This document shows positions 1 through 64,000 of a stretch of 64,000 bases of DNA, one piece after another. The notes below the pieces were generated by a model. The model was not told where the DNA came from. It ran no database searches and worked only from the letters and a program-made list of their open reading frames with translations. Within the stretch, counting starts at the first letter, position 1, and the number at the start of each line of letters is the position of its first letter. Made by a program: the position numbers and the translations under genes. The stretch spans positions 1,900,001 through 1,964,000 of the forward strand of contig NZ_CP012946.1 of assembly GCF_001402875.1 (NCBI RefSeq), in the 5' to 3' direction. The DNA comes from Blastochloris viridis. GTDB taxonomy: Bacteria; Pseudomonadota; Alphaproteobacteria; Rhizobiales; Xanthobacteraceae.

Positions 1-36
1 GATCAGATGCCATCTGGTGTGATCAGGCACCATCTG
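1..36. repeat. Imperfect tandem 16-bp repeat with palindromic core
   Basis: GATCAGATGCCATCTG at 1-16 recurs as GATCAGGCACCATCTG at 21-36, 20 bp apart (about two helical turns). The first copy contains the near-palindrome CAGATG-C-CATCTG. It lies about 120 bp upstream of the first gene and at the window edge, so it could be an operator or the end of something further left. The function is unknown. Confidence 0.35.
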
Positions 37-157
37 TACGATTGGTAAGTGCGTTTGACGTCATCACCCGCGGTTTGGGCGTGGCGTCGGAACGTAGAGT
101 TAACGGGTGAAGTCGATAATTTGTCCTGTGCGTTTCACGCACAGGTTTGGAGGCATC

Positions 158-340
158 ATGACGGACGCGCAGCGCAGAGAAGCCATCCGGCGCCTCATTG
201 ACAAGCACACGTCAAAAAATGTCGTCGACAGCAAAACCGCAAGGGATTCGCTGATCGCGGAGGGTATTTACACAACGAGCGGCCAGCTCCGCGTTGAATT
301 TGGTGGTATAGAGAAAAAGAAGAAGAAGTCGGCAGCTTGA
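158..340 (+). CDS. Small 60-aa protein, candidate antitoxin or partner of the downstream ART-like protein
   Basis: I chose the ATG at 158 because GGAGG lies 5 bp upstream (148-152); the longer frame from 107 lacks such a site. The 60-residue product is charged. It has a helical N-terminus (TDAQRREAIRRLIDKHT), a middle matching a small-protein type seen next to mobile genes in alphaproteobacteria (ARDSLIAEGIYTTSGQL, then EFGG), and a poly-lysine tail (KKKKK). Its stop overlaps the TTG start of the next gene by 4 bases (TTGA, 337-340), implying translational coupling. Base composition is clearly less GC-rich than the backbone, a sign of transfer. A role as antitoxin or immunity partner is inferred from size, order and coupling only. 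Confidence 0.7.
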   Translation: MTDAQRREAIRRLIDKHTSKNVVDSKTARDSLIAEGIYTTSGQLRVEFGGIEKKKKKSAA

Positions 341-981
341 CGCGGCTAGCAACATCATTTGTTCTTGGTTATCACGGGTGCGATAAAAGAGTCGGATTGA
401 CGGCGCTCAACGATGGTACAGAGCTACTTCCCAGCAACCGCGATTTTGATTGGCTGGGACCTGGTGCATATTTTTGGGAATCTGATCCACTTCGTGCTCT
501 GGAATGGGCAGAGTGGAAGAAGGGTCGGGGAGATTACACAGAACCATTCGTAATAGGTGCTGCTATTGACCTTAGAAACTGCCTCGACCTCGTTGCGAGA
601 GAAAACTTAGAGCTTATTAGAAAAGCTCATTCATCATTTGTAGAAATACAGGAGAAGGCCGGCCTTCCTTTGCCGGAAAACAAAAGTGCTCCTGGACAAC
701 CCAATGCGGATCGTATTTTAAGATTCCTTGATTGTGCGGTAATCAAGCATCTGCACAGCATACTTGATAATCAGTCTGCTGAAGATCTGCAAATAGAGCC
801 TTTTGATACAGTAAGAGGCATGTTTACCGAAGGAGAGCAGATTTATCCGGGGTGCGGATTCAAAAGCCGCAGTCATGTTCAAATTTCCGTTCGCAATCTT
901 GATTGCATTCTCGGTATTTTTATCCCGAGACCATACCCAAAACTTCCAGGTCCAGGCAAAAATGGACCGATGAGCATTTGA
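337..981 (+). CDS. ADP-ribosyltransferase-like protein of unknown target (possible toxin)
   Basis: This is a 214-residue protein starting at TTG 337, coupled to the gene before it. Near the N-terminus it has YHGCD (about residues 12-16), then DWLGPGAYFWE (about 38-48) and RALEWA. The Y-H-G motif followed by G-x-G-x-Y-F is the pattern of DUF3990-like and related ADP-ribosyltransferase folds, where the first motif contacts NAD. A conserved catalytic Glu could not be fixed by eye; the candidates are E48 or the later FTEGEQIYPG segment. No signal peptide or membrane segment is seen. The AT-richer composition and position in a degraded island suggest a recently acquired toxin or anti-phage module. 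The enzymatic activity is inference. Confidence 0.6.
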   Translation: MTRLATSFVLGYHGCDKRVGLTALNDGTELLPSNRDFDWLGPGAYFWESDPLRALEWAEWKKGRGDYTEPFVIGAAIDLRNCLDLVARENLELIRKAHSSFVEIQEKAGLPLPENKSAPGQPNADRILRFLDCAVIKHLHSILDNQSAEDLQIEPFDTVRGMFTEGEQIYPGCGFKSRSHVQISVRNLDCILGIFIPRPYPKLPGPGKNGPMSI

Positions 982-987
982 ATATGC

Positions 988-1158
988 CGACCTCTCCGAC
1001 ATGCCGGTGGCCGCCGCGGTGGCGGCGGTGAAGCGGGGCGTTTCCGAGCGCCCGCGTGTCTCGCCAATTTGGCGACTTACCGTAGGCGCCCCGTGCGCCG
1101 TCTCCGGGTGCAGCGCCTCGTAGATCGCCTTGCGGCGGGCGATGGCCTTAGCGGCCCT
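988..1158 (-). pseudogene. Orphan internal fragment of a ParB/Spo0J-like nuclease-domain protein
   Basis: The minus strand reads an uninterrupted stretch with RAAKAIARRKAIYEALHPET, then a Q-I-G-E-T-R segment and PRFTAATAAATGMSERS. This matches the C-terminal part of phage- and plasmid-type ParB-like proteins (RRKxIYEALHPET, FTxDTAxxTGxSER). The usual continuation after MSER is lost. From about 987 leftward the frame runs antisense through the ART-like gene, and on the other side it runs into the end of the zinc-ribbon gene. No start codon or N-terminal domain is present. It is a relic cut at both sides. Confidence 0.6.
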
Positions 1159-1345
1159 TGATCCAAGGTGTATCCTTGAACTTATCTGCCAGCATGGCCT
1201 TTAGCTTTGTTTTGACTTCACCCCATTTGCCAAATTCGGTACCGCACTGGGGGCAAACGACGAGCGAGTTGTCGTCGTCGATATTTGCGACACTCAACTC
1301 GACATTGCACTTTGTGCAGGTGGCCGTAATCTTGCCGTCCGACAT
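1148..1345 (-). CDS. Small zinc-ribbon protein
   Basis: This 65-residue protein has two Cys pairs, CTKC (about 10-13) and CPQC (about 31-34), spaced as in a four-cysteine zinc ribbon. A lysine-rich helical tail follows and ends DTPWIKGR. A good ribosome site (AGGAAGG) precedes the ATG. Similar short zinc-ribbon proteins are common in prophages. Its last bases overlap the ParB-like fragment. A nucleic-acid or protein-binding role is likely but not shown. Confidence 0.65.
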   Translation of the reverse strand: MSDGKITATCTKCNVELSVANIDDDNSLVVCPQCGTEFGKWGEVKTKLKAMLADKFKDTPWIKGR

Positions 1346-1420
1346 TTCATCCTTCCTTTCTCAGCCTCTAGCCCGACCCTTCGCCGATCTTTCGCTTTGG
1401 GTGTCATCGCGTTTGTGAGA

Positions 1421-1873
1421 TTACCGCTTCAGCTCGGCGTCGGCTTCCAGTGCCAATTCTCTATCCGGGGCTTCGGCGGTTTCTTTTGCCGCACTTTGCA
1501 TGGCTCGGAACATGGCGGGCTCGAACCCAACGGCGCGGATCGCGCCCTCAACGTCGCCTTGCTCCAAAGCTTCCGCGATGGCCCCTATCTGGGCGCTGTT
1601 TCGGATCGCATAGAGGGCGGCAAGAAACGTGACGGCCGCGGGCGACGTCTCATGGCTTTTGCCATCGGTGGCCATTTGGCCGACTGACGCGGTCAATTCA
1701 CGCTCGACCAGCCTGCGGACGGCCTCCGGGCGAGTCGGCGCGTCAGGCTGACCATGACGCCACGCATCGAGCGCAGCCATGATCTCGGGCTGCAATCTAA
1801 GATGCACCGACTCGCCTTTGCCTGTCGGCGGCGGTCCGCGCCGCTTCTTTGGTTCCACGGTTTGCTTTTTCAT
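1421..1873 (-). CDS. Ribbon-helix-helix DNA-binding protein with a phage-head-like C-terminal segment
   Basis: The ATG at 1873 gives 150 residues; a longer frame from 1945 has no support. Residues about 21-60 (ESVHLRLQPEIMAALDAW, then TRPEAVRRLVERELT) are a ribbon-helix-helix of CopG type: one strand and two helices, binding DNA as a dimer. Residues about 75-150 carry an IGAIAEALEQGDVEGAIRAV segment followed by EPAMFRAMQSA. That resembles the start of SPP1 gp7-type phage head morphogenesis proteins rather than a repressor tail. The start lies beside a perfect palindrome (1881-1890) and faces the divergent gene at 1957, so autoregulation is plausible. The fusion origin is inference. Confidence 0.65.
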   Translation of the reverse strand: MKKQTVEPKKRRGPPPTGKGESVHLRLQPEIMAALDAWRHGQPDAPTRPEAVRRLVERELTASVGQMATDGKSHETSPAAVTFLAALYAIRNSAQIGAIAEALEQGDVEGAIRAVGFEPAMFRAMQSAAKETAEAPDRELALEADAELKR

Positions 1874-1880
1874 GATCGCT

Positions 1881-1890
1881 GTGGTACCAC
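1881..1890. promoter_or_regulatory. Palindromic candidate operator GTGGTACCAC
   Basis: A perfect 10-bp palindrome lies 7 bp upstream of the ATG of the ribbon-helix-helix gene, inside the 83-bp gap to the divergent gene at 1957. Its position fits an operator for that protein controlling both directions. Binding is not shown. Confidence 0.4.
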
Positions 1891-1956
1891 AAAAACGGCC
1901 CGGCGGGAAGGTGGAAGCTCCCGCACCGGGCCTAACCTGAACCACAGAGGTGACCT

Positions 1957-2238
1957 ATGACCCAGGCTGCCCGCGCTGATAGCGCGAACGAACCCGCTTG
2001 CCAAAATTCCGAGCCCGATGCGCCCAAGCCGGCGTCGCTGATCGACGCGATGGACGAGCTGAACACGGCGCAGCACCTCACAGAACTGCTCTATCTGGCC
2101 GGCGAGGCTTTGCGGGGCGTCGATCCCGCCATCAGCAACGCCATCATCGCCGGCGTCAACGCCCTCAAGGGCAAGCTCGACGAGGTCGAGGCGCTCCTCG
2201 AAGAACTGCAGGAGCGCAAGCGGGAGGGCCGGGCATGA
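1957..2238 (+). CDS. Phage-type hypothetical protein (93 aa)
   Basis: The ATG at 1957 has GAGGTGA just upstream. The 93-residue protein is acidic and helical, with a likely coiled-coil end (GKLDEVEALLEELQERKREGRA) and a middle of the kind TAQHLTELLYLAGEAL. There is no recognisable domain, signal or membrane segment. It is the first of a run of overlapping small genes (1957-2593) oriented toward the recombinase. The next gene starts inside its stop (ATGA, 2235-2238). Function unknown. Confidence 0.6.
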   Translation: MTQAARADSANEPACQNSEPDAPKPASLIDAMDELNTAQHLTELLYLAGEALRGVDPAISNAIIAGVNALKGKLDEVEALLEELQERKREGRA

Positions 2239-2465
2239 GAGCGCCTGACGCCATTACGCTGCCTGCCGAGTCGATCCCTGCCGGCGACCTCATGGATCGC
2301 GGCTTGGACAAACTGCGCACCTGCTGGCTCGCGCTGCAGTCGGACAATCGCGGCTGGCTCGACGAAGAGGCGCTGGATGCAGTGGCCGCCACCATCGAGT
2401 CCGTCCTTCGCGACCTTAAGCCGGTCAGGGACCGCCTCCAGGGCGTCGATGGAGGCGTATCATGA
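2235..2465 (+). CDS. Phage-type hypothetical protein (76 aa)
   Basis: The ATG at 2235 overlaps the previous stop by 4 bases, so this start is preferred over the longer frame from 1998, whose extra N-terminus only shadows the upstream gene. The product is 76 residues and mostly helical (LMDRGLDKLRTCWLAL, ALDAVAATIESVLRDL), without a recognised domain. Its stop overlaps the next start (ATGA, 2462-2465). Such small helical genes occur in the accessory part of alphaproteobacterial prophages. Confidence 0.55.
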   Translation: MRAPDAITLPAESIPAGDLMDRGLDKLRTCWLALQSDNRGWLDEEALDAVAATIESVLRDLKPVRDRLQGVDGGVS

Positions 2466-2593
2466 TTGAGCCCCTGCTGCCCGTGGCGCTGTTCTGCTGC
2501 GCCGTCTCTGTCCTGGCCGGCTTCGCGCTCGGCCGGGCCACGCTGCCCGAGCCGCGGGGCGTCTACGCCTACCAGTGGCCCCGGCCGCACTGA
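2462..2593 (+). CDS. Very small membrane protein (43 aa)
   Basis: Coupled by ATGA to the gene before it, this frame encodes 43 residues. A hydrophobic stretch, LLPVALFCCAVSVLAGFALG (about 4-23), is long enough for one membrane helix, followed by a short proline-rich tail ending QWPRPH. There is no cleavage site or lipobox. Size, topology and order suggest a small phage membrane protein, but it is unrecognised. Confidence 0.45.
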   Translation: MIEPLLPVALFCCAVSVLAGFALGRATLPEPRGVYAYQWPRPH

Positions 2594-2634
2594 TTCCAGG
2601 CCCCGGCTTCGGCCGGGCGACCGTCAAGTTTGTT

Positions 2635-2678
2635 GGGCAGTTGCCCGGATAGTCGTTGCATATTTCCAGGCAATTGCC
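2635..2678. promoter_or_regulatory. Twin operator-like palindromes
   Basis: GGGCAGTTGCCC (2635-2646) is followed by the perfect palindrome GGCAATTGCC (2669-2678). The centres are 33 bp apart, close to three helical turns on the same face of the helix. They sit just before the gene starting at 2690 and are the only notable structure in 2594-2689. Two spaced copies upstream of a gene fit cooperative repressor binding, as in phage control regions. Confidence 0.4.
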
Positions 2679-2689
2679 CATAAAGCGTC

Positions 2690-3442
2690 ATGTGCTCTGA
2701 AACGGACAGGACCGCTGACGTTGCCATGATCGCCGGACAGGCGTTCGGGATCCCCGATTCGCACGCTGCGGAGGTCATCCGTCGTCTTCGCGAGAACGAC
2801 CAATATGTGCGCCAGACGAGGTCGATCCGTAATCGGCCAAAGGCGACCGCGCGCCACCTCGCCAACCTCGTAGCCGCCCTGATGACAGGCGCCTCCAGCC
2901 GTACAGCGCCGGATGCGCTAAAGCGCGTTGAGCGGTGCCGGATCAGCGGAAACGCTCTTCAGAAGCTCTTTTTTGATGACCCCGTAAATATCGGCGATGA
3001 TTTCACGCGCTATTTCAATGATAGCGAGTGGTCTAAGCATAGACCGCTCGACCCCATCAATAAGCGCGCTCCGTTCCACAAGATCGTGATTGCTGCGCGC
3101 GATACAAAAAAAGCGCGAGAATTTAATCTCGTTGACGTAATCGAAATCGTCATCGATGTCCTGGCAGAATATCCGGAAGTATATGGTGAGGTAGCATGCT
3201 CGACTATCGCTTACGATCCGGATCGAAACTTCGCTGAGTTCGTTTTGTTGGCGTGCACGTATGAACAGATGCTTAGCTGGGAATACACGCCGATATATAG
3301 GAAAGATGGCTCCAAGATTGCGTTTTGGTTGAATTTCAACGAGCAAGACAATGACTTTACGGGATTGGTGGAGCGTTCGATGAAGATCAATTTTGAGCTG
3401 TTGCAGCGCTTCGCGAAGGCGTTGCGACGCGGAGACGCCTGA
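2690..3442 (+). CDS. Phage-associated hypothetical protein with helical N-terminal domain (250 aa)
   Basis: The start is uncertain: ATG 2690 lacks a clear ribosome site and ATG 2726 is an alternative. The first ~80 residues (AGQAFGIPDSHAAEVIRRLREN, then KATARHLANLVAALMTG) resemble a winged-helix-like N-terminal domain seen in hypothetical proteins of alphaproteobacterial prophages. The remaining ~170 residues have no motif I recognise. The middle is less GC-rich than the chromosome. The stop overlaps the next start (TGATG at 3440-3444). It may be a regulator under the twin palindromes upstream, but this is not established. Confidence 0.5.
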   Translation: MCSETDRTADVAMIAGQAFGIPDSHAAEVIRRLRENDQYVRQTRSIRNRPKATARHLANLVAALMTGASSRTAPDALKRVERCRISGNALQKLFFDDPVNIGDDFTRYFNDSEWSKHRPLDPINKRAPFHKIVIAARDTKKAREFNLVDVIEIVIDVLAEYPEVYGEVACSTIAYDPDRNFAEFVLLACTYEQMLSWEYTPIYRKDGSKIAFWLNFNEQDNDFTGLVERSMKINFELLQRFAKALRRGDA

Positions 3443-3636
3443 TGGCCCGCAGCCCCATCCCCTTCGCCAAGCAAGCCCTGACCCGCGCCATCAAGGCCAC
3501 GGTCGACGCTGGTGTCGCCTCTTTCCGGGTGACAGTCCGAAAGGGCGGAGACATCGAAATCGACATCGGGAAGACGCCATCGGCGGCAGAGATCGTGACC
3601 GACGACACCTCGGATAACGTCAGGGCGCTGATTTGA
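3442..3636 (+). CDS. Small protein directly upstream of the recombinase (64 aa)
   Basis: The ATG overlaps the preceding stop by one base, and the stop overlaps the recombinase TTG start (TTGA, 3633-3636). The 64-residue product has an amphipathic N-terminus (PFAKQALTRAIKATVDAG) and a strand-rich middle (FRVTVRKGGDIEIDIG). Short proteins of this type often sit directly before phage-type integrases in Rhizobiales. A role in recombination is possible only by position. Confidence 0.55.
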   Translation: MARSPIPFAKQALTRAIKATVDAGVASFRVTVRKGGDIEIDIGKTPSAAEIVTDDTSDNVRALI

Positions 3637-4037
3637 AACCGCCGCGGACAGCGCTGCCATTGCCGCGCTACACCTTGCGCAAGCCGCTTAGGGGCGGTGG
3701 CTGGGGGCACTTCTTCAACGTGCCGACTTGGGCTCGTCGAGCCGGTTGCCCGGTCAAGAACGAATCCCTCGGCCCCGACTACGAGGCCGCGGTCCGCCGG
3801 GCCGAGACGGTCCTTCTGCCAGCGTTCGACTCCTGGCGGACCGGTGGCGCGAGCGATGCCGTTGCGGTCGACGTTGCCGCTCACGGGACGCTCGATTGGG
3901 TGTTCGCCGAGTTCCGCGCCGATCGCCGCTACACGAAGCTCGACATGCGGACGAAGCGAAACCACGAGAGCGGAATGCGCCTCGTCGGCGGATACGTGAT
4001 GAAAGACGGGCGCCGGCTCGGCCAAGTGCGGCTGTCG

Positions 4038-4047
4038 GCCATCACCA
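4038..4047. repeat. Left target-site duplication of the ISAs1-type element
   Basis: GCCATCACCA directly precedes the left terminal repeat. The same 10 bases follow the right end at 5297-5306. Confidence 0.9.
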
Positions 4048-5296
4048 CAGGGCAATCGGGTGAAAAATCACGCTGCCAGGAGACTTGCGAGGAAGTCGTC
4101 GTCCCAGGCGGCGACTTTTCGCTTGAGGCGGAGAGAATCCTTGCCCGGGGCCTTGCGGATGAGATTGAGGGCCATGTGCTTGAGGGTGGTGAAATTGGCG
4201 GGGGCGTGATCGGTGCGGACGCGGCAGTCGTCATCGCGGAACACCATGTCCATGATCCAATGCAGGCTGTTCTCCACCGCCCAATGGCTGCGGATGACGG
4301 GTCCGAGCTGGTCGGCCGGGGACGCCAGCGAGGCGATGTAGAAGCGGGTCTCCTGCTCGCACTTGGCGCCGATCTCGCGCATGCTTTCGACCATGACGAC
4401 ACTGGTCAGGCCGGGCCAATCGTGACGGTCTCGGAGCCAAGCCACGTCGTGCATCACCGTGGTGGTGCGGGTCTCGATGCGGCCGTGATCGCCATCGACG
4501 CTGTGATGGCGGCTGATCGCTGTGTCCTTGAAACCATTGGCTTTCTGCTCGGCGGCGAACAGCTCGACGTCCTCTCGCAAGCTGCCCTGGTTGCCTTTCA
4601 GGGCCAGCACATAGTCGGCCTTCTGGGCGAGGATTTGCGCGGCGATGGCGCGCTGGCAGCCCATGGCGTCGATGGTGACGATGGCGCCCTCGATCGACAG
4701 CAGGGAGAGCAGTTGGGGGATGGCGACGATCTCGTTCGACTTGTCGGCCACCTTGACCTGGCCGAGCACCAGGCGCTGGCGCGCCGCGAAGGCGGACACC
4801 ATGTGGACCGCCGCCTTGGCGTCCCTCTTAGCCGAGCGGCGCAGCGTCTTGCCGTCGATGGCGATCACGTCTGCGGGCGCCCCGGTCACCGCCGCCACCC
4901 AGGCGACGAAGCAACGCTGGAACTGCGCAGCATCGAGGGTGGCGAGGATGTCGCCGAGGTGGTCGTGCGAGGGGGTGCCATGGAGAAACGTGCGGAACCG
5001 GCGCAGCAGGTCGAGCTTCGTCTCGCCGAACCTTGCGATGTCGACGAAGGTCTCGGCGCCGGCCAGCACCGCCAGCAGGCACAGCAGCAGCACCTCCTCC
5101 AGCGAGTACATCACCTTGCCGCGCTGGCGCGGGTCGGGCATGTCCTTGAAATAGTCCAGGAAAACAAGAGCTTCCCCAAGCGCGGCAAAGTCCGGTTCCG
5201 CTGGCTCCATCGCCCATCCTCCGCATCCGAATCGGAGGAACCGACAGATTCAGCACTTCAGGCCTTTGTCACCCCTTTCTTCACCCGATCGCCCTG
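4048..5296 (-). mobile_element. ISAs1-family insertion sequence, complete (1249 bp)
   Basis: The ends are imperfect inverted repeats: CAGGGCAATCGGGTGAA from 4048 inward, and CAGGGCGATCGGGTGAA read inward from 5296. They are flanked by a perfect 10-bp direct repeat, GCCATCACCA, at 4038-4047 and 5297-5306. One transposase gene fills the element. Length, single frame and 10-bp duplication fit the ISAs1 family. Undecayed ends and duplication point to recent insertion. Confidence 0.92.
4068..5210 (-). CDS. ISAs1-family transposase (DDE type)
   Basis: This 380-residue protein has the N-terminal DYFKDMPDPRQRGKVMYSLE signature of ISAs1/H-repeat-associated transposases. DDE-type positions are visible: Asp in VIAIDGKTLRRS (about 138), Asp in AIVTIDAMGCQ (about 200), and the C-terminal HWAVENSLHWIMDMVF segment carrying the Glu. 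The length is normal for the family. It fills most of the element 4048-5296 and lies opposite to the interrupted recombinase. No internal stop or frameshift is seen, so it is probably active. Confidence 0.93.
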   Translation of the reverse strand: MEPAEPDFAALGEALVFLDYFKDMPDPRQRGKVMYSLEEVLLLCLLAVLAGAETFVDIARFGETKLDLLRRFRTFLHGTPSHDHLGDILATLDAAQFQRCFVAWVAAVTGAPADVIAIDGKTLRRSAKRDAKAAVHMVSAFAARQRLVLGQVKVADKSNEIVAIPQLLSLLSIEGAIVTIDAMGCQRAIAAQILAQKADYVLALKGNQGSLREDVELFAAEQKANGFKDTAISRHHSVDGDHGRIETRTTTVMHDVAWLRDRHDWPGLTSVVMVESMREIGAKCEQETRFYIASLASPADQLGPVIRSHWAVENSLHWIMDMVFRDDDCRVRTDHAPANFTTLKHMALNLIRKAPGKDSLRLKRKVAAWDDDFLASLLAA

Positions 5297-5306
5297 GCCA
5301 TCACCA
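5297..5306. repeat. Right target-site duplication of the ISAs1-type element
   Basis: This is the second copy of GCCATCACCA, after the right terminal repeat. It matches 4038-4047 without mismatch. Confidence 0.9.
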
Positions 5307-6127
5307 GCGCCGTCGTCGACACGCTTTATGAGAAGCTGTTAATCGTCACCGAGACTCGGCCGGATGGCGCCGTCGTCGAGCGCGAGCGGCGCACCACGGT
5401 CAATCACGCAATGAAAACCTGCCGGCGGGCGTGGAACGTCGCCGGCCGGCGGAATCCGGGCACCGTCCCGCAAGCGAATCCCTTCGCCCAGATGGGGCTC
5501 AAGTCTTCGACCCGCGAGACGCCTACCGCGGCCTTCGATGACCTCCAGGCATTCCGCGGCAAGGCGGTCGAGTTGGGGCACCCGTCGCTCGCGACGGCCG
5601 CGCTGATCGCCTGGGAGTGGCTGCAGCGTGAGAAGCACGTCTTCGGCGCGTTCGACGTGGCGCACTATCGCCCAAAGGAACGACCCAACACCGTCCGCGT
5701 GCTGCATCCCAAGAACGGCGAGGAAGCATGGATTCCGCTGTTCGACGATGCCGGCGTGCCGCTCTATCCCGAGCTGATGGCCGAGCTTGACGCCCTCAAG
5801 CGCGAGCGGATCGGGGGGCTGATGATCCGCCGGGATTGGGGCGACCGCAGGCCGTGGCCGACCGGGGAATCCATCGACCTTACGCATATGTCCCGGATCG
5901 TGAAGCGGATCATCCGGGCCGCTAGGCTGCGTGACAGCCTGACCTTCACCTCGTTCCGGCACGGCGGTTTCACGGAGTCAGCCGACGCCGACATGACCGA
6001 CTCCGAAATCAGGGCAGTAAGCCGCCAGAAGTCCGCGCGGGTTCTCCCGCGCTACGCCAAACGAACAATGAAGCAGGTGGCGGCTGGGGCGAAAAAGAGG
6101 AGGGCGACGAGAACGAAAACGGACGAT

Positions 6128-6164
6128 TTGTCAGAATGAGCAGCAGATCACTTGTCAGAATGAG
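6128..6164. repeat. Two 13-bp direct repeats between recombinase end and tRNA-Gly
   Basis: TTGTCAGAATGAG occurs at 6128-6140 and 6152-6164, 24 bp apart. The first copy overlaps the recombinase stop codon. The location beside the tRNA 3' end suggests arm-type recombinase sites, but this is inference. Confidence 0.45.
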
Positions 6165-6196
6165 GCGCCCCACATGAGGCAACCCATTGAAAACAT

Positions 6197-6270
6197 TGGA
6201 GCGGGTGAAGGGAATCGAACCCTCGTCATCAGCTTGGAAGGCTGTTGCTCTACCATTGAGCTACACCCGC
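6197..6270 (-). tRNA. tRNA-Gly, anticodon TCC
   Basis: The minus strand folds as a full cloverleaf. The acceptor GCGGGTG pairs with CACCCGC. The D arm reads GCTC-AATGGTA-GAGC, the anticodon loop CTTCCAA gives anticodon TCC, and the T arm contains GGTTCGATTCC. CCA is encoded at 6197-6199. It is the likely attachment site of the element to its left. Confidence 0.97.
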
Positions 6271-6665
6271 GCCGGGAGCGGCCATGCGGCCGTCTCACGA
6301 TGCATCGCCAGACGTAGATTTCAAATTTCCGCGGAAGCGTCAAGGATTGCGGTGCGCTCGGCGCTGTTCTCCAGCACCGGCTGGCGATATTTCCGCTGTC
6401 GCCGGCGGTCTTCGCGCTGGCGACTGGCGGCGATAACCGGTTCCGCCGCATCGGGCGGTGGCGGGCCGATCAGGGCGACGTTTCGTCGTCCGGTCGCCGA
6501 AAAATCCCGTTCCGATCAAGGCTCTCTCGGCGAGGCTCGGTGATCAGGGTGCACGGCCGAACCGTCCGGTAGCTGTCAGGACGGAAACAGGCGCGCCATG
6601 CGGGCAAAGCCGGCGAAATCGGCTATGATCGCCGTCGCGACGCGCACGCGAACCCCGGCATCGGC
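6271..6665. other. 395 bp without a supported gene
   Basis: This is the stretch upstream of tRNA-Gly, which would hold its promoter, and upstream of the methyltransferase. The plus-strand reading frame here is antisense to the tRNA and shows the typical spurious translation of such tRNAs. I see no coding signal or strong repeat. Confidence 0.6.
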
Positions 6666-7355
6666 ATGCCCAGAACCGATCAGCTCGATCCGCTGCTTTA
6701 TGGTGACGAATGGCCGTCGCTGCGGTCTGCGACCGGGCGGGTGGACGTTCATTCTCTCGCGGCTTTTTGGGCGCGGGAAAGCAAGGTTCCGGGCCATTAT
6801 TTCGAGTTTGGCGTCGGAGCCGGCCGTTCCGCGGTATCGGCGCTCAGAGCCGCGGCAAAGCACAATCTGAACATAGAATTCCACCTGTTCGACAGCTTCG
6901 AGGGCTTGCCACCGCTCGAAGGCCTCGACGCAGACTCAAGGCAGTTTCAGCAAGGCCAATTCTCGTTTGGCGTCGATCAGGTCAAAGAGTTCCTGCGCCA
7001 GCATGATGTTCACGCCCTGGCTCCGATCCACTTCTATAAGACATGGTTCTCGGCGCTCGATACAATCGAGATCGATCCCGCCATTCGCGCCGCCATCGTC
7101 CACATCGACTGCGACCTTTACAGTTCGGCGCTTCAGGTCCTGAACTTCATCGGCCCACGGCTGGAAAGCGGCACGATCCTGCTGTTCGACGACTTCAATG
7201 CGTTCAATGCCAGCAACGACCGCGGCGAACGTCGGGCGCTGTCCGACTGGATCGACCAAATCAACAACGATCCCGCGTCCCCCATGGCCGAGCTGACGCC
7301 GTACGTCAGCTATGGGTGGCACGGGCAAGGATTCATCTTCAATAGAATGGGATGA
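6666..7355 (+). CDS. TylF/MycF-like SAM-dependent methyltransferase
   Basis: This 229-residue protein has a class I methyltransferase motif I, YFEFGVGAGRSAVSAL (about 45-60). It also has the family-typical VHIDCDLYSSALQVLNFI segment (about 145-162), whose acidic residues bind the metal in the TylF (macrocin O-methyltransferase) family, and a later ILLFDDFNAF. No signal peptide is seen. The natural substrate is not evident; relatives methylate sugar hydroxyls, and many bacterial copies sit in surface-glycan or secondary-metabolite loci. It stands alone here, just outside the tRNA-Gly integration site, with lower GC than its neighbours. It could therefore be part of an older island. Confidence 0.8.
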   Translation: MPRTDQLDPLLYGDEWPSLRSATGRVDVHSLAAFWARESKVPGHYFEFGVGAGRSAVSALRAAAKHNLNIEFHLFDSFEGLPPLEGLDADSRQFQQGQFSFGVDQVKEFLRQHDVHALAPIHFYKTWFSALDTIEIDPAIRAAIVHIDCDLYSSALQVLNFIGPRLESGTILLFDDFNAFNASNDRGERRALSDWIDQINNDPASPMAELTPYVSYGWHGQGFIFNRMG

Positions 7356-7724
7356 AATCCGGCTAATCTTCTGATATGTCTAGCATAAAATTTCAGGTCA
7401 GAAAGCCCGGCCGCCGGCCCGGCCGGAGCTGGCGACCTTCGACACCGGCACTGCGGCTCACCCGCCCTGCCCGCTGAACGCCGCGCTGCCCAACATCGAT
7501 GGCTTGGCTCAGATGCCACCGCGATCTGGCTGTCCCGCGACGGCGCCGCGCACACCGCCCGCGCTCGCCAATGTCCAGCGCCGCTGCTCAGTTGCGCCGT
7601 GATACGGTTTCCGGATGATGTCGTCGTGATCGGCGGACGCAATTTCGCTGATCTGGACCACGAAATGCCGGCCGATCGGCCGGATTTCGCATGAAGCCAT
7701 CCCAAACGATTCAAGGGGGCCGAA
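7356..7724. other. 369 bp without a confidently supported gene
   Basis: This is GC-rich sequence between the methyltransferase and the CDF transporter. A minus-strand frame at 7509-7700 (63 codons, EIRPIGRHFVVQIS) could be a small or decayed gene but has no support beyond the open frame. A GGGGG ribosome-binding tract for the next gene lies near its end. Confidence 0.5.
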
Positions 7725-8651
7725 TTGAAGACCGAACAGGGCGTCCTTCGCATTTCGATCGTGGTGACGGTGATCCTGGCCGGCCTCGGCATCCTGTTCG
7801 GCATCCTGTCAGGCTCATCCTCGATCGTGTTCGACGGCGTCTATTCGCTGACCGACGCCACCATGACCGTGGTGGCGCTGCTGGTGTCGAACCTCATCAG
7901 CGCCTCGACCGCCACCGCCCCGGCCAAGAGCAAGCTGGTCGAACGCTTCACCATGGGGTTCTGGCACCTCGAGCCCATGGTTCTCGGCCTGAACGGCACC
8001 TTGCTGACCGGCGCCGCGATCTATGCGCTGATCACCGCCATCGAAAGCCTGATGGCCGGCGGGCGCCAGCTCGCGTTCGATCAGGCCATCGTCTATGCGG
8101 CGCTGACCGTCGTCATCGCCACCGGCATGGCGATCTTCGACATCCGGGCCAACCGCGCGATCCGCTCGAATTTCCTGGCGCTGGACGCGCGGGCGTGGCT
8201 GATGTCGGCGGCGTTGACCGCGGCGCTGCTCGTCGCATTCGTGTTCGGCTATCTGATCCGCGGCACCGGCCTCGAGTGGGTGTCGCCCTATATCGACCCG
8301 GCCGTGCTGGCGCTGGTCTGTCTGGTGGTGATCCCGATGCCGATCGCCACGATCCGGCAGGCGTTGGCCGAGGTCCTGCTGGTGACGCCCGCGGACCTCA
8401 AGCAGCACGTCGACACCCTGGCGCAGGACGTCGTGCAGCGATACGGCTTCGTGTCCTATCGCGCCTATGTCGCAACGGTCGGCCGCGGCCGGCAGATCGA
8501 GCTTTATTTCATCGTCCCCATCGGCTGGCCGGCCAAAAGGCTGGAGGAGTGGGACCGCATCCGCGACGAGATCGGCGAGCTGGTCGGCGGCGAGAGCCCC
8601 GACCGCTGGCTGACGATCGTTTTTACCACCGATCCGGAATGGGCGGATTGA
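7725..8651 (+). CDS. Cation diffusion facilitator family transporter
   Basis: The TTG start at 7725 is preceded by AAGGGGGC. The 308-residue inner-membrane protein has about six membrane segments. It starts RISIVVTVILAGLGILFG, followed by the CDF metal-site helix FDGVYSLTDATMTVV with its two Asp residues eight positions apart. A soluble C-terminal domain of ~90 residues is typical of metal-sensing CDF tails. The family exports divalent metals such as zinc, iron or manganese by proton antiport. The metal cannot be assigned from sequence. It is monocistronic and convergent with the exonuclease gene. Confidence 0.88.
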   Translation: MKTEQGVLRISIVVTVILAGLGILFGILSGSSSIVFDGVYSLTDATMTVVALLVSNLISASTATAPAKSKLVERFTMGFWHLEPMVLGLNGTLLTGAAIYALITAIESLMAGGRQLAFDQAIVYAALTVVIATGMAIFDIRANRAIRSNFLALDARAWLMSAALTAALLVAFVFGYLIRGTGLEWVSPYIDPAVLALVCLVVIPMPIATIRQALAEVLLVTPADLKQHVDTLAQDVVQRYGFVSYRAYVATVGRGRQIELYFIVPIGWPAKRLEEWDRIRDEIGELVGGESPDRWLTIVFTTDPEWAD

Positions 8652-8729
8652 GCCGAAATCGCCCGACCAGCTGTTCGACCCGCAGCATTTTCGTTTGCAA
8701 GCCGGGGGCTCGCTGCTGCGAAACAGGCG

Positions 8730-9383
8730 TCAGGGATCCCAGTTCCGCGTGCGCGGGATGCGGATGCCGCGGGCGATATAGTCGATCAGCTTGACGTACA
8801 TCATCGCCGCCATCAGCGCGTCGTTGAACGCGTCGTGCACCGGCCGCTCCGGCACGCCGAGGTCCTGGGCGATCGCGGAAAAACGGAGGTCGATCTCGGT
8901 GCCGGGCGGGGCGTCGCCGTATTTGCGCTCGTAGTAGAGCCGCGAGATCTCGACCAGCCGGTTGGGGACATGGATGTTGGCGGCGCTGAGCAGGTAGCGG
9001 TTCAGCATCGCCACGTCGAATTCGAGATAGTAGCCGACCAGCGGCCGCGGCCCGATGAACGCCATCAGCTCGGGCAAAATTTCCGCCATCGGCCGCGCCT
9101 TCGCGAGGTCGATCTCGCGCAGCTGGTGGATCTTGATCGAGGTCGCTCCCACCGGCCCGGTCGGGCGCACCAATGCCTCGTAGCGCCCGCTGGTGAGGAT
9201 GCGGCCATCCCGGATCGGGATCGCCGCCACCGCGACGATCTCGTCCTGCCAGGGGTCGAGCCCGGTGGTTTCGCAATCGATCGACACCGCCTCGCCGCTG
9301 ACGTCCTTCTCGAACAGGAAGGCGTAGCGGCGGTCGGTCATCGCCAGACGATCGATCAGGCGGACCAGCGGGCGGAACGGCAC
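8730..9383 (-). CDS. DnaQ-like DEDDh 3'-5' exonuclease
   Basis: This 217-residue protein carries the three exonuclease motifs. ExoI has Asp and Glu in SIDCETTGLDP (about 34-44), ExoII has Asp in YYLEFDVAML, and ExoIII has His and Asp in HDAFNDALMAA (about 182-192). It is therefore a DEDDh nuclease of the PolC/DnaQ epsilon type. The start is 3 bp after the stop of the cNMP/CBS/DUF294 gene. It ends the acetate permease operon. This arrangement (DUF485, permease, DUF294 protein, exonuclease) is common in proteobacteria. The nucleic-acid substrate is unknown. Confidence 0.88.
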   Translation of the reverse strand: MPFRPLVRLIDRLAMTDRRYAFLFEKDVSGEAVSIDCETTGLDPWQDEIVAVAAIPIRDGRILTSGRYEALVRPTGPVGATSIKIHQLREIDLAKARPMAEILPELMAFIGPRPLVGYYLEFDVAMLNRYLLSAANIHVPNRLVEISRLYYERKYGDAPPGTEIDLRFSAIAQDLGVPERPVHDAFNDALMAAMMYVKLIDYIARGIRIPRTRNWDP

Positions 9384-9386
9384 GGC

Positions 9387-11192
9387 TCAAAACACCGAGA
9401 GATTGAAGTGGCGGCGCACGATATCGCGGAACTGCTTTACCGCGAAGAGCGCGTCGCGCAGCAGGTCGCGCTCGATCGCCGACATCTCGGTCGGCCGCAC
9501 CAGGCCGTCGCCGATGCCGCGCAGGGCTTTGAGCTGGGCGTCGAGCTTCAGCTCCGACAGGAACAAAAAGGCCTGGTTGAGCTCGTGGGCGAAATCCGCC
9601 CCGAACACCCCCCACGCCGACACCAGCTCGATGCGGCGGCTGGTCGAGGTCTCGGTGAGGCCGAGTTCGAGCGCCATCGCCCGGATGCCGTGGACGATGG
9701 GAAAGATGCCGCCCTTCTTGACGTCGAGCGCATCGCCCTTCCGGCCCTCGGCGGTGATGAAGGAGCGGAAGAAGCCGACCGGCACGGTGAACTGCTCGAT
9801 AGCGCGGGCGAAGTGGCCGAGCCACACCTTCTCACCCTTCAGAGTCTCGATCAGGGCAAGCTTGGCGTGGTCGAGCAGGCGGGCCTCGCCCGCCACCGCC
9901 TGGGCATCGAAGAAGATCGCGGTGTCGAGGAAGGCGTGCTCCTCCGGCACCACCGCCCAGCGGCGAAATTCGGATTCGAACTCCTCGACGGTGCGCGACC
10001 ATTTCGGATTCGACACCATCACATTGCCCGGGCAGGGCGGAAAGCCGAAGCCGATCAGCGCATCGGAGAAGCGGCGGCGGAAGGCGTCGAGTTCGGCCGC
10101 ATCGACCGGCTCGGCCAGCAGCAGGCCGTTGTCCTGGTCGGTGCGCATGGTCTGCTCGCCGCGGCCTTCCGACCCCATCACGATCAGGCAGCCCTTGCGC
10201 CTGATCTCCTCGGGCGCGGTGATCTCGAACAGCCGGCGCAGCAGGCGGCGGTTGAGGTCGGAGGTGATCTCGGCGATGGCCTGCACTTTCAGGCCCTGGC
10301 GGTGCAGCCGCTCGACCTGGCCGGCAATTTCGCGCGCGGCCGGCGCCAGATCGGCCACCGTGGACGCGCGTTCGATGCGCCCCGTCACCACAGGGCTCGA
10401 TCCGGCGATGAATCCCAGCAAGTGGATGTCCTCCAGGAAGCCGAGAAACGTGTCGCCCTCGCGCACCACCAGGCGCCGCTTGTTGTGCCGGGTCATCGCC
10501 ACCAGCGCGGTGGCGACGAAATCCTGCGGGCTGACGGTGACGAGGCCGTAGCGGGCGACGTCGCCGATGCGGGCGGTGAGCGGCCTGCCCTCCAGCACCA
10601 CGGCCTTCGCCAGCGTCATGCCGGTGGCGATGCCGGTGCGGCCGCCCTCGTGGACGATCAGCGCGTCGACGTGGCAGTCGTTCATCAGGTGGCCGGCCTC
10701 GGCGAGGCTGCGGTCGCCGTCGATCTCCACCGCCGGCGACAGCGTCAGCTCGGCGACGTGCGCGCGCATCAAGGCGCCGACCTCGCGCAGCTCGGAGCGG
10801 CTGGCAAACGCCTCCAGCTTGTCGGAGGTTTCGCGATAGAAATGGGCGGCAAATGCCGGATTACGGCGCATCAGATCGAGCGCCTTGTCGCGCGGCAGCA
10901 CGTAGGCCAGCGTTTCCTCGGCGGCGATGAAATCGTGGGCGCAGGCGCCCTGCACGATGGCACGGCTGTCGAACATGCGCTTGGGGCCGAGCAGGTCGAT
11001 GACCTCGCTGGAGTCGCGCTCCTCGACCGCACCCTTGACCACGACGTAGAGCGCCTCGGCCGGCGCGCCGCGGTGCAACAGCACGTCGCCGGGACGAAAA
11101 TAGCCGATATCGAGCGCCGCCCTCACGTCCTCGATCTCAGGACCTGTGAGCCGGTCGAACGGCGGCGCGTGGCGGTCGAACACCTTGGGCAT
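9387..11192 (-). CDS. cNMP-binding/CBS/DUF294 putative nucleotidyltransferase
   Basis: The 601 residues fall in order. An N-terminal cyclic-nucleotide-binding-like domain (about 15-110, FRPGDVLLHRGAPAEALYVV) comes first. A CBS pair follows (about 150-270). Next is a DUF294 nucleotidyltransferase domain with GSEGRGEQTMRTDQDN (about 340-355), which has the G-S/D-x-D pattern of GlnD-like enzymes. A DUF294 C-terminal helical domain completes it. The protein is cytoplasmic. Such proteins are encoded with acetate permease ActP and are thought to sense adenine nucleotides or signal nucleotides to tune transport. The molecular reaction is not established. Confidence 0.88.
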   Translation of the reverse strand: MPKVFDRHAPPFDRLTGPEIEDVRAALDIGYFRPGDVLLHRGAPAEALYVVVKGAVEERDSSEVIDLLGPKRMFDSRAIVQGACAHDFIAAEETLAYVLPRDKALDLMRRNPAFAAHFYRETSDKLEAFASRSELREVGALMRAHVAELTLSPAVEIDGDRSLAEAGHLMNDCHVDALIVHEGGRTGIATGMTLAKAVVLEGRPLTARIGDVARYGLVTVSPQDFVATALVAMTRHNKRRLVVREGDTFLGFLEDIHLLGFIAGSSPVVTGRIERASTVADLAPAAREIAGQVERLHRQGLKVQAIAEITSDLNRRLLRRLFEITAPEEIRRKGCLIVMGSEGRGEQTMRTDQDNGLLLAEPVDAAELDAFRRRFSDALIGFGFPPCPGNVMVSNPKWSRTVEEFESEFRRWAVVPEEHAFLDTAIFFDAQAVAGEARLLDHAKLALIETLKGEKVWLGHFARAIEQFTVPVGFFRSFITAEGRKGDALDVKKGGIFPIVHGIRAMALELGLTETSTSRRIELVSAWGVFGADFAHELNQAFLFLSELKLDAQLKALRGIGDGLVRPTEMSAIERDLLRDALFAVKQFRDIVRRHFNLSVF

Positions 11193-11256
11193 CGGCCCCT
11201 CCCGAGCGGGAAGGAAAAGGCCGGGGCGGCGGACCGCCCCGGCCGACGGAGATGGC

Positions 11257-12948
11257 TCAGTGCGCGGCGGATTTCGACGCGCCGATGCCGGTCTGGCAGC
11301 GGACGTACTGGGCGGGGAACCCAGCCCGGTCCTCGGCCGCGCGCTTGGAGCGGTCGAGGGTCGACACCAGCCAGATGGTGAAGAAGGCCAGCGACATCGA
11401 GAACAGCGCCGGGTTTTCGTACGGGAATGGCGCCGACCCCTTGGGATTGCCGAGCACGCCGACCCACACCGTCGGGCCGACCACCACCAGCGTCACCGAG
11501 GAGATCAGGCCGGCGAACCCGCCAACCAGCGCGCCCATGGTGGTGAGGTTCTTCCAGAAGATCGACATCACCAGCACCGGGAAGTTGCACGAGCAGGCGA
11601 TGGCGAAGGCAAGCCCCACCATGTAGGCGACGTTCTGCTGTTCGAACACGATGCCGAGCAGCACGGCCAGGATGCCAAGGAACACGGTGGCGATCTTCGA
11701 GACGCGGATCTCATCCTGCTCGTTGGCGCGGCCCTTCTTGATCACCGACGCATAGATGTCGTGCGAGATCGCCGAGGCGCCGGCCAGAGCGAGTCCCGAC
11801 ACCACCGCCAGGATGGTGGCGAAGGCAACCGCGGCGATGAAGCCGAGGAAGATGTTGCCGCCGACCGCGTTGGCCAGATGCACCGCCGCCATGTTGGAGC
11901 CGCCCAGGATCGCCGCGATCGGGCCCTTGGTGGCAAGGATCGTGGGATCGAGGAACTGCGGGTTGGTCGAAACCAGGGTGATGGCGCCGAAGCCGATGAT
12001 GAAGGTGAGGATGTAGAAATAGCCGATGAAGCCGGTGGCGTAGAACACCGATTTGCGGGCGGCCTTGGCGTCGGCGACGGTGAAGAAGCGCATCAGGATG
12101 TGGGGCAGGCCGGCGGTGCCGAACATCAGCGCCACGCCGAGCGAAATCGCCGAGATCGGATCGCTGATCAGCGAACCCGGCGACATGATCTTCTGGCCGA
12201 GTGGGTGAACCTCCACCGCCCTGGCGAACAGCGCCTCGGGGTTGAAGCCGAAGGTGAACAGCACCGCCAGCGCCATGAAGGTCGCGCCGCCGAGCAGCAG
12301 GCAGGCCTTGATGATCTGCACCCAGGTGGTGGCCACCATGCCGCCGAAGGTGACGTAGGTGACCATGAGGGCACCGACCATCAGCACGGCGTAGAGATAG
12401 TCCATTCCGAACAGGATCTGGATCAGCTTGCCGGCACCGACCATCTGGGCGATCAGGTAGAATGCCACCGTGACCAGCGAGCCGCACGCCGCCAGCACGC
12501 GGATCTGGGTCTGGCCGAGCCGGAACGAGGCGACGTCGGCGAAGGTGTATTTTCCGAGGTTGCGCAGCTGTTCGGCGATCAGGAAGGTCACGATCGGCCA
12601 GCCGACCAGCCAGCCGACCGAATAGACCAGCCCGTCATAGCCGGAGGTGTAAACAAGGCCGGAGATGCCGAGGAACGAGGCAGCCGACATGTAGTCGCCG
12701 GCGATGGCAAGGCCGTTCTGCCCGGCGGTGATGCCGCCGCCAGCGGAATAGAACGCGGCCGCCGACTTGGTGCGCTTGGCCGCCCACCAGGTGATCGCCA
12801 GCGTCAGCGTGACGAAGCCGAGAAACATGCCGATGGCCGACCAGTTGGTGGCCTGCTTGGTGACGTCGCCCTGCACGCCGGCGGCGCTCGCCAGCTCGGG
12901 TGCGAGGATCGCGGCCGAGACCAGTAGAAGTGTCGTAAGCCGGCTCAT
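11257..12948 (-). CDS. actP: Acetate permease ActP (sodium:solute symporter family)
   Basis: The ATG at 12948 overlaps the DUF485 gene stop by one base (TGATG). The product has 563 residues. An N-terminal signal-like helix ends ASAAG, followed by about 13 membrane helices. SSF-family features include [20 protein letters not shown] (about 68-87), which is typical of ActP, and [14 protein letters not shown]. ActP takes up acetate and other short monocarboxylates across the inner membrane, useful to a photoheterotroph that grows on acetate. The pairing with the DUF485 gene supports the assignment. Confidence 0.93.
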
Positions 12949-13253
12949 CACTTGGTCTCCTCGACGATCTTGCGGGTCAGAGCGTCGAACTGCGAATTGG
13001 CGCGCCGGACATAAATCCCGGTGAGGACGAAAGCGGCAACGATGACGCCGAGGCCGATCGGAATGCCGATGGTGGTAACGCTGGTGCCAATGCGGATGGC
13101 GAGGAACCCCTTCGCAAACGCAACCAGCAAGATGAAGCCGAAATAGATCACCAGCATTGCCCCGGTCAGGAGCCAGGCGAAGCTGGTTCGGCGGGCGACC
13201 AGCTCCTTGAAATGTGGATTGGCCGAAATTCGGCCGACGATGTCCGTGTCCAT
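12948..13253 (-). CDS. DUF485 membrane protein (YjcH type), partner of ActP
   Basis: The ATG at 13253 with AGAGGAAA upstream gives 101 residues; the longer frame is not supported. The N-terminal [20 protein letters not shown] and two membrane segments (about 26-48 and 58-80) are characteristic of DUF485. The gene overlaps actP by one base. This family is nearly always co-transcribed with acetate permease, but its role is not known. Confidence 0.92.
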
Positions 13254-13493
13254 GGGTGGTTTCCTCTCGTGGTTCCCGCGGAAAGGCGCGTCGATCTGGC
13301 GTCGACGTTTCTTGCCCGCCAACGACAACCCTGCCGGTGTCCGCCCCAACGTGACGCCGCCATGCTGCCGATTGCAAGCGAAACTAGTCAGGGTGCAAGC
13401 AGCCGTCAGTTCGCAATAAGTCTTGCGACTTTGGGCCATGGATCGAGGATCGTCGACGGTGGACGTTGGCTCGCGCCGGCGCGAGAACCGCGA

Positions 13494-14609
13494 TCAGCGT
13501 TCGCGTTGCGGCCGGGCGGCAGCATCCGCCGCGCGCTGTTCGATCGCCGCCCGCAGCAGCGCCGCGGCGCGAAATGGTGCGTGGATAAGTTTCGAAAACG
13601 GCAGCGCCGCGAACAGGCCGACCACGAGTCCGAGGTGGAACGCCAGCACCAGCGCCATTGCAGCGGTGTCACGCAGCGCGAGAACGACAAGCCCGCTCAC
13701 GCCGACCGCCGCGAGCAGCGCCAGCGCAACGACCTCGCCGCCAGAGGTTTCCGGCGCCAGCGGTGCCGAATCGGCCTGCCGCTTCACCGCCAACAGGCCG
13801 CCGGCGCCGACGGTGAGCAGCACGCCGCCGCAAAGCCCGGCCAGCACCGGCAGGCTGAGCAGCGGGTATGGCGCCTCCCGGCCGAGCACGTGGCCGTAGA
13901 ACCCAGCAGCCAAGGTGGCGACCACGCACAGCCCGAGCCCGAGCACCATGATCTGGTGCAACAGCCGCCGGCGCTGCGGGGCGGCGCCCTCGGCCACGGC
14001 GCAGCCGGCACCGCCGAGATTGCGCAGCGTGACGATGTCGGACAGCGCCCGCGGCAGCGCCGCCACCGTCGCCGGCACTGACGCCGGGATGCGAATCGCC
14101 CGCCAGAACGCCAGCGTGGCGAGACAAAGCGCCACCACCGCCCACGCCAGCGCCGCGGCGGCGGCACCGGCCATCACCGCCCACGGGATCACGCGGTAGA
14201 ACGCCCCCTCCCCGCGGTGCGCCGCGAACAGCGCCTCGCCCGGCACCGACAGCACTGTGGCCGCCAGCGCCAGCGCCACGACCGCGGCGACCGCCAGCGC
14301 CACCCGCCTGCCATTGGCGGCAAACGCGGCGCCGAGCCGGCGCGGCCAAGCGTGGCGGGCATAGCTTTGCTGGCGCACCCGCGCCAGGGTGCGCGGCACG
14401 TTGACGTCGAAGACGTGCGGCGGCGCGTACTGGCAGGCGAAGTAGCAGTCGCGGCAGCCGTGGCAGAGGTTTGCCAGATAGTCGAGGTCGCCGTCCGGCA
14501 GCTCGCGCAGCCGGCCGAGCGCCGGGAAGGTGGCGCAGAAGCCTTCGCAATACATGCAGGCCTGGCAGATGCGCAGGATGCGGCGGGCCTCGTCGTCAGG
14601 GTCCGACAT
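13494..14609 (-). CDS. tcuB: TcuB/CobZ-type iron-sulfur membrane protein
   Basis: The ATG at 14609 gives 371 residues and overlaps the tcuA-like gene by 14 bp. The N-terminal ~90 residues hold two Cys clusters, CQACMYCEGFC (about 15-25) and CHGCRDCYFAC (about 49-59), typical of two [4Fe-4S] centres. The rest has about six membrane helices with His residues suited to b-haem. TcuB passes electrons from the flavin of TcuA to the quinone pool during tricarballylate oxidation. In some photosynthetic bacteria the equivalent halves form CobZ, which makes precorrin-3B in cobalamin synthesis. Neither tcuC/tcuR nor cob genes are next door, so the substrate stays open. Confidence 0.82.
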   Translation of the reverse strand: MSDPDDEARRILRICQACMYCEGFCATFPALGRLRELPDGDLDYLANLCHGCRDCYFACQYAPPHVFDVNVPRTLARVRQQSYARHAWPRRLGAAFAANGRRVALAVAAVVALALAATVLSVPGEALFAAHRGEGAFYRVIPWAVMAGAAAAALAWAVVALCLATLAFWRAIRIPASVPATVAALPRALSDIVTLRNLGGAGCAVAEGAAPQRRRLLHQIMVLGLGLCVVATLAAGFYGHVLGREAPYPLLSLPVLAGLCGGVLLTVGAGGLLAVKRQADSAPLAPETSGGEVVALALLAAVGVSGLVVLALRDTAAMALVLAFHLGLVVGLFAALPFSKLIHAPFRAAALLRAAIEQRAADAAARPQRER

Positions 14610-15933
14610 GCTGGCTCCGCGCCCCGTTTGACGCCAATCGCGCCGCCGCCTCGCCGGCAATCCGCCCGGACGCGACCGCGATGGTGAGGCCGAGCCCGGC
14701 GAGATAGCCGCGGCCGAGCATCGCCGCCGCCATGATGGCGCCGGCCGCGAAGACACCGGGCAGCGCCGCGCCGCTGGTCATCGTCACTTGCATGGTTTGG
14801 TCCACCGCCACCCCGAAATGGGTAAAGGTCAGCCCCGGACACATCGGGATGGCTGCGAAGGGCGGCACGATCAGCCCAGCCGGCCGGTCAGCGCGGGCAT
14901 TGAACGCCGCCGCCGCCGCGACAAGCGCCGACGGCTCGATGCCGACGCAACCGGCGAGCTCCGCCAGCGTCGCGGCGCGGATTGGCGCCAGCGCCGCCAC
15001 CGGCGCCTGCCGCTCGCCGTCGGCGTCGAGAATCAGCACCGCATCGCCGCGCTCGGCCAGCAGCCGCCCCCATTTGGCGAAATGGGTGCGGGCGGGATCG
15101 GCCGATTCGTCATCGAGCCGGCGGCCGGCGCGGTCGACCACCAGCCCGAACGGGATGGCCTCGACCCGCGTGACGATGCCGCCGTCGAACTTCGGGCCGC
15201 GGGCGTCGACCGCGACGAGGTGGCCGCGTCCCGCCGCCCCGGCCGGTCGCGCGCCCAAATCCAGCAGAACACGCAGCACGCGGCCGGTGTCGAACGGCGT
15301 ACCGCGGATGGCAAAGCGCGCCGCCGCCGGGCCGAAGTCGCGCGCGAGCCAGGCGAGATCGGATTGATGGCCGCCGGCCGCCGCCACCGCCGCGGCGGGC
15401 CGAACCGCGTGGGTCTGGCCGTCTCGCCGAACCTCGATGGCGAGACCGTGCTCGGCCGCAAGGCCCGTCACCTCGGCCTCGTGCCACACCGCAACGCCGC
15501 AGCGCGCCGCCTCGGCGTAGAGCGCGTTGACCACCGCCTTGCCGCCGCCGAGGAAGTAGGCGGTCTTGCGCGAGGGCGGCAGCGAGCCGCCCGGCCGCTG
15601 GAACGCGACGCCGCAGCCGGCCAGCCATGCTGGGATGTCGGCGCTGGCCCGGATCAGCCGGCTGGCGACGCCGGCATCGTGCGCGCCTTCGGTGACGCGG
15701 TCGAGGTCGGCCAGAAACGCCGCCTCGTCATAGGCCCCCGGCATCAGCTCGGTCGGGCCGGCGTGCATCAGGCGGAGGTTGCGGCCGTGGCGAGCGTTGC
15801 CGCCGCGCAGCGCCGGCGGCGCTGCGTCCACCACCAGCACCGCGGCGCCGGCCCGGCGGGCGGCGATGGCCGCCGTCAAACCGGCGATGCCGCCGCCGGC
15901 CACCAGCACGTCGCAGCTCACATCCCGGCGCAT
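14596..15933 (-). CDS. tcuA: FAD-dependent TcuA-like dehydrogenase (tricarballylate dehydrogenase or CobZ flavoprotein half)
   Basis: This 445-residue flavoprotein has an N-terminal dinucleotide fold, VLVAGGGIAGLTAAIAARRAG (about 9-29), and a C-terminal FAD closure, GVFAAGAIMAAAMLGRGYLAG (about 400-420). It belongs to the fumarate reductase/succinate dehydrogenase flavoprotein superfamily, in which TcuA turns tricarballylate into cis-aconitate. It overlaps the tcuB-like gene downstream, making a two-gene operon. Because CobZ of photosynthetic relatives consists of the same two modules, a role in cobalamin ring synthesis is an alternative. Downstream of the pair, toward actP, are about 240 bp of spacer. 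Confidence 0.82.
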   Translation of the reverse strand: MRRDVSCDVLVAGGGIAGLTAAIAARRAGAAVLVVDAAPPALRGGNARHGRNLRLMHAGPTELMPGAYDEAAFLADLDRVTEGAHDAGVASRLIRASADIPAWLAGCGVAFQRPGGSLPPSRKTAYFLGGGKAVVNALYAEAARCGVAVWHEAEVTGLAAEHGLAIEVRRDGQTHAVRPAAAVAAAGGHQSDLAWLARDFGPAAARFAIRGTPFDTGRVLRVLLDLGARPAGAAGRGHLVAVDARGPKFDGGIVTRVEAIPFGLVVDRAGRRLDDESADPARTHFAKWGRLLAERGDAVLILDADGERQAPVAALAPIRAATLAELAGCVGIEPSALVAAAAAFNARADRPAGLIVPPFAAIPMCPGLTFTHFGVAVDQTMQVTMTSGAALPGVFAAGAIMAAAMLGRGYLAGLGLTIAVASGRIAGEAAARLASNGARSQHVGP

Positions 15934-15984
15934 GGTCGAACGCTCCGTCGCGGGCGCCGCAGCCGCAGGGCGTCGCGGCCCCGG

Positions 15985-16060
15985 CTAGTGGTCCGATTCC
16001 GACATTTGCTCGCGAGTTGCCCCAAGCGGGATGCAAATGTCGGAATCAAAGGACCACTAG
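15985..16060. repeat. Palindromic repeat A (bulged hairpin)
   Basis: The left arm CTAGTGGTCC-GATTCCGACATTTGC pairs with a right arm that has three extra A residues between the two stem parts. The outer stem is 10 bp, the inner 15 bp, and the loop about 23 nt. The ends are CTAG. It lies between tcuA and gatB and has no coding content. It looks like an extragenic repeat of Rhizobiales. Confidence 0.75.
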
Positions 16061-16074
16061 CAAGTTGCTGAATC

Positions 16075-16151
16075 GAGTGGAGCTTTTGAATTTGACATTT
16101 GAGAACGCACGTGGCGCAGCCGGGACTCAAATGTCAAATTCGCTCCACTAG
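16075..16151. repeat. Palindromic repeat B (bulged hairpin, reversed orientation)
   Basis: AGTGGAGC plus GAATTTGACATTTGAG pairs with CTCAAATGTCAAATTC plus GCTCCACT. A four-T bulge lies in the left arm, so the design matches repeat A turned round. The loop is about 21 nt. Confidence 0.75.
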
Positions 16152-16198
16152 CGCATTTTCCGCACAAGTGGGATCCGGTTGTGCGAAAGAAAATGCGA
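16151..16198. repeat. Palindromic repeat C (bulged hairpin)
   Basis: CGCATTTTC-CGCACAA pairs with TTGTGCG-AAA-GAAAATGCG, again leaving an AAA bulge in the right arm. It begins at the last base of repeat B. Confidence 0.7.
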
Positions 16199-16210
16199 AA
16201 TAACAAAGAC

Positions 16211-16251
16211 CTAGAGCATCCGACCTGATGAAGTCAGGTCGGATGCTCTAG
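16211..16251. repeat. Perfect 18-bp inverted repeat D over the gatB stop codon
   Basis: CTAGAGCATCCGACCTGA pairs with its exact complement across a 5-nt loop. The gatB stop (16248-16250) lies within the right arm. In the gatB direction the stem is followed by a moderately T-rich stretch, so it may serve as terminator or mRNA 3'-end protector. It resembles a dispersed repeat. Confidence 0.7.
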
Positions 16252-17723
16252 AGTCCCAGCTTGTCCTTCAAGAGGTCGTTGACCGCTTGCGGGTTGGCCT
16301 TGCCGCCGGTCTTCTTCATCACCTGGCCGACGAACCAGCCGATCATGGTCGGCTTGGCCTTGGCCTGCTCGACCTTGTCGGGGTTGGCTTTGATCACCTC
16401 ATCCACCGCGGCGGCGATGGCGGAGGTGTCGGTGACCTGCTTCAGGCCCTTCGCCTCCACGATGGCGGCGGGATCGCCGCCCTCTGTCCAAGCTATTTCG
16501 AACACGTCCTTGGCGATCTTGCCGGAAATGGTGCCGGCCGCGATCAGATCGAGGATGCCGCCGAGCTGGGCCGCCGACACCGGCGAGGCGGCGATGTCGC
16601 GGCCTTCCTTGTTGAGGCGGCCGTACAGCTCGTTGATCACCCAATTGGCCGCCGCCTTGGCGTCGCGGCCGTTCGCCACCGCCTCGAAGAAGTCGGCGCT
16701 CTCCTTCTCGGCCACCAGCACGTCGGCGTCATAGACGGTGAGGCCGTAGTCGGCGACGAAGCGCGCTTTCTTGGCGTCGGGCAGCTCGGGCAGCTCGCGC
16801 TTCAGCGCTTCGATGTCCGCCGCCTTCAGCTCCAGCGGCAACAGGTCGGGATCGGGAAAATAGCGGTAGTCGTGCGCTTCTTCCTTGGAGCGCATCGCCC
16901 GCGTCTCGCCGCGGCCGGGGTCGAACAGCCGGGTCTGCTGGTCGATCGAGCCGCCATCCTCCAGGATGGCGATCTGGCGACGCGCCTCGGTGTCGACCGC
17001 CTGCCCGATGAAGCGGATCGAATTGACGTTCTTGATCTCGCAGCGGGTGCCCAGTTCCTCACCGGGCCGGCGCACCGAGACGTTGACGTCGGCGCGGAGA
17101 TTGCCCTTCTCCATGTCGCCGTCGCAGGTGCCGAGATATCTCAGGATCGTTCTCAGCTTCGAGACGTAAGCCTTTGCTTCGTCGGCAGAACGGATATCCG
17201 GCTTGGAGACGATCTCCATCAGGGCGACGCCGGCGCGGTTGAGGTCGACGTGGCTCATGGTGGGGTGCTGGTCGTGCAACGACTTGCCGGCGTCCTGCTC
17301 CAAATGCAGCCGCTCGATGCCGACCGTGATCTGGCGGCCGCCGTCGAGGTCGACCACCACCTCGCCCTCGCCGACGATCGGGCTTTTGTACTGGCTGATC
17401 TGGTAGCCCTGCGGCAGGTCGGGGTAGAAATAGTTCTTGCGGTCGAACACGCTGCACTGGTTGATCTTCGCATTGAGGCCGAGGCCGGTGCGCACCGCCT
17501 GCCGCACGCATTCGGCATTGATCACCGGCAGCATGCCGGGCATGGCGGCGTCGACCAGCGAGACGTGGCTGTTGGGCTTGGCCCCGAACGCGGTCGAGGC
17601 GCCGGAGAACAGCTTGGCCTCGGAATTGACCTGGGCGTGGATCTCCATGCCCACCACCACCTCCCAGTCGCCGGTAGCGCCTTTGATGAAGGATTTGGGG
17701 TCGGATGCGCGGGATTGGGTCAT
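16248..17723 (-). CDS. gatB: Aspartyl/glutamyl-tRNA amidotransferase subunit B
   Basis: This 491-residue protein opens after a short leader with [23 protein letters not shown]. It contains the GatB signatures [17 protein letters not shown] (about 160-176) and [13 protein letters not shown], and ends in a YqeY-like tRNA-binding tail ([19 protein letters not shown]). GatB binds misacylated Glu-tRNA(Gln) or Asp-tRNA(Asn) and activates the acyl group for amidation, with ammonia supplied by GatA in the GatCAB complex. gatC and gatA are not beside it. The translation stop is embedded in palindrome D. Confidence 0.97.
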
Positions 17724-17815
17724 GGTCGGGTTCTTCGGTGACTAAGGTTGCGCCTATATAGCCGGCCCGCGGCGAGAATGGAAAACGGCGATGCCGGGGG
17801 AATATCTGTGACGCC

Positions 17816-17978
17816 GTCATCCTCGGGCGAGGCGGGATGCGAGCATCCTGCCGAGACCCGAGGATCCATGATCCGCGACACTGACAGATCGCCGCAACGC
17901 CGAAACCTGTGCAAATCCTGAAATGTCGCGGATCATGGGTTCCGGATCGCGCGGCTAAAGCCGCTTGTCCGGAACGAC
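17816..17978. repeat. REP-like extragenic palindromic element
   Basis: Two inverted units are seen. One is CCTCGGGCGAGGCGGGATGC with GCATCCTGCCGAGACCCGAGG. The other runs from TTCCGGATCGCGCGGCT to AGCCGCTTGTCCGGAA. The same architecture recurs at 20061-20174 and 46014-46113. It lies between gatB and recJ and is non-coding. Confidence 0.7.
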
Positions 17979-17995
17979 GGCGGCGCGGCAAATCC

Positions 17996-19798
17996 TCACC
18001 GCGCCGGCTCGGCGACGTCCTGGATGCGGAGCTGCACCCGCTCGCGGGCCTGCCAGCGGTCGACCGACAAGGTGCCGGCGACGTGGAGGCTGGTCCCGCG
18101 CGCCTTGAGAATGGTCTGGCCGACCGGCTCGCCCGCCACCCGGAACGCCACCGCATCGATCATCCGGCCGTCCTGGGCGCGGAGCCGCACCCGGATGTGC
18201 TGGGCGCCGAACGGCTCGGCATGGGCGACGGTGTGCGAAGGCAGCGCGAACACCGGCTCGGGATTGCCGGCGCCGAACGGGCCGCCGCGCTCGATCGCCG
18301 CGATCAGGCTGGCGTCGGCACCGCCGGCGGTGAGCGCGCCGTCGATGTAGAGGGCGTCGCGGGTGCGCGCCGCCGCTACCTCGTTCGCCAGCTTCTCCTC
18401 CAAAAAGGCGCGCAGCGCGCCGAGCTTGTCGCGCGCAATCGTCAGGCCCGCCGCCATGGCGTGGCCGCCGCCCTTGACGGCGATGCCGGCCTCGACCGCC
18501 TGTCGAACCGCGCGGCCGAGGTCGACGCCGGCGATCGAACGGCCCGAGCCGGTGCCCTGCCCGCCCGCCCCCCAGGCGATGGCGATGGCCGGGCGGCCGA
18601 GCTTCTCCTTGAGGCGCGAGGCCACCAGCCCCATCACGCCGGGGTGCCAGCGTTCGCCGGCCACTACCGCCACCGGCGGCCCCTCGCCGAGCCCGCTCGC
18701 CGCCAGCGCTTCGGCTTCCGCCTCGGCGACGGTGGCCAGCTCGATGGCCTGGCGCTCGCCGTTGAGCCGATCGAGTTCGGCGGCGATGCGCCGCGCCTCG
18801 ACGTCATCGGCGGTGGCGAGCAGCCGGGCGCCGAGCGCGGCATCGCCGATGCGGCCGCCGGCATTGATGCGCGGCCCGAGCAGGAAGCCGAGGTGCCAGG
18901 GCTTCGGCGGCCCCTCCAGCCGCGCCACGTCCATCAGCGCCACCAGCCCCGGCCGGGTGCGCCGCCGCATGGCGAGGAGGCCCTTGGCGACATAGGCGCG
19001 GTTGAGCCCTTTCAGCGGCACCACGTCGGCCACCGTGCCGAGCGCGACGAGGTCGACGAGGTCGATCAGGTCGGGCTCGGGCCGCGCCGCAGTCCAGAAG
19101 CCGTGCTGGCGCAGCACCCGCGACGTCGCAATCGTCGCCATGAACACCAGCCCGACCGCCGCGAGGTAGCCGAGCCCCGACAGATCGTCGTCGCGGTTGG
19201 GGTTGACGACCGCGACCGCCGGCGGCAGCGCGCCCGTGGCCTGATGGTGGTCGATCACCACCACGTCGAGCCCGAGCCGGCTGGCCTCCTCCAGCGGCTC
19301 GAAGCTGGTGGTGCCGCAGTCGACGGTGACCAGCAGTTTGGCGCCGCGCTCGGCGAGCTGGCGAATGGCGCCGACATTCGGCCCGTAGCCGTCGAACAGC
19401 CGGTCCGGGATATAGACGATGGGGTCGAGCCCGGCAGCGGCGAGGAACAGCGTCATCACCGCCGCGCTGGCGGCGCCGTCGACGTCGTAGTCGCCGAACA
19501 CCGCCACCTGTTCGCCGCGCCGGCAGGCCGCGGCGATGCGCGCCGCCGCGGTCGCCATGTCGGTGACGGTGTCGGGGTCAGGCATCAGCCGGCTGATCGA
19601 CGGGTCGAGGTGGGCCGGCACCTCGTCGAGGCCGACGCCGCGCCCGGCCAGCACCCGCGCCAGCAGTTCGGGCACGCCGTGGCGCTGGGCGATGGCCATG
19701 GCGGCGGTCTCGCCGGCACCGTCGAGCCGCGCCTGCCACGGCCGGCCGGCGGCCGACCGCGTGACGTTCAGAAAGGCGCGGCGTGACAGGTCAAGCAT
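17996..19798 (-). CDS. recJ: Single-stranded-DNA-specific exonuclease RecJ
   Basis: The ATG at 19798 gives 600 residues; the frame extends upstream only into REP-like sequence. DHH-family motifs are present: FGDYDVDGAASAAV (about 100-113), VTVDCGTTS, VVIDHHQA (about 175-182) and LGTVADVVPL. The DHHA1 end has GGGHAMAAGLT (about 440-450), followed by an OB-like C-terminal domain. RecJ degrades single-stranded DNA 5' to 3' in RecF-pathway recombination, base-excision and mismatch repair. It follows glpX in the same direction but is separated by ~460 bp of repeats, so it may have its own promoter. Confidence 0.95.
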   Translation of the reverse strand: MLDLSRRAFLNVTRSAAGRPWQARLDGAGETAAMAIAQRHGVPELLARVLAGRGVGLDEVPAHLDPSISRLMPDPDTVTDMATAAARIAAACRRGEQVAVFGDYDVDGAASAAVMTLFLAAAGLDPIVYIPDRLFDGYGPNVGAIRQLAERGAKLLVTVDCGTTSFEPLEEASRLGLDVVVIDHHQATGALPPAVAVVNPNRDDDLSGLGYLAAVGLVFMATIATSRVLRQHGFWTAARPEPDLIDLVDLVALGTVADVVPLKGLNRAYVAKGLLAMRRRTRPGLVALMDVARLEGPPKPWHLGFLLGPRINAGGRIGDAALGARLLATADDVEARRIAAELDRLNGERQAIELATVAEAEAEALAASGLGEGPPVAVVAGERWHPGVMGLVASRLKEKLGRPAIAIAWGAGGQGTGSGRSIAGVDLGRAVRQAVEAGIAVKGGGHAMAAGLTIARDKLGALRAFLEEKLANEVAAARTRDALYIDGALTAGGADASLIAAIERGGPFGAGNPEPVFALPSHTVAHAEPFGAQHIRVRLRAQDGRMIDAVAFRVAGEPVGQTILKARGTSLHVAGTLSVDRWQARERVQLRIQDVAEPAR

Positions 19799-19984
19799 GG
19801 GTGTGCCCGGTGTTCCATGCAGTTTCCGGGAAAGCCGTTCGGGCGTCCGGAAACGGGTCGTTCCCGGCCGAGCCGTGTCAGCGGCGAGGGGGAACCCAGA
19901 AACCACGAGCCGACAACGCCACATCCGGCCTGAATGCCGGCAGGGGCGCGTTGCACAGACATGGGTGTCCGAACCGGGAACCCC

Positions 19985-20226
19985 ATGGGTCCCCTTTTCC
20001 TCGCGCGGCTTAAGCCGCGCTCGCCGGGGACGACAGGTTGTGGCTCCGGCACGTTTTGTCGTCCCGGGCGAGGCGGGATGCGCAGCATCCGGCCGAGACC
20101 CGGGACCGTCAGCCGGAAAAGACGCATCTTCTGCAAACGATCCCGGATCGCGCGCCTTCGGCGCTTGTCCGGGACGACGGCAAACTGCCAGTCCCGGCGC
20201 GCGGCTGGTGCCGCTTGGCCGGGACA
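19985..20226. repeat. Cluster of four REP-like palindromes
   Basis: The 458-bp recJ-glpX gap holds no gene. It contains GCGCGGCTTAAGCCGCGC (20003-20020, perfect palindrome), a unit bounded by GTCCCGGGC and CCGGGAC around GGATGCGCAGCATCC (20061-20106), TCCCGGATCGCG to TTGTCCGGGA (20141-20174), and GTCCCGGCGCGCGGC to GGCCGGGAC (20191-20225). They belong to the same family as the elements at 17.9 and 46.0 kb. Confidence 0.7.
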
Positions 20227-20256
20227 ATGACAGGCAGAGAGTCGCCGCGCCCGCGA

Positions 20257-21315
20257 TCAGTCGAGGTGGAACTTATCGAGCTGGCGGTGCTCGGCATAGA
20301 TGAAGCGGGTGGTGCCGGTGGCCGAGCGATACACCACCGTCTCGGTCTCGATCAGGTTGCCGCGGAACTTGACGCCGCGCAGCACCGGGCCATCGGTGAC
20401 GCCGGTGGCCGCCACCAGGCAGTCGCCGCGCACGAGGTCCGAGGAGTCGTACTTCTTGCGCGGGTCGGTGACGCCCATGCGCTCGGCACGCTCGCGCTTG
20501 GCCTCGGTGTCGAGGATGAGACGGCCCTGCATCTGGCCGCCGATGCAGCGCAGCGCTGCCGCGGCGATCACGCCCTCCGGCGCGCCGCCGGTGCCGATAT
20601 AGAGATCGACGCCGGAATCGGGCTTGGCGGTCGCCACCACGCCGGCGACGTCGCCGTCGGTGATGAGATGGACCGAGGCGCCGGTGCGGCGCACCGCGTT
20701 GATCAGGTCGGCGTGGCGCGGGCGGTCGAGGATCAGCGTGGTGATCTCGCTGGTCGCCACGCCCTTGGCCCTGGCGAGGCTGTAGACGTTCTCTTCCGGC
20801 GTCATGTCGAGATCGACGGTGCCGAGCGGGAAGCCGGGGCCGATGGCGACCTTTTCCATGTAGACGTCGGGGGCGTTGAGCAGCGTGCCGCCTTCAGCCA
20901 TCGCCACCACCGCGATCGCGCCCGGCATGTTCTTGGCGCACAGCGTGGTGCCTTCCAGCGGATCCACCGCGATGTCGACGCGCGGGCCGTGGCCGGTGCC
21001 GACGGTCTCGCCGATGAACAGCATCGGCGCCTCGTCGCGCTCGCCCTCGCCGATGCGCACGGTGCCGCGGATGGTGAGGCGGTTGAGCTCGCGGCGCATG
21101 GCGTCCACCGCGGCCTGGTCGGCGGCCTTCTCGTTGCCGCGACCGCGCCAGCGCGCGGCCGACACCGCGGCGCGCTCGGTGACACGCACCAGCTCAAGGG
21201 TCAGGATGCGCTCAAGGACTTGGCTCGTCTTCACGGGCTGCAAAAGTGCTGGCGCGCCTGCAGGCGCGCTCGCCGATGGTGTCGCAGTTGCCGTCGCCGT
21301 CGCCGTCGCAGTCAT
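20257..21315 (-). CDS. glpX: Class II fructose-1,6-bisphosphatase GlpX
   Basis: The ATG at 21315 has GAGGGG upstream and gives 352 residues. A TTG at 21342 overlapping the hom stop (TTGA) is an alternative. GlpX motifs include MRRELNRLTIRGTVRIGEGE (about 62-81), VDPLEGTTLCAKN and GTGGAPEGVIAAAALRC. The enzyme removes the 1-phosphate from fructose-1,6-bisphosphate in gluconeogenesis and, in a phototroph, in the Calvin cycle. The N-terminus is a repeated Thr-Ala run (TATATATATAT) encoded by a GCGACG-like repeat, which is variable-looking DNA. It is the third gene after the aminotransferase and hom. Confidence 0.95.
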   Translation of the reverse strand: MTATATATATATPSASAPAGAPALLQPVKTSQVLERILTLELVRVTERAAVSAARWRGRGNEKAADQAAVDAMRRELNRLTIRGTVRIGEGERDEAPMLFIGETVGTGHGPRVDIAVDPLEGTTLCAKNMPGAIAVVAMAEGGTLLNAPDVYMEKVAIGPGFPLGTVDLDMTPEENVYSLARAKGVATSEITTLILDRPRHADLINAVRRTGASVHLITDGDVAGVVATAKPDSGVDLYIGTGGAPEGVIAAAALRCIGGQMQGRLILDTEAKRERAERMGVTDPRKKYDSSDLVRGDCLVAATGVTDGPVLRGVKFRGNLIETETVVYRSATGTTRFIYAEHRQLDKFHLD

Positions 21316-21338
21316 AGCGATGAACCCCTCGCTTGGCG

Positions 21339-22649
21339 TCAATTTTGCTCGATCCGGATGACTTGCGGCGCGCCGACGATGACGCCGTCGCTCTCGATGG
21401 CAGCAAGCGCGCGCCGGACCGCGTCCTCGCTGGTTGCATACGTAATCAATACCACAGGAGCCGGCACTGAGCAGGGTTCCTGCGGCTCGGCGCGGTGGCC
21501 GCGCCGGCGCTGCACGATCGATTCGAGCGAGATCTGCTCGTCGGCCATCCGCCGTGCGATGGTCGCGGCGGTGCCGGGCTTGTCGACGGCGGCGAGCCTT
21601 ATGTAGTAGCCGCCGGCATGCTGCTGCATCGGCGCGCGCTGCGGCTTGGCCATCAGCGCGATCGGCCGGCCAAACGGCGCGACCCGGTTGCCGCGGGCGA
21701 TGTCGCAGAGGTCGGCCACCACCGCCGAGGCCGTGGCCGGGCCGCCGGCGCCGGGGCCGATCAGGGTCAGCGACACCTTGTCACCGTCGATCTTGACGGC
21801 GTTGGTGACGCTGCCGACCTGGGCGAGCGGCGCGTCCTTCGGCACCATGGTGGGATGAACGCGCTGCTCGATGCCGGCCTCGGTACGCACCGCGACGCCA
21901 AGCAGCTTGACCCGGTAGCCGAGTTCGTCGGCCATTTCGAGGTCGGCGAGCGAGATCTGGCGGATGCCCTCGACATAGATGGCGTCCTTGTCGACCTCGG
22001 TGCCAAACGCGAGCGAGGCCAGGATCGCCAGCTTGTGGGCGGTGTCGAAGCCGTCGATGTCGAAGGTGGGGTCGGCCTCGGCATAGCCGAGCCGCTGGGC
22101 CTCCTTCAGGCAGTCCGCGAACGCCAGCTTCTCGTCGAACATCCGGGTGAGGATGTAGTTGCAGGTGCCGTTGAGGATGCCCCACACCCGGTCGATGCGG
22201 TTGGCGAGCAGCCCCTCGCGCATGGTCTTGATCACCGGAATGCCGCCGGCGACCGCCGCCTCGAAATTGAAGGCGACGCCGTTATCCTCGGCGAGCCGGG
22301 CCAGCGCGGCGCCATGCGCGGCGATCAGCGCCTTGTTGGCGGTGACCACCGCCTTTCCAGACTTGAGCGCGGTCTCGACCGTGGACTTGGCCGGGTCGCC
22401 CTCCCCGCCCATCAGCTCGACCAGGACGTCGATGCCGGGGTCGGCGGCCAGCGCCACCGGATCGGCCACCCGCCGCACCGCCGACAGGTCAAGGCTGCCG
22501 TCGCGAATGTCCTTGGCGCAGAACGCCACCAGTTCGACCGGGCGGCCGACGGTCGCAGCCAGCTGGGACGCCTTGTCCTGCAGAATGCGAACGACGGCTG
22601 ACCCCACCGTTCCGAGCCCGGCGAGGCCAACCTTGAGTTTATCGACCAT
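21339..22649 (-). CDS. hom: Homoserine dehydrogenase
   Basis: This 436-residue protein has an N-terminal NAD(P) fold, VGLAGLGTVGSAVV (about 7-20). The catalytic region ILNGTCNYILTRM (about 158-170) and GYAEADPTFDIDG (about 192-204) follow. A C-terminal ACT domain (about 350-430) is the usual site of threonine feedback. It reduces aspartate semialdehyde to homoserine, the branch to threonine and methionine. It lies 27 bp after the aminotransferase and overlaps the possible TTG start of glpX. The ACT domain has a basic insertion (RRRGHRAEPQEP). Confidence 0.97.
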   Translation of the reverse strand: MVDKLKVGLAGLGTVGSAVVRILQDKASQLAATVGRPVELVAFCAKDIRDGSLDLSAVRRVADPVALAADPGIDVLVELMGGEGDPAKSTVETALKSGKAVVTANKALIAAHGAALARLAEDNGVAFNFEAAVAGGIPVIKTMREGLLANRIDRVWGILNGTCNYILTRMFDEKLAFADCLKEAQRLGYAEADPTFDIDGFDTAHKLAILASLAFGTEVDKDAIYVEGIRQISLADLEMADELGYRVKLLGVAVRTEAGIEQRVHPTMVPKDAPLAQVGSVTNAVKIDGDKVSLTLIGPGAGGPATASAVVADLCDIARGNRVAPFGRPIALMAKPQRAPMQQHAGGYYIRLAAVDKPGTAATIARRMADEQISLESIVQRRRGHRAEPQEPCSVPAPVVLITYATSEDAVRRALAAIESDGVIVGAPQVIRIEQN

Positions 22650-22676
22650 GTAAACGTCCGAAAAAATAGCGTTCGA

Positions 22677-23900
22677 TCAAGCGCGGGCGGCAATCGGCAC
22701 GACGTTGTGCAACGTCTTGTCGGCAGTTTCAAGGAAACGTCGGATATTACGGGCAGCCTGGCGGATACGCTGCTCGTTTTCCACCATGGCGATGCGGACA
22801 TAACCGTCGCCGTGCTCGCCGAAGCCGAGGCCCGGCGCCACCGCAACCTCGGCCTTCTCGATCAGGAGCTTCGAGAACTCGATCGAGCCAAGCTCGCGGA
22901 ATCGCTCCGGAATCGGCACCCAGGCGAACATCGAGGCCGCCGGCGGCGGAATGTCCCACCCTGCCCGCGCGAAGCTGTCGACCAGCGCCTCGCGGCGCTT
23001 CTTGTAGGTGTCGCGCATCTCGCGGATGCACTCCTCCGGCCCGTTGAGCGCGGCGGTGGCCGCCACCTGCACCGGGGTAAAGGCGCCGTAGTCGAGATAG
23101 GACTTCACCCGCGCCAGCGCGGCGATCAGCCGCTCGTTGCCGACGGCGAAGCCGATGCGCCAGCCGGCCATCGAGAACGTCTTCGACATCGAGGTGAACT
23201 CGACGGTGACGTCCATGGCACCGGGCACCTGCAGCACCGACGGCGGCGGGTTGTCGTCGAAATAGACCTCGGCATAGGCGACGTCCGACAGCACGAAGAT
23301 GTCGTGCTTCTTGGCGAAGGCGACGAGGTCCTTGTAGAAATCGAGCGAAGCGACGTGCGCGGTCGGGTTGGAGGGGTAGCACACCACCACCGCGATCGGC
23401 TTCGGGATCGAATGGATCACCGCCCGCTCCAGCGCGTGGAAAAACTCCGGGGTCGGATCGCACGGTACCGAGCGGATGACGCCGCCGGCCATCAGAAAGC
23501 CGAAGGCGTGGATCGGGTAGCTCGGGTTCGGCACCAGCACGACGTCGCCCGGCGCGGTGATGGCCTGCGCCATGTTGGCGAAGCCTTCCTTGGAGCCCAG
23601 CGTCGCCACCACCTGGCGGTCGGGGTCGAGCTTGACGCCGAAGCGGCGGCCATAATAGCCGGCCTGCGCTCGGCGCAACCCGGCAATGCCCTTGGAGGCG
23701 GAATAGCGGTCGGTGCGCGGCTTGCCGACCGTTTCCTTCAGCTTGTCGACCACGTGAGCCGGCGCCGGCAGGTCCGGATTGCCCATGCCGAGATCGATGA
23801 TGTCGACACCCGAGTTCCGAGCCGCCGCCTTCACACGGTTCACCTGCTCGAAAACGTATGGGGGAAGGCGGCGGATGCGGTAAAATTCGTCCATGGTCAC
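22677..23900 (-). CDS. Class I/II PLP-dependent aminotransferase (AlaC / LL-DAP aminotransferase-like)
   Basis: This 407-residue fold-type I enzyme has the Schiff-base lysine in SMSKTFSMAGWRIG (about 237-250), substrate-binding LGMGNPDLPAP near the N-terminus, and SNPTAH for the cofactor ring. ATG at 23900 or 23894 are both possible. Homologues directly upstream of hom in Rhizobiales are annotated as alanine-forming (AlaC) or LL-diaminopimelate aminotransferases. The operon position, just before homoserine dehydrogenase, argues for a role in aspartate-family or glutamate/pyruvate amino transfer. The exact substrate is unproven. Confidence 0.9.
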   Translation of the reverse strand: MTMDEFYRIRRLPPYVFEQVNRVKAAARNSGVDIIDLGMGNPDLPAPAHVVDKLKETVGKPRTDRYSASKGIAGLRRAQAGYYGRRFGVKLDPDRQVVATLGSKEGFANMAQAITAPGDVVLVPNPSYPIHAFGFLMAGGVIRSVPCDPTPEFFHALERAVIHSIPKPIAVVVCYPSNPTAHVASLDFYKDLVAFAKKHDIFVLSDVAYAEVYFDDNPPPSVLQVPGAMDVTVEFTSMSKTFSMAGWRIGFAVGNERLIAALARVKSYLDYGAFTPVQVAATAALNGPEECIREMRDTYKKRREALVDSFARAGWDIPPPAASMFAWVPIPERFRELGSIEFSKLLIEKAEVAVAPGLGFGEHGDGYVRIAMVENEQRIRQAARNIRRFLETADKTLHNVVPIAARA

Positions 23901-23995
23901 GGGACTGCTCGACGGCTGTGAATCGACCTGTTGGGAACGGACTGGGGTTTTAGCATTGATCGCGACCGAATTCAGGCGAAAAGCCTAAATGGCTG

Positions 23996-24265
23996 TCATC
24001 GATCTGTCTCAAGTTTCCGCGCAACGTCCTTTTGGCGTGAGGCGGCCAGGGCCTTGAGTTCGGCCTGGGCGCGGGCCTGCTCCTCCGCGCTCAGCGGCGG
24101 GGTCGGCCGATTCGGCGGAATCTCGCCGATATTAGGATATTCCGGCTGCGGGGCCGTCTCCGCCGGAACATTGTGAAAAAAGTCGGAGGCGGCGCAGCCG
24201 GCCAGCGCCAGCCCGGCCAGCGCGGCTGCCACCATTGAAATTAGACGGTCTACCCGAATCCGCAC
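23996..24265 (-). CDS. Small putative lipoprotein (89 aa)
   Basis: The 89 residues open with a basic start, a hydrophobic stretch and the lipobox LAGC (about 21-24). Lipidation at Cys24 is therefore expected after signal peptidase II cleavage. The mature part has a proline-rich linker ([17 protein letters not shown]) and a helical charged tail. It lies divergent from phaC and upstream of the aminotransferase operon in the same direction. Function unknown. Confidence 0.75.
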
Positions 24266-24385
24266 GCTGCAATCCCCAGTCAGTCGGCGACGATGCCCTC
24301 TCGGCGTTGCGGCCGTCGCCGGTTATCATGGCAGGAACAAGACCACGGCCGACAGTTAAAATATGGCCGATACAGGGGAACGACC

Positions 24386-26377
24386 ATGGACCAGGTGACC
24401 AAGCTCGACCCGGCGAAGGCCGGCCCGGCGCGGCCAAAGCGGGCGAAGCGTTCCCGCCCGCCACAGGCTTCGCCGTTCGACCCCGCTGCGGCCGAAGCCG
24501 TTCCCGCCGCCGCGGAAGTCGCCGCCGCCGCGGCCAAGCTCAGTGCGGTCGCCGCCGGGCCCGACAAGACGCCCGACCCGGCCCATGACCCCACCGGCGA
24601 GGCCGCCCCCGGCTTCGACGCCGAGGAGTTCGCCCGCAATCTCGGTCGGCTGTTCGAGGAAAGCGGTCACGTGGTCGCATCCTACCTCAAGCCACGCGAG
24701 GACGGGCAGATCGCCACCCAGATGTCGGACGAGATGGCCGACATGGTGAAGACGCTGAGCCATCTCGCCGAATATTGGCTGGCCGACCCCCAGCGCACGG
24801 TGGAGGCCCAGAGCCGGCTGGTGTCCGGCTACATGGAGTTGTGGACCTCCTCGCTGAAGCGGCTGGCCGGCGAGCCGGCCGAGCCCGCGGCCAAGCCGGA
24901 CCCCAAGGACCAGCGCTTCAAAGACCCGGAATGGTCCTCGAACCAGTTCTTCGACTTCCTCAAGCAGGGCTATCTGATCGCCGCCGGCTGGGCCGACGGT
25001 CTGGTCAAGGACGCCCGCGGCATCGACGAGGGCACCCTCAAGAAGGCCGATTTCTACATGCGCCAGCTCACCGCGGCGCTGTCTCCCTCCAATTTCGTGC
25101 TGACCAACCCGGAGGTGCTGCGCGAGACGCTGACCTCCAACGGCGAGAATCTGGTGCGCGGCATGAAGATGCTGGCGGAGGATATCCAGGCCGGCCACGG
25201 CTCGCTGAAAATCCGCCAGTCCGACCCCACCCGGTTCGAGGTCGGCAAGAACCTCGCCGTCACGCCCGGCAAGGTGATCTACCAGAACGAGCTGATGCAG
25301 CTGATCCAGTACACGCCGGCGACCTCGCGGGTGCTGAAGACGCCGCTTCTCATCGTGCCGCCGTGGATCAACAAGTATTACATCCTCGATCTCAACCCGG
25401 AGAAATCGTTCATCCGCTGGTGCGTCGAGAACGGCCTCACGGTGTTCGTGATCTCCTGGGTCAATCCGGACGGCCACCTCGCCCAGAAGGGGTTCGACGA
25501 CTACGTCGCCCAGGGACCGCTGACGGCGCTCGACGTCATCAAGGAGGTGACCGGCGAGGACGAGGTGCATTCGATCGGCTATTGCGTCGGTGGCACCCTG
25601 CTCTCGGTGACGCTGGCGCACATGGCCCGCCTCGGCCACCAGCGCATCAAGAGCGCGACGCTGTTCACCACCCAGGTCGATTTCACCCACGCCGGCGAGC
25701 TCAAGATCTTCGTCGACGAGGAGCAGGTCGCCGGCATCGAGCGCAAGATGGCCGAGCACGGCTACCTCTCCGGTTCCGAGATGGCGATGGCGTTCAATCT
25801 GTTGCGCTCGAACGATCTGATCTGGCCCTACGTCGTCAACAATTATCTTAAGGGAAAGGTGCCGTTCCCGTTCGATCTTCTGTATTGGAACTCCGATTCG
25901 ACGCGCATGCCGGCGGCGAATCACTCGTTCTACTTGCGGAACTGCTATCTCAACAACAACCTCACCAAGGGCAAGATGGAGCTGTTCGGCCACAAGCTGA
26001 ACCTGAAGGACGTCACCATCCCGATCTTCAACCTCGCAACCCGCGAGGACCACATCGCCCCGGCACGCTCGGCCTTCCTCGGCTCGACGTTCTTCGGCGG
26101 AAAAGTGGATTTCGTGCTGGCCGGCTCCGGCCACATCGCCGGCGTGGTCAACCCGCCGGCCAAGCAGAAATATCAGTTCTGGACCGGGCCGAAGCCGGCG
26201 GGCAGCTACGACACCTGGCTCACAAAGGCCAAGGAGCACCCCGGCTCGTGGTGGCCGTACTGGCTGGCGTGGATCACGAAGAAGGGCAGCGCCACCGTGG
26301 CGGCCCGCGCAGTCGGCAGCCGCACCCACCCGCCGATCGAGGACGCCCCCGGCAGCTACGTCAAGATGAAGGCGTGA
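24386..26377 (+). CDS. phaC: Class I poly-3-hydroxyalkanoate synthase PhaC
   Basis: The ATG at 24386 with AGGGGAA 7 bp upstream gives 663 residues; the frame upstream is not supported. A low-complexity Ala/Pro-rich N-terminus of ~70 residues precedes the PhaC N-terminal domain and an alpha/beta-hydrolase core. The lipase-like box is SIGYCVGG with nucleophile Cys at about 400. The partner Asp is in TREDHIAP and the His in [12 protein letters not shown]. It polymerises hydroxyacyl-CoA into storage granules. No phaA, phaB or phasin lies next to it. The extra N-terminal arm is longer than in well-known class I synthases. Confidence 0.96.
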
Positions 26378-26441
26378 GCGTCATTGGCGTTCGGGACGGC
26401 GCGCCGCGGAAATTCGGGCCGTCATCATGCCGCGTGAGACC

Positions 26442-26473
26442 AACGGCCCCGGATGCTAACGCATGGGGCCGTT
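26442..26473 (+). terminator. Hairpin downstream of phaC
   Basis: AACGGCCCC pairs perfectly with GGGGCCGTT across a 14-nt loop, 65 bp after the phaC stop. No T-run follows, so it may be a Rho-assisted or mRNA-protecting structure rather than a classic terminator. Confidence 0.45.
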
Positions 26474-26548
26474 GAAGTTCGCAGATTTTCGTCCTTGAAA
26501 ACGATGATACCCGCGGCCTTTGAGCCTGACCTACCACCGACGCCACCT

Positions 26549-26597
26549 CGCCTCATCCTGATGAGCCCGAGAAAGCGGGCCTCACGAGGGTGAGGCG
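26549..26597. repeat. Dispersed CCTCATCC-type palindrome
   Basis: CGCCTCATCCTGATGAGCCC, then a short middle, then GGGCCTCACGAGGGTGAGGCG form an imperfect inverted repeat. It is like a known extragenic element type of Bradyrhizobium relatives (CCTCATCCTGAGGAG...). Together with the hairpin at 26442 it is the only structure seen in the 364-bp gap between phaC and the antiporter. Confidence 0.5.
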
Positions 26598-26741
26598 ACA
26601 GCGCGCGACGAATAGGCACTCTTTGCCCCCATCCCTCCACCACCCGTCATTTCGGTCTTGCCCTCACTTGACGCTGCAAGCGATATGCAAAGGGCGTCGC
26701 GCCAATCCCACCCGCGGCGCCGACCGGAGGAACGCTGCCGC

Positions 26742-28472
26742 ATGCTTCACGACACCCCGCTGATCGCCACCATCGTCGCCGGTCTCGGCCTTGCGTTTGT
26801 GTTCGGCGCGGTGGCGCAAAGGCTGCGGGTGCCGCCGCTGGTCGGCTATCTGCTCGCCGGGGTTGCGGTGGGGCCGTTCACGCCCGGCTACGTCGCCGAC
26901 CAGAAGCTGGCGACCGAGCTGGCCGAGATCGGCGTCATCTTGCTGATGTTCGGCGTCGGGCTGCACTTCTCGCTCAAGGACCTGTTGTCGGTGCGCGCCA
27001 TCGCGGTGCCGGGTGCGGTGGTGCAGATCGCCGTCGCCACCGTGTTCGGGCTCGGCCTTGCGCTCGGCATGGGCTGGACGGTCGGCGCCGGGCTAGTGTT
27101 CGGGCTCGCGCTGTCGGTGGCCTCGACCGTGGTGCTGCTGCGGGCGGTGCAGGAACGCCACCTGATGGAGACCGAGCGCGGCCGCATCGCGATCGGCTGG
27201 CTGATCGTCGAGGATCTGGCGATGGTGATGGCGCTGGTACTGCTGCCGGCACTGGCGCCGCTGCTCGGCGGCAACACCGAGGCAATGTCGTCCGATCCGA
27301 TTGCCGCCCATTTCGACCTCGGCCTGGCCGGCGTGCTGGCGCTCACCATCGTCAAGGTGGCGCTGTTCGTCGGCATCATGCTGGTGGTCGGGCGGCGGGT
27401 TATCCCGTGGCTGTTGCACGTCATCGCCCATTCCGGCTCGCGCGAGCTGTTCCGTCTCGCCGTGCTGGCGACCGCGCTGTGCGTGGCGTTCGGCGCCACC
27501 AAGCTGTTCGGGGTGTCGCTGGCGCTCGGCGCCTTCTTCGCCGGCATGGTGCTCAGCGAATCCGAACTCAGCCAGCGCGCCGCCCAGGAGACGCTGCCGC
27601 TGCGCGATGCGTTTGCCGTGCTGTTCTTCGTTTCGGTCGGCATGCTGTTCGACCCGGCCAGCATCGTGAACGAGCCGTGGCCGATGCTGGCGACGCTGTT
27701 CATCATCATCGTCGGCAAGTCGGTGGCGGCGTTCGTCATCGTGCGGGCGTTCGGCCACCCAACCACCACGGCGCTGACCATCTCCGCCAGCCTGGCCCAG
27801 ATCGGCGAATTCTCGTTCATCCTGGCCGAGCTGGGGGTGAAGCTGGACCTGTTGCCGCAAGAGGGCCTCGGGCTGATCCTGGCCGGCGCCATCCTGTCGA
27901 TCGTGCTCAACCCGCTGATCTTCGCCGCGGTCGACCGCCTCAACCAGCGGGCCGAGGCCCGCGTCAGCCCCGCCGCCGGCGCCGACGCCAGTGCCGAAGA
28001 TGCCGAGCCGGTGAAGGTCTCCACCCTGACCGACCACGCCATCCTGATCGGCTATGGCCGGGTCGGCCGCCGCATCGGCGCCGCGCTGGCCGAGGTCGGC
28101 CGGCCGTTCCTGGTGATCGAGGCCTCCGACGACCTGCTGGCCGACCTCAAGAAGGCCAAGATCGAGGCGATCGCCGGCAACGCCGCCCAGGCTGACGTGC
28201 TGGCCGCCGCCAATCTCACCGCGGCGCGCCACGTCATCATCGCCATTCCCGAGGCGTTCGAGGCCGGCCAGGTGATCCAGCAAGCACGCAGCGCCAATCC
28301 CAAGGTGCAGATCATCGCCCGCGCCCACCGCGACGCCGAGGTCGATCACCTGATCAGCCTCGGCGCCGACATGGTGGTGATGGGCGAGCGCGAGATTGCC
28401 CGCGGCATGATCGACCACGTGCTGGCCGGGCCCGGCGAACCCGACGCGCCAGCCTGCCCGCTGCCGGCGTAG
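26742..28472 (+). CDS. KefB/YbaL-type cation:proton antiporter with TrkA-N domain
   Basis: The ATG at 26742 is preceded by GGAGGA and gives 576 residues. About 12 membrane helices form a CPA2 antiporter fold (about 1-400), with typical GYLLAGVAVGPFTPG and VGLHFSLKDL near the N-terminus. A cytoplasmic RCK/TrkA-N domain (about 420-540, ILIGYGRVGRRIGAAL) binds NAD or a related nucleotide. The order and length match YbaL/KefB exchangers of K+ or Na+ for protons. It stands alone, convergent with argC. Confidence 0.9.
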   Translation: MLHDTPLIATIVAGLGLAFVFGAVAQRLRVPPLVGYLLAGVAVGPFTPGYVADQKLATELAEIGVILLMFGVGLHFSLKDLLSVRAIAVPGAVVQIAVATVFGLGLALGMGWTVGAGLVFGLALSVASTVVLLRAVQERHLMETERGRIAIGWLIVEDLAMVMALVLLPALAPLLGGNTEAMSSDPIAAHFDLGLAGVLALTIVKVALFVGIMLVVGRRVIPWLLHVIAHSGSRELFRLAVLATALCVAFGATKLFGVSLALGAFFAGMVLSESELSQRAAQETLPLRDAFAVLFFVSVGMLFDPASIVNEPWPMLATLFIIIVGKSVAAFVIVRAFGHPTTTALTISASLAQIGEFSFILAELGVKLDLLPQEGLGLILAGAILSIVLNPLIFAAVDRLNQRAEARVSPAAGADASAEDAEPVKVSTLTDHAILIGYGRVGRRIGAALAEVGRPFLVIEASDDLLADLKKAKIEAIAGNAAQADVLAAANLTAARHVIIAIPEAFEAGQVIQQARSANPKVQIIARAHRDAEVDHLISLGADMVVMGEREIARGMIDHVLAGPGEPDAPACPLPA

Positions 28473-28532
28473 CGCTCAGCTCGCTCGGCCCTCACGCGCC
28501 AACGGCCGTTGACGATGCGGCCGGCCGATGCG

Positions 28533-29591
28533 TCACGGAAACAGCGCGATCTGCTCCAAGCCGGCGGTCTCCGGGAAGCCAAGCATCAGGTTGGCGTTCT
28601 GGATCGCCTGGCCGGAGGCGCCCTTCACCAGATTGTCCAGCACCGAGACGATGATCGCCTGGCCGTCGCGGCGATCGGCGACAACGCCGATCATCACCAT
28701 GTTCGAGCCGCGGACGTGCCGGGTGTGCGGCATGTCGCCATAGCGCAGCATGTGGACGAACGGCTCGCCGTCATACTGCTCGGCCAGGATGGTGCGGAGA
28801 TCCCGCGCCGTCTTGTCCTTGCGCAGCTTGACATAAATGGTGGCGAGGATGCCGCGGTTGATCGGCAGCAGGTGCGGCGTGAAGGTGGCGATCACGTCCT
28901 GGCCGGCCGCCTTGGAGAACTCCTGGTCGAGCTCGGCCATATGGCGGTGGTGGGCGACGCCATAGGCGTTGAAGCCCTCCGACACCTCCGAGAACAGCGT
29001 CGCCTCCTTGGCCGAGCGGCCGGCGCCGGTCATGCCCGACTTGGCGTCGATGATGATGGCGTCCGGCTCGATCGCCTTGCGCTTGAGCAGCGGGATCAGC
29101 GGCAGCTCGGCAGCGGAGGTGTAGCAGCCGGGATTGGCCACCAGCCGCGCCGCCTTGACCTCCTTGCGATAGATCTCGGTGAGGCCGTAGACCGCCTCGC
29201 TCTGCAACGCCAGCGCCTGATGGGGGTGGCCGTACCATTGCTCGTACGCCGCCGGGTCCGACAGCCGGAAATCGGCTGACAGATCCACCACCCGCGTCGC
29301 CGGCGCGGCGTCGAGCAGATCGCTCACCACCAGCTGCGTGGTGGCGTGCGGCAACGCGCAGAACACCAGGTCGAGCGCCTGGGCGCGCCAGTCCAGCCCG
29401 TCGACCGACACCAGCTTGGGCAGGCTGAACGGCGCGAACTGCGGGAACACGTCGGCCATCGCCTGGCCGGCCTTGCGGTCGGCGGTGAGCACCGCCAGCT
29501 CGAACTGCGGGTGGCGCAGGCCGAGCCGCACCAGTTCGGCGCCGGTGTAGCCGGACGCACCGAGAATTCCGATCCGGGCCTTCTTCACCAT
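28533..29591 (-). CDS. argC: N-acetyl-gamma-glutamyl-phosphate reductase
   Basis: This 352-residue protein has an N-terminal NADP fold, IGILGASGYTGAELVRL (about 7-23). The active-site Cys is at about 156 in VANPGCYTSA, and HRHMAEL and a C-terminal dehydrogenase domain follow. It reduces N-acetylglutamyl phosphate to the semialdehyde in arginine synthesis. GAGGAGAG lies before the ATG. The upstream leader contains a hairpin with a T-run (29649-29671), so attenuation or an upstream terminator is possible. In many Rhizobiales argC follows rpsI, which is not here. Confidence 0.97.
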   Translation of the reverse strand: MVKKARIGILGASGYTGAELVRLGLRHPQFELAVLTADRKAGQAMADVFPQFAPFSLPKLVSVDGLDWRAQALDLVFCALPHATTQLVVSDLLDAAPATRVVDLSADFRLSDPAAYEQWYGHPHQALALQSEAVYGLTEIYRKEVKAARLVANPGCYTSAAELPLIPLLKRKAIEPDAIIIDAKSGMTGAGRSAKEATLFSEVSEGFNAYGVAHHRHMAELDQEFSKAAGQDVIATFTPHLLPINRGILATIYVKLRKDKTARDLRTILAEQYDGEPFVHMLRYGDMPHTRHVRGSNMVMIGVVADRRDGQAIIVSVLDNLVKGASGQAIQNANLMLGFPETAGLEQIALFP

Positions 29592-29648
29592 GGAGCTCTC
29601 CTCGGGGACGATGGTTCAACTGCTTGCGGACGGGATGCGGCAACAAAA

Positions 29649-29671
29649 AAGCCGCGCGGGCGGCGCGGCTT
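29649..29671 (-). terminator. Intrinsic terminator-like hairpin in the argC leader
   Basis: Read on the minus strand, AAGCCGCG pairs with CGCGGCTT and is followed by a run of T residues (complement of AAAAAA at 29645-29650). It lies about 58 nt before the argC ATG and there is no minus-strand gene just upstream. It could therefore act as a leader attenuator for argC. Confidence 0.5.
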
Positions 29672-29896
29672 CAATCGACCGCGGGCGGTCGACCGGCGAT
29701 GATCGCCGTCAGGCGCGCGCGCCCGCCGCGGAACAAACGCGGTCTCGGCGTCGGAGCTGGGCAGCAAGCTCGATCATGCGCGGCATATCGGCCGAACCCG
29801 ATGCGCTGTCAAGGCGTTGCGCTCCAGGACATTTCACGGGGATGACAAACCACGCGGACGGCGCAGGCCGTGCGGTGCGAGCTGACGGAGCGGCCG

Positions 29897-30910
29897 ATGG
29901 GACTCTTGATCGACGGCGTCTGGCACGACCAATGGTACGACACCGGCAAGACCGGTGGCCGGTTCGAGCGCCAGCAGAGCCAATTCCGCAACTGGGTGAC
30001 GGCGGACGGCACCGCCGGCCCCACCGGCGAGGGCGGCTTTGCCGCCGAGCCCGGCCGCTACCACCTCTACGTCTCGCTGGCCTGCCCGTGGGCCAGCCGC
30101 ACCCTGATCTACCGCGCGCTGAAACGGCTCGACGGCATGATCGGCCTCTCCGTCACCCATTGGCTGATGGGCGAGCACGGCTGGACCTTCGCCCCCGGCG
30201 AGGGCGTCATCGCGGACGCCGTCAACGGCGCGAGCTACCTGCACCAAATCTACACGCGGGCGAACCCGACCTATAGCGGCCGCGTCACCGTGCCGGTGCT
30301 GTGGGACAAGGCGCGCCATACCATCGTCAGCAACGAGTCCGCCGACATCATCCGCATGCTGAACAGCGCGTTCGACGGCCTCGGCGCCGCGCCGGGCGAC
30401 TTCTACCCAGCCCCGCTGCGCGGCGAAATCGACGCCCTCAACGCCCGCATCTACGACACCGTCAACAACGGGGTGTACAAGGCCGGTTTCGCCACTGCCC
30501 AGGACGCCTACGAGGCGGCGGTCGACCCGCTGTTCGCGACGCTCGACTGGCTGGAGGACCGGCTTGCCGACCGGCGCTTTCTCACCGGCGACGCCCCCAC
30601 CGAAGCCGACTGGCGGCTGTTCACCACCCTGGTGCGGTTCGACCCGGTTTATGTCGGGCATTTCAAGTGCAACGTCCGCCGGCTGGCCGACTATCCGAAC
30701 CTGTTCGCCTACACCCGCGACCTCTACCAGTGGCCGGGCGTGGCGGCGACGGTCAACCTCGCCCACATCAAGCGCCACTATTACATGAGCCATCCCACCA
30801 TCAACCCGAGCCGCATCGTGCCGGTGGGGCCCGCCATCGACTACTCGCGGCCGCACGGGCGGGGCGACGCATTCTTGCCCGCCGACGTGGCGGCGCTGCT
30901 GCGCAACTGA
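29897..30910 (+). CDS. Glutathionyl-hydroquinone reductase (Xi-class glutathione transferase)
   Basis: The ATG at 29897 with GGAG upstream gives 337 residues. The N-terminal thioredoxin-like half has SLACPWASRTL with the catalytic Cys at about 63, the CPWA motif of the Xi class (YqjG/PcpF). The C-terminal helical half contains GDAPTEADWRLFTTLVRFDPVY, also typical. The enzyme reduces glutathionyl-hydroquinones with glutathione and helps manage quinone stress in the cytoplasm. It lies 69 bp before the phosphodiesterase gene, possibly co-transcribed. Confidence 0.93.
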   Translation: MGLLIDGVWHDQWYDTGKTGGRFERQQSQFRNWVTADGTAGPTGEGGFAAEPGRYHLYVSLACPWASRTLIYRALKRLDGMIGLSVTHWLMGEHGWTFAPGEGVIADAVNGASYLHQIYTRANPTYSGRVTVPVLWDKARHTIVSNESADIIRMLNSAFDGLGAAPGDFYPAPLRGEIDALNARIYDTVNNGVYKAGFATAQDAYEAAVDPLFATLDWLEDRLADRRFLTGDAPTEADWRLFTTLVRFDPVYVGHFKCNVRRLADYPNLFAYTRDLYQWPGVAATVNLAHIKRHYYMSHPTINPSRIVPVGPAIDYSRPHGRGDAFLPADVAALLRN

Positions 30911-30979
30911 CATCCGGGCGTCTTGCGGCCGTGCTCGACTGGCGGGGGCGATGCGCCGCCCGCGTTCGGAGACGACGAG

Positions 30980-32236
30980 ATGACGCCCATTGCTCATGCC
31001 CGCGCGACCGGTCTGCTGCTGCTGGCCAGCCTGTTCGCCCCGATCAGCGGCTCGGCCTTCGCCGACACCGCACCGTCGCCGCAACTCGGGCCGCGGCCGT
31101 TCTACCTGGTCGAGGCCATGGCCGGGGGGCCGCTCAAGGCCAAGCTGAAATCGTGCGAGGCCGGCCCGTTCCGCCGCACGGCGTTCTCGATCGGCCACCG
31201 CGGCGCCACCTTGCAGTTTCCCGAGCACACCCGCGAATCCTATCTCGCCGGGGCGCGCATGGGCGCCGGCGTGCTTGAATGCGACGTCACCTTCACCAAG
31301 GACCGCCAGCTGGTGTGCCGCCACTCGCAATGCGACCTGCACACCTCGACCGACATCCTGGCGCGGCCGGCGCTGGCGGCGAAGTGCTCGAAACCGTTCA
31401 CGCCGGCCAACCCGGCGAGCGGGCGCAAGGCCGAAGCGCTGTGCTGCACCAGCGACATCACCCTGGCCGAGTTCAAGCAACTGCGCGGCAAGATGGACGG
31501 CGCCAACCCCAGCGCCACCACGGTCGCGGCCTATATGGCCGGCACGCCGGGCTGGCGCACCGACCTCTACGCCTCGACCGGCACGCTGATGACCCACGCC
31601 GAAAGCATCGCGCTGTTCAAGCAGCTCGGCGTCAAGTTCACCCCCGAGCTCAAGGCACCCACCGTCGCGATGCCGTTCGACGGCGATTACACCCAGGACG
31701 CCTACGCCCAGCAGATGATCGACGACTACAAAGCGGCCGGCGTCGACCCCAGGGAGGTGTTGGCGCAGTCGTTCCAGCTGCGCGACATCCTGTATTGGAT
31801 CGCCAAGGAGCCGGCGTTCGGCACCCAGGCGGTCTACCTCGACGACCGCGACGAGACGGTGAAGGGCTTCAACGCCAACGACCCCGCAACCTGGCAGCCC
31901 ACCATGGCGGAGCTGGCGGCGCGCGGCGTGACGACCCTGGCGCCGCCCACCCACATGCTGGTGACGCTCGACGCTGACAACGCCATCGTGCCGTCGGCCT
32001 ATGCCAAGGCGGCGAAGGCGGCCGGTCTCAAGCTGATCACCTGGACGCTGGAGCGCTCCGGCACGCTGACCGATGGCGGCGGCTACTATTACCAGAGCGT
32101 CAAGGACGCCATCCGCGGCAGTGGCGACACCTACGTGCTGCTCGACGTGCTGGCGAAGGACGTCGGCGTGATCGGCGTGTTCTCCGACTGGCCGGCGACG
32201 GTGACCTATTACGCCAATTGCATGGGGCTGGACTGA
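30980..32236 (+). CDS. Exported glycerophosphodiester phosphodiesterase
   Basis: The ATG at 30980 gives 418 residues with a signal peptide ([20 protein letters not shown]). The GDPD barrel motifs are [16 protein letters not shown] (about 69-84), then [20 protein letters not shown] with the metal-binding acids, and a later [12 protein letters not shown]. It would cleave glycerophosphodiesters to glycerol-3-phosphate and an alcohol in the periplasm. It is longer than typical cytoplasmic GDPDs and has several Cys residues (LCCTS) that may form disulfides. Its last 28 bp overlap the convergent thiolase gene. Confidence 0.92.
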
Positions 32237-33351
32237 ACCACCAGCGCGCTGCCGAGCCCGCCGGCCGCCGCGATGGCGCAAAGCCCGGCGGCGCCGGGCG
32301 GCTCGCGCTGCAATTCGTGCCACAGCCGCACCGCCAGGATGGCGCCGGACGCGCCGATGGGGTGGCCGCGCGACAGCGCGCCGCCGCCGCGGTTGACGAT
32401 CGCCGGATCGAGCGTGATGCCGTCGATGCACGCCATCGCCTGAACCGCGAACGCCTCCATGATCTCGGCCGCGGCAAGCTCGCCCGCGGCGAGGCCGGCG
32501 CCGGCCAGCGCGGCGGCGGCGGCATCGATCGGCGCCAGACCCGGCCGGACCGGATCGCCGCCGCGCCGCGCCCCGGCCAGGATGCGCAGCGGCCGGCCAA
32601 ACGCCCTGAGGCCCGACAGCCGGCGGCCGCTCACCACCAGCACGGCCGCGGCAGCATCGGCCTCGACTGCGACGGTGGCGGCGGTGACGGCGTGGCTGCC
32701 CGCGCCCGCTAGCGGCTTCAACCGCGCCGCCAGCGCCGGGGTCAGTGCGCGGGCGAAGGCGTCGCGCTCAAGACCCGCCACCGCCACGATCTCGCCCGCC
32801 GCCGGGCCGGACCGAGCCTTGCGGTGGCTGTCGACCGCGAACGCATCCTGCGCCGCGCGGCTTATGCCGAGTTCGGCCGCCAATTGCGCCGCGGCCGGGA
32901 TCATGTCGGGATCGCGCTCCGGCCACGGCGTGAACGGCGGCCGGTCATAGGCGAGCGGCGCCTCGCCGGGCTGGCGCGGCCGGCGCAGCCGGATCGGCGC
33001 GCGGCTGAAGCTCTCAACCCCGCCGGCGACGATGATTTCCGCTGCGCCGGCCTCGATGCGCTCGGCCGCGAGCAGGATGGCGTCGAGCCCGGCGCAGCAC
33101 TGGCTGTCGATCGTCATCGCCGGCACTGCTTCGGGAATTCCGGCGGCGAGCGCGGCGCGCCGGGCCGGGTTGCCGCCGCCATAGAGCGCGTTGCCGAGCA
33201 CGACGTCGTCGACGGCAGCGGGTGCGACGCCGGCGTCCGCCAGCAGTTGCGCGATCACCCGGCCGGCCAACTGATGCGGCTCGACACCCGCCAACGCCCC
33301 GCCGCGCGGCGCCACCGCGCTGCGGCGGGCGGCGAGGATCCACGCGCTCAT
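32209..33351 (-). CDS. Thiolase (acetyl-CoA acetyltransferase family)
   Basis: The ATG at 33351 overlaps the ligase stop by 4 bases (ATGA). The product has 380 residues. Thiolase catalytic groups are present: Cys in [11 protein letters not shown] (about 88), His in [11 protein letters not shown] (about 335-345), and the second Cys in [22 protein letters not shown] takes the place of the usual NEAFA. It is slightly shorter than normal (~390). It is the last gene of the ureohydrolase/ligase/thiolase operon. Whether it condenses acetyl-CoA or cleaves a 3-ketoacyl-CoA is not decided by sequence. Confidence 0.88.
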
Positions 33352-34796
33352 GACAGCGCCGCGCAGGCGCCGGCCTGCCATGCTCGCCTGACCCCGGCGA
33401 AATCGGTCTTGCCGGAGGCGGTGAACGGCCAGTCGGCCAGCACCGCGTAATGGCGGGGGATTTTTGCCACCGGCAGATGCGCGCGCGCAAACGCGATCAA
33501 CTCGGCCGCCGACGGCGCGAACGGCCCGTCCGGCCTGACCACCGCCGCAAGGCGGGTGCCGCGCAGGGCATCGTCGACGCCGAGCACCGCCGCTTCCGCC
33601 ACAGCGGGGTGGCGGCGCAGCGCCGCCTCGATCTCCTCGGGATGGATGTTGCGGCCGGACGAGATGATCATGCGGTCGGCGCGGCCGACCAGGTAAAGAA
33701 AGCCGGCGGCGTCGAGAAAGCCCATGTCGCCGACCGAGACAGCCGCGCCCAGCCGGGTCAGCGCCGGCTGGGCGCCGGTGGCATAGTCGATGAAGCACAG
33801 CGCGCTGTTCACGAACACCCGGCCGCTGCGCCCAGCCGGCAGGCGGCGGCCGGCCGCATCGCGAATGGTCACCTCGACGCCGGGGAACGGCCGGCCGACC
33901 GAGGCCGCCGGCGCATCCTCGCCGGCAACCGCGACGTAGCTCAGCTCGGACGCGCCGTAGAACTCGGCGAACGCGGCGTCGGGAAACAGTCGCTTCAGCC
34001 GCGCCGTCTCCGTCGCCGGCCACTTGGCACCGGACGACAGCACCTGGCGGACGCCGCCGAGCGGCCGCTGGCCGGCGCGCTCGGCCGCCTCCAGCATCAT
34101 CAGCAATTGGGTGGGCACGGCATAGACCAGCCGCACGCCCTCGCTCGCGATGGCGGCCAGCGCGGCGCGGGCGGAAAAGCGTGGCCCGAACACCACCGTC
34201 GCGCCCGCGAACACGCCGCGCACCACCGCGTACAGGAACAGCGAATGGACCAGCGCGCCGGGCGCCAGCACGGTATCGGCGTCGGTGAGGCCGAACACCG
34301 CGCTTTCCCCCTCGATGCTGGCGATCCACGATGCCTGGCTGCGGCGGAATCCCTTGGGCAGGCCGGTCGAGCCGGAGGTGAAGCCGACATAGAACGGCAG
34401 TTGCGGCGACGGCTCCGCCAGCGGCGGCGGCGTGGCCGGAGCGTCAAGCGCATCCGCCACCGCGGCGAAGGCAAGATCGGGCAGCCCGGCGACGACCCAG
34501 CCGGGGTTCAGCCGCTCGACGACACCGGCAAAGGTCGCCTGCGGCCACGACGGGTCGAGCACCTCGGCCTCGCGGCCGGCGCGGCAGGCGGCGAGCACCA
34601 GCAGCACCAGCGCCGGCGAATTGGGCAGGCTGAGCGCGAGCCCCCGCCCCTTCGGCACCTTTTCGGCAACCAAGGCGGCAAGCCGGCTTACCGCGCGGTC
34701 GAGCGCAGCCCAGGAGATGCGGTCGCCGTCGAACACCAGCGCGGTGGCGTCGGGCCTTGCGCGGGCGTGAGCGGACAGCGGCGCGGTGAGGCTCAT
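33348..34796 (-). CDS. AMP-forming acyl-CoA ligase (ANL superfamily)
   Basis: This 482-residue protein overlaps both neighbours by 4 bases. The adenylation motifs are intact: FTSGSTGLPKGF (about 132-143), YGASELS, VGDMGFLD, and GRADRMIISSGRNIHPEEIE (about 370-389). The C-terminal lysine region ends TASGKTDF. It activates a carboxylate to an acyl-AMP and then to the CoA ester. The chain is short for an acetyl-CoA synthetase and closer to small acyl or aryl CoA ligases. Its operon with a ureohydrolase and a thiolase suggests that the acid comes from a guanidino or amine catabolic route, but this is speculation. Confidence 0.88.
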   Translation of the reverse strand: MSLTAPLSAHARARPDATALVFDGDRISWAALDRAVSRLAALVAEKVPKGRGLALSLPNSPALVLLVLAACRAGREAEVLDPSWPQATFAGVVERLNPGWVVAGLPDLAFAAVADALDAPATPPPLAEPSPQLPFYVGFTSGSTGLPKGFRRSQASWIASIEGESAVFGLTDADTVLAPGALVHSLFLYAVVRGVFAGATVVFGPRFSARAALAAIASEGVRLVYAVPTQLLMMLEAAERAGQRPLGGVRQVLSSGAKWPATETARLKRLFPDAAFAEFYGASELSYVAVAGEDAPAASVGRPFPGVEVTIRDAAGRRLPAGRSGRVFVNSALCFIDYATGAQPALTRLGAAVSVGDMGFLDAAGFLYLVGRADRMIISSGRNIHPEEIEAALRRHPAVAEAAVLGVDDALRGTRLAAVVRPDGPFAPSAAELIAFARAHLPVAKIPRHYAVLADWPFTASGKTDFAGVRRAWQAGACAALS

Positions 34797-35743
34797 GATC
34801 CGCGCTTGCGGGCGATGAGCCCGACATAATGCATGGCGATGGCCGAGGCGGCGATGGCGGTGATGTCGGCGTGGTCGTAGGGCGGCGCCACCTCGACCAC
34901 GTCCATGCCGCGCCAATCGATCGGCTCGAGCCCGCGCAGGATCGTCAACGCCTCGCGCGATGACAGCCCGCCGGCCACCGGGGTGCCGGTGCCGGGCGCG
35001 AACGCCGGGTCGAGCGCGTCGATGTCGAACGACAGATAGGCCGGCCCCTCGCCGACCCGGCGGCGGATGCGCTCGACCACCCCGCGCACGCCGAGATCGG
35101 CGACGGTATAGGCGTCGACGACGTCGAGGCCGCAGCCGTCCGGCGCCACGGTGCGGACGCCGATCTGGATCGAGCGCGCCGGATCGACGTACCCTTCCGC
35201 AATGGCGCGCGCGGTGACGCTGCCGTGGTCGATCCGGCCGCCATCCTCGGCGTGCCAGGTGTCCTGGTGGGCGTCGAACTGGACCAAGGCGAGCGGGCCA
35301 TGCTGCGCAGCATGTGCGCACAAAAGTCCGAGCGTGACCGAATGGTCGCCGCCCAGCGTCAGGAGTTGGGCGCCGGAGGCGACAATGGCGCCCGCCTGGG
35401 CGGCGATCTCGGCGGTGGCCTCGGCCGGCCGGCCGTAGTCGAGCGAGCAGTCGCCCCAATCCACCACCGTCAGCCGCTCGAACAGGTCGATGCCGAACGG
35501 ATATTGCGGGTCGCCGTCAAGGATCGCCGAGGCGCGGCGGATCGCCTGCGGCCCGAACCGCGCCCCCGGCCGGTTGGAGGTGGCGGCGTCGAACGGCACG
35601 CCCCACACCACGAGGTCGACTCCGGCAAGGTCGCGGCAATAGCGCCGGCGCATGAAGGACAAAACGCCGCCATAGGTCGGCTCCTGCGAGCCGCCCTTGA
35701 GCGGGCCGAATGCGGCGTTGTCGGTGGGACGGCGGTCGGTCAT
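34793..35743 (-). CDS. speB: Agmatinase/guanidino-acid ureohydrolase
   Basis: This 316-residue protein starts at ATG 35743. The binuclear manganese motifs of the arginase/agmatinase family are complete: GGDHSVT (about 137-143), DAHQDTW (about 160-166) and SFDIDALDP (about 240-248). It removes urea from a guanidino compound such as agmatine or 4-guanidinobutyrate. No arginine decarboxylase is nearby. It is translationally coupled to an acyl-CoA ligase and a thiolase, which is unusual for a plain putrescine route. The gene symbol reflects the family rather than a proven substrate. Confidence 0.87.
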   Translation of the reverse strand: MTDRRPTDNAAFGPLKGGSQEPTYGGVLSFMRRRYCRDLAGVDLVVWGVPFDAATSNRPGARFGPQAIRRASAILDGDPQYPFGIDLFERLTVVDWGDCSLDYGRPAEATAEIAAQAGAIVASGAQLLTLGGDHSVTLGLLCAHAAQHGPLALVQFDAHQDTWHAEDGGRIDHGSVTARAIAEGYVDPARSIQIGVRTVAPDGCGLDVVDAYTVADLGVRGVVERIRRRVGEGPAYLSFDIDALDPAFAPGTGTPVAGGLSSREALTILRGLEPIDWRGMDVVEVAPPYDHADITAIAASAIAMHYVGLIARKRGS

Positions 35744-36152
35744 GGCGATGGTTCTAGCGCATTGTGGCATCGGGTGGGACCAACGTTGCGTCAGAAAAGG
35801 TGCCGGCTCAAGCGCTTGGGCGGCTCGTCCGCCGGCGGCCCGCGTCGGCCGGTGGTGCCCCCGCCCTCGCCGGCACCGTTTACGGCCCGTCCGTCCCGCA
35901 TCGCCATGCCCCTTCGTACTGATGGGAACTTGGGGCGGCGCCGAAACGTGCGACACCTCGGCTGTTTGGAATCGGTCCGATTCGGCCTATCCGTTCGCGG
36001 CGCCGCGCCGGCCCGACGTCGTCGTCCGCCGCGGGGCTCGGAAACTTTGCGGAAAGGCGCGTGTTCTATAGCGGCCGCGACGTTTCGATCCGAACCGTTA
36101 CGGCGGCGTCACCTCAGGCGCGGCTGGGCCTCGACCAATTGAGCGTTGTTCC
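35744..36152. other. 409 bp without a gene
   Basis: This is a divergent intergenic region between the ureohydrolase operon and the small membrane protein gene. It should contain both promoters. I see no open frame with coding character, repeat or strong hairpin. Confidence 0.6.
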
Positions 36153-36602
36153 ATGAGCCAGCCGCGCATCCATCTCAGCTTCTTCAGGGCCGCCGGCTTG
36201 TGTGCCGCAGCGGCGGCGCTGCTCGCGGCCAGCCGCCATTTCGGCGCCAATACCGCCGAAACCCAGGTCGCGATGCCGGCAATCGCCGCCTGGGCGCTGG
36301 CCGGCTGCGGCGCCTGGTACCGCGCCAACCCGACCCGCGCGATCGGCGAAGCCGCCAGCGGCCACGCCGCCCTGGCGGTACCGGGCGCAATCGTCACCTC
36401 GCTCGGCGCGGTCGGGCTCGGCGCCGGCATGGAAATCGCCACTCCGGCGCTCGCCATCGGCGCCATCGCGGTTGGCGCCGCCTTCCTGATGATGCTCGGC
36501 CGTGCGTTCGCGCCCAAGCGGCGGGTCCGGCGCATCGTCTCAACCGCCGCCGCGCCGGACGGCAGCCCGGTGACCCGCATCGACTACGTGCTCGACCGCT
36601 GA
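36153..36602 (+). CDS. Small membrane protein of unknown function (149 aa)
   Basis: The 149 residues hold about four hydrophobic segments (AAGLCAAAAALLAAS, AMPAIAAWALAGCGAWY, ALAVPGAIVTSLGAVGLG and ATPALAIGAIAVGAAFLMML). A basic stretch (KRRVRR) and a soluble tail with VTRIDYVLDR follow. There is no recognised family. It lies 114 bp upstream of parE in the same direction but with spacing that suggests a separate unit. Confidence 0.6.
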   Translation: MSQPRIHLSFFRAAGLCAAAAALLAASRHFGANTAETQVAMPAIAAWALAGCGAWYRANPTRAIGEAASGHAALAVPGAIVTSLGAVGLGAGMEIATPALAIGAIAVGAAFLMMLGRAFAPKRRVRRIVSTAAAPDGSPVTRIDYVLDR

Positions 36603-36716
36603 GCCCCACCGTTTCCAGATACCATCTGCGCCCGCCGGCGAGCCGCCGTCCCCGCTCCCGCCCCAATCTGGCATCATCCAGCCCGAAACGAATCGCGATG
36701 GATCGGACCAGGGCTG

Positions 36717-38798
<2,082 letters not shown>

Positions 38799-38851
38799 GC
38801 CGCATCGACCCGGTCGCCGTTACGGTTTCCGTTACGAATCGGCCAAACGCC

Positions 38852-39421
38852 TTATTCTCCGCCGAAGCGGGTGACGAGGCCGGCGATCGCCGGCCGCTGC
38901 CGTTCCTCGGCGGCGGGCGCGGACCCGATCAGCACGAAGCCGACCACGGTCTCGTCCGCCTTGACGCCGAAGGCGTCGAGGCAACGGCGGTCGTAGGCCA
39001 GCCATTCGGTCAGCCAGGTCGCCTTGAATCCGAGCGCGAAGGCAGCGTGGATCAGGTTCATCGTCACCGCCGCTGCCGACATCAGCTGCTCGAATTGCGG
39101 AACCTTGGGGTGGGGCGCGGCGGTCGACACCACCGCCACCACCACCGGGGCGCGGGTGAAGCGCCCGCGCTCGATCTCAAGCTGCTCATCGGTCATGTCG
39201 GGTGTCTCGGCGTGGCGGATGGCCGCCACCACCGCGCCGGCCCGCTGCCGCGCCTCGCCCTCGAACACGATGAAGCGCCACGGCGCCAGCTTGCCATGGT
39301 CCGGGGTGCGGACCGCCAGCGTCAGCATCCTGTCGAGGTCGGCCGGGCTCGGCCCTGGCGCGGTGAACGCGGTGGCGCGAATCGAGCGGCGGGTTTCCAG
39401 GTGGCGCAGAAGGTCGGTCAT
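38852..39421 (-). CDS. Nitroreductase family protein (YdjA-like)
   Basis: The 189 residues show FMN-binding features of the family: RRSIRATAFTAPGPS near the start, VRTPDHGKLAPWRFIVFEG (about 36-54), and TWLTEWLAYD later. The size and the DHGKLAPWRF motif fit the compact YdjA subgroup, which lacks helices of larger nitroreductases. It reduces nitro or quinone-like compounds with NAD(P)H. The physiological substrate is unknown. It is convergent with parE and divergent from the exported protein gene. Confidence 0.9.
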   Translation of the reverse strand: MTDLLRHLETRRSIRATAFTAPGPSPADLDRMLTLAVRTPDHGKLAPWRFIVFEGEARQRAGAVVAAIRHAETPDMTDEQLEIERGRFTRAPVVVAVVSTAAPHPKVPQFEQLMSAAAVTMNLIHAAFALGFKATWLTEWLAYDRRCLDAFGVKADETVVGFVLIGSAPAAEERQRPAIAGLVTRFGGE

Positions 39422-39654
39422 CGCAAACCTCGCGAGCGGAAGCCCGCACCGAGCCCATCCGCCGATCGGACTGAATCAAGCGGCCGCTCCAAGCCTTTGA
39501 GTTGCCGCAGTCTCTTTCGCAAAGCCGCGTTCCGCGTTTGCGGAGAAAGCTGTAGCCCGGCCGCCAGCTGGGCGGAACCCCATCCGCGCCGCCGGCATCG
39601 CCGGCCAACCGCGGCGGGCTTGAAACCGCCGCGTTTTCCGACCTAATAGCGGCC

Positions 39655-40719
39655 ATGGAAAGGTCCTCTCCGGCCGGCCCGCATCGGCTGTTCGCCCGGT
39701 GCGGTTCCTTGGCTTTCGCGCTCGTTGCGGCGTCGGGATTGCTGTCGCCGCCCCCGGCGTCGGCGCAGTTCCAGTTCGCACCGGCAGGCACGCCCGGCTT
39801 CTCGGCCCTGCCCAAGGCGGCCCAGCCCAACCCGCCGCCGGCGCCCCGCAACGAGCCGGCGCGCGCGACCGAGCTGAAAAGCCCGCACACGACGATTCCG
39901 GCGATTCCCCGCGGCAAGGTGGCGCTGGCGCTGGCCGCCCGCTTCAGCGCCGAAGGGGCGCTGATCAACGCAGCCCTGCACTGGCGAGTGTTCTCGGCCG
40001 CCCCGGACGGCGGCGGCAACCAGGTGCTGGTGGCGGAATCGCGCGACGCCGCGCCGATCTTCGCGCTCGACCCCGGCACCTATGTCGTCCATGCCGGCTA
40101 CGGCCTCGCCGGCTTCGCCAAGGCGGTCGAGCTGGTGGCCGATCCGGTGCGCGAGACCTTCGCCATGCAGGCCGGCGGCCTTCGGCTGCAGGCGGTGCTG
40201 GGCGATCAGCCGCTGCCCGCCGCCAAGGTGTCGTTCGACATCTACGCCAACAGCCTGGTCGGCGGCGGGCCCGAGCGGCCGCTGATGCGCCAGGTCGAGC
40301 CCGGCGCCCTGGTGCTGCTGCCGGAAGGCACCTATCAGGCGGTGTCGGCTTACGGCGACGCCAACGCCGTGGTGCGCGCCGACGTCAAGGTGGCGGCCGG
40401 GCGGATCTCGGAGGCGATGCTGCGCCACCGCGCCGCCGCCATCACCCTGAAGCTGGTGGAAGGCCCCGGCGGCAACGCCATCGCTAACACCGCGTGGTCG
40501 GTGGTGACGCCCGCCGGCGACGTCATCAAGGAATCGATCGGCGCCTTCCCGTCGATGGTGCTGCAGGAGGGCGACTACATCGCCATCGCCCGCAACGACA
40601 GCCGCTCGTTCTCGCGCGACTTCACCATCGAGCCGGGCAAGGACCAGGAAATCGAGGTCACCACCAAGGACCTCGCCCCCAACGCGCCGACGCCGGTGTC
40701 GAGCCGGCGCCAGCGATAG
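39655..40719 (+). CDS. Exported protein of unknown function (354 aa)
   Basis: The N-terminus has a signal peptide (SLAFALVAASGLLSPPPASAQF), with likely cleavage after ASA at about residue 37. A proline-rich linker (QPNPPPAPRNEPAR) follows. The remainder looks like repeated all-beta domains: HWRVFSAAP, DPGTYVVHAGYG, LPEGTYQAVSAYGD and LQEGDYIAIARND share a G-x-Y turn pattern about every 90-100 residues. It is probably periplasmic. Similar proteins are conserved but uncharacterised in Rhizobiales. An intrinsic terminator follows at 40755-40789. Confidence 0.75.
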   Translation: MERSSPAGPHRLFARCGSLAFALVAASGLLSPPPASAQFQFAPAGTPGFSALPKAAQPNPPPAPRNEPARATELKSPHTTIPAIPRGKVALALAARFSAEGALINAALHWRVFSAAPDGGGNQVLVAESRDAAPIFALDPGTYVVHAGYGLAGFAKAVELVADPVRETFAMQAGGLRLQAVLGDQPLPAAKVSFDIYANSLVGGGPERPLMRQVEPGALVLLPEGTYQAVSAYGDANAVVRADVKVAAGRISEAMLRHRAAAITLKLVEGPGGNAIANTAWSVVTPAGDVIKESIGAFPSMVLQEGDYIAIARNDSRSFSRDFTIEPGKDQEIEVTTKDLAPNAPTPVSSRRQR

Positions 40720-40754
40720 GCCGCGGCGAGAGACTGGGCGGCGGCGGACCGGAA

Positions 40755-40789
40755 CCAACGGCCGGCCGTCGCCGCCGTTGGTATTTTTA
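40755..40789 (+). terminator. Intrinsic terminator after the exported-protein gene
   Basis: CCAACGGC pairs with GCCGTTGG and is followed by TATTTTTAT, 36 bp after the stop at 40719. It touches the stop of the convergent alcohol dehydrogenase. Confidence 0.7.
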
Positions 40790-41848
40790 TGCCGCCCGCG
40801 CCGCCGTCAGCGACGCCATGTCGATGACGAAGCGGTATTTGACGTCCGATTTCAGCATCCGCGCATAGGCCTGCTCGATATCCTGGATCGCGATCAGCTC
40901 GATGTCGGCGGTGATGCCGTGGGCACCGCAGAAATCGAGCATCTCCTGGGTCTCGGCAATGCCGCCGATCAGCGAACCGGCAAAGTTGCGGCGGCTCATG
41001 ATCAGGCTGAACACGTTGACCGGCAGCGGCTTGTCCGGGGCGCCGACCTGCACCAGCGTGGCGTCGCGCTTGAGGAGGCCAAGATAGAGGTTGATATCGT
41101 GCGGCGCGGCGACGGTATCGACGATCAGGTCGAAGCTCGACGCCTGCGCCTTCATCGCCGCCGGGTCGGACGACAGCACGCCGTGGTCGGCGCCGAGGCG
41201 CGCACCGTCGGCGATCTTGGACGGCGAGGTGGTGATGAGCGTGACGTGGGCGCCCATGGCGTGGGCCAGCTTCACCGCCATGTGGCCGAGGCCGCCGAGC
41301 CCGACCACGCCGACCTTCATGCCCGGCCCCGCCTTCCACCGCCTGAGCGGCGAATAGGTGGTGATGCCGGCGCACAGCAGCGGCGCCGCGGCGGCCGGAT
41401 CGAGATTGTCCGGCACCCGCAGCACGAAGGTCTCCGTCACCACGATGTGGCTGGAATAGCCGCCGAAGGTGTGGCCGCCGAGCACCTTGTCCAGGCCGTT
41501 GTAGGTACCGACGAACCCGGTCTCGCAATACTGCTCCAGCCCCTGCCGGCAGCTCGGGCAGCTGCGGCAGGAATCGACCAGGCACCCCACTGCGGCGAGG
41601 TCGCCGACCTTGAAGCGGGTCACGCCGCTGCCGACCGCGAATACCCGGCCGACGATCTCGTGGCCGGGGACGCACGGATAGAGCGTGCCGGGCCACTCGC
41701 TGCGCGCGGTGTGGAGGTCGGAGTGGCAGACGCCGCAATAGAGGATCTCGATGGCGACGTCGTCGGGGCCGGGATCGCGGCGTGCGAACGTGTAGGGCAG
41801 CAGCGGCTTTGTGGGATCTTCGGCGGCGAAGCCGACGCAGCTGAACAT
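40787..41848 (-). CDS. Zinc-dependent NAD(P) alcohol dehydrogenase (cinnamyl alcohol/YahK type)
   Basis: This 353-residue medium-chain dehydrogenase has catalytic zinc ligands CGVCHSDLHTAR (Cys at about 38) and GHEIVG. The structural-zinc Cys set is CRSCPSCRQGLEQYC (about 93-107). The Rossmann motif is VGVVGLGGLGHMAVKLAHAMG. The sequence is closest to YahK/Adh aldehyde reductases that reduce many aldehydes with NADPH. It lies 50 bp after the SDR gene in the same direction, likely one operon controlled by the divergent LysR protein. Confidence 0.93.
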   Translation of the reverse strand: MFSCVGFAAEDPTKPLLPYTFARRDPGPDDVAIEILYCGVCHSDLHTARSEWPGTLYPCVPGHEIVGRVFAVGSGVTRFKVGDLAAVGCLVDSCRSCPSCRQGLEQYCETGFVGTYNGLDKVLGGHTFGGYSSHIVVTETFVLRVPDNLDPAAAAPLLCAGITTYSPLRRWKAGPGMKVGVVGLGGLGHMAVKLAHAMGAHVTLITTSPSKIADGARLGADHGVLSSDPAAMKAQASSFDLIVDTVAAPHDINLYLGLLKRDATLVQVGAPDKPLPVNVFSLIMSRRNFAGSLIGGIAETQEMLDFCGAHGITADIELIAIQDIEQAYARMLKSDVKYRFVIDMASLTAARAA

Positions 41849-41898
41849 GGGGTGTTCCTTTTTTGTGAACGAATGGCGAGGCTGGCTCTGAATCCGCG

Positions 41899-42636
41899 TC
41901 AGAATTCCTGCTTGGTCGGGCGGAACAGGATCTCGTTGACGTCGACGTCGTCGGGCTGGCCGATGGCGAAGGCCACTATGCTGGCGAAGGCGTCGGCGGC
42001 TATGGCGCTCGCATAGACCTTGCCGATGGCCTCCGCGACGTCGGGCTCGGTGATGCTGTCAGGGAGTTCGGAGAGGACCGCGCCCGGCGAGATGATGGTG
42101 GTGCGGATGTTGTAGGGCTTCACCTCCTGGCGCAAACCCTCCGAGATCACCCGCACCGCGTGCTTGGTCGCGGCATAGACGGCGCCGCCCGGCCGCACCT
42201 TGTGGCCGGCGACCGAGGACACGTTGATGATATGACCGCCCTGTTGCGCCTTCATATGCGGCAGCGCGGCGGCGATGCCGTAGAGCACGCCCTTGATGTT
42301 GACGTCGATCATGCGGTCCCAATCGGCGACCTTGCAGCGCTCCAGCGGCGACAGCGGCATCAGGCCGGCATTGTTGACCATCACGTCGATGCGGCCGTGG
42401 AGCGCCACCGCCTGGTCGACCAGGCGCTTGACCTCGTCGGCCTTGGTTACGTCGGTCCGCACCACCGCGCCCTCGCCCAGCGACAGCTCTTTCGCCAGCG
42501 TCTCAAGCCGGTCGATCCGGCGCGCGCCGAGCACCACTTTCGCTCCCTCCCGCGTCAGACGGCGGGCAGCGGCCTCACCGAGCCCGCTGGAGGCACCGGT
42601 AATGACGACGACCTTGCCTTCGATTCCGTGTGTCAT
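41899..42636 (-). CDS. Short-chain dehydrogenase/reductase (SDR)
   Basis: The 245 residues carry the cofactor motif [15 protein letters not shown] (about 14-28), the NNAG motif (about 88-91), and the catalytic Ser in NVSSVAGHK (about 138-146) with YAATK (Tyr and Lys, about 154-158). ARRIDRL after the second strand favours NADP(H). It is an oxidoreductase for an unknown alcohol or ketone. With the alcohol dehydrogenase downstream and the divergent LysR gene, it forms a typical inducible aldehyde or alcohol detoxification locus. Confidence 0.93.
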
Positions 42637-42798
42637 GGTTGTCCCCGCATAGTTTGGCTGGGTCCGATCCCCATCGCCACTGCCGATGGCCAGCCCGCGT
42701 TCCCCCCATGATCGGGGTGACCAGCCCAGTGCAAAGATAGACTTGGCGTCAATCAGTGATTAGGGGGTTGAATGAGAATGGACTGATATCCTGGTTTC
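42637..42798. promoter_or_regulatory. Divergent SDR/LysR regulatory region
   Basis: 162 bp separate the SDR and LysR starts. ATCAGTGAT (42752-42760) is a perfect interrupted palindrome 39 bp before the LysR ATG, in the usual place for a LysR-type operator. The assignment is inference. Confidence 0.4.
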
Positions 42799-43713
42799 AT
42801 GAATGCCCGGAGCACAACCATGCGGCGGGACAACCTCGGCGACCTCACGGCGTTCCTCACCGTTGCGCAGGAGCTGAGCTTTACCCGCGCCGCCGCCAAG
42901 CTCGGCACCTCGCAGTCGGCGCTCAGCTACACGGTGCGGCGGCTGGAGGAGCGGCTGGGGGTGCGCCTGCTGACGCGCACCACCCGGCAGGTCATGCCCA
43001 CCGAGGCCGGTGAACGCCTGCTGCGCACCATCGGCCCTGCATTCGAGGAGATCAGCGCCGAGCTGGCCGCGCTCAGCGCGCTGCGCGAAAAGCCGGCGGG
43101 CAATATCCGCATCACCGCCGGCGAGCACGCCGCCGACGCCATCCTGTGGCCGGCGCTGGCGGCGCTGCTGCCGCATTATCCCGACATCCGGGTCGAGATC
43201 GTCGTCGACGCCGGCCTGACCGACATCGTTGCCGAGCGCTTCGATGCCGGGGTGCGGCTCGGCGAGCAGGTCGCGAAAGACATGATCGCGGTGCCGATCG
43301 GGCCCGAGCTGCGGATGGCCGCGGTGGCGGCGCCGGCCTATTTCGCGACGCGGCCACCGCCGCTGACGCCGCAGGACCTCACCCTCCACGCCTGCATCAA
43401 TCTCCGTCTGCCGACCTCAGGCGGGCTCTATGCCTGGGAGTTCGAGAAAGACGGGCGCGAGCTGCGCGTGCGCGTCGAGGGACAGCTAGCGTTCAACACC
43501 ACGCACATGATCGTCGGCGCGGCCGTGGCCGGGTTCGGCATCGCCTTCCTGCCCGAGCAGATAGTGGCCGCGCCACTCGCGGACGGTCGGCTGGTGCGGG
43601 CGCTGGAGAACTGGTGCCCGCCCTTTCCCGGCTATCACCTCTATTATCCGAGCCGGCGCCAGCCGACTCCGGCCTTCGCGGTGCTGGTCGAGGCGCTGCG
43701 CTGGCGCCGATGA
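42799..43713 (+). CDS. LysR-family transcriptional regulator
   Basis: This 304-residue protein has a winged helix-turn-helix N-terminus (FLTVAQELSFTRAAAKLGTSQSALSYTVRRLE is its recognition region, about 18-50) and a periplasmic-binding-like effector domain (about 90-300). It is transcribed away from the SDR-dehydrogenase pair, the classic arrangement for a LysR activator of its neighbours. The effector is unknown. An internal ATG at codon 8 (42820) is an alternative start. Confidence 0.92.
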   Translation: MNARSTTMRRDNLGDLTAFLTVAQELSFTRAAAKLGTSQSALSYTVRRLEERLGVRLLTRTTRQVMPTEAGERLLRTIGPAFEEISAELAALSALREKPAGNIRITAGEHAADAILWPALAALLPHYPDIRVEIVVDAGLTDIVAERFDAGVRLGEQVAKDMIAVPIGPELRMAAVAAPAYFATRPPPLTPQDLTLHACINLRLPTSGGLYAWEFEKDGRELRVRVEGQLAFNTTHMIVGAAVAGFGIAFLPEQIVAAPLADGRLVRALENWCPPFPGYHLYYPSRRQPTPAFAVLVEALRWRR

Positions 43714-43716
43714 AAA

Positions 43717-43744
43717 GGGCCGGCGTCGATCAGAACGCCGGCCC
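43717..43744 (-). terminator. Intrinsic terminator after thrS
   Basis: On the minus strand GGGCCGGCGT pairs with ACGCCGGCCC and TTTTCATC follows. It lies 24 bp beyond the thrS stop and 4 bp after the convergent LysR stop, so it may serve both genes. Confidence 0.7.
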
Positions 43745-43767
43745 CTTGAGGTCAGGAACCGCTCAGA

Positions 43768-45738
43768 TCACCCCGCCGCCCGCTCCCGCTTGACGTCCGG
43801 CGCCGTCGCCTCCTCCACCAGCACCGCCAGGGCGTCGGCGAACGAGGTCGAGGTCTGCTGCTGGCTGCCGAGGCGGCGGATCGACACCGAGCCGGTCTCG
43901 GCCTCCTTCTTGCCGACCACCATCAGCACCGGCACCTTGGCCAGCGAGTGCTCGCGGACTTTGTAGTTGATCTTCTCGTTGCGAAGATCGATCTCGGCCC
44001 TGAGGCCCGCCCGGCGCAGCTTGCCCAGGATCTCCTGGGCATAGGCGTCGGCGTCCGAAGTGATGGTGGCGACCACGATCTGCAGCGGCGCGATCCACAG
44101 CGGGAAGTGGCCGGCGAAGTTCTCGATCAGGATGCCGGTGAAGCGCTCCATCGAGCCGCAGATGGCGCGATGCACCATCACCGGCGCCTTCTTCTGGCCG
44201 TCGGCGTCGATGTAGAACGCGCCGAACCGCTCCGGCAGATTGAAGTCGACCTGGGTGGTGCCGCACTGCCAGTCGCGGCCGATGGCATCGCGCAGCACGT
44301 ACTCGAACTTCGGCCCGTAGAACGCGCCCTCGCCCGGATTGACCATGGTCTTGATCTTGCCGCCGGACTGGGCGGCGATCTGATCGAGCACTTTGGTCAT
44401 CACCTCCTCGGCGTGGTCCCACAACGCATCCGAGCCGACGCGCTTGTCCGGCCTGGTCGACAGCTTGACCACCAGATCCGCCTCAAAGCCGAAGTCGGCA
44501 TAGGTGGTGAGGATCAAGTCGTTGATTTTCAGGCACTCCGCGGCGAGCTGGTCCTCGGTGCAGAACACGTGGGCATCGTCCTGGGTGAAGCCGCGCACCC
44601 GCATCAGGCCATGCAGCGCGCCGGACGGCTCATAGCGGTGCACCAGGCCGAATTCGGCAAGCCGCATCGGCAGGTCGCGGTAGCTTTTCAGGCCGTGCTT
44701 GAAGATCTGGACGTGGCCGGGGCAGTTCATCGGCTTCAGCGCGAACACCCGCTCGTCGCCGGTGGCCTCGCCGGCGGACTGCACCTTGAACATGTTCTCC
44801 TTGTACCAGCCCCAGTGGCCGGAGATCTCCCACAGCTCCTTGTCGAGCACCTGCGGGGCGTTGACCTCCTGGTAGTCGGCGCTAAGGCGCCGGCGCATGT
44901 AGGAGGTGATGCCCTGGAACAGCGTCCAGCCCTTGGGATGCCAGAACACCACGCCAGGCCCCTCCTCCTGGAAATGGAACAGGTCCATCTCGCGGCCGAG
45001 CCGGCGGTGGTCGCGCTTCTCGGCCTCCTCCAGCTGGTGCACGTAGGCGTCGAGTTGCTCCTGGGTCTGCCAGGCGGTGCCGTAGATGCGGGTCAGCATC
45101 GGCTTGGTGGAATCGCCGCGCCAATAGGCGCCGGCCACCTTCATCAGCTTGAAGGCAGTGCCGACCTGGCCGGTCGAGCGCAGATGCGGGCCGCGGCAGA
45201 GGTCGAACCACTCGCCCTGCTTGTAGATCTTGAGGTCCTGTCCCTCGGGAATGGCGTCGACCAGCTCGACCTTGAAGTATTCGCCCTTATCGCGGAACAC
45301 CTGCTTGGCGTCGTCGCGGCTCCAGAACTCCTTGGTGAACGGGGTATCGCGGGCGATGATCTCGCGCATCTTGGCTTCGATCTTCGGCAGATCGTCGAGC
45401 GTGAACGGCTCGGTGCGGTAGAAATCGTAATAGAAGCCGTTCTCGATCACCGGGCCGATGGTGACCTGGGTTCCCGGCCACAGCGTCTGCACCGCTTCCG
45501 CCATCACGTGCGCGGCGTCGTGGCGGATCAGCGTCAAGGCGTCGGGGGTGTCGCGGGTGACGATCTCGATCCGGCTGTCGCGCTCGATCGGGTCGGCGAG
45601 GTCGATCAGTTCGCCGTCGAGCTTCACCGCCACCGCCTTCTTGGCAAGCGACTTCGAGATGCCGGATGCGACGTCGAAGCCGGTGACGCCGGGCTCGAAC
45701 GCGCGCTGATTGCCATCGGGAAATGTCAGGGTGACCAT
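43768..45738 (-). CDS. thrS: Threonyl-tRNA synthetase
   Basis: This 656-residue protein has an N-terminal TGS domain (about 1-62) and an editing domain with [13 protein letters not shown] (about 73-85). The class II catalytic core includes motif 2, [21 protein letters not shown]. Zinc ligands are in [11 protein letters not shown] and later His residues, and the C-terminal anticodon-binding domain (about 550-645) has [16 protein letters not shown]. It charges tRNA-Thr. It has normal length and stands alone. A minus-strand terminator follows. Confidence 0.98.
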
Positions 45739-45982
45739 CGGTGTCTCCTGCTCACTCCTGCGTACGACGCAGGTAAGCCAATCGGACCAAAGGGGATGGC
45801 GCCGGGTCCGGATGCGGCGGCATGCCGACTTCCTGGGGCGTCGGCGAGGGCGAAGCTGCCCACCTTCGATTAATACAGCGTGGGCGGGTGTTCAATCACG
45901 CCGGCCGATCCCTCCAGCAGCGAGCCCTGCCGCCGGCACCATCCGAGTCGGCAAGGCGTTGCCGAGATGACGCGGCGGCGAC

Positions 45983-46163
45983 TACGCTTCGCTATTGCGC
46001 CCTACGGGCCTTCGTCATCCCGGCCGAGCGGAGCGAGAGCCGGGATCGCGCCCAGGACGAGCCCTTTTCCGGCGAACGGTCCCGGGTCGCGCGGCGCTGC
46101 CGCTTGCCCGGGACGATAGCCAGCGAAACCACCCACGCAGTACGCTGCGCTATTGCGCCCTAC
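45983..46163. repeat. REP-like palindromes framed by 23-bp direct repeats
   Basis: TACGCTTCGCTATTGCGCCC plus TAC (45983-46005) recurs with one mismatch at 46141-46163. Between them are two palindromes: TCATCCCGGCCGAGCGGAGC to AGAGCCGGGAT (46014-46046) and GTCCCGGGTCGCGCGG to TTGCCCGGGAC (46079-46113). This fills most of the 442-bp thrS-yidD gap, which has no gene. Confidence 0.65.
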
Positions 46164-46180
46164 CAAAGCACCGCCACAAA

Positions 46181-46567
46181 TCACCGCTCTACGGGGCGGT
46201 CGAGGTCGATCCCCACCAACAACGAGCCCTGCGGCTCCGGGCCGGGGTCGGTGTCGCGCCAGCGGCCATAGCGCCATGGCAGGTACCAGCGCGCCTTGGC
46301 CGGCACCCGCTCGCAGACGAAGTCGAGCCCCGAGGTGCCGAGCGGATGGCAGCGGCACAGCCGGGCAAGGCCGACCCAGCCGCCGGCCCACAGCCCATGA
46401 CGGGCGATCGCCTCGTCCATATAGGCCGAGCAGGTCGGCAGATGGCGGCAGCCGCGGCCGACCAGCGCCGAAAAGGTGAGCTGATAGAACCGGATGAGGC
46501 CGCGCGCCAAAGCTGCCGGCAGGCGGAGGACCCCGGCGAGCACGGCGCGGGCGGCGGGCGCCGTCAC
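46181..46567 (-). CDS. yidD: Membrane protein insertion efficiency factor YidD
   Basis: The 128 residues have the compact YidD core (LIRFYQLTFSALVGRGCRHLPTCSAYMDEAI, then GGWVGLARLCRCHPLG). Its four conserved Cys residues lie about 40-72. YidD acts at the inner membrane beside YidC. A C-terminal extension of ~40 residues (ERVPAKARWYLPWRYGRWR) is typical of Rhizobiales copies. The ATG overlaps the IscU-like gene stop by 4 bases (ATGA), so the two are coupled. Confidence 0.92.
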   Translation of the reverse strand: MTAPAARAVLAGVLRLPAALARGLIRFYQLTFSALVGRGCRHLPTCSAYMDEAIARHGLWAGGWVGLARLCRCHPLGTSGLDFVCERVPAKARWYLPWRYGRWRDTDPGPEPQGSLLVGIDLDRPVER

Positions 46568-47022
46568 ATCACGTCCTGGTGGTCGATCGCGGCCTGCCGC
46601 GCCTCGATCTGGGCGATGGCATCGACCACGGCATCGAAGGTCAGAAGCGTCGAGGCGTGGCGGGCCTTGTAGTCGCGCACCGGCTCAAGCACCGCGATGT
46701 CGGCCCACTTGCCGCCCGGAGGGGCGCCTTGCTCCTTCAGCATACGCCGTACTGTGTCGCGCAACGCGCGCAGCTCCTCGGCGTTGGAGCCGATCACATG
46801 GTGCGCCATGATCGCGGACGACGCCTGGCCCAGCGCGCACGCCTTCACCTCGTGGGCGAAATCGGTGACGACGCCGCCCGCCATCTTGAGATCGACCGTC
46901 ACGGTCGAGCCGCAGAGTTTCGAGTGGGCGGTGACGCTGGCATGCGCATCCGGCAGCCGGCCGATGCGCGGGATCGACCCGGCGAGTTCGAGGATGCGCC
47001 GGTTATAGACTTCGTTCAGCAT
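46564..47022 (-). CDS. IscU/NifU-like iron-sulfur scaffold-family protein lacking the third Cys
   Basis: The 152 residues follow the IscU fold with LCGSTVTVDL (Cys at about 37) and VKACALGQASSAIM (Cys at about 62). At the place of the third cluster ligand, the sequence R-H-A-S-T-L-L has Ser at about 124 where IscU has Cys. This family occurs upstream of yidD in Rhizobiales. It may assemble or carry clusters differently, or have another role. Overlap with yidD suggests linked expression. Apart from the missing ligand, length and motifs are normal. Confidence 0.85.
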   Translation of the reverse strand: MLNEVYNRRILELAGSIPRIGRLPDAHASVTAHSKLCGSTVTVDLKMAGGVVTDFAHEVKACALGQASSAIMAHHVIGSNAEELRALRDTVRRMLKEQGAPPGGKWADIAVLEPVRDYKARHASTLLTFDAVVDAIAQIEARQAAIDHQDVM

Positions 47023-47255
47023 CGCAACATCGTGATCCCGGCGTCAAAGGGCCTGTCATGCGCAAAGCGCCGTCGTATGGACAGAGTCAGCATACCATAT
47101 AAGACGGCGTGCGAACGAAGCGAGGGCCACGTGCGTTTCCATCCGGTGCGGCGCTCTGTCAGTGGTCCAGCCTCAGCTCGCCCTCGTATAATTACGAGCC
47201 GACCCCGGTGACACCCCGGCGCCCCCTTCCCGCGCCGTCGAACGGAGAGCCCTTG

Positions 47256-47891
47256 ATGGATGCCAGCGTTGCCCCGTTGTTCCGCCATGTCGAGGAACCC
47301 ACCGCCGCTGCGGTGGCGCGGCCCAGCCGCGAGGACGCCGAAGCCGCGGTGCGGACGCTGATCGCCTGGGCCGGCGACGACCCCGGCCGCGAGGGCCTGA
47401 TCGACACCCCCAAGCGGGTGGTGAGGGCCTATGAGGAGCTGTTCGGCGGCTACCGCGAGGACGCCGCCGCGTTCCTGGAGCGCACCTTCTCCGAGACCGG
47501 CGGCTATGACGACATGGTGCTGGTGCGCGACATCTCGTTCCACTCGCACTGCGAGCACCACATGGTGCCGTTCTTCGGCCGCGCCCACGTCGCCTACGTT
47601 CCGATCGACCGGGTGGTCGGCCTGTCGAAGATCGCCCGCATCGTCGACGCCTTCGCCCGCCGGCTGCAGACCCAGGAACACCTCACCGCGCAGATCGTCT
47701 CGACTCTCGACGAGGTGCTGAAGCCGCGCGGCGTCGCGGTGCTGATCGAGGCCGAGCACATGTGCATGACCATGCGCGGCGTGCAGAAGGCCGGCGCCTC
47801 GACCATGACCACCCAGTTCACCGGGGTGTTCCGCGACGATCCCGCCGAGCAGGCCCGGTTCATGACCCTGCTGCGGCAGGGGCGCGGCTGA
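47256..47891 (+). CDS. folE: GTP cyclohydrolase I
   Basis: The ATG at 47256 with GGAG upstream gives 211 residues. The zinc and active-site segments are [13 protein letters not shown] (about 88-100) and [14 protein letters not shown] (about 164-177), with [16 protein letters not shown] between them. It turns GTP into dihydroneopterin triphosphate, the first step of folate synthesis. The N-terminus is extended by ~25 residues, as usual. It is followed in the same direction by hisI and the patatin gene, a common Rhizobiales order. Confidence 0.97.
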
Positions 47892-48033
47892 TCGTCCGGT
47901 CCTCGGCCGCCGGCGCGCCCTGCCCGCTGCCGTTGCGGAAGAGGCGCCGGGCGGCCGACTGGCCAAGGGGTGGCCGAGCGACCACCGACCTGTTCACACG
48001 AACCCGTACGATTGCGCGCGCCGGAGGCGACTG

Positions 48034-48498
48034 ATGTCCACTGCGATCCAACGTTTTTCGCCGCGCGGCACCGAGGTCGAGATCGAGGAAGGCCTTGGCC
48101 TCGCCCCCCGGTTCGACGCCGACGGCCTGGTCACCGCCGTCGTCACCGACGTCAAGGACGGCGCCGTGCTGATGGTGGCGCACATGAATGCCGAGGCGCT
48201 GGCGCTGACGATCGAGACCGGCGTCGCGCACTATTGGTCGCGCTCGCGCAAGGCGCTGTGGAAGAAGGGCGAGACCTCCGGCTTCCTGCAGCGCGTCAGC
48301 GAGTTGCGGATCGACTGCGACCAGGACGCGGTGTGGATCGCCGTCGAGCAGATCGGCGGCGCCGCCTGCCACACCGGGCGCCGGAGCTGCTTCTACCGCC
48401 GCGTCCCGCTCGGCGCCGCCCCCTCGCCCGCGCTGGAAATGACCCTGACCGAGGCCGGGCTGACGTTCGATCCGGCCACGGTCTACCGGAACAAGTGA
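48034..48498 (+). CDS. hisI: Phosphoribosyl-AMP cyclohydrolase
   Basis: The 154 residues contain the HisI motifs [15 protein letters not shown] (about 46-60), [17 protein letters not shown] (about 67-83), the metal-binding DCDQDAVW, and the zinc Cys pair in [13 protein letters not shown] (about 120-132). It opens the purine ring of phosphoribosyl-AMP, the third step of histidine synthesis. It is the stand-alone form without a HisE domain. The TG ATG start lies 142 bp after folE. Confidence 0.97.
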
Positions 48499-48580
48499 CC
48501 CTTATCGCGCATATGTCCTAGCTCTGGTTGTTGCGAGGTCTGGTCGTGATCCGGCCAGCTGCTTTACCGCCGAGGCTGAA

Positions 48581-49621
48581 ATGGACGCGAAGCTGGACGC
48601 CGAACGACCGCAGGCCAAGCGACGGCCGATCCTGGACTTGATCCGCCGCGGCCAGAGCCGCGCCGCCGACCCCGAGGACATCGACCACGAGCCCGAGAGC
48701 ACGCGGCCGACCGTCGGCCTTGCGCTCGGCGGCGGCGCCGCGCGCGGCTGGGCGCACATCGGCGTGATTGAGGTGCTGAGCGCCGCCGGCATCCAGGCCG
48801 ACGTCATCGCCGGCACCTCGATCGGCGCGGTGGTCGGCGGCTGCCACGCCTGCGGCAAGCTCGCCGCGCTGGACGGCTGGGCGCGAATGCTCAGCCGCCG
48901 CCGCATCTTCGGCCTGCTCGACCTGTCGTTCACCGGCGGCCTGGTCAGCGGCGAGCGCATCGCCCGCCTGCTCGACCACGAGATCGGCGACACCGTCATG
49001 GAGTCGCTGCCCTGTGCCTTCGCCGCCATCGCCACCGAGCTCGGCACCGGCCATGAGATGTGGCTGACGCGCGGCCGGCTGCTGTCGGCGATGCGCGCCT
49101 CCTACGCGCTGCCCGGCGTGTTCCCGCCGGTGCGGGTCGGCGGGCGATGGCTGGTCGACGGCGCCCTGGTCAATCCAGTGCCGGTGTCCGCCGCCCGCGC
49201 ACTGGGTGCGCGGCTGGTGATCGCCGTCAATCTCAACACCGAGCATCTCGGCGGTCGCGGCGCCACCATTCCCGGCTTCGGCGACGACGGCACCGGCGGC
49301 GTCGAGGTCATCGTGCGGTCGTCGTCGCGCCGCCGCGCCCGCATGTTCGGCCAGGACCACCTCACCCGCCGCCGCCTGCTGGAATCCCAGACCGAGGTGC
49401 CGGGCCTGCCCACGGTGATGATCGAGGCCTACAACGTCATGCAGGACCGCATCGCCCGCTCGCGCATGGCGGGCGATCCGCCCGACGTGCTGATCGGCCC
49501 CAAGGTCTCGCGGGTCGGCATGTTCGACTTCCACCGCGCCGCCGAGGCCATCGACGCCGGCCGCGAGGCCACCGAGCGCGCCCTGCCGGAAATCAAGGCG
49601 GCGCTGGAGGCGCTGGTGTAA
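48581..49621 (+). CDS. Patatin-like phospholipase
   Basis: The 346 residues show the patatin set: oxyanion loop GLALGGGAARGWAHIG (about 46-61), nucleophile Ser at about 80 in GTSIG, and Asp at about 193 in DGA. No signal peptide is seen, so it is cytoplasmic or at the inner face of the membrane. It belongs to the RssA/YlbK-like bacterial patatins that hydrolyse acyl esters. The conserved position after folE and hisI suggests a housekeeping lipid role, but this is not known. Confidence 0.93.
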   Translation: MDAKLDAERPQAKRRPILDLIRRGQSRAADPEDIDHEPESTRPTVGLALGGGAARGWAHIGVIEVLSAAGIQADVIAGTSIGAVVGGCHACGKLAALDGWARMLSRRRIFGLLDLSFTGGLVSGERIARLLDHEIGDTVMESLPCAFAAIATELGTGHEMWLTRGRLLSAMRASYALPGVFPPVRVGGRWLVDGALVNPVPVSAARALGARLVIAVNLNTEHLGGRGATIPGFGDDGTGGVEVIVRSSSRRRARMFGQDHLTRRRLLESQTEVPGLPTVMIEAYNVMQDRIARSRMAGDPPDVLIGPKVSRVGMFDFHRAAEAIDAGREATERALPEIKAALEALV

Positions 49622-49807
49622 CCGGCGCCCGGAGCGGGATGCGCGCCGCCACGCCGACGACAATGCCGTTTCGAACCGCGGTTTCGGTGCGGCGGCGAAG
49701 CGAGGGAGGCCGAGGGGGTCCTGTCGCCCTTGATGGTATCGCCCGGCGGTCGGTGCGCCGCCCGCGCGCCCTTTGGTGGCGGCGAAGCGAACCTGCGACG
49801 GTTCGGC

Positions 49808-50563
49808 TCAGCCGGCGACCGGCTTGCGCAGCGCCATTGTGATGTAACCGTAACTGTTACCGTAGGCGCGAAACACCGCGATCTCGCGCCTCGTCAGCGC
49901 CGCCACCTCGGCTAGCGCCGGGTCGGCAATGACCGGCCCCAGCGCCTCGATCCGGGCGGCCAGCGGCAGGTAATAGCTCTCCCACCAGTCGTCGACCGGC
50001 AGCACGAAATCGGCGATCAGCTCGAAGTCCTTGTCGATGACCATCGTCCGCAGCGTCGCCCAGTCGGTCATGCCGGGGTATTCGCGCGCCCAGAACGCCT
50101 CAGCCTCGGCCGGGCGGTCGCCGCCGAGCCACACCAGTTCGCTGAATACCGCGATGCCGCCGGGCACCAGCAGGCCGCGCCACGCCTCCAGCGCCCGGCC
50201 GACCCCGACCGAATAGGCCGCCGCCTCGCACCAGATCAGCGCGGCGGACAACGGCGCGACGCCGGGTTCGTCCAGCGAGGCGACGTCGAAGGTGACGCGG
50301 TCGCCGAGCCCGACCAGATCGGCGCGGCGGCGCGCGATGTCGATCGAAGCCTGAAACACGTCGGACGCCCGGATCGGCCGGTCGAGATGGCGGGCCAGCA
50401 CGCGGGTCGAGGCGCCGGTGCCGCAACCGACGTCGAGCACCTCGCCGTTCGCCGGCAGCAGCGGACGAACGATCTCGAGCGCACGCAGGCTCGACGCGGT
50501 CGTGCCCGGCCCCTGGCGGATCAGATCGCCAAAAACCCGCATGAAGGCGTCTTCGATGGTCAT
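49808..50563 (-). CDS. SAM-dependent class I methyltransferase
   Basis: The ATG at 50563 with GAGGGGAAA upstream gives 251 residues; the longer frame is not supported. Motif I is EVLDVGCGTGAST (about 41-53), followed by an acidic residue after strand 2 (ASDVFQASID) and VPGGIAVFSELVW at motif III. It is of the SmtA/UbiE general type, and the substrate is unknown. It is convergent with the patatin gene, with 186 bp of plain spacer between. Confidence 0.85.
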   Translation of the reverse strand: MTIEDAFMRVFGDLIRQGPGTTASSLRALEIVRPLLPANGEVLDVGCGTGASTRVLARHLDRPIRASDVFQASIDIARRRADLVGLGDRVTFDVASLDEPGVAPLSAALIWCEAAAYSVGVGRALEAWRGLLVPGGIAVFSELVWLGGDRPAEAEAFWAREYPGMTDWATLRTMVIDKDFELIADFVLPVDDWWESYYLPLAARIEALGPVIADPALAEVAALTRREIAVFRAYGNSYGYITMALRKPVAG

Positions 50564-51026
50564 GCCGTTTTCCCCTCGCCTTGTTCTAACGCTGGAGTCG
50601 GACGCGCGGAAGCGTTTCGAGCGAAGGTTCACATCACGAGCCATGCCGAGCGCGCTGGTTTTGCGCGCAGGCCGCTAGCACCGCACTGAAAGCCGGCTCA
50701 GGGTTGTCGAGCCGCAAAAAACGTCGTGGCTTTTCCCCGCCCCGAGGCCGAAGAGGCCACGCAGCGCGGCGCGGTGCCGCTGTCCCGGTCACGGCGATGA
50801 CGTTGCCACGTTACCGATGCGAGTTCGCAAACGGCGAATCGCCCTCGTCCCGGCCAAGCGGCGAAGCCGCGCGACGGATGATATGGTTTCATTTCGGCGG
50901 GTCGGATTTCCGGCGCCCAGCTGACACGAACGGCGGCTGCTCCCGCCGGGGCCTCGACGTCCTGTCGCCGAAATCCCTGTTCGATCAACGATTTTCGGCG
51001 AGTCGTCTGGTTGCATCCCGACGTGA
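50564..51026. other. 463 bp without a gene
   Basis: This is GC-rich spacer between the end of the histidine kinase gene and the methyltransferase start. It contains the methyltransferase promoter region. I see no coding frame, tRNA or strong repeat. Confidence 0.55.
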
Positions 51027-52397
51027 TCAGCCTGAAGCCGGATCAGCCGCGCGCGGCAGCCGCACCACCGCCGTCATCGCCCCCGGCGCGGTCGGCCCAA
51101 GCGTCACCGCGCCGCCCCAGGCCTCGGCGAGATCGGCGGCGATGGCGAGGCCGAGCCCGGTGCCCGAGCCGGTCAGGTCGAGCCGGCCGCCGCGCTTCAG
51201 CGCCTCGGCCACCCGCTCTGCGGGGATGCCGGGGCCGTCGTCGACCACCTGCAGCACCACTGTGTCGCCCTCGGCCGCGCCGCGCACGCAGACCTCATCC
51301 TCGGCGTGGCGGGCAGCGTTCTCGACCAGATTGCCGAGGATCTCGGCAAGGTCCTCGGGCAGGATGCGGGCGGCCAGCTCGGCCGGCACGTCGTTCGACC
51401 AGCCCAGCCGGCTGCCGCGGGGGGTGCGGCGCACCACCCCGATCACCTGGTCGGCCACCGCCGCCAACTTGGCGCGCGCGGTGTTGGTGCTGGTGGTCTG
51501 GCGCGACCGCGCCAGCTCGCGCTCGACGTGCCGGCGCATGGTCTCGCCGATGGCGGCAAGGTCGGCGGCGATGGCGGTTTCGCCCTTGGCGCGCAGCCGG
51601 TTGACACCGCCGGCCAGCACCTGCAGCGGCGTCTTGAAGCCGTGGGCGAGATCGCCGGCGCGCGTCCGCGCCGCCTCGATCTGCTGCGCGCGCTGATCGA
51701 GCAGCGCGTCGACCTCGGCCGCAAGCGGGCGAACCTCATCGGGAAACGCAGTGCCGAGCCGCTCGGCGGCGCCGGTGCGAATAGCGGCGAGCCGGGTCCG
51801 CACCGCCTTGAGCGGCGCCAGCCCGACCGCGACCTGCGCCGCCGAGGCTGCCACCAGCACCAGCGCGATCACGCCCAAGAACGGCAATAGGTCGCCGGTG
51901 AAGGCCGCGGTGGCGGCGGCAAGGGCGCTGACATCCTGCGCCACCACCGCCCGCACCGCGCCGCCGCCGAGCCGTTGCGACAGCATCACCCGCCGTTCCA
52001 CCGCCAGCAGCTCGGCCCCGCCCGGCCCGCGGATGCGATGGTTGTGCCGCACACTTTCGGACAGCTCGTCCGCCGGCAGCGCCAGCTCGGCGTCCCACAG
52101 CGAGCGCGAGCGGTCGATCACGCCGGCCGGTTCGCCGGAAACCTGCCAGTAGAGGCCGCTCAGCGGCTTATCGAACCGGGGGTCGTCGGGCGGATCGATC
52201 ACCTGCAGCCGGCCATCGTCGCCGCGGTCGAGTTCCGCCACCACCCGGTCGACCAGGGTGGTCAGGTCGTCCGCCATCCGCCGCTCGACGTGGCGCTCGA
52301 ACAGCGCCGACAGCCCGAGCGCGGCCAAGCCCAGCGCCAGCAGAATCGACACCGCCCCGGCCGCGAACAGCCGCAGCCGCAGCGACCCGGCGATCAC
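51027..52397 (-). CDS. Two-component sensor histidine kinase
   Basis: The 456 residues begin with a membrane helix (about 8-32), a periplasmic domain to about 165, and a second helix (about 170-192). A HAMP-like linker follows. The dimer-phosphorylation box has His252 in DLAHGFKTPLQ, and the ATPase domain (about 340-450) has ENAARHAEDE and DDGPGIP, then GTGLGLAIA. The architecture is like PhoQ. The signal is unknown. Its start overlaps the response regulator stop by 4 bases (ATGA). Confidence 0.93.
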   Translation of the reverse strand: MIAGSLRLRLFAAGAVSILLALGLAALGLSALFERHVERRMADDLTTLVDRVVAELDRGDDGRLQVIDPPDDPRFDKPLSGLYWQVSGEPAGVIDRSRSLWDAELALPADELSESVRHNHRIRGPGGAELLAVERRVMLSQRLGGGAVRAVVAQDVSALAAATAAFTGDLLPFLGVIALVLVAASAAQVAVGLAPLKAVRTRLAAIRTGAAERLGTAFPDEVRPLAAEVDALLDQRAQQIEAARTRAGDLAHGFKTPLQVLAGGVNRLRAKGETAIAADLAAIGETMRRHVERELARSRQTTSTNTARAKLAAVADQVIGVVRRTPRGSRLGWSNDVPAELAARILPEDLAEILGNLVENAARHAEDEVCVRGAAEGDTVVLQVVDDGPGIPAERVAEALKRGGRLDLTGSGTGLGLAIAADLAEAWGGAVTLGPTAPGAMTAVVRLPRAADPASG

Positions 52398-53089
52398 GAC
52401 CCCGCCTCCGGCAGGCTGGTGTCCGGCGGCTTGGGGTCCGCCACCAGATAGCCGAAGCCGCGGCGGGTCTCGATGATGTCGGCGCCGAGCTTGCGGCGCA
52501 GCCGCATCACCAGCGCCTCAAGCGCGTTGGCCTCGCGGGCGTCGTCGTCGCCATAGAGCTGGCCGATCAGCTCGTGGGCCGGCACCACCCGGCCCTTCTG
52601 CAGCGCCAGATAGGCCACCAGCCGGTATTCCAGCGGCGACAGCGCCACCGGCACGCCGCCGACGCTGACGCGCATCTCGCGCGGGTCGACGGTGAGCGGG
52701 CCGGCCTCGATCACCGCCGCGCCGATGCCGGCGGAGCGGCGAATCAAGGCGCGGAAGCGCGCGACCAGCTCCTCCATCTGGAACGGCTTGGGCAAATAAT
52801 CGTCGGCGCCGGCATCGATGCCCTCGACCCGTTCCGCCCAGGTGCCGCGCGCGGTCAGCACCAGCACCGGCATGTGACGGCCGTTGCGGCGCCAACGCTT
52901 CAGCACCGCCAGCCCGTCGAGATGCGGCAGGCCGAGGTCGAGCACCACCAGGGCGTAATCCTCGGTGTCGCCCTTGAACCAGGCCTCCTCGCCGTCGCCA
53001 ACGATATCGACCACCGCGCCGGCCGCCGCCAGCGCCGCGGCGATGTCCTGCGCGATGCGCGGCTCGTCCTCGACCACCAGCACCCGCAT
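52394..53089 (-). CDS. OmpR-family response regulator
   Basis: The 231 residues have a receiver domain with phospho-acceptor Asp51 (VVLDLGLPHLDG), acidic pocket EDE (7-9) and Lys101. The C-terminal winged helix (about 130-220) has VALSPLEYRLVAYLALQ and RRGFGYLV. It should regulate its own operon and others once phosphorylated by the adjacent kinase. It is coupled to the PepSY gene upstream (one-base overlap, TGATG). Confidence 0.95.
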   Translation of the reverse strand: MRVLVVEDEPRIAQDIAAALAAAGAVVDIVGDGEEAWFKGDTEDYALVVLDLGLPHLDGLAVLKRWRRNGRHMPVLVLTARGTWAERVEGIDAGADDYLPKPFQMEELVARFRALIRRSAGIGAAVIEAGPLTVDPREMRVSVGGVPVALSPLEYRLVAYLALQKGRVVPAHELIGQLYGDDDAREANALEALVMRLRRKLGADIIETRRGFGYLVADPKPPDTSLPEAGS

Positions 53090-53418
53090 CAGTCGCCCTC
53101 GACGATCTTGCCGGTCAGGGCGTCGACCTTGGCCTCGACCAGCTGGCCGTCCGGCCGCAGCAGCTTGACCTCGTACTGAATCCGGCCGGAGCAGTGTTCC
53201 AACTCGATTTCGATGGCCTGGCCGCCCAGCTCCGATTCGACCATCGGCAGGATCTCGGTCAGCGGCCGCGCCCGGCCCTCGGCCAGCGCGCGGCGGGCGC
53301 AGTCGTGGTCGCCACGGCGATGGCCATGGCGGCGGGGTTCGTCGGCGGTGGCGCCGGCAACGCCGACGAGGCCGGCCAGCCCAGCCAGGACAACGGAGCG
53401 TCTGTCAAAACGTACCAT
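53089..53418 (-). CDS. Exported PepSY-domain protein
   Basis: The ATG at 53418 gives 109 residues with a signal peptide (RRSVVLAGLAGLVGVAGATADE) and a PepSY domain, ending GQLVEAKVDALTGKIVEGD. The mature part also has a His-rich stretch (RRHGHRRGDHDC) that might bind metal. Small PepSY proteins are often encoded with two-component systems and may act as periplasmic signal modulators. It is first in the operon and divergent from the LH1-gamma locus. Confidence 0.88.
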   Translation of the reverse strand: MVRFDRRSVVLAGLAGLVGVAGATADEPRRHGHRRGDHDCARRALAEGRARPLTEILPMVESELGGQAIEIELEHCSGRIQYEVKLLRPDGQLVEAKVDALTGKIVEGD

Positions 53419-53521
53419 GGCCGCAGTTGATACCCATTCGCCTGACGACGCCCTGACGCGCCGGCCGGCCACCATGCCTTGGCGATCCTGCATGGCTGCT
53501 CACGGATCCGTGAACGAGCCA

Positions 53522-53549
53522 TTGCATTCCCGGACAGAACCGGTAATCT
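53522..53549 (+). promoter_or_regulatory. Promoter of LH1-gamma gene 1
   Basis: TTGCAT (53522-53527), 16 bp, then TAATCT (53544-53549) fit a sigma-70 type promoter. The leader to the ATG is about 150 nt. The same pair and spacing precede genes 2 and 3, which supports the call. Confidence 0.65.
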
Positions 53550-53707
53550 GAAGCGGCTCGGAGATGTGACGCCATTTTCCAGCGAGATTCGACGTCACCG
53601 CAGCCCCTACCGGTGGCGCCAGAATAGACAGCAAGCAATTCGCAAGAATTGCCTTTGGTGTCTGGAAAGTTGTGTGCATTTCGAGACCCGTCATGAGAGG
53701 ACCAACG

Positions 53708-53881
53708 ATGAAACTTTCAGCTATTCTTGGGGCGCTTTCTGTCGTCCTCACCTCGACCATCGCTTCGGCTTACTTCGCCGCTGATGGCTCGGTCGTTCCG
53801 AGCATCTCCGATTGGAACCTGTGGGTTCCGCTCGGCATCCTCGGCATCCCGACCATCTGGATTGCGCTGACCTATCGTTGA
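53708..53881 (+). CDS. Light-harvesting 1 (B1015) gamma subunit, copy 1
   Basis: The ATG at 53708 follows GAGAGGACC. The 57-residue precursor has a 21-residue presequence ([21 protein letters not shown]) with an A-x-A cleavage site. Cleavage leaves 36 residues starting YFAADGSVV, with one membrane helix ([19 protein letters not shown]) and the end TYR. The LH1-gamma polypeptide of Blastochloris is known to be 36 residues; in the B. viridis RC-LH1 structure gamma helices pack outside the alpha/beta ring, tighten it and help the 1015-nm absorption. Encoded with its own promoter and hairpin, away from puf genes. Copy 2 has an identical mature part. Confidence 0.92.
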
Positions 53882-53889
53882 TAGCAGCA

Positions 53890-53923
53890 GGCTAGGCCCC
53901 GGTCGGCTGGCCGGGGCCTAGCC
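53890..53923 (+). terminator. GC-rich hairpin after LH1-gamma gene 1
   Basis: GGCTAGGCCCCGG pairs perfectly with CCGGGGCCTAGCC across an 8-nt loop, 8 bp after the stop. No T-run follows. A strong stem without U-tract suits an mRNA-stabilising 3' end. Confidence 0.65.
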
Positions 53924-54674
53924 ACGCTCCCGATCATACTGTCGCGCCCGCGGCAAACGGGGAACAGCGGTGAGCCGGAGCCGGCGTTGAGCCGCAACAT
54001 GCTGCGTGATCGGCTGGGACGGCAGCACCGCCATCGACCAGATGCCGGAGCGTAACCCGAGATCGGATGCCGGTACGTAAGCTGGCAAAAGCTGATCGCC
54101 GCCGGTTGCACCGCGACATCGCACAACGACCTGCCAAATCGCAACAGCTCAGAATTCGGACGCCGCGCGAACGCGGTGGGGTCGGATCGCGACATGTCGG
54201 CGCCAAAGCGGGTCCAGGCCATCCGGATCCAGCGCCAGAGTCGCCCAGGTTTCTCCCAAATCAGCAGCAGACGTGGGTCCCCTCGCCGACAGCGTCGACG
54301 GAGCGTACGCGCGGTGACATCAACCGCGGGTCGGCCAGCGGCAACGGTGCGGCCGATGGCGTTACCGTTGGGGTTACGCCGCTACCCGCGCATGTACCGG
54401 CGAGCCGCTATCTCGATCGAGTCTTTTCGGCGATTCCGCCCAGGATCGCGCCGCGGCCTTGCCTGCTTCGACAATAGTTCGCCCCGCGCCTATTCCTGCG
54501 TGCACCGCCTGCCGTGCAAGTACTTAGTTGCTGGTACGTAGCGGCGTGGTCACGCCGGCGCGGTTGCTTAAACGTCCGCAGCAGTTGCACCGCAATCGGC
54601 CGCGGCTTCCTCCGCCCGTGCTTACCGCCGCGTCCGACTTGCCGTGTCATGCTTTGCGACATCGAACCATACCG
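53924..54674. other. 751 bp between LH1-gamma genes 1 and 2, no supported gene
   Basis: The open frames here are arginine/proline-rich shadows without ribosome sites. No further gamma copy or known gene is visible. The spacer may be the remains of sequence duplicated with the gamma unit. Confidence 0.5.
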
Positions 54675-54702
54675 TTGCATTCGCGGCCGGACTCGTTACT
54701 CT
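54675..54702 (+). promoter_or_regulatory. Promoter of LH1-gamma gene 2
   Basis: TTGCAT (54675-54680), 16 bp, TACTCT (54697-54702). The surroundings match gene 1, including a downstream GGCTCGGA and TTTTCC. The leader is about 160 nt. Confidence 0.65.
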
Positions 54703-54867
54703 TGCCTGGCTCGGAGGTGAGGCATCCTTTTCCAACATCGTCGGCGATGACAGCGCTGCCCCGATCGCTGCCATGCGGACGAGCCAACGGCCAGGGGTAA
54801 CCACGGCCGGCAGGTGGGGCGGAAATTCGAAGTCTTCATTCTGGGCCCCTTCATGAGAGGACCAACG

Positions 54868-55041
54868 ATGAAACTGTCAGCTGTTATTGGGGCGCTTACT
54901 GTCGTCCTGTCGTCGACGCTCGCTTCTGCTTATTTCGCCGCCGATGGCTCGGTCGTTCCGAGCATCTCCGATTGGAACCTGTGGGTTCCGCTCGGCATCC
55001 TCGGCATCCCGACCATCTGGATCGCGCTGACCTACCGTTGA
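54868..55041 (+). CDS. Light-harvesting 1 (B1015) gamma subunit, copy 2
   Basis: The ATG at 54868 follows the same GAGAGGACCAACG leader as copy 1. The 57-residue precursor differs from copy 1 only in the presequence ([21 protein letters not shown]). The 36-residue mature part is identical to copy 1. The many exact matches in the coding DNA point to a fairly recent duplication or gene conversion. It has its own promoter and two downstream hairpins. Identical products suggest a dosage role: about 16 gamma per reaction centre are needed in the known structure. Confidence 0.92.
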
Positions 55042-55055
55042 GCGCGTGACAGATC

Positions 55056-55080
55056 GGCCCCGTTTTACTTAAACGGGGCC
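55056..55080 (+). terminator. Hairpin after LH1-gamma gene 2
   Basis: GGCCCCGTTT pairs with AAACGGGGCC across a 5-nt loop, 14 bp after the stop. No T-run follows. Confidence 0.65.
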
Positions 55081-55148
55081 TGAGCGAACCTTGAGTCGAG
55101 GTCGCCGCAGTGCGGCTCGACGTAAGGACGCCAAGCCTGAGGCGAACG

Positions 55149-55189
55149 CAGGATTTCCGGACCCGCTCACGCGACGTTCGGAAATCCTG
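55149..55189 (+). terminator. Second hairpin after LH1-gamma gene 2, with T-rich tail
   Basis: CAGGATTTCCG pairs with CGGAAATCCTG across a 19-nt loop and is followed by TTTCGTTTT. The same stem recurs after gene 3, so it is a conserved part of the unit and probably the true terminator. Confidence 0.6.
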
Positions 55190-55750
55190 TTTCGTTTTGG
55201 CGGCAGGTTTGTCGCGACTCGGACTCCGTGGGCGTGCGGCGTGGTGCAGGGTTTCCGCGGCACATCACGTCGTTTCGAGCGTGCCTTGCCGGCGGCGAGG
55301 GGCAGCGAGTCGCGCCTCCATCCAATGTCCCGTTGCAGTTACCGCCGATCGCGGCGAGCCGGTACGCTTCGCATTCGAGGTCCTGATCGGCTGGGTTTGC
55401 GATTCGCACGCTCTCGGCAAAAGCGAAGGTCGTCTTCGTAAAGTTTTTATAAATCAATGACTTATAGCGACCGCCGGTGCAATCAGATTGCCGAATGCGT
55501 TCGTATCCGGTTTACCTTATTCGCAGTCGGCTGCACCCGCTGGCCAGACCGCCAGCCACGCACCGCCCCCGCGCCGATCGCGGGACCGGAACGGAACGAC
55601 CGGAGGGCCGCCGATCTTGGCAGCCGCCTCGGCGCCAGCCCACGCCGGCGGCGCCCGCCGCCAGACGGGCCTTGGCCGACTCCCCGCCAGCGCCGTTGTT
55701 GGGCTCCGCAAGTTGGCATTTCCTCGTAACACGAAGACGTGATCGAGCCA
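55190..55750. other. 561 bp between LH1-gamma genes 2 and 3, no supported gene
   Basis: It holds no recognisable gene. The minus-strand and plus-strand open frames are low-support shadows. The only conserved parts are the flanking hairpin and the promoter of gene 3. Confidence 0.5.
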
Positions 55751-55778
55751 TTGCATTCACGGCCAGAAACGCTACTGT
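55751..55778 (+). promoter_or_regulatory. Promoter of LH1-gamma gene 3
   Basis: TTGCAT (55751-55756), 16 bp, TACTGT (55773-55778), preceded by GAGCCA as at gene 1. The leader is about 140 nt. Confidence 0.65.
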
Positions 55779-55924
55779 CGCCCCCGCTCGGACATGCACT
55801 GACTTTTCCGCTGCATTCGTAATGACGCCGCTGCCCCGATCGGCGCCACGCGGATGACGAAACCCCACACGCGGGTTTCGGGGAAACGATGCGCGCAATC
55901 CTGGGCTCTTTTGGAGGACCAAAG

Positions 55925-56098
55925 ATGAAACTTTCGGCTGTTCTTGGGGCGCTCTCGGTCGTCCTGTCTTCGACGCTCGCTTCCGCCTACTTCGCCGCTG
56001 ACGGCTCGGTCGTTCCGAGCATCTCCGATTGGAACCTGTGGGTTCCGCTCGGCATCCTCGGCATCCCGACGATCTGGATCGCGCTGGTCTATCGTTGA
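55925..56098 (+). CDS. Light-harvesting 1 (B1015) gamma subunit, copy 3 (Val variant)
   Basis: The ATG at 55925 follows GGAGGACCAAAG, a better ribosome site than the other copies. The 57-residue precursor has presequence [21 protein letters not shown]. The mature part equals copies 1 and 2 except that the C-terminal ALTYR is ALVYR. It encodes a full-length gamma subunit and is not a pseudogene. The Val/Thr change lies near the end of the helix and could be tested for incorporation into the ring. Two hairpins follow, as with gene 2. Confidence 0.9.
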
Positions 56099-56112
56099 GA
56101 ATTGTCGGGTCC

Positions 56113-56136
56113 GGCCCCTATCGTCCGATAGGGGCC
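56113..56136 (+). terminator. Hairpin after LH1-gamma gene 3
   Basis: GGCCCCTAT pairs with ATAGGGGCC across CGTCCG, 14 bp after the stop. No T-run follows. Confidence 0.6.
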
Positions 56137-56200
56137 GCGGCACTTCTTGCGGATCGGGCCTTGCGCTCGATGTGATGGATTTGCCGAACCACGATGACTG

Positions 56201-56246
56201 CAGGATTTCCGAAATCTGCCGGCGTTTGGCGGGAGCGGAAATCCTG
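56201..56246 (+). terminator. Second hairpin after LH1-gamma gene 3
   Basis: CAGGATTTCCG pairs with CGGAAATCCTG across a 24-nt loop. It is the same stem as after gene 2, at a similar distance from the stop. Confidence 0.55.
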
Positions 56247-56675
56247 CTATCGTTTGAGATTGCTGTCGCTTGACCCTCATGCGGTCGCGACGGGTTAATT
56301 TGGCGAGCTGACAGCCAGCAACCGTAAGCCAGAGCGGGTCGTTTCGTTCGGAAGCGGCACAGTATCGGCGTACCGGAGTTCGACTGCTCTCAGCGTTGTG
56401 CCAGTTATATTGTCAGCATAGCGGTTACACGCCGCCTGTACCGCGAACGCCCGAACGCCTTCGATTACGGCGGCGAGCTGATGTGCAGGCGCTGCGTTAT
56501 ATCGCCCCGAAATGCAGCCGAGTCCCAGACCAGAGACGATGATCTCGCGCGCGCTCGGCGATGCGATCGCCGGCGATACCCTCAACACAGCCCGCGCGGG
56601 TCGCCTTCGTCCGCGCGGAGGAACCCGCTGCAGCCGTCACCGTTAGCCTGAGACAACGGGCGGATGGAGGCACCG
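56247..56675. other. 429 bp with no confidently supported gene
   Basis: A minus-strand frame at 56295-56588 (97 codons) exists but has no recognised domain or ribosome site. It may be chance or a decayed gene. The ribosome site of the next gene (GGAGG, 56666-56670) lies at the right end. Confidence 0.45.
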
Positions 56676-56993
56676 ATGCCCCGCGGCGACAAGTCGAAAT
56701 ATACCGATAAGCAGCACCGCAAGGCCGACCATATCGCCGAAGGCTATCAAAGCCGCGGCGTGCCGGAGGACGAAGCCGAGCGGCGGGCCTGGGCCACCGT
56801 GAACAAGGACGATGGCGGTGGCAAACACCCCGGTGGATCCGGTCGCGGCCGGCGCACCGACCACCCGGCGGCCCGCCGTGGTGCGGAGCTTGGCGGCCGC
56901 GCCGCCGCAACCCGTCCGGACAGCGCCCGGTCCGCCGCAGCCAAAAAGGCCGCCACCACCCGCAAAGCCAAGCAGGCAAGAGGAACGTCATGA
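56676..56993 (+). CDS. Small basic protein of the family annotated as plasmid-stabilization-like (105 aa)
   Basis: The ATG at 56676 follows GGAGGCACCG. The first 55 residues (RGDKSKYTDKQHRKADHIAEGY, then RGVPEDEAERRAWATVNKDDGGG) match a small conserved family often called plasmid-stabilization or general-stress related in Rhizobiales; no activity is known. The tail is Lys/Arg/Ala-rich (AAAKKAATTRKAKQARG), as in DNA- or RNA-binding histone-like tails. The stop overlaps the next start by 4 bases (ATGA). Confidence 0.7.
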   Translation: MPRGDKSKYTDKQHRKADHIAEGYQSRGVPEDEAERRAWATVNKDDGGGKHPGGSGRGRRTDHPAARRGAELGGRAAATRPDSARSAAAKKAATTRKAKQARGTS

Positions 56994-57223
56994 CGCCGAC
57001 CGAACCGGTGCCGCCGTTCGAGCCGGACCATCCCAAGGTACCACCGGGAGTACCGCCGCCGTACCGCGATCCGGGTCCGCTGCCCGGACATGGCCCTGAT
57101 ATTCCGCCGCCAACCGATCCGGAGGCGCCGAGAATAGACGAGCCGATTTCGCCCGGCATCGGCGAGCCCGAGCTGCCGCCACCGTTGCCGGCGCCCGAAA
57201 TCGATCCACCCGGCCCACAGTGA
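56990..57223 (+). CDS. Proline-rich small protein (77 aa)
   Basis: The ATG overlaps the preceding stop (ATGA). The 77 residues are about one third proline with acidic residues (PPFEPDHPKVPPGVPPPYRDPG, then PELPPPLPAPEIDPPG), and no signal or membrane segment is seen. The composition suggests an extended unfolded chain. Translational coupling to the basic gene before it suggests that the two products interact (basic with acidic). The frame could in part be a compositional artefact, but the coupled start argues for a real gene. Confidence 0.55.
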   Translation: MTPTEPVPPFEPDHPKVPPGVPPPYRDPGPLPGHGPDIPPPTDPEAPRIDEPISPGIGEPELPPPLPAPEIDPPGPQ

Positions 57224-57540
57224 ACGGTTGACGCGAACTCGAGCGCCGGGCCAGCGTTGCCTCGGCCGGGTGCCGAAAGCCCCCGCCCTCAAACGCGGTT
57301 CCGCAGCGAGGCTGTTTGCCCAGGAACCAACGCGATGCGCCGAAACGAATGCCCGCCGTGCCGGCGGCGGTTAGCTGTCACCCAATCGCGCCGGCCGCAG
57401 CCGCCGTTGGGTCCTGGGCCTTTGGCCGTTGCGCGCGCCGTTACCGGCGCGCGCTCAAGCCTATGCATTCTATGCAATTTTAGCGATTTGCCGGAGACGA
57501 CGTTAATTCCGTCAGGGTAACAGCAAGCCGGAGGATTTCC
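57224..57540. other. 317 bp intergenic region with a GC palindrome
   Basis: It contains the perfect stem GCGCGCGCCG (57431-57440) with CGGCGCGCGC (57445-57454) around TTAC, and a promoter-like AT-rich stretch (57465-57490) before the exported protein gene. GGAGG for the next gene lies at its end. No gene is seen. Confidence 0.55.
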
Positions 57541-58116
57541 ATGCCCCGGTCAGCTCAGCTCTTTTCGATCATTTCCGTTTTGGTCATCGCGTCGCTCCCG
57601 GCCACGGCCGACGACACCCAGGTCATCACCCGGCTCGACGACGTTACCAACGCCAAGAACGAGGTGTGCTGGAGCCTGGTGCCTGCGGTCGACACCGACG
57701 CCAAGCGATACCGCTGCCCTGGTCTCAACAGTTGGCGGGTGGAGATGGTGTCGACCGGCGGGGTGACCAACGTTCTGCTGGGCACGCCGGCCCACGGCGC
57801 GACGCCGGTCGAGCAGTTGATTCCAACCCGCACAATCGAGCCGGGCCAGACCATCCATTGGCACTTGCGTAATGGGCAACCGGTAGCCGTCTCGCTGTTC
57901 TACAGCTTCGAGGGCCACCTCGGCACCGCCCAGGCTGTGGCGGTTTACAAGCTCGCAGCAGACAGCACGTCCTGCATCGCCGCCGTCATCGCGGAGGAAA
58001 AGGACCGCGACCTCAACGCCGAGGCGCAGCGTCTTGCAGTGCAGCTGGTACCTGGGTTCCGCTGTGGGATCGACCACCCGGTCACACTGGGAAAGCAGCG
58101 CGCCGCCCTACGCTGA
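57541..58116 (+). CDS. Exported protein of unknown function (191 aa)
   Basis: The ATG has CCGGAGGATTTCC upstream. A signal peptide (AQLFSIISVLVIASLPATADD) would be cleaved after about residue 23. The mature ~168 residues are strand-rich, with four Cys (VCWSLV, YRCPG, TSCIAAV, FRCGID) that could form two disulfides. I recognise no family. It is probably periplasmic. The 243 bp after it, up to the flavin reductase end, hold no gene. Confidence 0.7.
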   Translation: MPRSAQLFSIISVLVIASLPATADDTQVITRLDDVTNAKNEVCWSLVPAVDTDAKRYRCPGLNSWRVEMVSTGGVTNVLLGTPAHGATPVEQLIPTRTIEPGQTIHWHLRNGQPVAVSLFYSFEGHLGTAQAVAVYKLAADSTSCIAAVIAEEKDRDLNAEAQRLAVQLVPGFRCGIDHPVTLGKQRAALR

Positions 58117-58359
58117 CCCTCCGCCGTCCACCCTCAAAAACTCATTTGGGTCAATGCACTGCGCCTGGGTTCGTACAAACTGAATCCGGACGGACGGAGC
58201 GGATCGAGCATCCGCCAATCTGACGGAACCAAACGCCACGGACGAATTGTCCACCTCGCCGGCCTCGCAGGGATGATCGAACTCGCGGCCGCCCGCCCTT
58301 GCGCATGATAGCTGCCGGTTGCCAAGCAAGCAGATCTGGCATCAGGCGGAATAGAGAAA

Positions 58360-58914
58360 TTACAGCATATCCGGCCGGAACAGCGAGCGTCGGCTTATGG
58401 TCTTGCCAGATACCATGAATTCGCCGTGGCCGAGATAATGCAGCGTCTCGGGATGCTTGGGCGCTGCGGCAACGTGTGCCTTCACCACCTCCCAAATGAA
58501 GAAATTGTACTTGTCGATCAGGCAGGCATCAGCGAGCTTGCACTCGAAATTGGCGTAGCACTCGCGAATCAGGGGTGCCTTGACCTGGTCAGCCATCTCC
58601 GCGGTCAAGCCGAAGTGCCGGAACTTGTCGACGTCGCGGCCGGAGGTGTTGCCGATGCCGACGACGGTGTCGACCATGTCGGCGGTCGGCAGGTTGATGA
58701 CACACTCCTTGCTGCGCCGGACCAACTGGAAACTGTGGTTGCTGCCGGCGATGATGCAGCCGACCAGCGATGGCGTGAACTCCATCACCGTTTGCCAGCC
58801 CATGGTCATGATGTTGGTCTCGCCGCGAGAGGCGGAGGACACCAGCACGATGGGGCCAGGCTCGAGAAAGCGCCGGATCTCATGCACCGGCAGATCGACC
58901 TTGCGGTATGTCAT
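58360..58914 (-). CDS. Flavin reductase-like (FMN-binding split barrel) protein
   Basis: The ATG at 58914 gives 184 residues. The split-barrel FMN fold is shown by PGPIVLVSSASRGETNIMTMGW (about 19-40), SFQLVRRSKECVINLP and the later FEC...DACLIDKYNFFIWEV. Members reduce FMN or bind it and pass electrons to oxygenases or other partners. It lies 25 bp beyond the feoB stop in the same direction, so it may be the third gene of the iron operon. Flavin-dependent ferric reduction is a possible link but is not shown. Confidence 0.88.
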   Translation of the reverse strand: MTYRKVDLPVHEIRRFLEPGPIVLVSSASRGETNIMTMGWQTVMEFTPSLVGCIIAGSNHSFQLVRRSKECVINLPTADMVDTVVGIGNTSGRDVDKFRHFGLTAEMADQVKAPLIRECYANFECKLADACLIDKYNFFIWEVVKAHVAAAPKHPETLHYLGHGEFMVSGKTISRRSLFRPDML

Positions 58915-58939
58915 GACGGACGCCCAGCGGTGTAGTCGC

Positions 58940-60805
58940 CTATGCCAAGGCGCGGGCGATCCAGTAGGTCGCGCCAGCGGCGACATAGGCCAGCACCATC
59001 AAATACCCGAACTGAAACACCGTCCAGCCGCGCGAATTGGTTTCGCGCCGCGACACCGCCAGGGTCGAAAAGCACATCGGCGCGTAGACATACCAAGCCA
59101 GGAACGCCAGCGCGGTCGGCAGCGACCACGCATTGCGCAACGTCTCGACCAGGCTGGCGGTCAGCGACTCTCCGGTCCCCGCCAACGCATAAACGGTGCC
59201 GAGCGCCCCGACCGCCACCTCGCGTGCCGCCATGCCGGGAACCAAGGCGATACACATCTCCCAGGTGAAGCCGACCGGTGCAAACACATAAGACAGCGCC
59301 CGGCCGATCATGGCGGCGAAACTGTAGTAAATCGCCGGCTCGGTGGCGCCGTCCGGCGGCTCTGGAAAGCTCGCCAGCAGCCACAGCGCCACGGACGCCA
59401 ATAGGATGGTGGTGCCGGCGCGCGTCAGGAACGATTTGGCCCGCGACAACAGACCGAGCGCGAGGTCGCGCAATGCCGGCAACTGGTATTTCGGCAGCTC
59501 CATCAGGAACGACTGCGCCCCACCCCGCGTCACCGTCAGCCGCAGGATGGCGGCAATCACCAGCGCGTTGACGATGCCGGCGACATAGAGCCCGAACAGC
59601 ACCAGCCCCTGCAGACCGAGGCCCGCGCCGATGTCGTCGTTGGGGATCACCGCGGCGATGATCAAGGTGTAAATCGGCAGCCGCGCCGAGCATGTCATCA
59701 AGGGCGCCACCAGGATGGTGGTGAGGCGGTCGCGCGGATCGTCGATCACCCGCGTTGCCATGATGCCGGGAATGGCACAGGCGACGCTGGACAGGAGCGG
59801 CAGGAAAGCGCGGCCGTTGAGACCGACCGAGCGCATCAGCCGGTCCATAATGAAGGCCGCGCGCGCCATGTAGCCCGACTGCTCCATCAACAGGATGAAG
59901 AAGAACAGAATCAGGATCTGCGGCAGGAACACGATGACGCTGCCGACACCGGCGATGACGCCGTCGGCGAGCAGGCTGGTCAGCCAACCCTCTGGCAGCA
60001 GCCCCTTCACCCAGACGGCGAGCCACGACACGCCGGAATCGATCCAGCCCATCGGCGTCTCTGCCCAGGCGAACACCGCCTGGAACACCACGAACACCAG
60101 CGCCAGCAGTGCGAGCGGCCCCAGCACGCGGTGGAGCAGCACGGCGTCAAGCGAGCGACTGATGCGGCTGGCCGCGCCCTCGGCGATCATCACCGCAGCG
60201 GCAATTTCGCGGGCGCGCTTTTGCAGCGCACGCAGCCCGGCGGTGTCGAGCGGCGTGTAGTCGTCGGCCGCCGCAGCGCGCGGCGCCATGCCGGCCAAAA
60301 GCTCCGGCAGGCGTCGGCGCAGCTCCTCGAGGCCGGCGCGTCGCACCGCCACGGTCGGGATCACCGGCGCGCCGAGCTCCTGCGACAGCCGCGCCACGTC
60401 GATACGGGTGCCGTTGCGCTCGGCCAGGTCAACCATGTTGAGGGCAACGACGAACGGGATGCCGAGACGCTTGACGTCCAGCACCAATCTCAGGTGGAGC
60501 CGCAGATTGGTGGCGTCCATCACGCAGATCAGCGCGTTGGGCGGGGCCTCGTCGGCGCGCCGGCCGAGCAGCACCTCGCGGGTGATCTCCTGGTCGCGGC
60601 TGGCGGCGTCCAGGCTGTAGGTGCCCGGCAGATCGACAATATGAAAGCGGGTGCCGTCCTCCAGCACCACCCGGCCCCAGCGCCGCTCGACGGTCGCACC
60701 GGCATAGTTCGCGACCTTTTGGCGACTGCCGGTGAGGCCGTTGAACAGGGCGCTCTTGCCGCAATTGGGGACGCCGGCGAGCGCGATACGCGGAAGGTGG
60801 GGCAT
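58940..60805 (-). CDS. feoB: Ferrous iron transporter FeoB
   Basis: The ATG at 60805 gives 621 residues. The N-terminal G domain has GVPNCGKSALFN (G1, about 10-21), a Thr-containing switch, DLPGTYS (G3) and NMVDLAERNG (G4). The membrane part shows the FeoB core with Cys in SSVACAIPGIMATR and LMTCSARLPIYTLI, and GMAAREVAVGALG. It is shorter than E. coli FeoB (773) and typical of the compact form. It moves Fe2+ into the cytoplasm. feoA lies 8 bp upstream and no feoC is present. Confidence 0.96.
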   Translation of the reverse strand: MPHLPRIALAGVPNCGKSALFNGLTGSRQKVANYAGATVERRWGRVVLEDGTRFHIVDLPGTYSLDAASRDQEITREVLLGRRADEAPPNALICVMDATNLRLHLRLVLDVKRLGIPFVVALNMVDLAERNGTRIDVARLSQELGAPVIPTVAVRRAGLEELRRRLPELLAGMAPRAAAADDYTPLDTAGLRALQKRAREIAAAVMIAEGAASRISRSLDAVLLHRVLGPLALLALVFVVFQAVFAWAETPMGWIDSGVSWLAVWVKGLLPEGWLTSLLADGVIAGVGSVIVFLPQILILFFFILLMEQSGYMARAAFIMDRLMRSVGLNGRAFLPLLSSVACAIPGIMATRVIDDPRDRLTTILVAPLMTCSARLPIYTLIIAAVIPNDDIGAGLGLQGLVLFGLYVAGIVNALVIAAILRLTVTRGGAQSFLMELPKYQLPALRDLALGLLSRAKSFLTRAGTTILLASVALWLLASFPEPPDGATEPAIYYSFAAMIGRALSYVFAPVGFTWEMCIALVPGMAAREVAVGALGTVYALAGTGESLTASLVETLRNAWSLPTALAFLAWYVYAPMCFSTLAVSRRETNSRGWTVFQFGYLMVLAYVAAGATYWIARALA

Positions 60806-60813
60806 GCGAAGGG

Positions 60814-61068
60814 TCAGGCTTCGAGCGGCTGAACGACGACGAGCCCGGCCTCGCGGCGGCGAATGGCGATCATCTGGCGGTCGACCCGCACGCCAAGCGG
60901 ATCGCCCAGCAGGCCGCGGTGCAGCACTGTCACGGTCTTGCCTTCCTCGAAGCCGATTTCGAGCAGCCGCCGCTCGCAGTCGCAATCCTGGACGCAGGGG
61001 GAGATCCCGCGGATCAACGCCGTCCGCCCTTTTGGCAGATCGGCGAGCGTAAGGGCCGGCTCCGGCAT
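60814..61068 (-). CDS. feoA: FeoA SH3-like protein
   Basis: The ATG at 61068 gives 84 residues with the FeoA/DtxR-SH3 fold (LTLADLPKGRTALIRGI, LEIGFEEGKTVTVLHRG, DPLGVRVDRQMIAIRRREAGLVVVQ). It regulates or assists FeoB. A Cys-rich SPCVQDCDCERR (about 23-34) holds three Cys, more than in many FeoA proteins. The gene is first in the feoAB pair. No clear Fur or Irr box could be identified by eye in the 300-bp region before it. Confidence 0.93.
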   Translation of the reverse strand: MPEPALTLADLPKGRTALIRGISPCVQDCDCERRLLEIGFEEGKTVTVLHRGLLGDPLGVRVDRQMIAIRRREAGLVVVQPLEA

Positions 61069-61368
61069 ATCGTCTCCGAGGGTGTCGCGAGAATTTCGCA
61101 AAGACCCATCCCGCCGTTTCGCGGTTACTGTCAAGCCACGAAACGCCAGCGTTGCCACCACGAACGGCGCCGCCACCGGCCGGGTGCGGCAGCGGCGAGC
61201 TTGGCGAGCGCGGCGTTCTCGGCTAGCTAGCCCAGGATACGGCCCAAGCCGGACGTCCGCACCCGCCGACGCAAGGTGGAGCTTGGCCGCAAGCCTTTGA
61301 TGCTGTGGATGGAATTCCTCCGGCGCTGCGACGTGCCGCGGATAGCCGTCATCCACCGGGAGCCCTCG

Positions 61369-62706
61369 ATGCAGAATGATACCGCCAGCCACCCCGCGCC
61401 GCGTGTCGGGCTCGTCTCCCTCGGCTGCCCGAAGGCGCTGGTCGATTCAGAACGCATTCTGTCGCGGCTTCGGGCGGAAGGTTACGAGTTTTCGCGGGCC
61501 TACCAGGGCGCCAACGTCGTCATCGTCAACACCTGCGGCTTTCTCGATTCCGCCAAGGCGGAGTCGCTTGCCGCCATCGGTGAGGCGATGGCCGCAAACG
61601 GCAAGGTGATCGTCACCGGCTGCATGGGGGCTGAGCCGGGCGCCATCCTCGCCAGGTTCCCCAACGTGCTCGCGGTCACCGGCCCGCAGCAGTACGAGCA
61701 GGTGGTGGCGGCGGTGCATCGGGCGGTGGCGCCGGCCCACGACCCCTTCCTCGACCTGGTGCCGCCACAGGGCATCCGGCTGACGCCGCGCCACTACGCC
61801 TACCTCAAGATTTCAGAGGGTTGCAGTAACCGTTGCAGCTTCTGCATCATTCCGCAGCTGCGCGGCGACCTCGTCTCGCGCCCCGCCGCCGAGGTGCTGC
61901 GCGAGGCAGAGACACTGGTGAAGGCCGGGGTCAAGGAACTGCTGGTGATCAGCCAGGACACCTCGGCCTATGGCCTCGACCTCAAATATGCCCCCTCGAC
62001 CTTTCAGGACCGCGAGGTGCGGGCGCGCTTCCTCGACCTCGCCCGCGAGCTGAGTTCGCTCGGAGTGTGGGTGCGGATGCACTACGTCTACCCCTACCCC
62101 CACGTCGACGAGGTAATCGAGCTGATGGCGGCGGGCGGGCTGCTGCCCTACCTCGACATCCCGCTGCAGCACGCCGCGCCGTCGGTGCTGACGGCAATGA
62201 AGCGCCCGGCGGCGCAGGAGAAGACGCTGGAGCGGGTCAAGCGCTGGCGCGAAACCTGCCCGAGCCTTGCCATCCGCTCCAGCTTCATCGTCGGCTTCCC
62301 CGGCGAGACCGAAGACGATTTCGCTTTTTTGCTCGACTGGCTGAAGGCGGCCGAACTCGACCGCGTCGGCTGCTTCAAGTTCGAGCCGGTTTCCGGGGCG
62401 CCCGCCAATGCCCTGCCCGGCGCCGTGCCCGACGAGGTCAAGGCGCAGCGCTACAAGCGACTGATGGAAACCCAGCAGGCGATCTCCGCCAAGCTGCTCA
62501 AGCGCAAGGTCGGCAGCCGGCAGAAGGTAATCGTCGACGCCCTCACCGCGACCGGAGCGGTCGGGCGCTCAAGCGCCGACGCGCCGGAGATCGACGGCAC
62601 TGTCCACATTTCCTCGCGCCGTCCGCTCAAGGTCGGCGAGATCGTCACCGCCCGGATCGACCGGGCGGACGCCTACGATCTCCACGGCACGGTGGCGGGG
62701 TATTGA
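61369..62706 (+). CDS. rimO: Ribosomal protein S12 methylthiotransferase RimO
   Basis: The ATG at 61369 with GGGAG upstream gives 445 residues; the frame extends further without a site. The N-terminal UPF0004 domain has cluster Cys at 20, 56 and 85. The radical SAM motif is Cys152, 156 and 159 in [16 protein letters not shown] domain ends the chain (about 375-445). Sequences such as [13 protein letters not shown] identify RimO rather than MiaB. It adds a methylthio group to Asp89 of ribosomal protein S12. It is divergent from feoA; the 300 bp between them hold no gene. Confidence 0.97.
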
Positions 62707-62871
62707 GGGACGCCTTCGCGAGTTTGTCCCGCCGAGGCACCTGAAGGCGGACCTTACACCGAGCGGCGAGGTACCGCCGGGACGGGCGGCATACCGCGTC
62801 TTTGACGAAATTCGTCCTGCGCCTGCGCCGACCTCCGTTGGCGAAGGGGATTTCATTGGCGTCGCAGAATA

Positions 62872-63849
62872 TTACGGAATCAGCAGCGTGGCGCCGGTGG
62901 TCTCGCGGCCTTCCAGCGCCTCGTGGGCGCGGCGGGCTTCGGCCAGAGGGAAGGTCTGATTGACCTCGATGGTCACCACGCCGGTTCGGATGGCGTCGAA
63001 CAAATCGGCCGAGACGGCCTCCAGGTCCGCCCGCTTGGCGATGTGGGCGAACAGCGATGGCCGCGTCGCATAGAGCGAGCCGCGTTGCGACAGCATCACC
63101 AGATTGAACGCATCGACCGGTCCGGAGGCATTACCGAACGACACGAACAGGCCGAACGGCTTGATGCAGTCCAGCGAGCCGGGGAAGGTCGCCTTGCCGA
63201 CGCTGTCATAGACCACGTCACAATTGGCGCCCGAGGTGATCTCGGCAACGCGCGCCACGAAATCCTCCTCGCGGTAGAGGATGACGTGATGGCAGCCATG
63301 GGCCTTGGCCAGCTCGGCCTTGTCCCTGGAGCCCACCGTGCCGATCACGGTGGCGCCAAGATGAGCTGCCCAGTTGCAGGCGATCAGGCCGACGCCGCCG
63401 GCGGCAGCGTGGAACAGGATGGTGTGGCCCGGTCCGACCTTGAAGGTGCGCTTGAGCAGGAACGCCGCAGTCATGCCCTTCAAGAGGGCGGCGGCAGCGG
63501 TGCGGTCGTCGATGTCGTCCGGCAGCTTGATCAGCCGCTCAGCCGGCACCAGCCGCGCCTCCGAATAGGCGCCGGAATTGACGACATAGCCGACGCGGTC
63601 GCCCGGTTTGACCTCGGTCACTCCGGGTCCGACCGCCTCGACCACACCGGCACCCTCGCCGCCAACCACAAACGGCAGGCCGCCGGCGGGCTGGTAAAGG
63701 CCAGAGCGGTAATAGGTGTCGACGAAGTTGAGGCCGATGGCGGTGTGGCGGACGCGCGCCTCGCCGGCACCCGGATCGCCAACCTCGACCCCCTCGATTG
63801 TCAGCACCTCCGGTCCGCCGAACCGGTGGACGCGTACCACCCTGGTCAT
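62872..63849 (-). CDS. qor: NADPH:quinone oxidoreductase (zeta-crystallin type)
   Basis: The 325 residues belong to the zinc-independent quinone reductase branch of medium-chain dehydrogenases. The N-terminus has GLNFVDTYYRSGLY and GGEGAGVVEAVGPGV. The cofactor motif is HAAAGGVGLIACNWAAHLGA (about 147-166), followed by GTVGSRDK for NADPH. No zinc Cys set is present, as expected for Qor. It reduces quinones by one or two electrons and protects against quinone stress. It appears monocistronic, with 165 bp to rimO. Confidence 0.94.
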   Translation of the reverse strand: MTRVVRVHRFGGPEVLTIEGVEVGDPGAGEARVRHTAIGLNFVDTYYRSGLYQPAGGLPFVVGGEGAGVVEAVGPGVTEVKPGDRVGYVVNSGAYSEARLVPAERLIKLPDDIDDRTAAAALLKGMTAAFLLKRTFKVGPGHTILFHAAAGGVGLIACNWAAHLGATVIGTVGSRDKAELAKAHGCHHVILYREEDFVARVAEITSGANCDVVYDSVGKATFPGSLDCIKPFGLFVSFGNASGPVDAFNLVMLSQRGSLYATRPSLFAHIAKRADLEAVSADLFDAIRTGVVTIEVNQTFPLAEARRAHEALEGRETTGATLLIP

Positions 63850-63883
63850 TTCATAGCCTCCCGATCGCGTCGATAAGCGTAAT

Positions 63884-64000
63884 CACGCCGGGCGATCCGG
63901 CAAGCCGTTCTCCTGCAATGCCGCCCGGCGACGACGCTTGTTGTGCACCACCACGTTGATCATCTCGACGCCGGCGGCGAACGCCATGGCGAAGTAGATG
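63884..64000 (-). CDS. C-terminal end of a TerC-family membrane protein (partial)
   Basis: The minus strand reads 38 codons in frame from the window edge to TGA at 63884. IYFAMAFAAGVEMIN is the last membrane helix typical of TerC/YjbE proteins, and VVVHNKRRRR with a short tail follows. Only the end is visible. TerC proteins are membrane exporters linked to metal handling. The gene continues to the right. Confidence 0.7.

What the first reader, a model, noticed from the sequence alone, without database searches (positions are those of the whole stretch)
53500..56250. Three tandem transcription units for the LH1 gamma subunit, away from the puf genes
Each of the three genes encodes a 57-residue precursor ending in the same 36-residue gamma-like protein. 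Two mature products are identical and the third has one change. Gamma is known only from the Blastochloris-type LH1 ring and is needed at about 16 per complex, so tandem copies look like a dosage solution. The genes are about 1.1 kb apart, each with its own promoter and terminator, and are not a polycistron.
Basis: partly seen in the sequence, partly recalled or inferred. Interest (0 to 1): 0.9.

Follow-up and report, generated by a model that had tools for sequence, protein, structure and literature searches.

The report
Three known light-harvesting gamma gene units
This is the already published cluster of three near-identical genes that let a purple bacterium harvest light beyond 1000 nm; the small addition here is sequence evidence that each copy carries its own conserved control region and end hairpin.

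Summary
Three genes (53708-53881, 54868-55041, 55925-56098, +) encode 57-residue precursors. Copies 1 and 2 have identical 36-residue mature parts; copy 3 has Thr34Val. The genome is, by inference, Blastochloris viridis. The mature sequence matches the solved LH1 gamma chain (6ET5), and the cluster lies 1.30 Mb from pufBA. All of this is published (PMC9788563): cluster, location, Thr:Val 2:1 in purified protein, deletion phenotype.

Two points of interpretation change. Rhodopila globiformis has a structural analogue, so 'only Blastochloris-type' is out of date. Dosage is not required: B. tepida and B. sulfoviridis have two clustered genes at the same site, and in 9J2F (tepida sequences) one gene accounts for 15 gamma chains and the other for one.

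Comparison favours separate units over one polycistron. A block of about 115 nt precedes each of the 7 clustered gamma genes of three species and was found nowhere else in those genomes; it holds a covarying hairpin. Strong 3' hairpins follow every gene, but copy 1 lacks a T-run and the generic promoter and terminator scans list none of these elements. Mature parts of the paralogues seem to exchange sequence by gene conversion. No transcript data were available.

The parts
53519..53632 (+). Conserved promoter/leader block of gamma copy 1 (TTGCAT-N16-TAATCT core, then a covarying hairpin)
53708..53881 (+). LH1 gamma gene copy 1 (57-aa precursor; mature 36 aa, Thr34)
   Evidence: PDB matches
53890..53923 (+). 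GGCCCC-type hairpin just after the stop of copy 1, no T-run (stretch 53882-53940 folds at -37.7 kcal/mol, z -4.7)
54672..54787 (+). Conserved promoter/leader block of gamma copy 2
   Evidence: (1 mismatch)
54868..55041 (+). LH1 gamma gene copy 2 (mature part identical to copy 1)
55056..55080 (+). GGCCCC-type hairpin after copy 2
   Evidence: z -3.4
55149..55200 (+). CAGGATTTCCG...CGGAAATCCTG hairpin with T-rich tail: likely terminator of copy 2; related hairpins follow the tepida and sulfoviridis gamma genes
   Evidence: (z -6.0)
55748..55862 (+). Conserved promoter/leader block of gamma copy 3
55925..56098 (+). LH1 gamma gene copy 3 (mature Val34)
56112..56137 (+). GGCCCC-type hairpin after copy 3
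   Evidence: z -4.0
56201..56258 (+). CAGGATTTCCG...CGGAAATCCTG hairpin with a weak T tail: likely terminator of copy 3
   Evidence: (z -4.9)

Best explanation
These are the three clustered LH1 gamma genes of Blastochloris viridis. Each makes a precursor whose first 21 residues are a signal peptide; the 36-residue single-helix product packs between beta chains outside the LH1 ring (16 per 17 alpha-beta pairs) and shifts absorption past 1000 nm (published). Inferred here: each gene is its own small transcription unit, with a shared kind of promoter and 5' leader hairpin, and a 3' hairpin that protects and/or ends a short mRNA. The array probably descends from a two-unit array at the same site; in viridis it gained a unit and its mature parts were kept alike by gene conversion. 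Equal output of three such units would give the published Thr:Val ratio of 2:1.
For: Identity: (9J2F and 6ET5 gamma chains). Published function, cluster and 2:1 ratio: PMC9788563. Unit structure: a 27-nt pattern drawn from the block is found at 7 places in three genomes, one per clustered gamma gene, and at 0 in the reversed-pattern control. A covariance model hits the same 7 at 100.4-129.9 bits, next best 15.9 bits. Paralogue identity is 0.59-0.76 in windows from -202 to -84 against 0.23-0.49 further upstream. Leader hairpin of 14 pairs: 6 pairs change on both sides and stay paired, 0 of 500 shuffles as high. The 9 3' stretches that I picked by eye all fold better than all 200 of their shuffles. 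Gene conversion: 13 of 20 paralogue-split sites lie in the signal part, 6 of 6 species-specific sites in the mature part, Fisher p 0.015.
Against: No RNA data. The promoter core is a poor sigma-70 match; the generic scan lists no promoter before these genes and none of these hairpins among its 4 terminator-like sites. Copy 1 lacks a T-run after its hairpin, so read-through into copy 2 is possible. The 5 leaders folded singly (of 7) are not clearly better than shuffles (z -1.59 to +0.39). Pattern, model and hairpin were drawn from the 7 sites themselves, so only absence elsewhere is a test, and only 150 of about 2,000 first-look candidates per genome were scored. Sliding the hairpin's partner strand by +3 still gives 4 doubly changed pairs, though only 44.6% of cells pair. 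PMC9788563 says the three genes are 'transcribed together'. After re-reading (terminator scan) I lowered this from 0.80 to 0.75.
Confidence: 0.75

Rival explanations
1. Polycistron or joint transcription: one promoter before copy 1 serves all three genes, as 'transcribed together' in PMC9788563 could be read.
For: Same strand; the 2:1 Thr:Val ratio (PMC9788563); no T-run after copy 1; generic scan lists no separate promoters.
Against: Spacers of about 1 kb; the central part of the spacer does not align even between sulfoviridis and tepida. A conserved block lies before every gene and hairpins follow every gene.
Confidence: 0.15
2. Dosage solution: three copies are needed to supply about 16 gamma per complex while alpha and beta come from one operon.
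For: Copies 1 and 2 make identical mature products; the published 2:1 ratio implies that Thr and Val genes are both used.
Against: B. tepida and B. sulfoviridis have one canonical and one divergent clustered gene. In 9J2F the canonical tepida sequence accounts for 15 chains, so three copies are not required.
Confidence: 0.3
3. Redundancy: several paralogues guard against assembling LH1 without gamma, as proposed in PMC9788563.
For: Loss of gamma blue-shifts the complex and slows growth under halogen light.
Against: Redundant copies would be expected to drift; here the mature parts stay alike. Not tested against dosage.
Confidence: 0.3
4. Position-specific paralogues: clustered copies fill different ring positions, as the 15:1 mix in 9J2F suggests for tepida.
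For: 9J2F chain counts; divergent first gene in tepida and sulfoviridis.
Against: The viridis mature products differ by one residue at most; 6ET5 lists one gamma sequence in 16 chains.
Confidence: 0.08

Closest known systems
LH1 gamma genes LH1gamma1-3 of Blastochloris viridis (PMC9788563)
   Same: Same number of clustered genes, same T/V difference, same distance from the photosynthesis gene cluster; by inference the same locus.
   Different: The paper describes the genes as transcribed together; the cis elements reported here are not in the passages and sections that I read.
Two-gene gamma array of Blastochloris tepida and B. sulfoviridis
   Same: Same chromosomal site (between a PepSY/two-component block and a flavin reductase gene), same leader block, related GGATTTCC hairpins downstream.
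   Different: One canonical and one divergent gene instead of three near-identical ones; no GGCCCC hairpin after the stop.
Gamma-like polypeptide of Rhodopila globiformis LH1 (PMC9640540)
   Same: Single helix between beta chains with the opposite orientation, several per ring, gene far from puf (passages).
   Different: 22 residues with formylated N-terminal Met, 11 copies, BChl a organism, low sequence similarity (passages).
Hairpin after pufBA
   Same: A strong hairpin follows the second LH1 gene of the puf pair in this genome too (L036:1664-1790, z -4.3).
   Different: Unrelated sequence, and within an operon rather than at the end of one; the role of such hairpins in protecting mRNA is recalled from Rhodobacter work, not from a call.

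Membership tests
Blastochloris LH1 gamma polypeptide | Mature sequence matches a gamma chain solved in an LH1 ring | tested here: met
   6ET5 gamma (24 listed residues) identical to copies 1 and 2, one change from copy 3; 9J2F chains at E 1e-28
Blastochloris LH1 gamma polypeptide | 36-residue mature product with Thr or Val at position 34 | tested here: met
   Translations; published peptide data as told in PMC9788563
Blastochloris LH1 gamma polypeptide | N-terminal signal cleaved before YFAADG | tested here: inconclusive
   An A-S-A motif precedes Tyr in all three; cleavage follows only from the published mature length
Blastochloris LH1 gamma polypeptide | Genes distant from the photosynthesis gene cluster | tested here: met
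   pufBA at 657264-657601, cluster at 1953708-1956098
Blastochloris LH1 gamma polypeptide | Incorporation into LH1 and red shift of absorption | not testable with these tools
   Published deletion work, PMC9788563
Independent (monocistronic) transcription unit | Own promoter | tested here: inconclusive
   Conserved block 3 of 3 in viridis, 7 of 7 clustered genes in the genus, but no start site mapped and no sigma-70 consensus hit
Independent (monocistronic) transcription unit | Own terminator | tested here: inconclusive
   Hairpin with T-rich tail for copy 2, weak tail for copy 3, no T-run for copy 1; not listed by the generic scan
Rhodopila-type gamma-like polypeptide | 22-residue protein that keeps its initiator Met | tested here: not met
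   57-aa precursors here

The most novel reading that the evidence does not exclude
Each gamma gene is a self-contained expression cassette with a dedicated promoter plus structured leader (about 115 nt) found only before clustered gamma genes, so gamma supply is set independently of puf, probably by a gamma-specific regulator or leader-binding factor. Meanwhile gene conversion shuffles the mature domains (including an Ala/Trp swap between the two cluster genes of tepida and sulfoviridis) under fixed regulatory and signal parts, as a way to retune the ring.
Probability: 0.35. Interest if true: 0.5.

Novelty: already known. Interest (0 to 1): 0.27.

Why it matters
Gamma pushes this photosystem past 1000 nm, described in PMC9788563 as the current low-energy limit of photosynthesis. 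How a cell supplies 16 gamma per complex from genes 1.3 Mb away from pufBA is open. The leader block and hairpins give concrete sites to map and mutate, and the two-gene relatives show that gene number alone does not set stoichiometry.

Tried and rejected
Gamma relatives elsewhere. The protein search gave 11 hits from 11 candidates, 72-100% identical; two bear Blastochloris names, one (P0010) a 'Rhodospirillales' MAG label, most no name. In genome contigs 19 stretches matched a pattern and 4 loci were confirmed: 2 from B. sulfoviridis and 2 that I judge chance, a 15-residue stretch inside other, longer proteins. In 391 family genomes the matches were the 3 Blastochloris genomes and one frame with two stops (G339, E 0.004). 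No relative in viral contigs or plasmids.

Leader outside the genus. The model gave 6 hits at E <= 0.01 in the 59 non-Blastochloris genomes of a 61-genome draw, at 20-32 bits (B. tepida was not in that draw). The best two (L059, L060) are near-identical to each other over about 60 nt and lie before unrelated genes. I take all six as chance or shared repeats: at such scores a few are expected over that much sequence (my estimate), and the model's E-values are rough. This is a judgement, not a test.

Rfam gave one match below its gathering score (sbcD, E 0.42). Pfam has no match for gamma. A shorter core has 40 matches at up to 2 mismatches in the viridis genome, the three gamma sites included, against 8 for the reversed control, so the short core alone is not specific.

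The 201-column consensus fold suggested a further long helix; not pursued. Not run: structure prediction and fold search, NCBIfam, PHROGs, PADLOC.

Reading done. PMC9788563: passages, section 3, part 1 of 2 of section 10. PMC10212510: part 1 of 3. PMC9640540, PMC10214105, PMC7193936: passages. PMC4559743 and PMC4722257: whole text. The papers behind 6ET5 and 9J2F and the original peptide paper (reference 22 of PMC9788563): not seen. That I know of no print description of these cis elements rests on the listings only.

Dropped rows. One search used 19 of 21 pairs (two near-identical orthologue pairs left out). One search used 5 of 7 clustered genes (the two divergent ones have a one-codon gap), and its Fisher test left out 9 sites where only tepida and sulfoviridis differ and 2 'other' sites. 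One search folded 5 of 7 leaders. The hairpin alignment holds 6 of 7 genes (viridis copy 1 lacks that element). The stretches were picked by eye as hairpin-like.
Full report
What is there. The window is G000:C1:1900001-1964000 of a 3,724,841-base single-contig genome. Its gamma genes and size fit Blastochloris viridis DSM133 (3,723,225 bp in PMC4722257, whole text); the tools name no organism for G000, so the species is inferred. Three genes at 53708-53881, 54868-55041 and 55925-56098 encode 57-residue precursors. Copies 1 and 2 share an identical 36-residue mature part, and copy 3 has Val for Thr at mature position 34. The best solved matches are the gamma chains of 9J2F and 6ET5; the 24 residues listed for 6ET5 are identical to copies 1 and 2. 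A fourth, 57%-identical copy lies at 3329695-3329862 minus, and pufBA at 657264-657601, 1.30 Mb from the cluster.

What is already known. PMC9788563 (passages; section 3; part 1 of section 10) reports four gamma genes in B. viridis, three clustered and near-identical, away from the photosynthesis gene cluster. It cites Thr and Val at position 34 in a 2:1 ratio in the isolated protein, and reports deletion of the three clustered genes and then of all four. Without gamma, RC-LH1 assembled under white light absorbs at 972 nm in cells, against 1018 nm in the wild type; under halogen light LH1 was not assembled. The finding as given is therefore in print. PMC9640540 (passages) also states that the viridis gamma genes are clustered, and describes a gamma-like polypeptide in 11 copies in the BChl a organism Rhodopila globiformis, so 'known only from Blastochloris-type LH1' needs a qualifier.

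Transcription units. I compared the seven clustered gamma genes of the three genomes held for the genus (3 in viridis, 2 each in G001 = sulfoviridis and G002 = tepida). Upstream identity between paralogues (19 of 21 pairs) is 0.23-0.49 in 25-column windows from about -450 to -190, apart from one mostly gapped window at the far end (0.06). It rises to 0.59-0.76 in windows from -202 to -84 and falls to 0.31-0.50 nearer the ATG. The block runs from 177-196 to 63-81 nt before the ATG (coordinates). It opens with CC(A/G)TTGCATTC and has a TA...T hexamer 16 nt after TTGCAT. As -35/-10 hexamers these are weak sigma-70 matches, and the generic scan lists no promoter before these genes. A pattern of the first 27 nt, up to 2 mismatches allowed, occurs 7 times in the three genomes (six exact, viridis copy 2 with one mismatch), once before each clustered gamma gene, and 0 times in the reversed control. 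A covariance model of the whole block finds the same 7 at 100.4 to 129.9 bits and nothing else above 15.9 bits, with 150 of about 2,000 first-look candidates per genome scored. No hit lies before the fourth gamma gene or puf. A shorter core alone is not specific.

Leader hairpin. Within the block a two-part helix of 14 pairs, taken from the consensus fold, encloses the loop C(A/U)GCCCC(G/U)A(C/U). On alignment A4, 92.6% of cells pair (shuffled mean 84.4). Six pairs change on both sides and stay paired (shuffled mean 2.2, 0 of 500 as high). With the partner strand slid by 1 to 3 columns, 25.5-44.6% of cells pair, with up to 4 doubly changed pairs at +3. The inner helix alone gives 3 such pairs, 4 of 500 shuffles as high. 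Against this, the 5 leaders folded singly do not clearly beat their shuffles (z -1.59 to +0.39), seven related sequences are few, and the structure was derived from the same alignment. I rate the hairpin likely, not shown.

Ends. Each viridis gene is followed 8-14 nt after its stop codon by a GGCCCC...GGGGCC hairpin whose tip differs between copies while pairing is kept. Copies 2 and 3 and the four tepida and sulfoviridis genes are followed, starting about 88-107 nt after the stop, by a hairpin with arms of the kind GCAGGATTTCC...GGAAATCCTGC. Its tail is T-rich after the two canonical genes and copy 2, weak after copy 3, and without a T-run after the two divergent genes, where a second hairpin ending in TTTTT follows. 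All 9 stretches folded, picked by eye, beat all 200 of their shuffles (z -3.36 to -8.10). The exact inverted repeat occurs at 3 places in the three genomes, after viridis copies 2 and 3 and the tepida canonical gene. The generic scan's 4 terminator-like sites (shuffled mean 2.8) include none of these. Copy 1 has the first hairpin only and no T-run, so read-through from copy 1 cannot be excluded. The puf pair in this genome is followed by a comparable hairpin; the mRNA-protecting role of such hairpins is recalled from Rhodobacter.

Origin. The cluster sits at one site in all three species, between a two-component/PepSY block and a flavin reductase gene. Copy 2 aligns over leader, gene and terminator region with the tepida canonical gene (74% over 538 columns). 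Copy 1 is first in the array like the divergent gene, and its leader aligns with that of the sulfoviridis divergent gene. Copy 3 aligns with the canonical gene again. The simplest reading is an ancestral pair plus one duplication in viridis; loss of a third unit in the others is not excluded. In the signal-peptide part copy 2 is closer to the tepida canonical gene (5 of 63 differences) than to copies 1 and 3 (10 and 9). In the last 93 nt the viridis copies differ from each other by 2-4 and from tepida by 11-12. Paralogue-split and species-specific sites divide accordingly (13:7 against 0:6 between signal and mature part, p 0.015). This is the pattern expected from gene conversion of the mature part. 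The p value is modest, and selection on a highly expressed protein could contribute.

Dosage. The two cluster genes of tepida encode exactly the two gamma sequences of 9J2F, 15 chains of one and one of the other. The organism of 9J2F was not printed; I infer it from sequence identity. One gene can therefore supply 15 gamma per ring, so three copies in viridis are not required for stoichiometry. The published 2:1 ratio does fit equal use of all three.

Range. Gamma was found only in Blastochloris-like sequences: 11 of 11 hits of the protein search, 2 of 4 confirmed loci of genome contigs, the other 2 judged chance, and 3 of 391 family genomes plus one weak frame with stops. Viral contigs and plasmids gave none.

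Verdict. The unit structure supported by comparison and the gene-conversion pattern are the only additions.

Noticed in passing
L006 and L007 at 1501-1671, L008 and L009 at 1501-1668: The residue after S-I-T-D is Ala in the tepida canonical and sulfoviridis divergent gamma, but Trp in the tepida divergent and sulfoviridis canonical gamma: a swap between the two cluster genes, while the first 63 nt are identical between orthologues.
   Followed up: partly
L015:7967-10384: In tepida an 805-aa gene with RTX repeats and M10/M12-type metallopeptidase matches lies between the gamma pair and the flavin reductase gene; the viridis window shows no DNA match to it at that place.
   Followed up: partly
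window 51027-53493 (-): Histidine kinase, response regulator and PepSY genes run away from the gamma cluster and keep this position in all three species; whether they act on gamma is unknown.
   Followed up: partly
P0010: A gamma protein with a 'Rhodospirillales bacterium' MAG label is a mosaic: canonical signal part with a divergent-type mature start. Possibly a mislabelled Blastochloris relative, or a transfer.
   Followed up: no
L005, L012, L013 at 1501-1650: A 38%-identical stretch (E 0.04-0.06) recurs in a 318-334-residue open frame in all three genomes; probably unrelated.
   Followed up: no
L059:26-90 and L060:1606-1540: Two genomes of different genera in the family share a near-identical ~60-nt stretch resembling the gamma leader at 26-32 bits, before unrelated genes; looks like a shared repeat.
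   Followed up: partly
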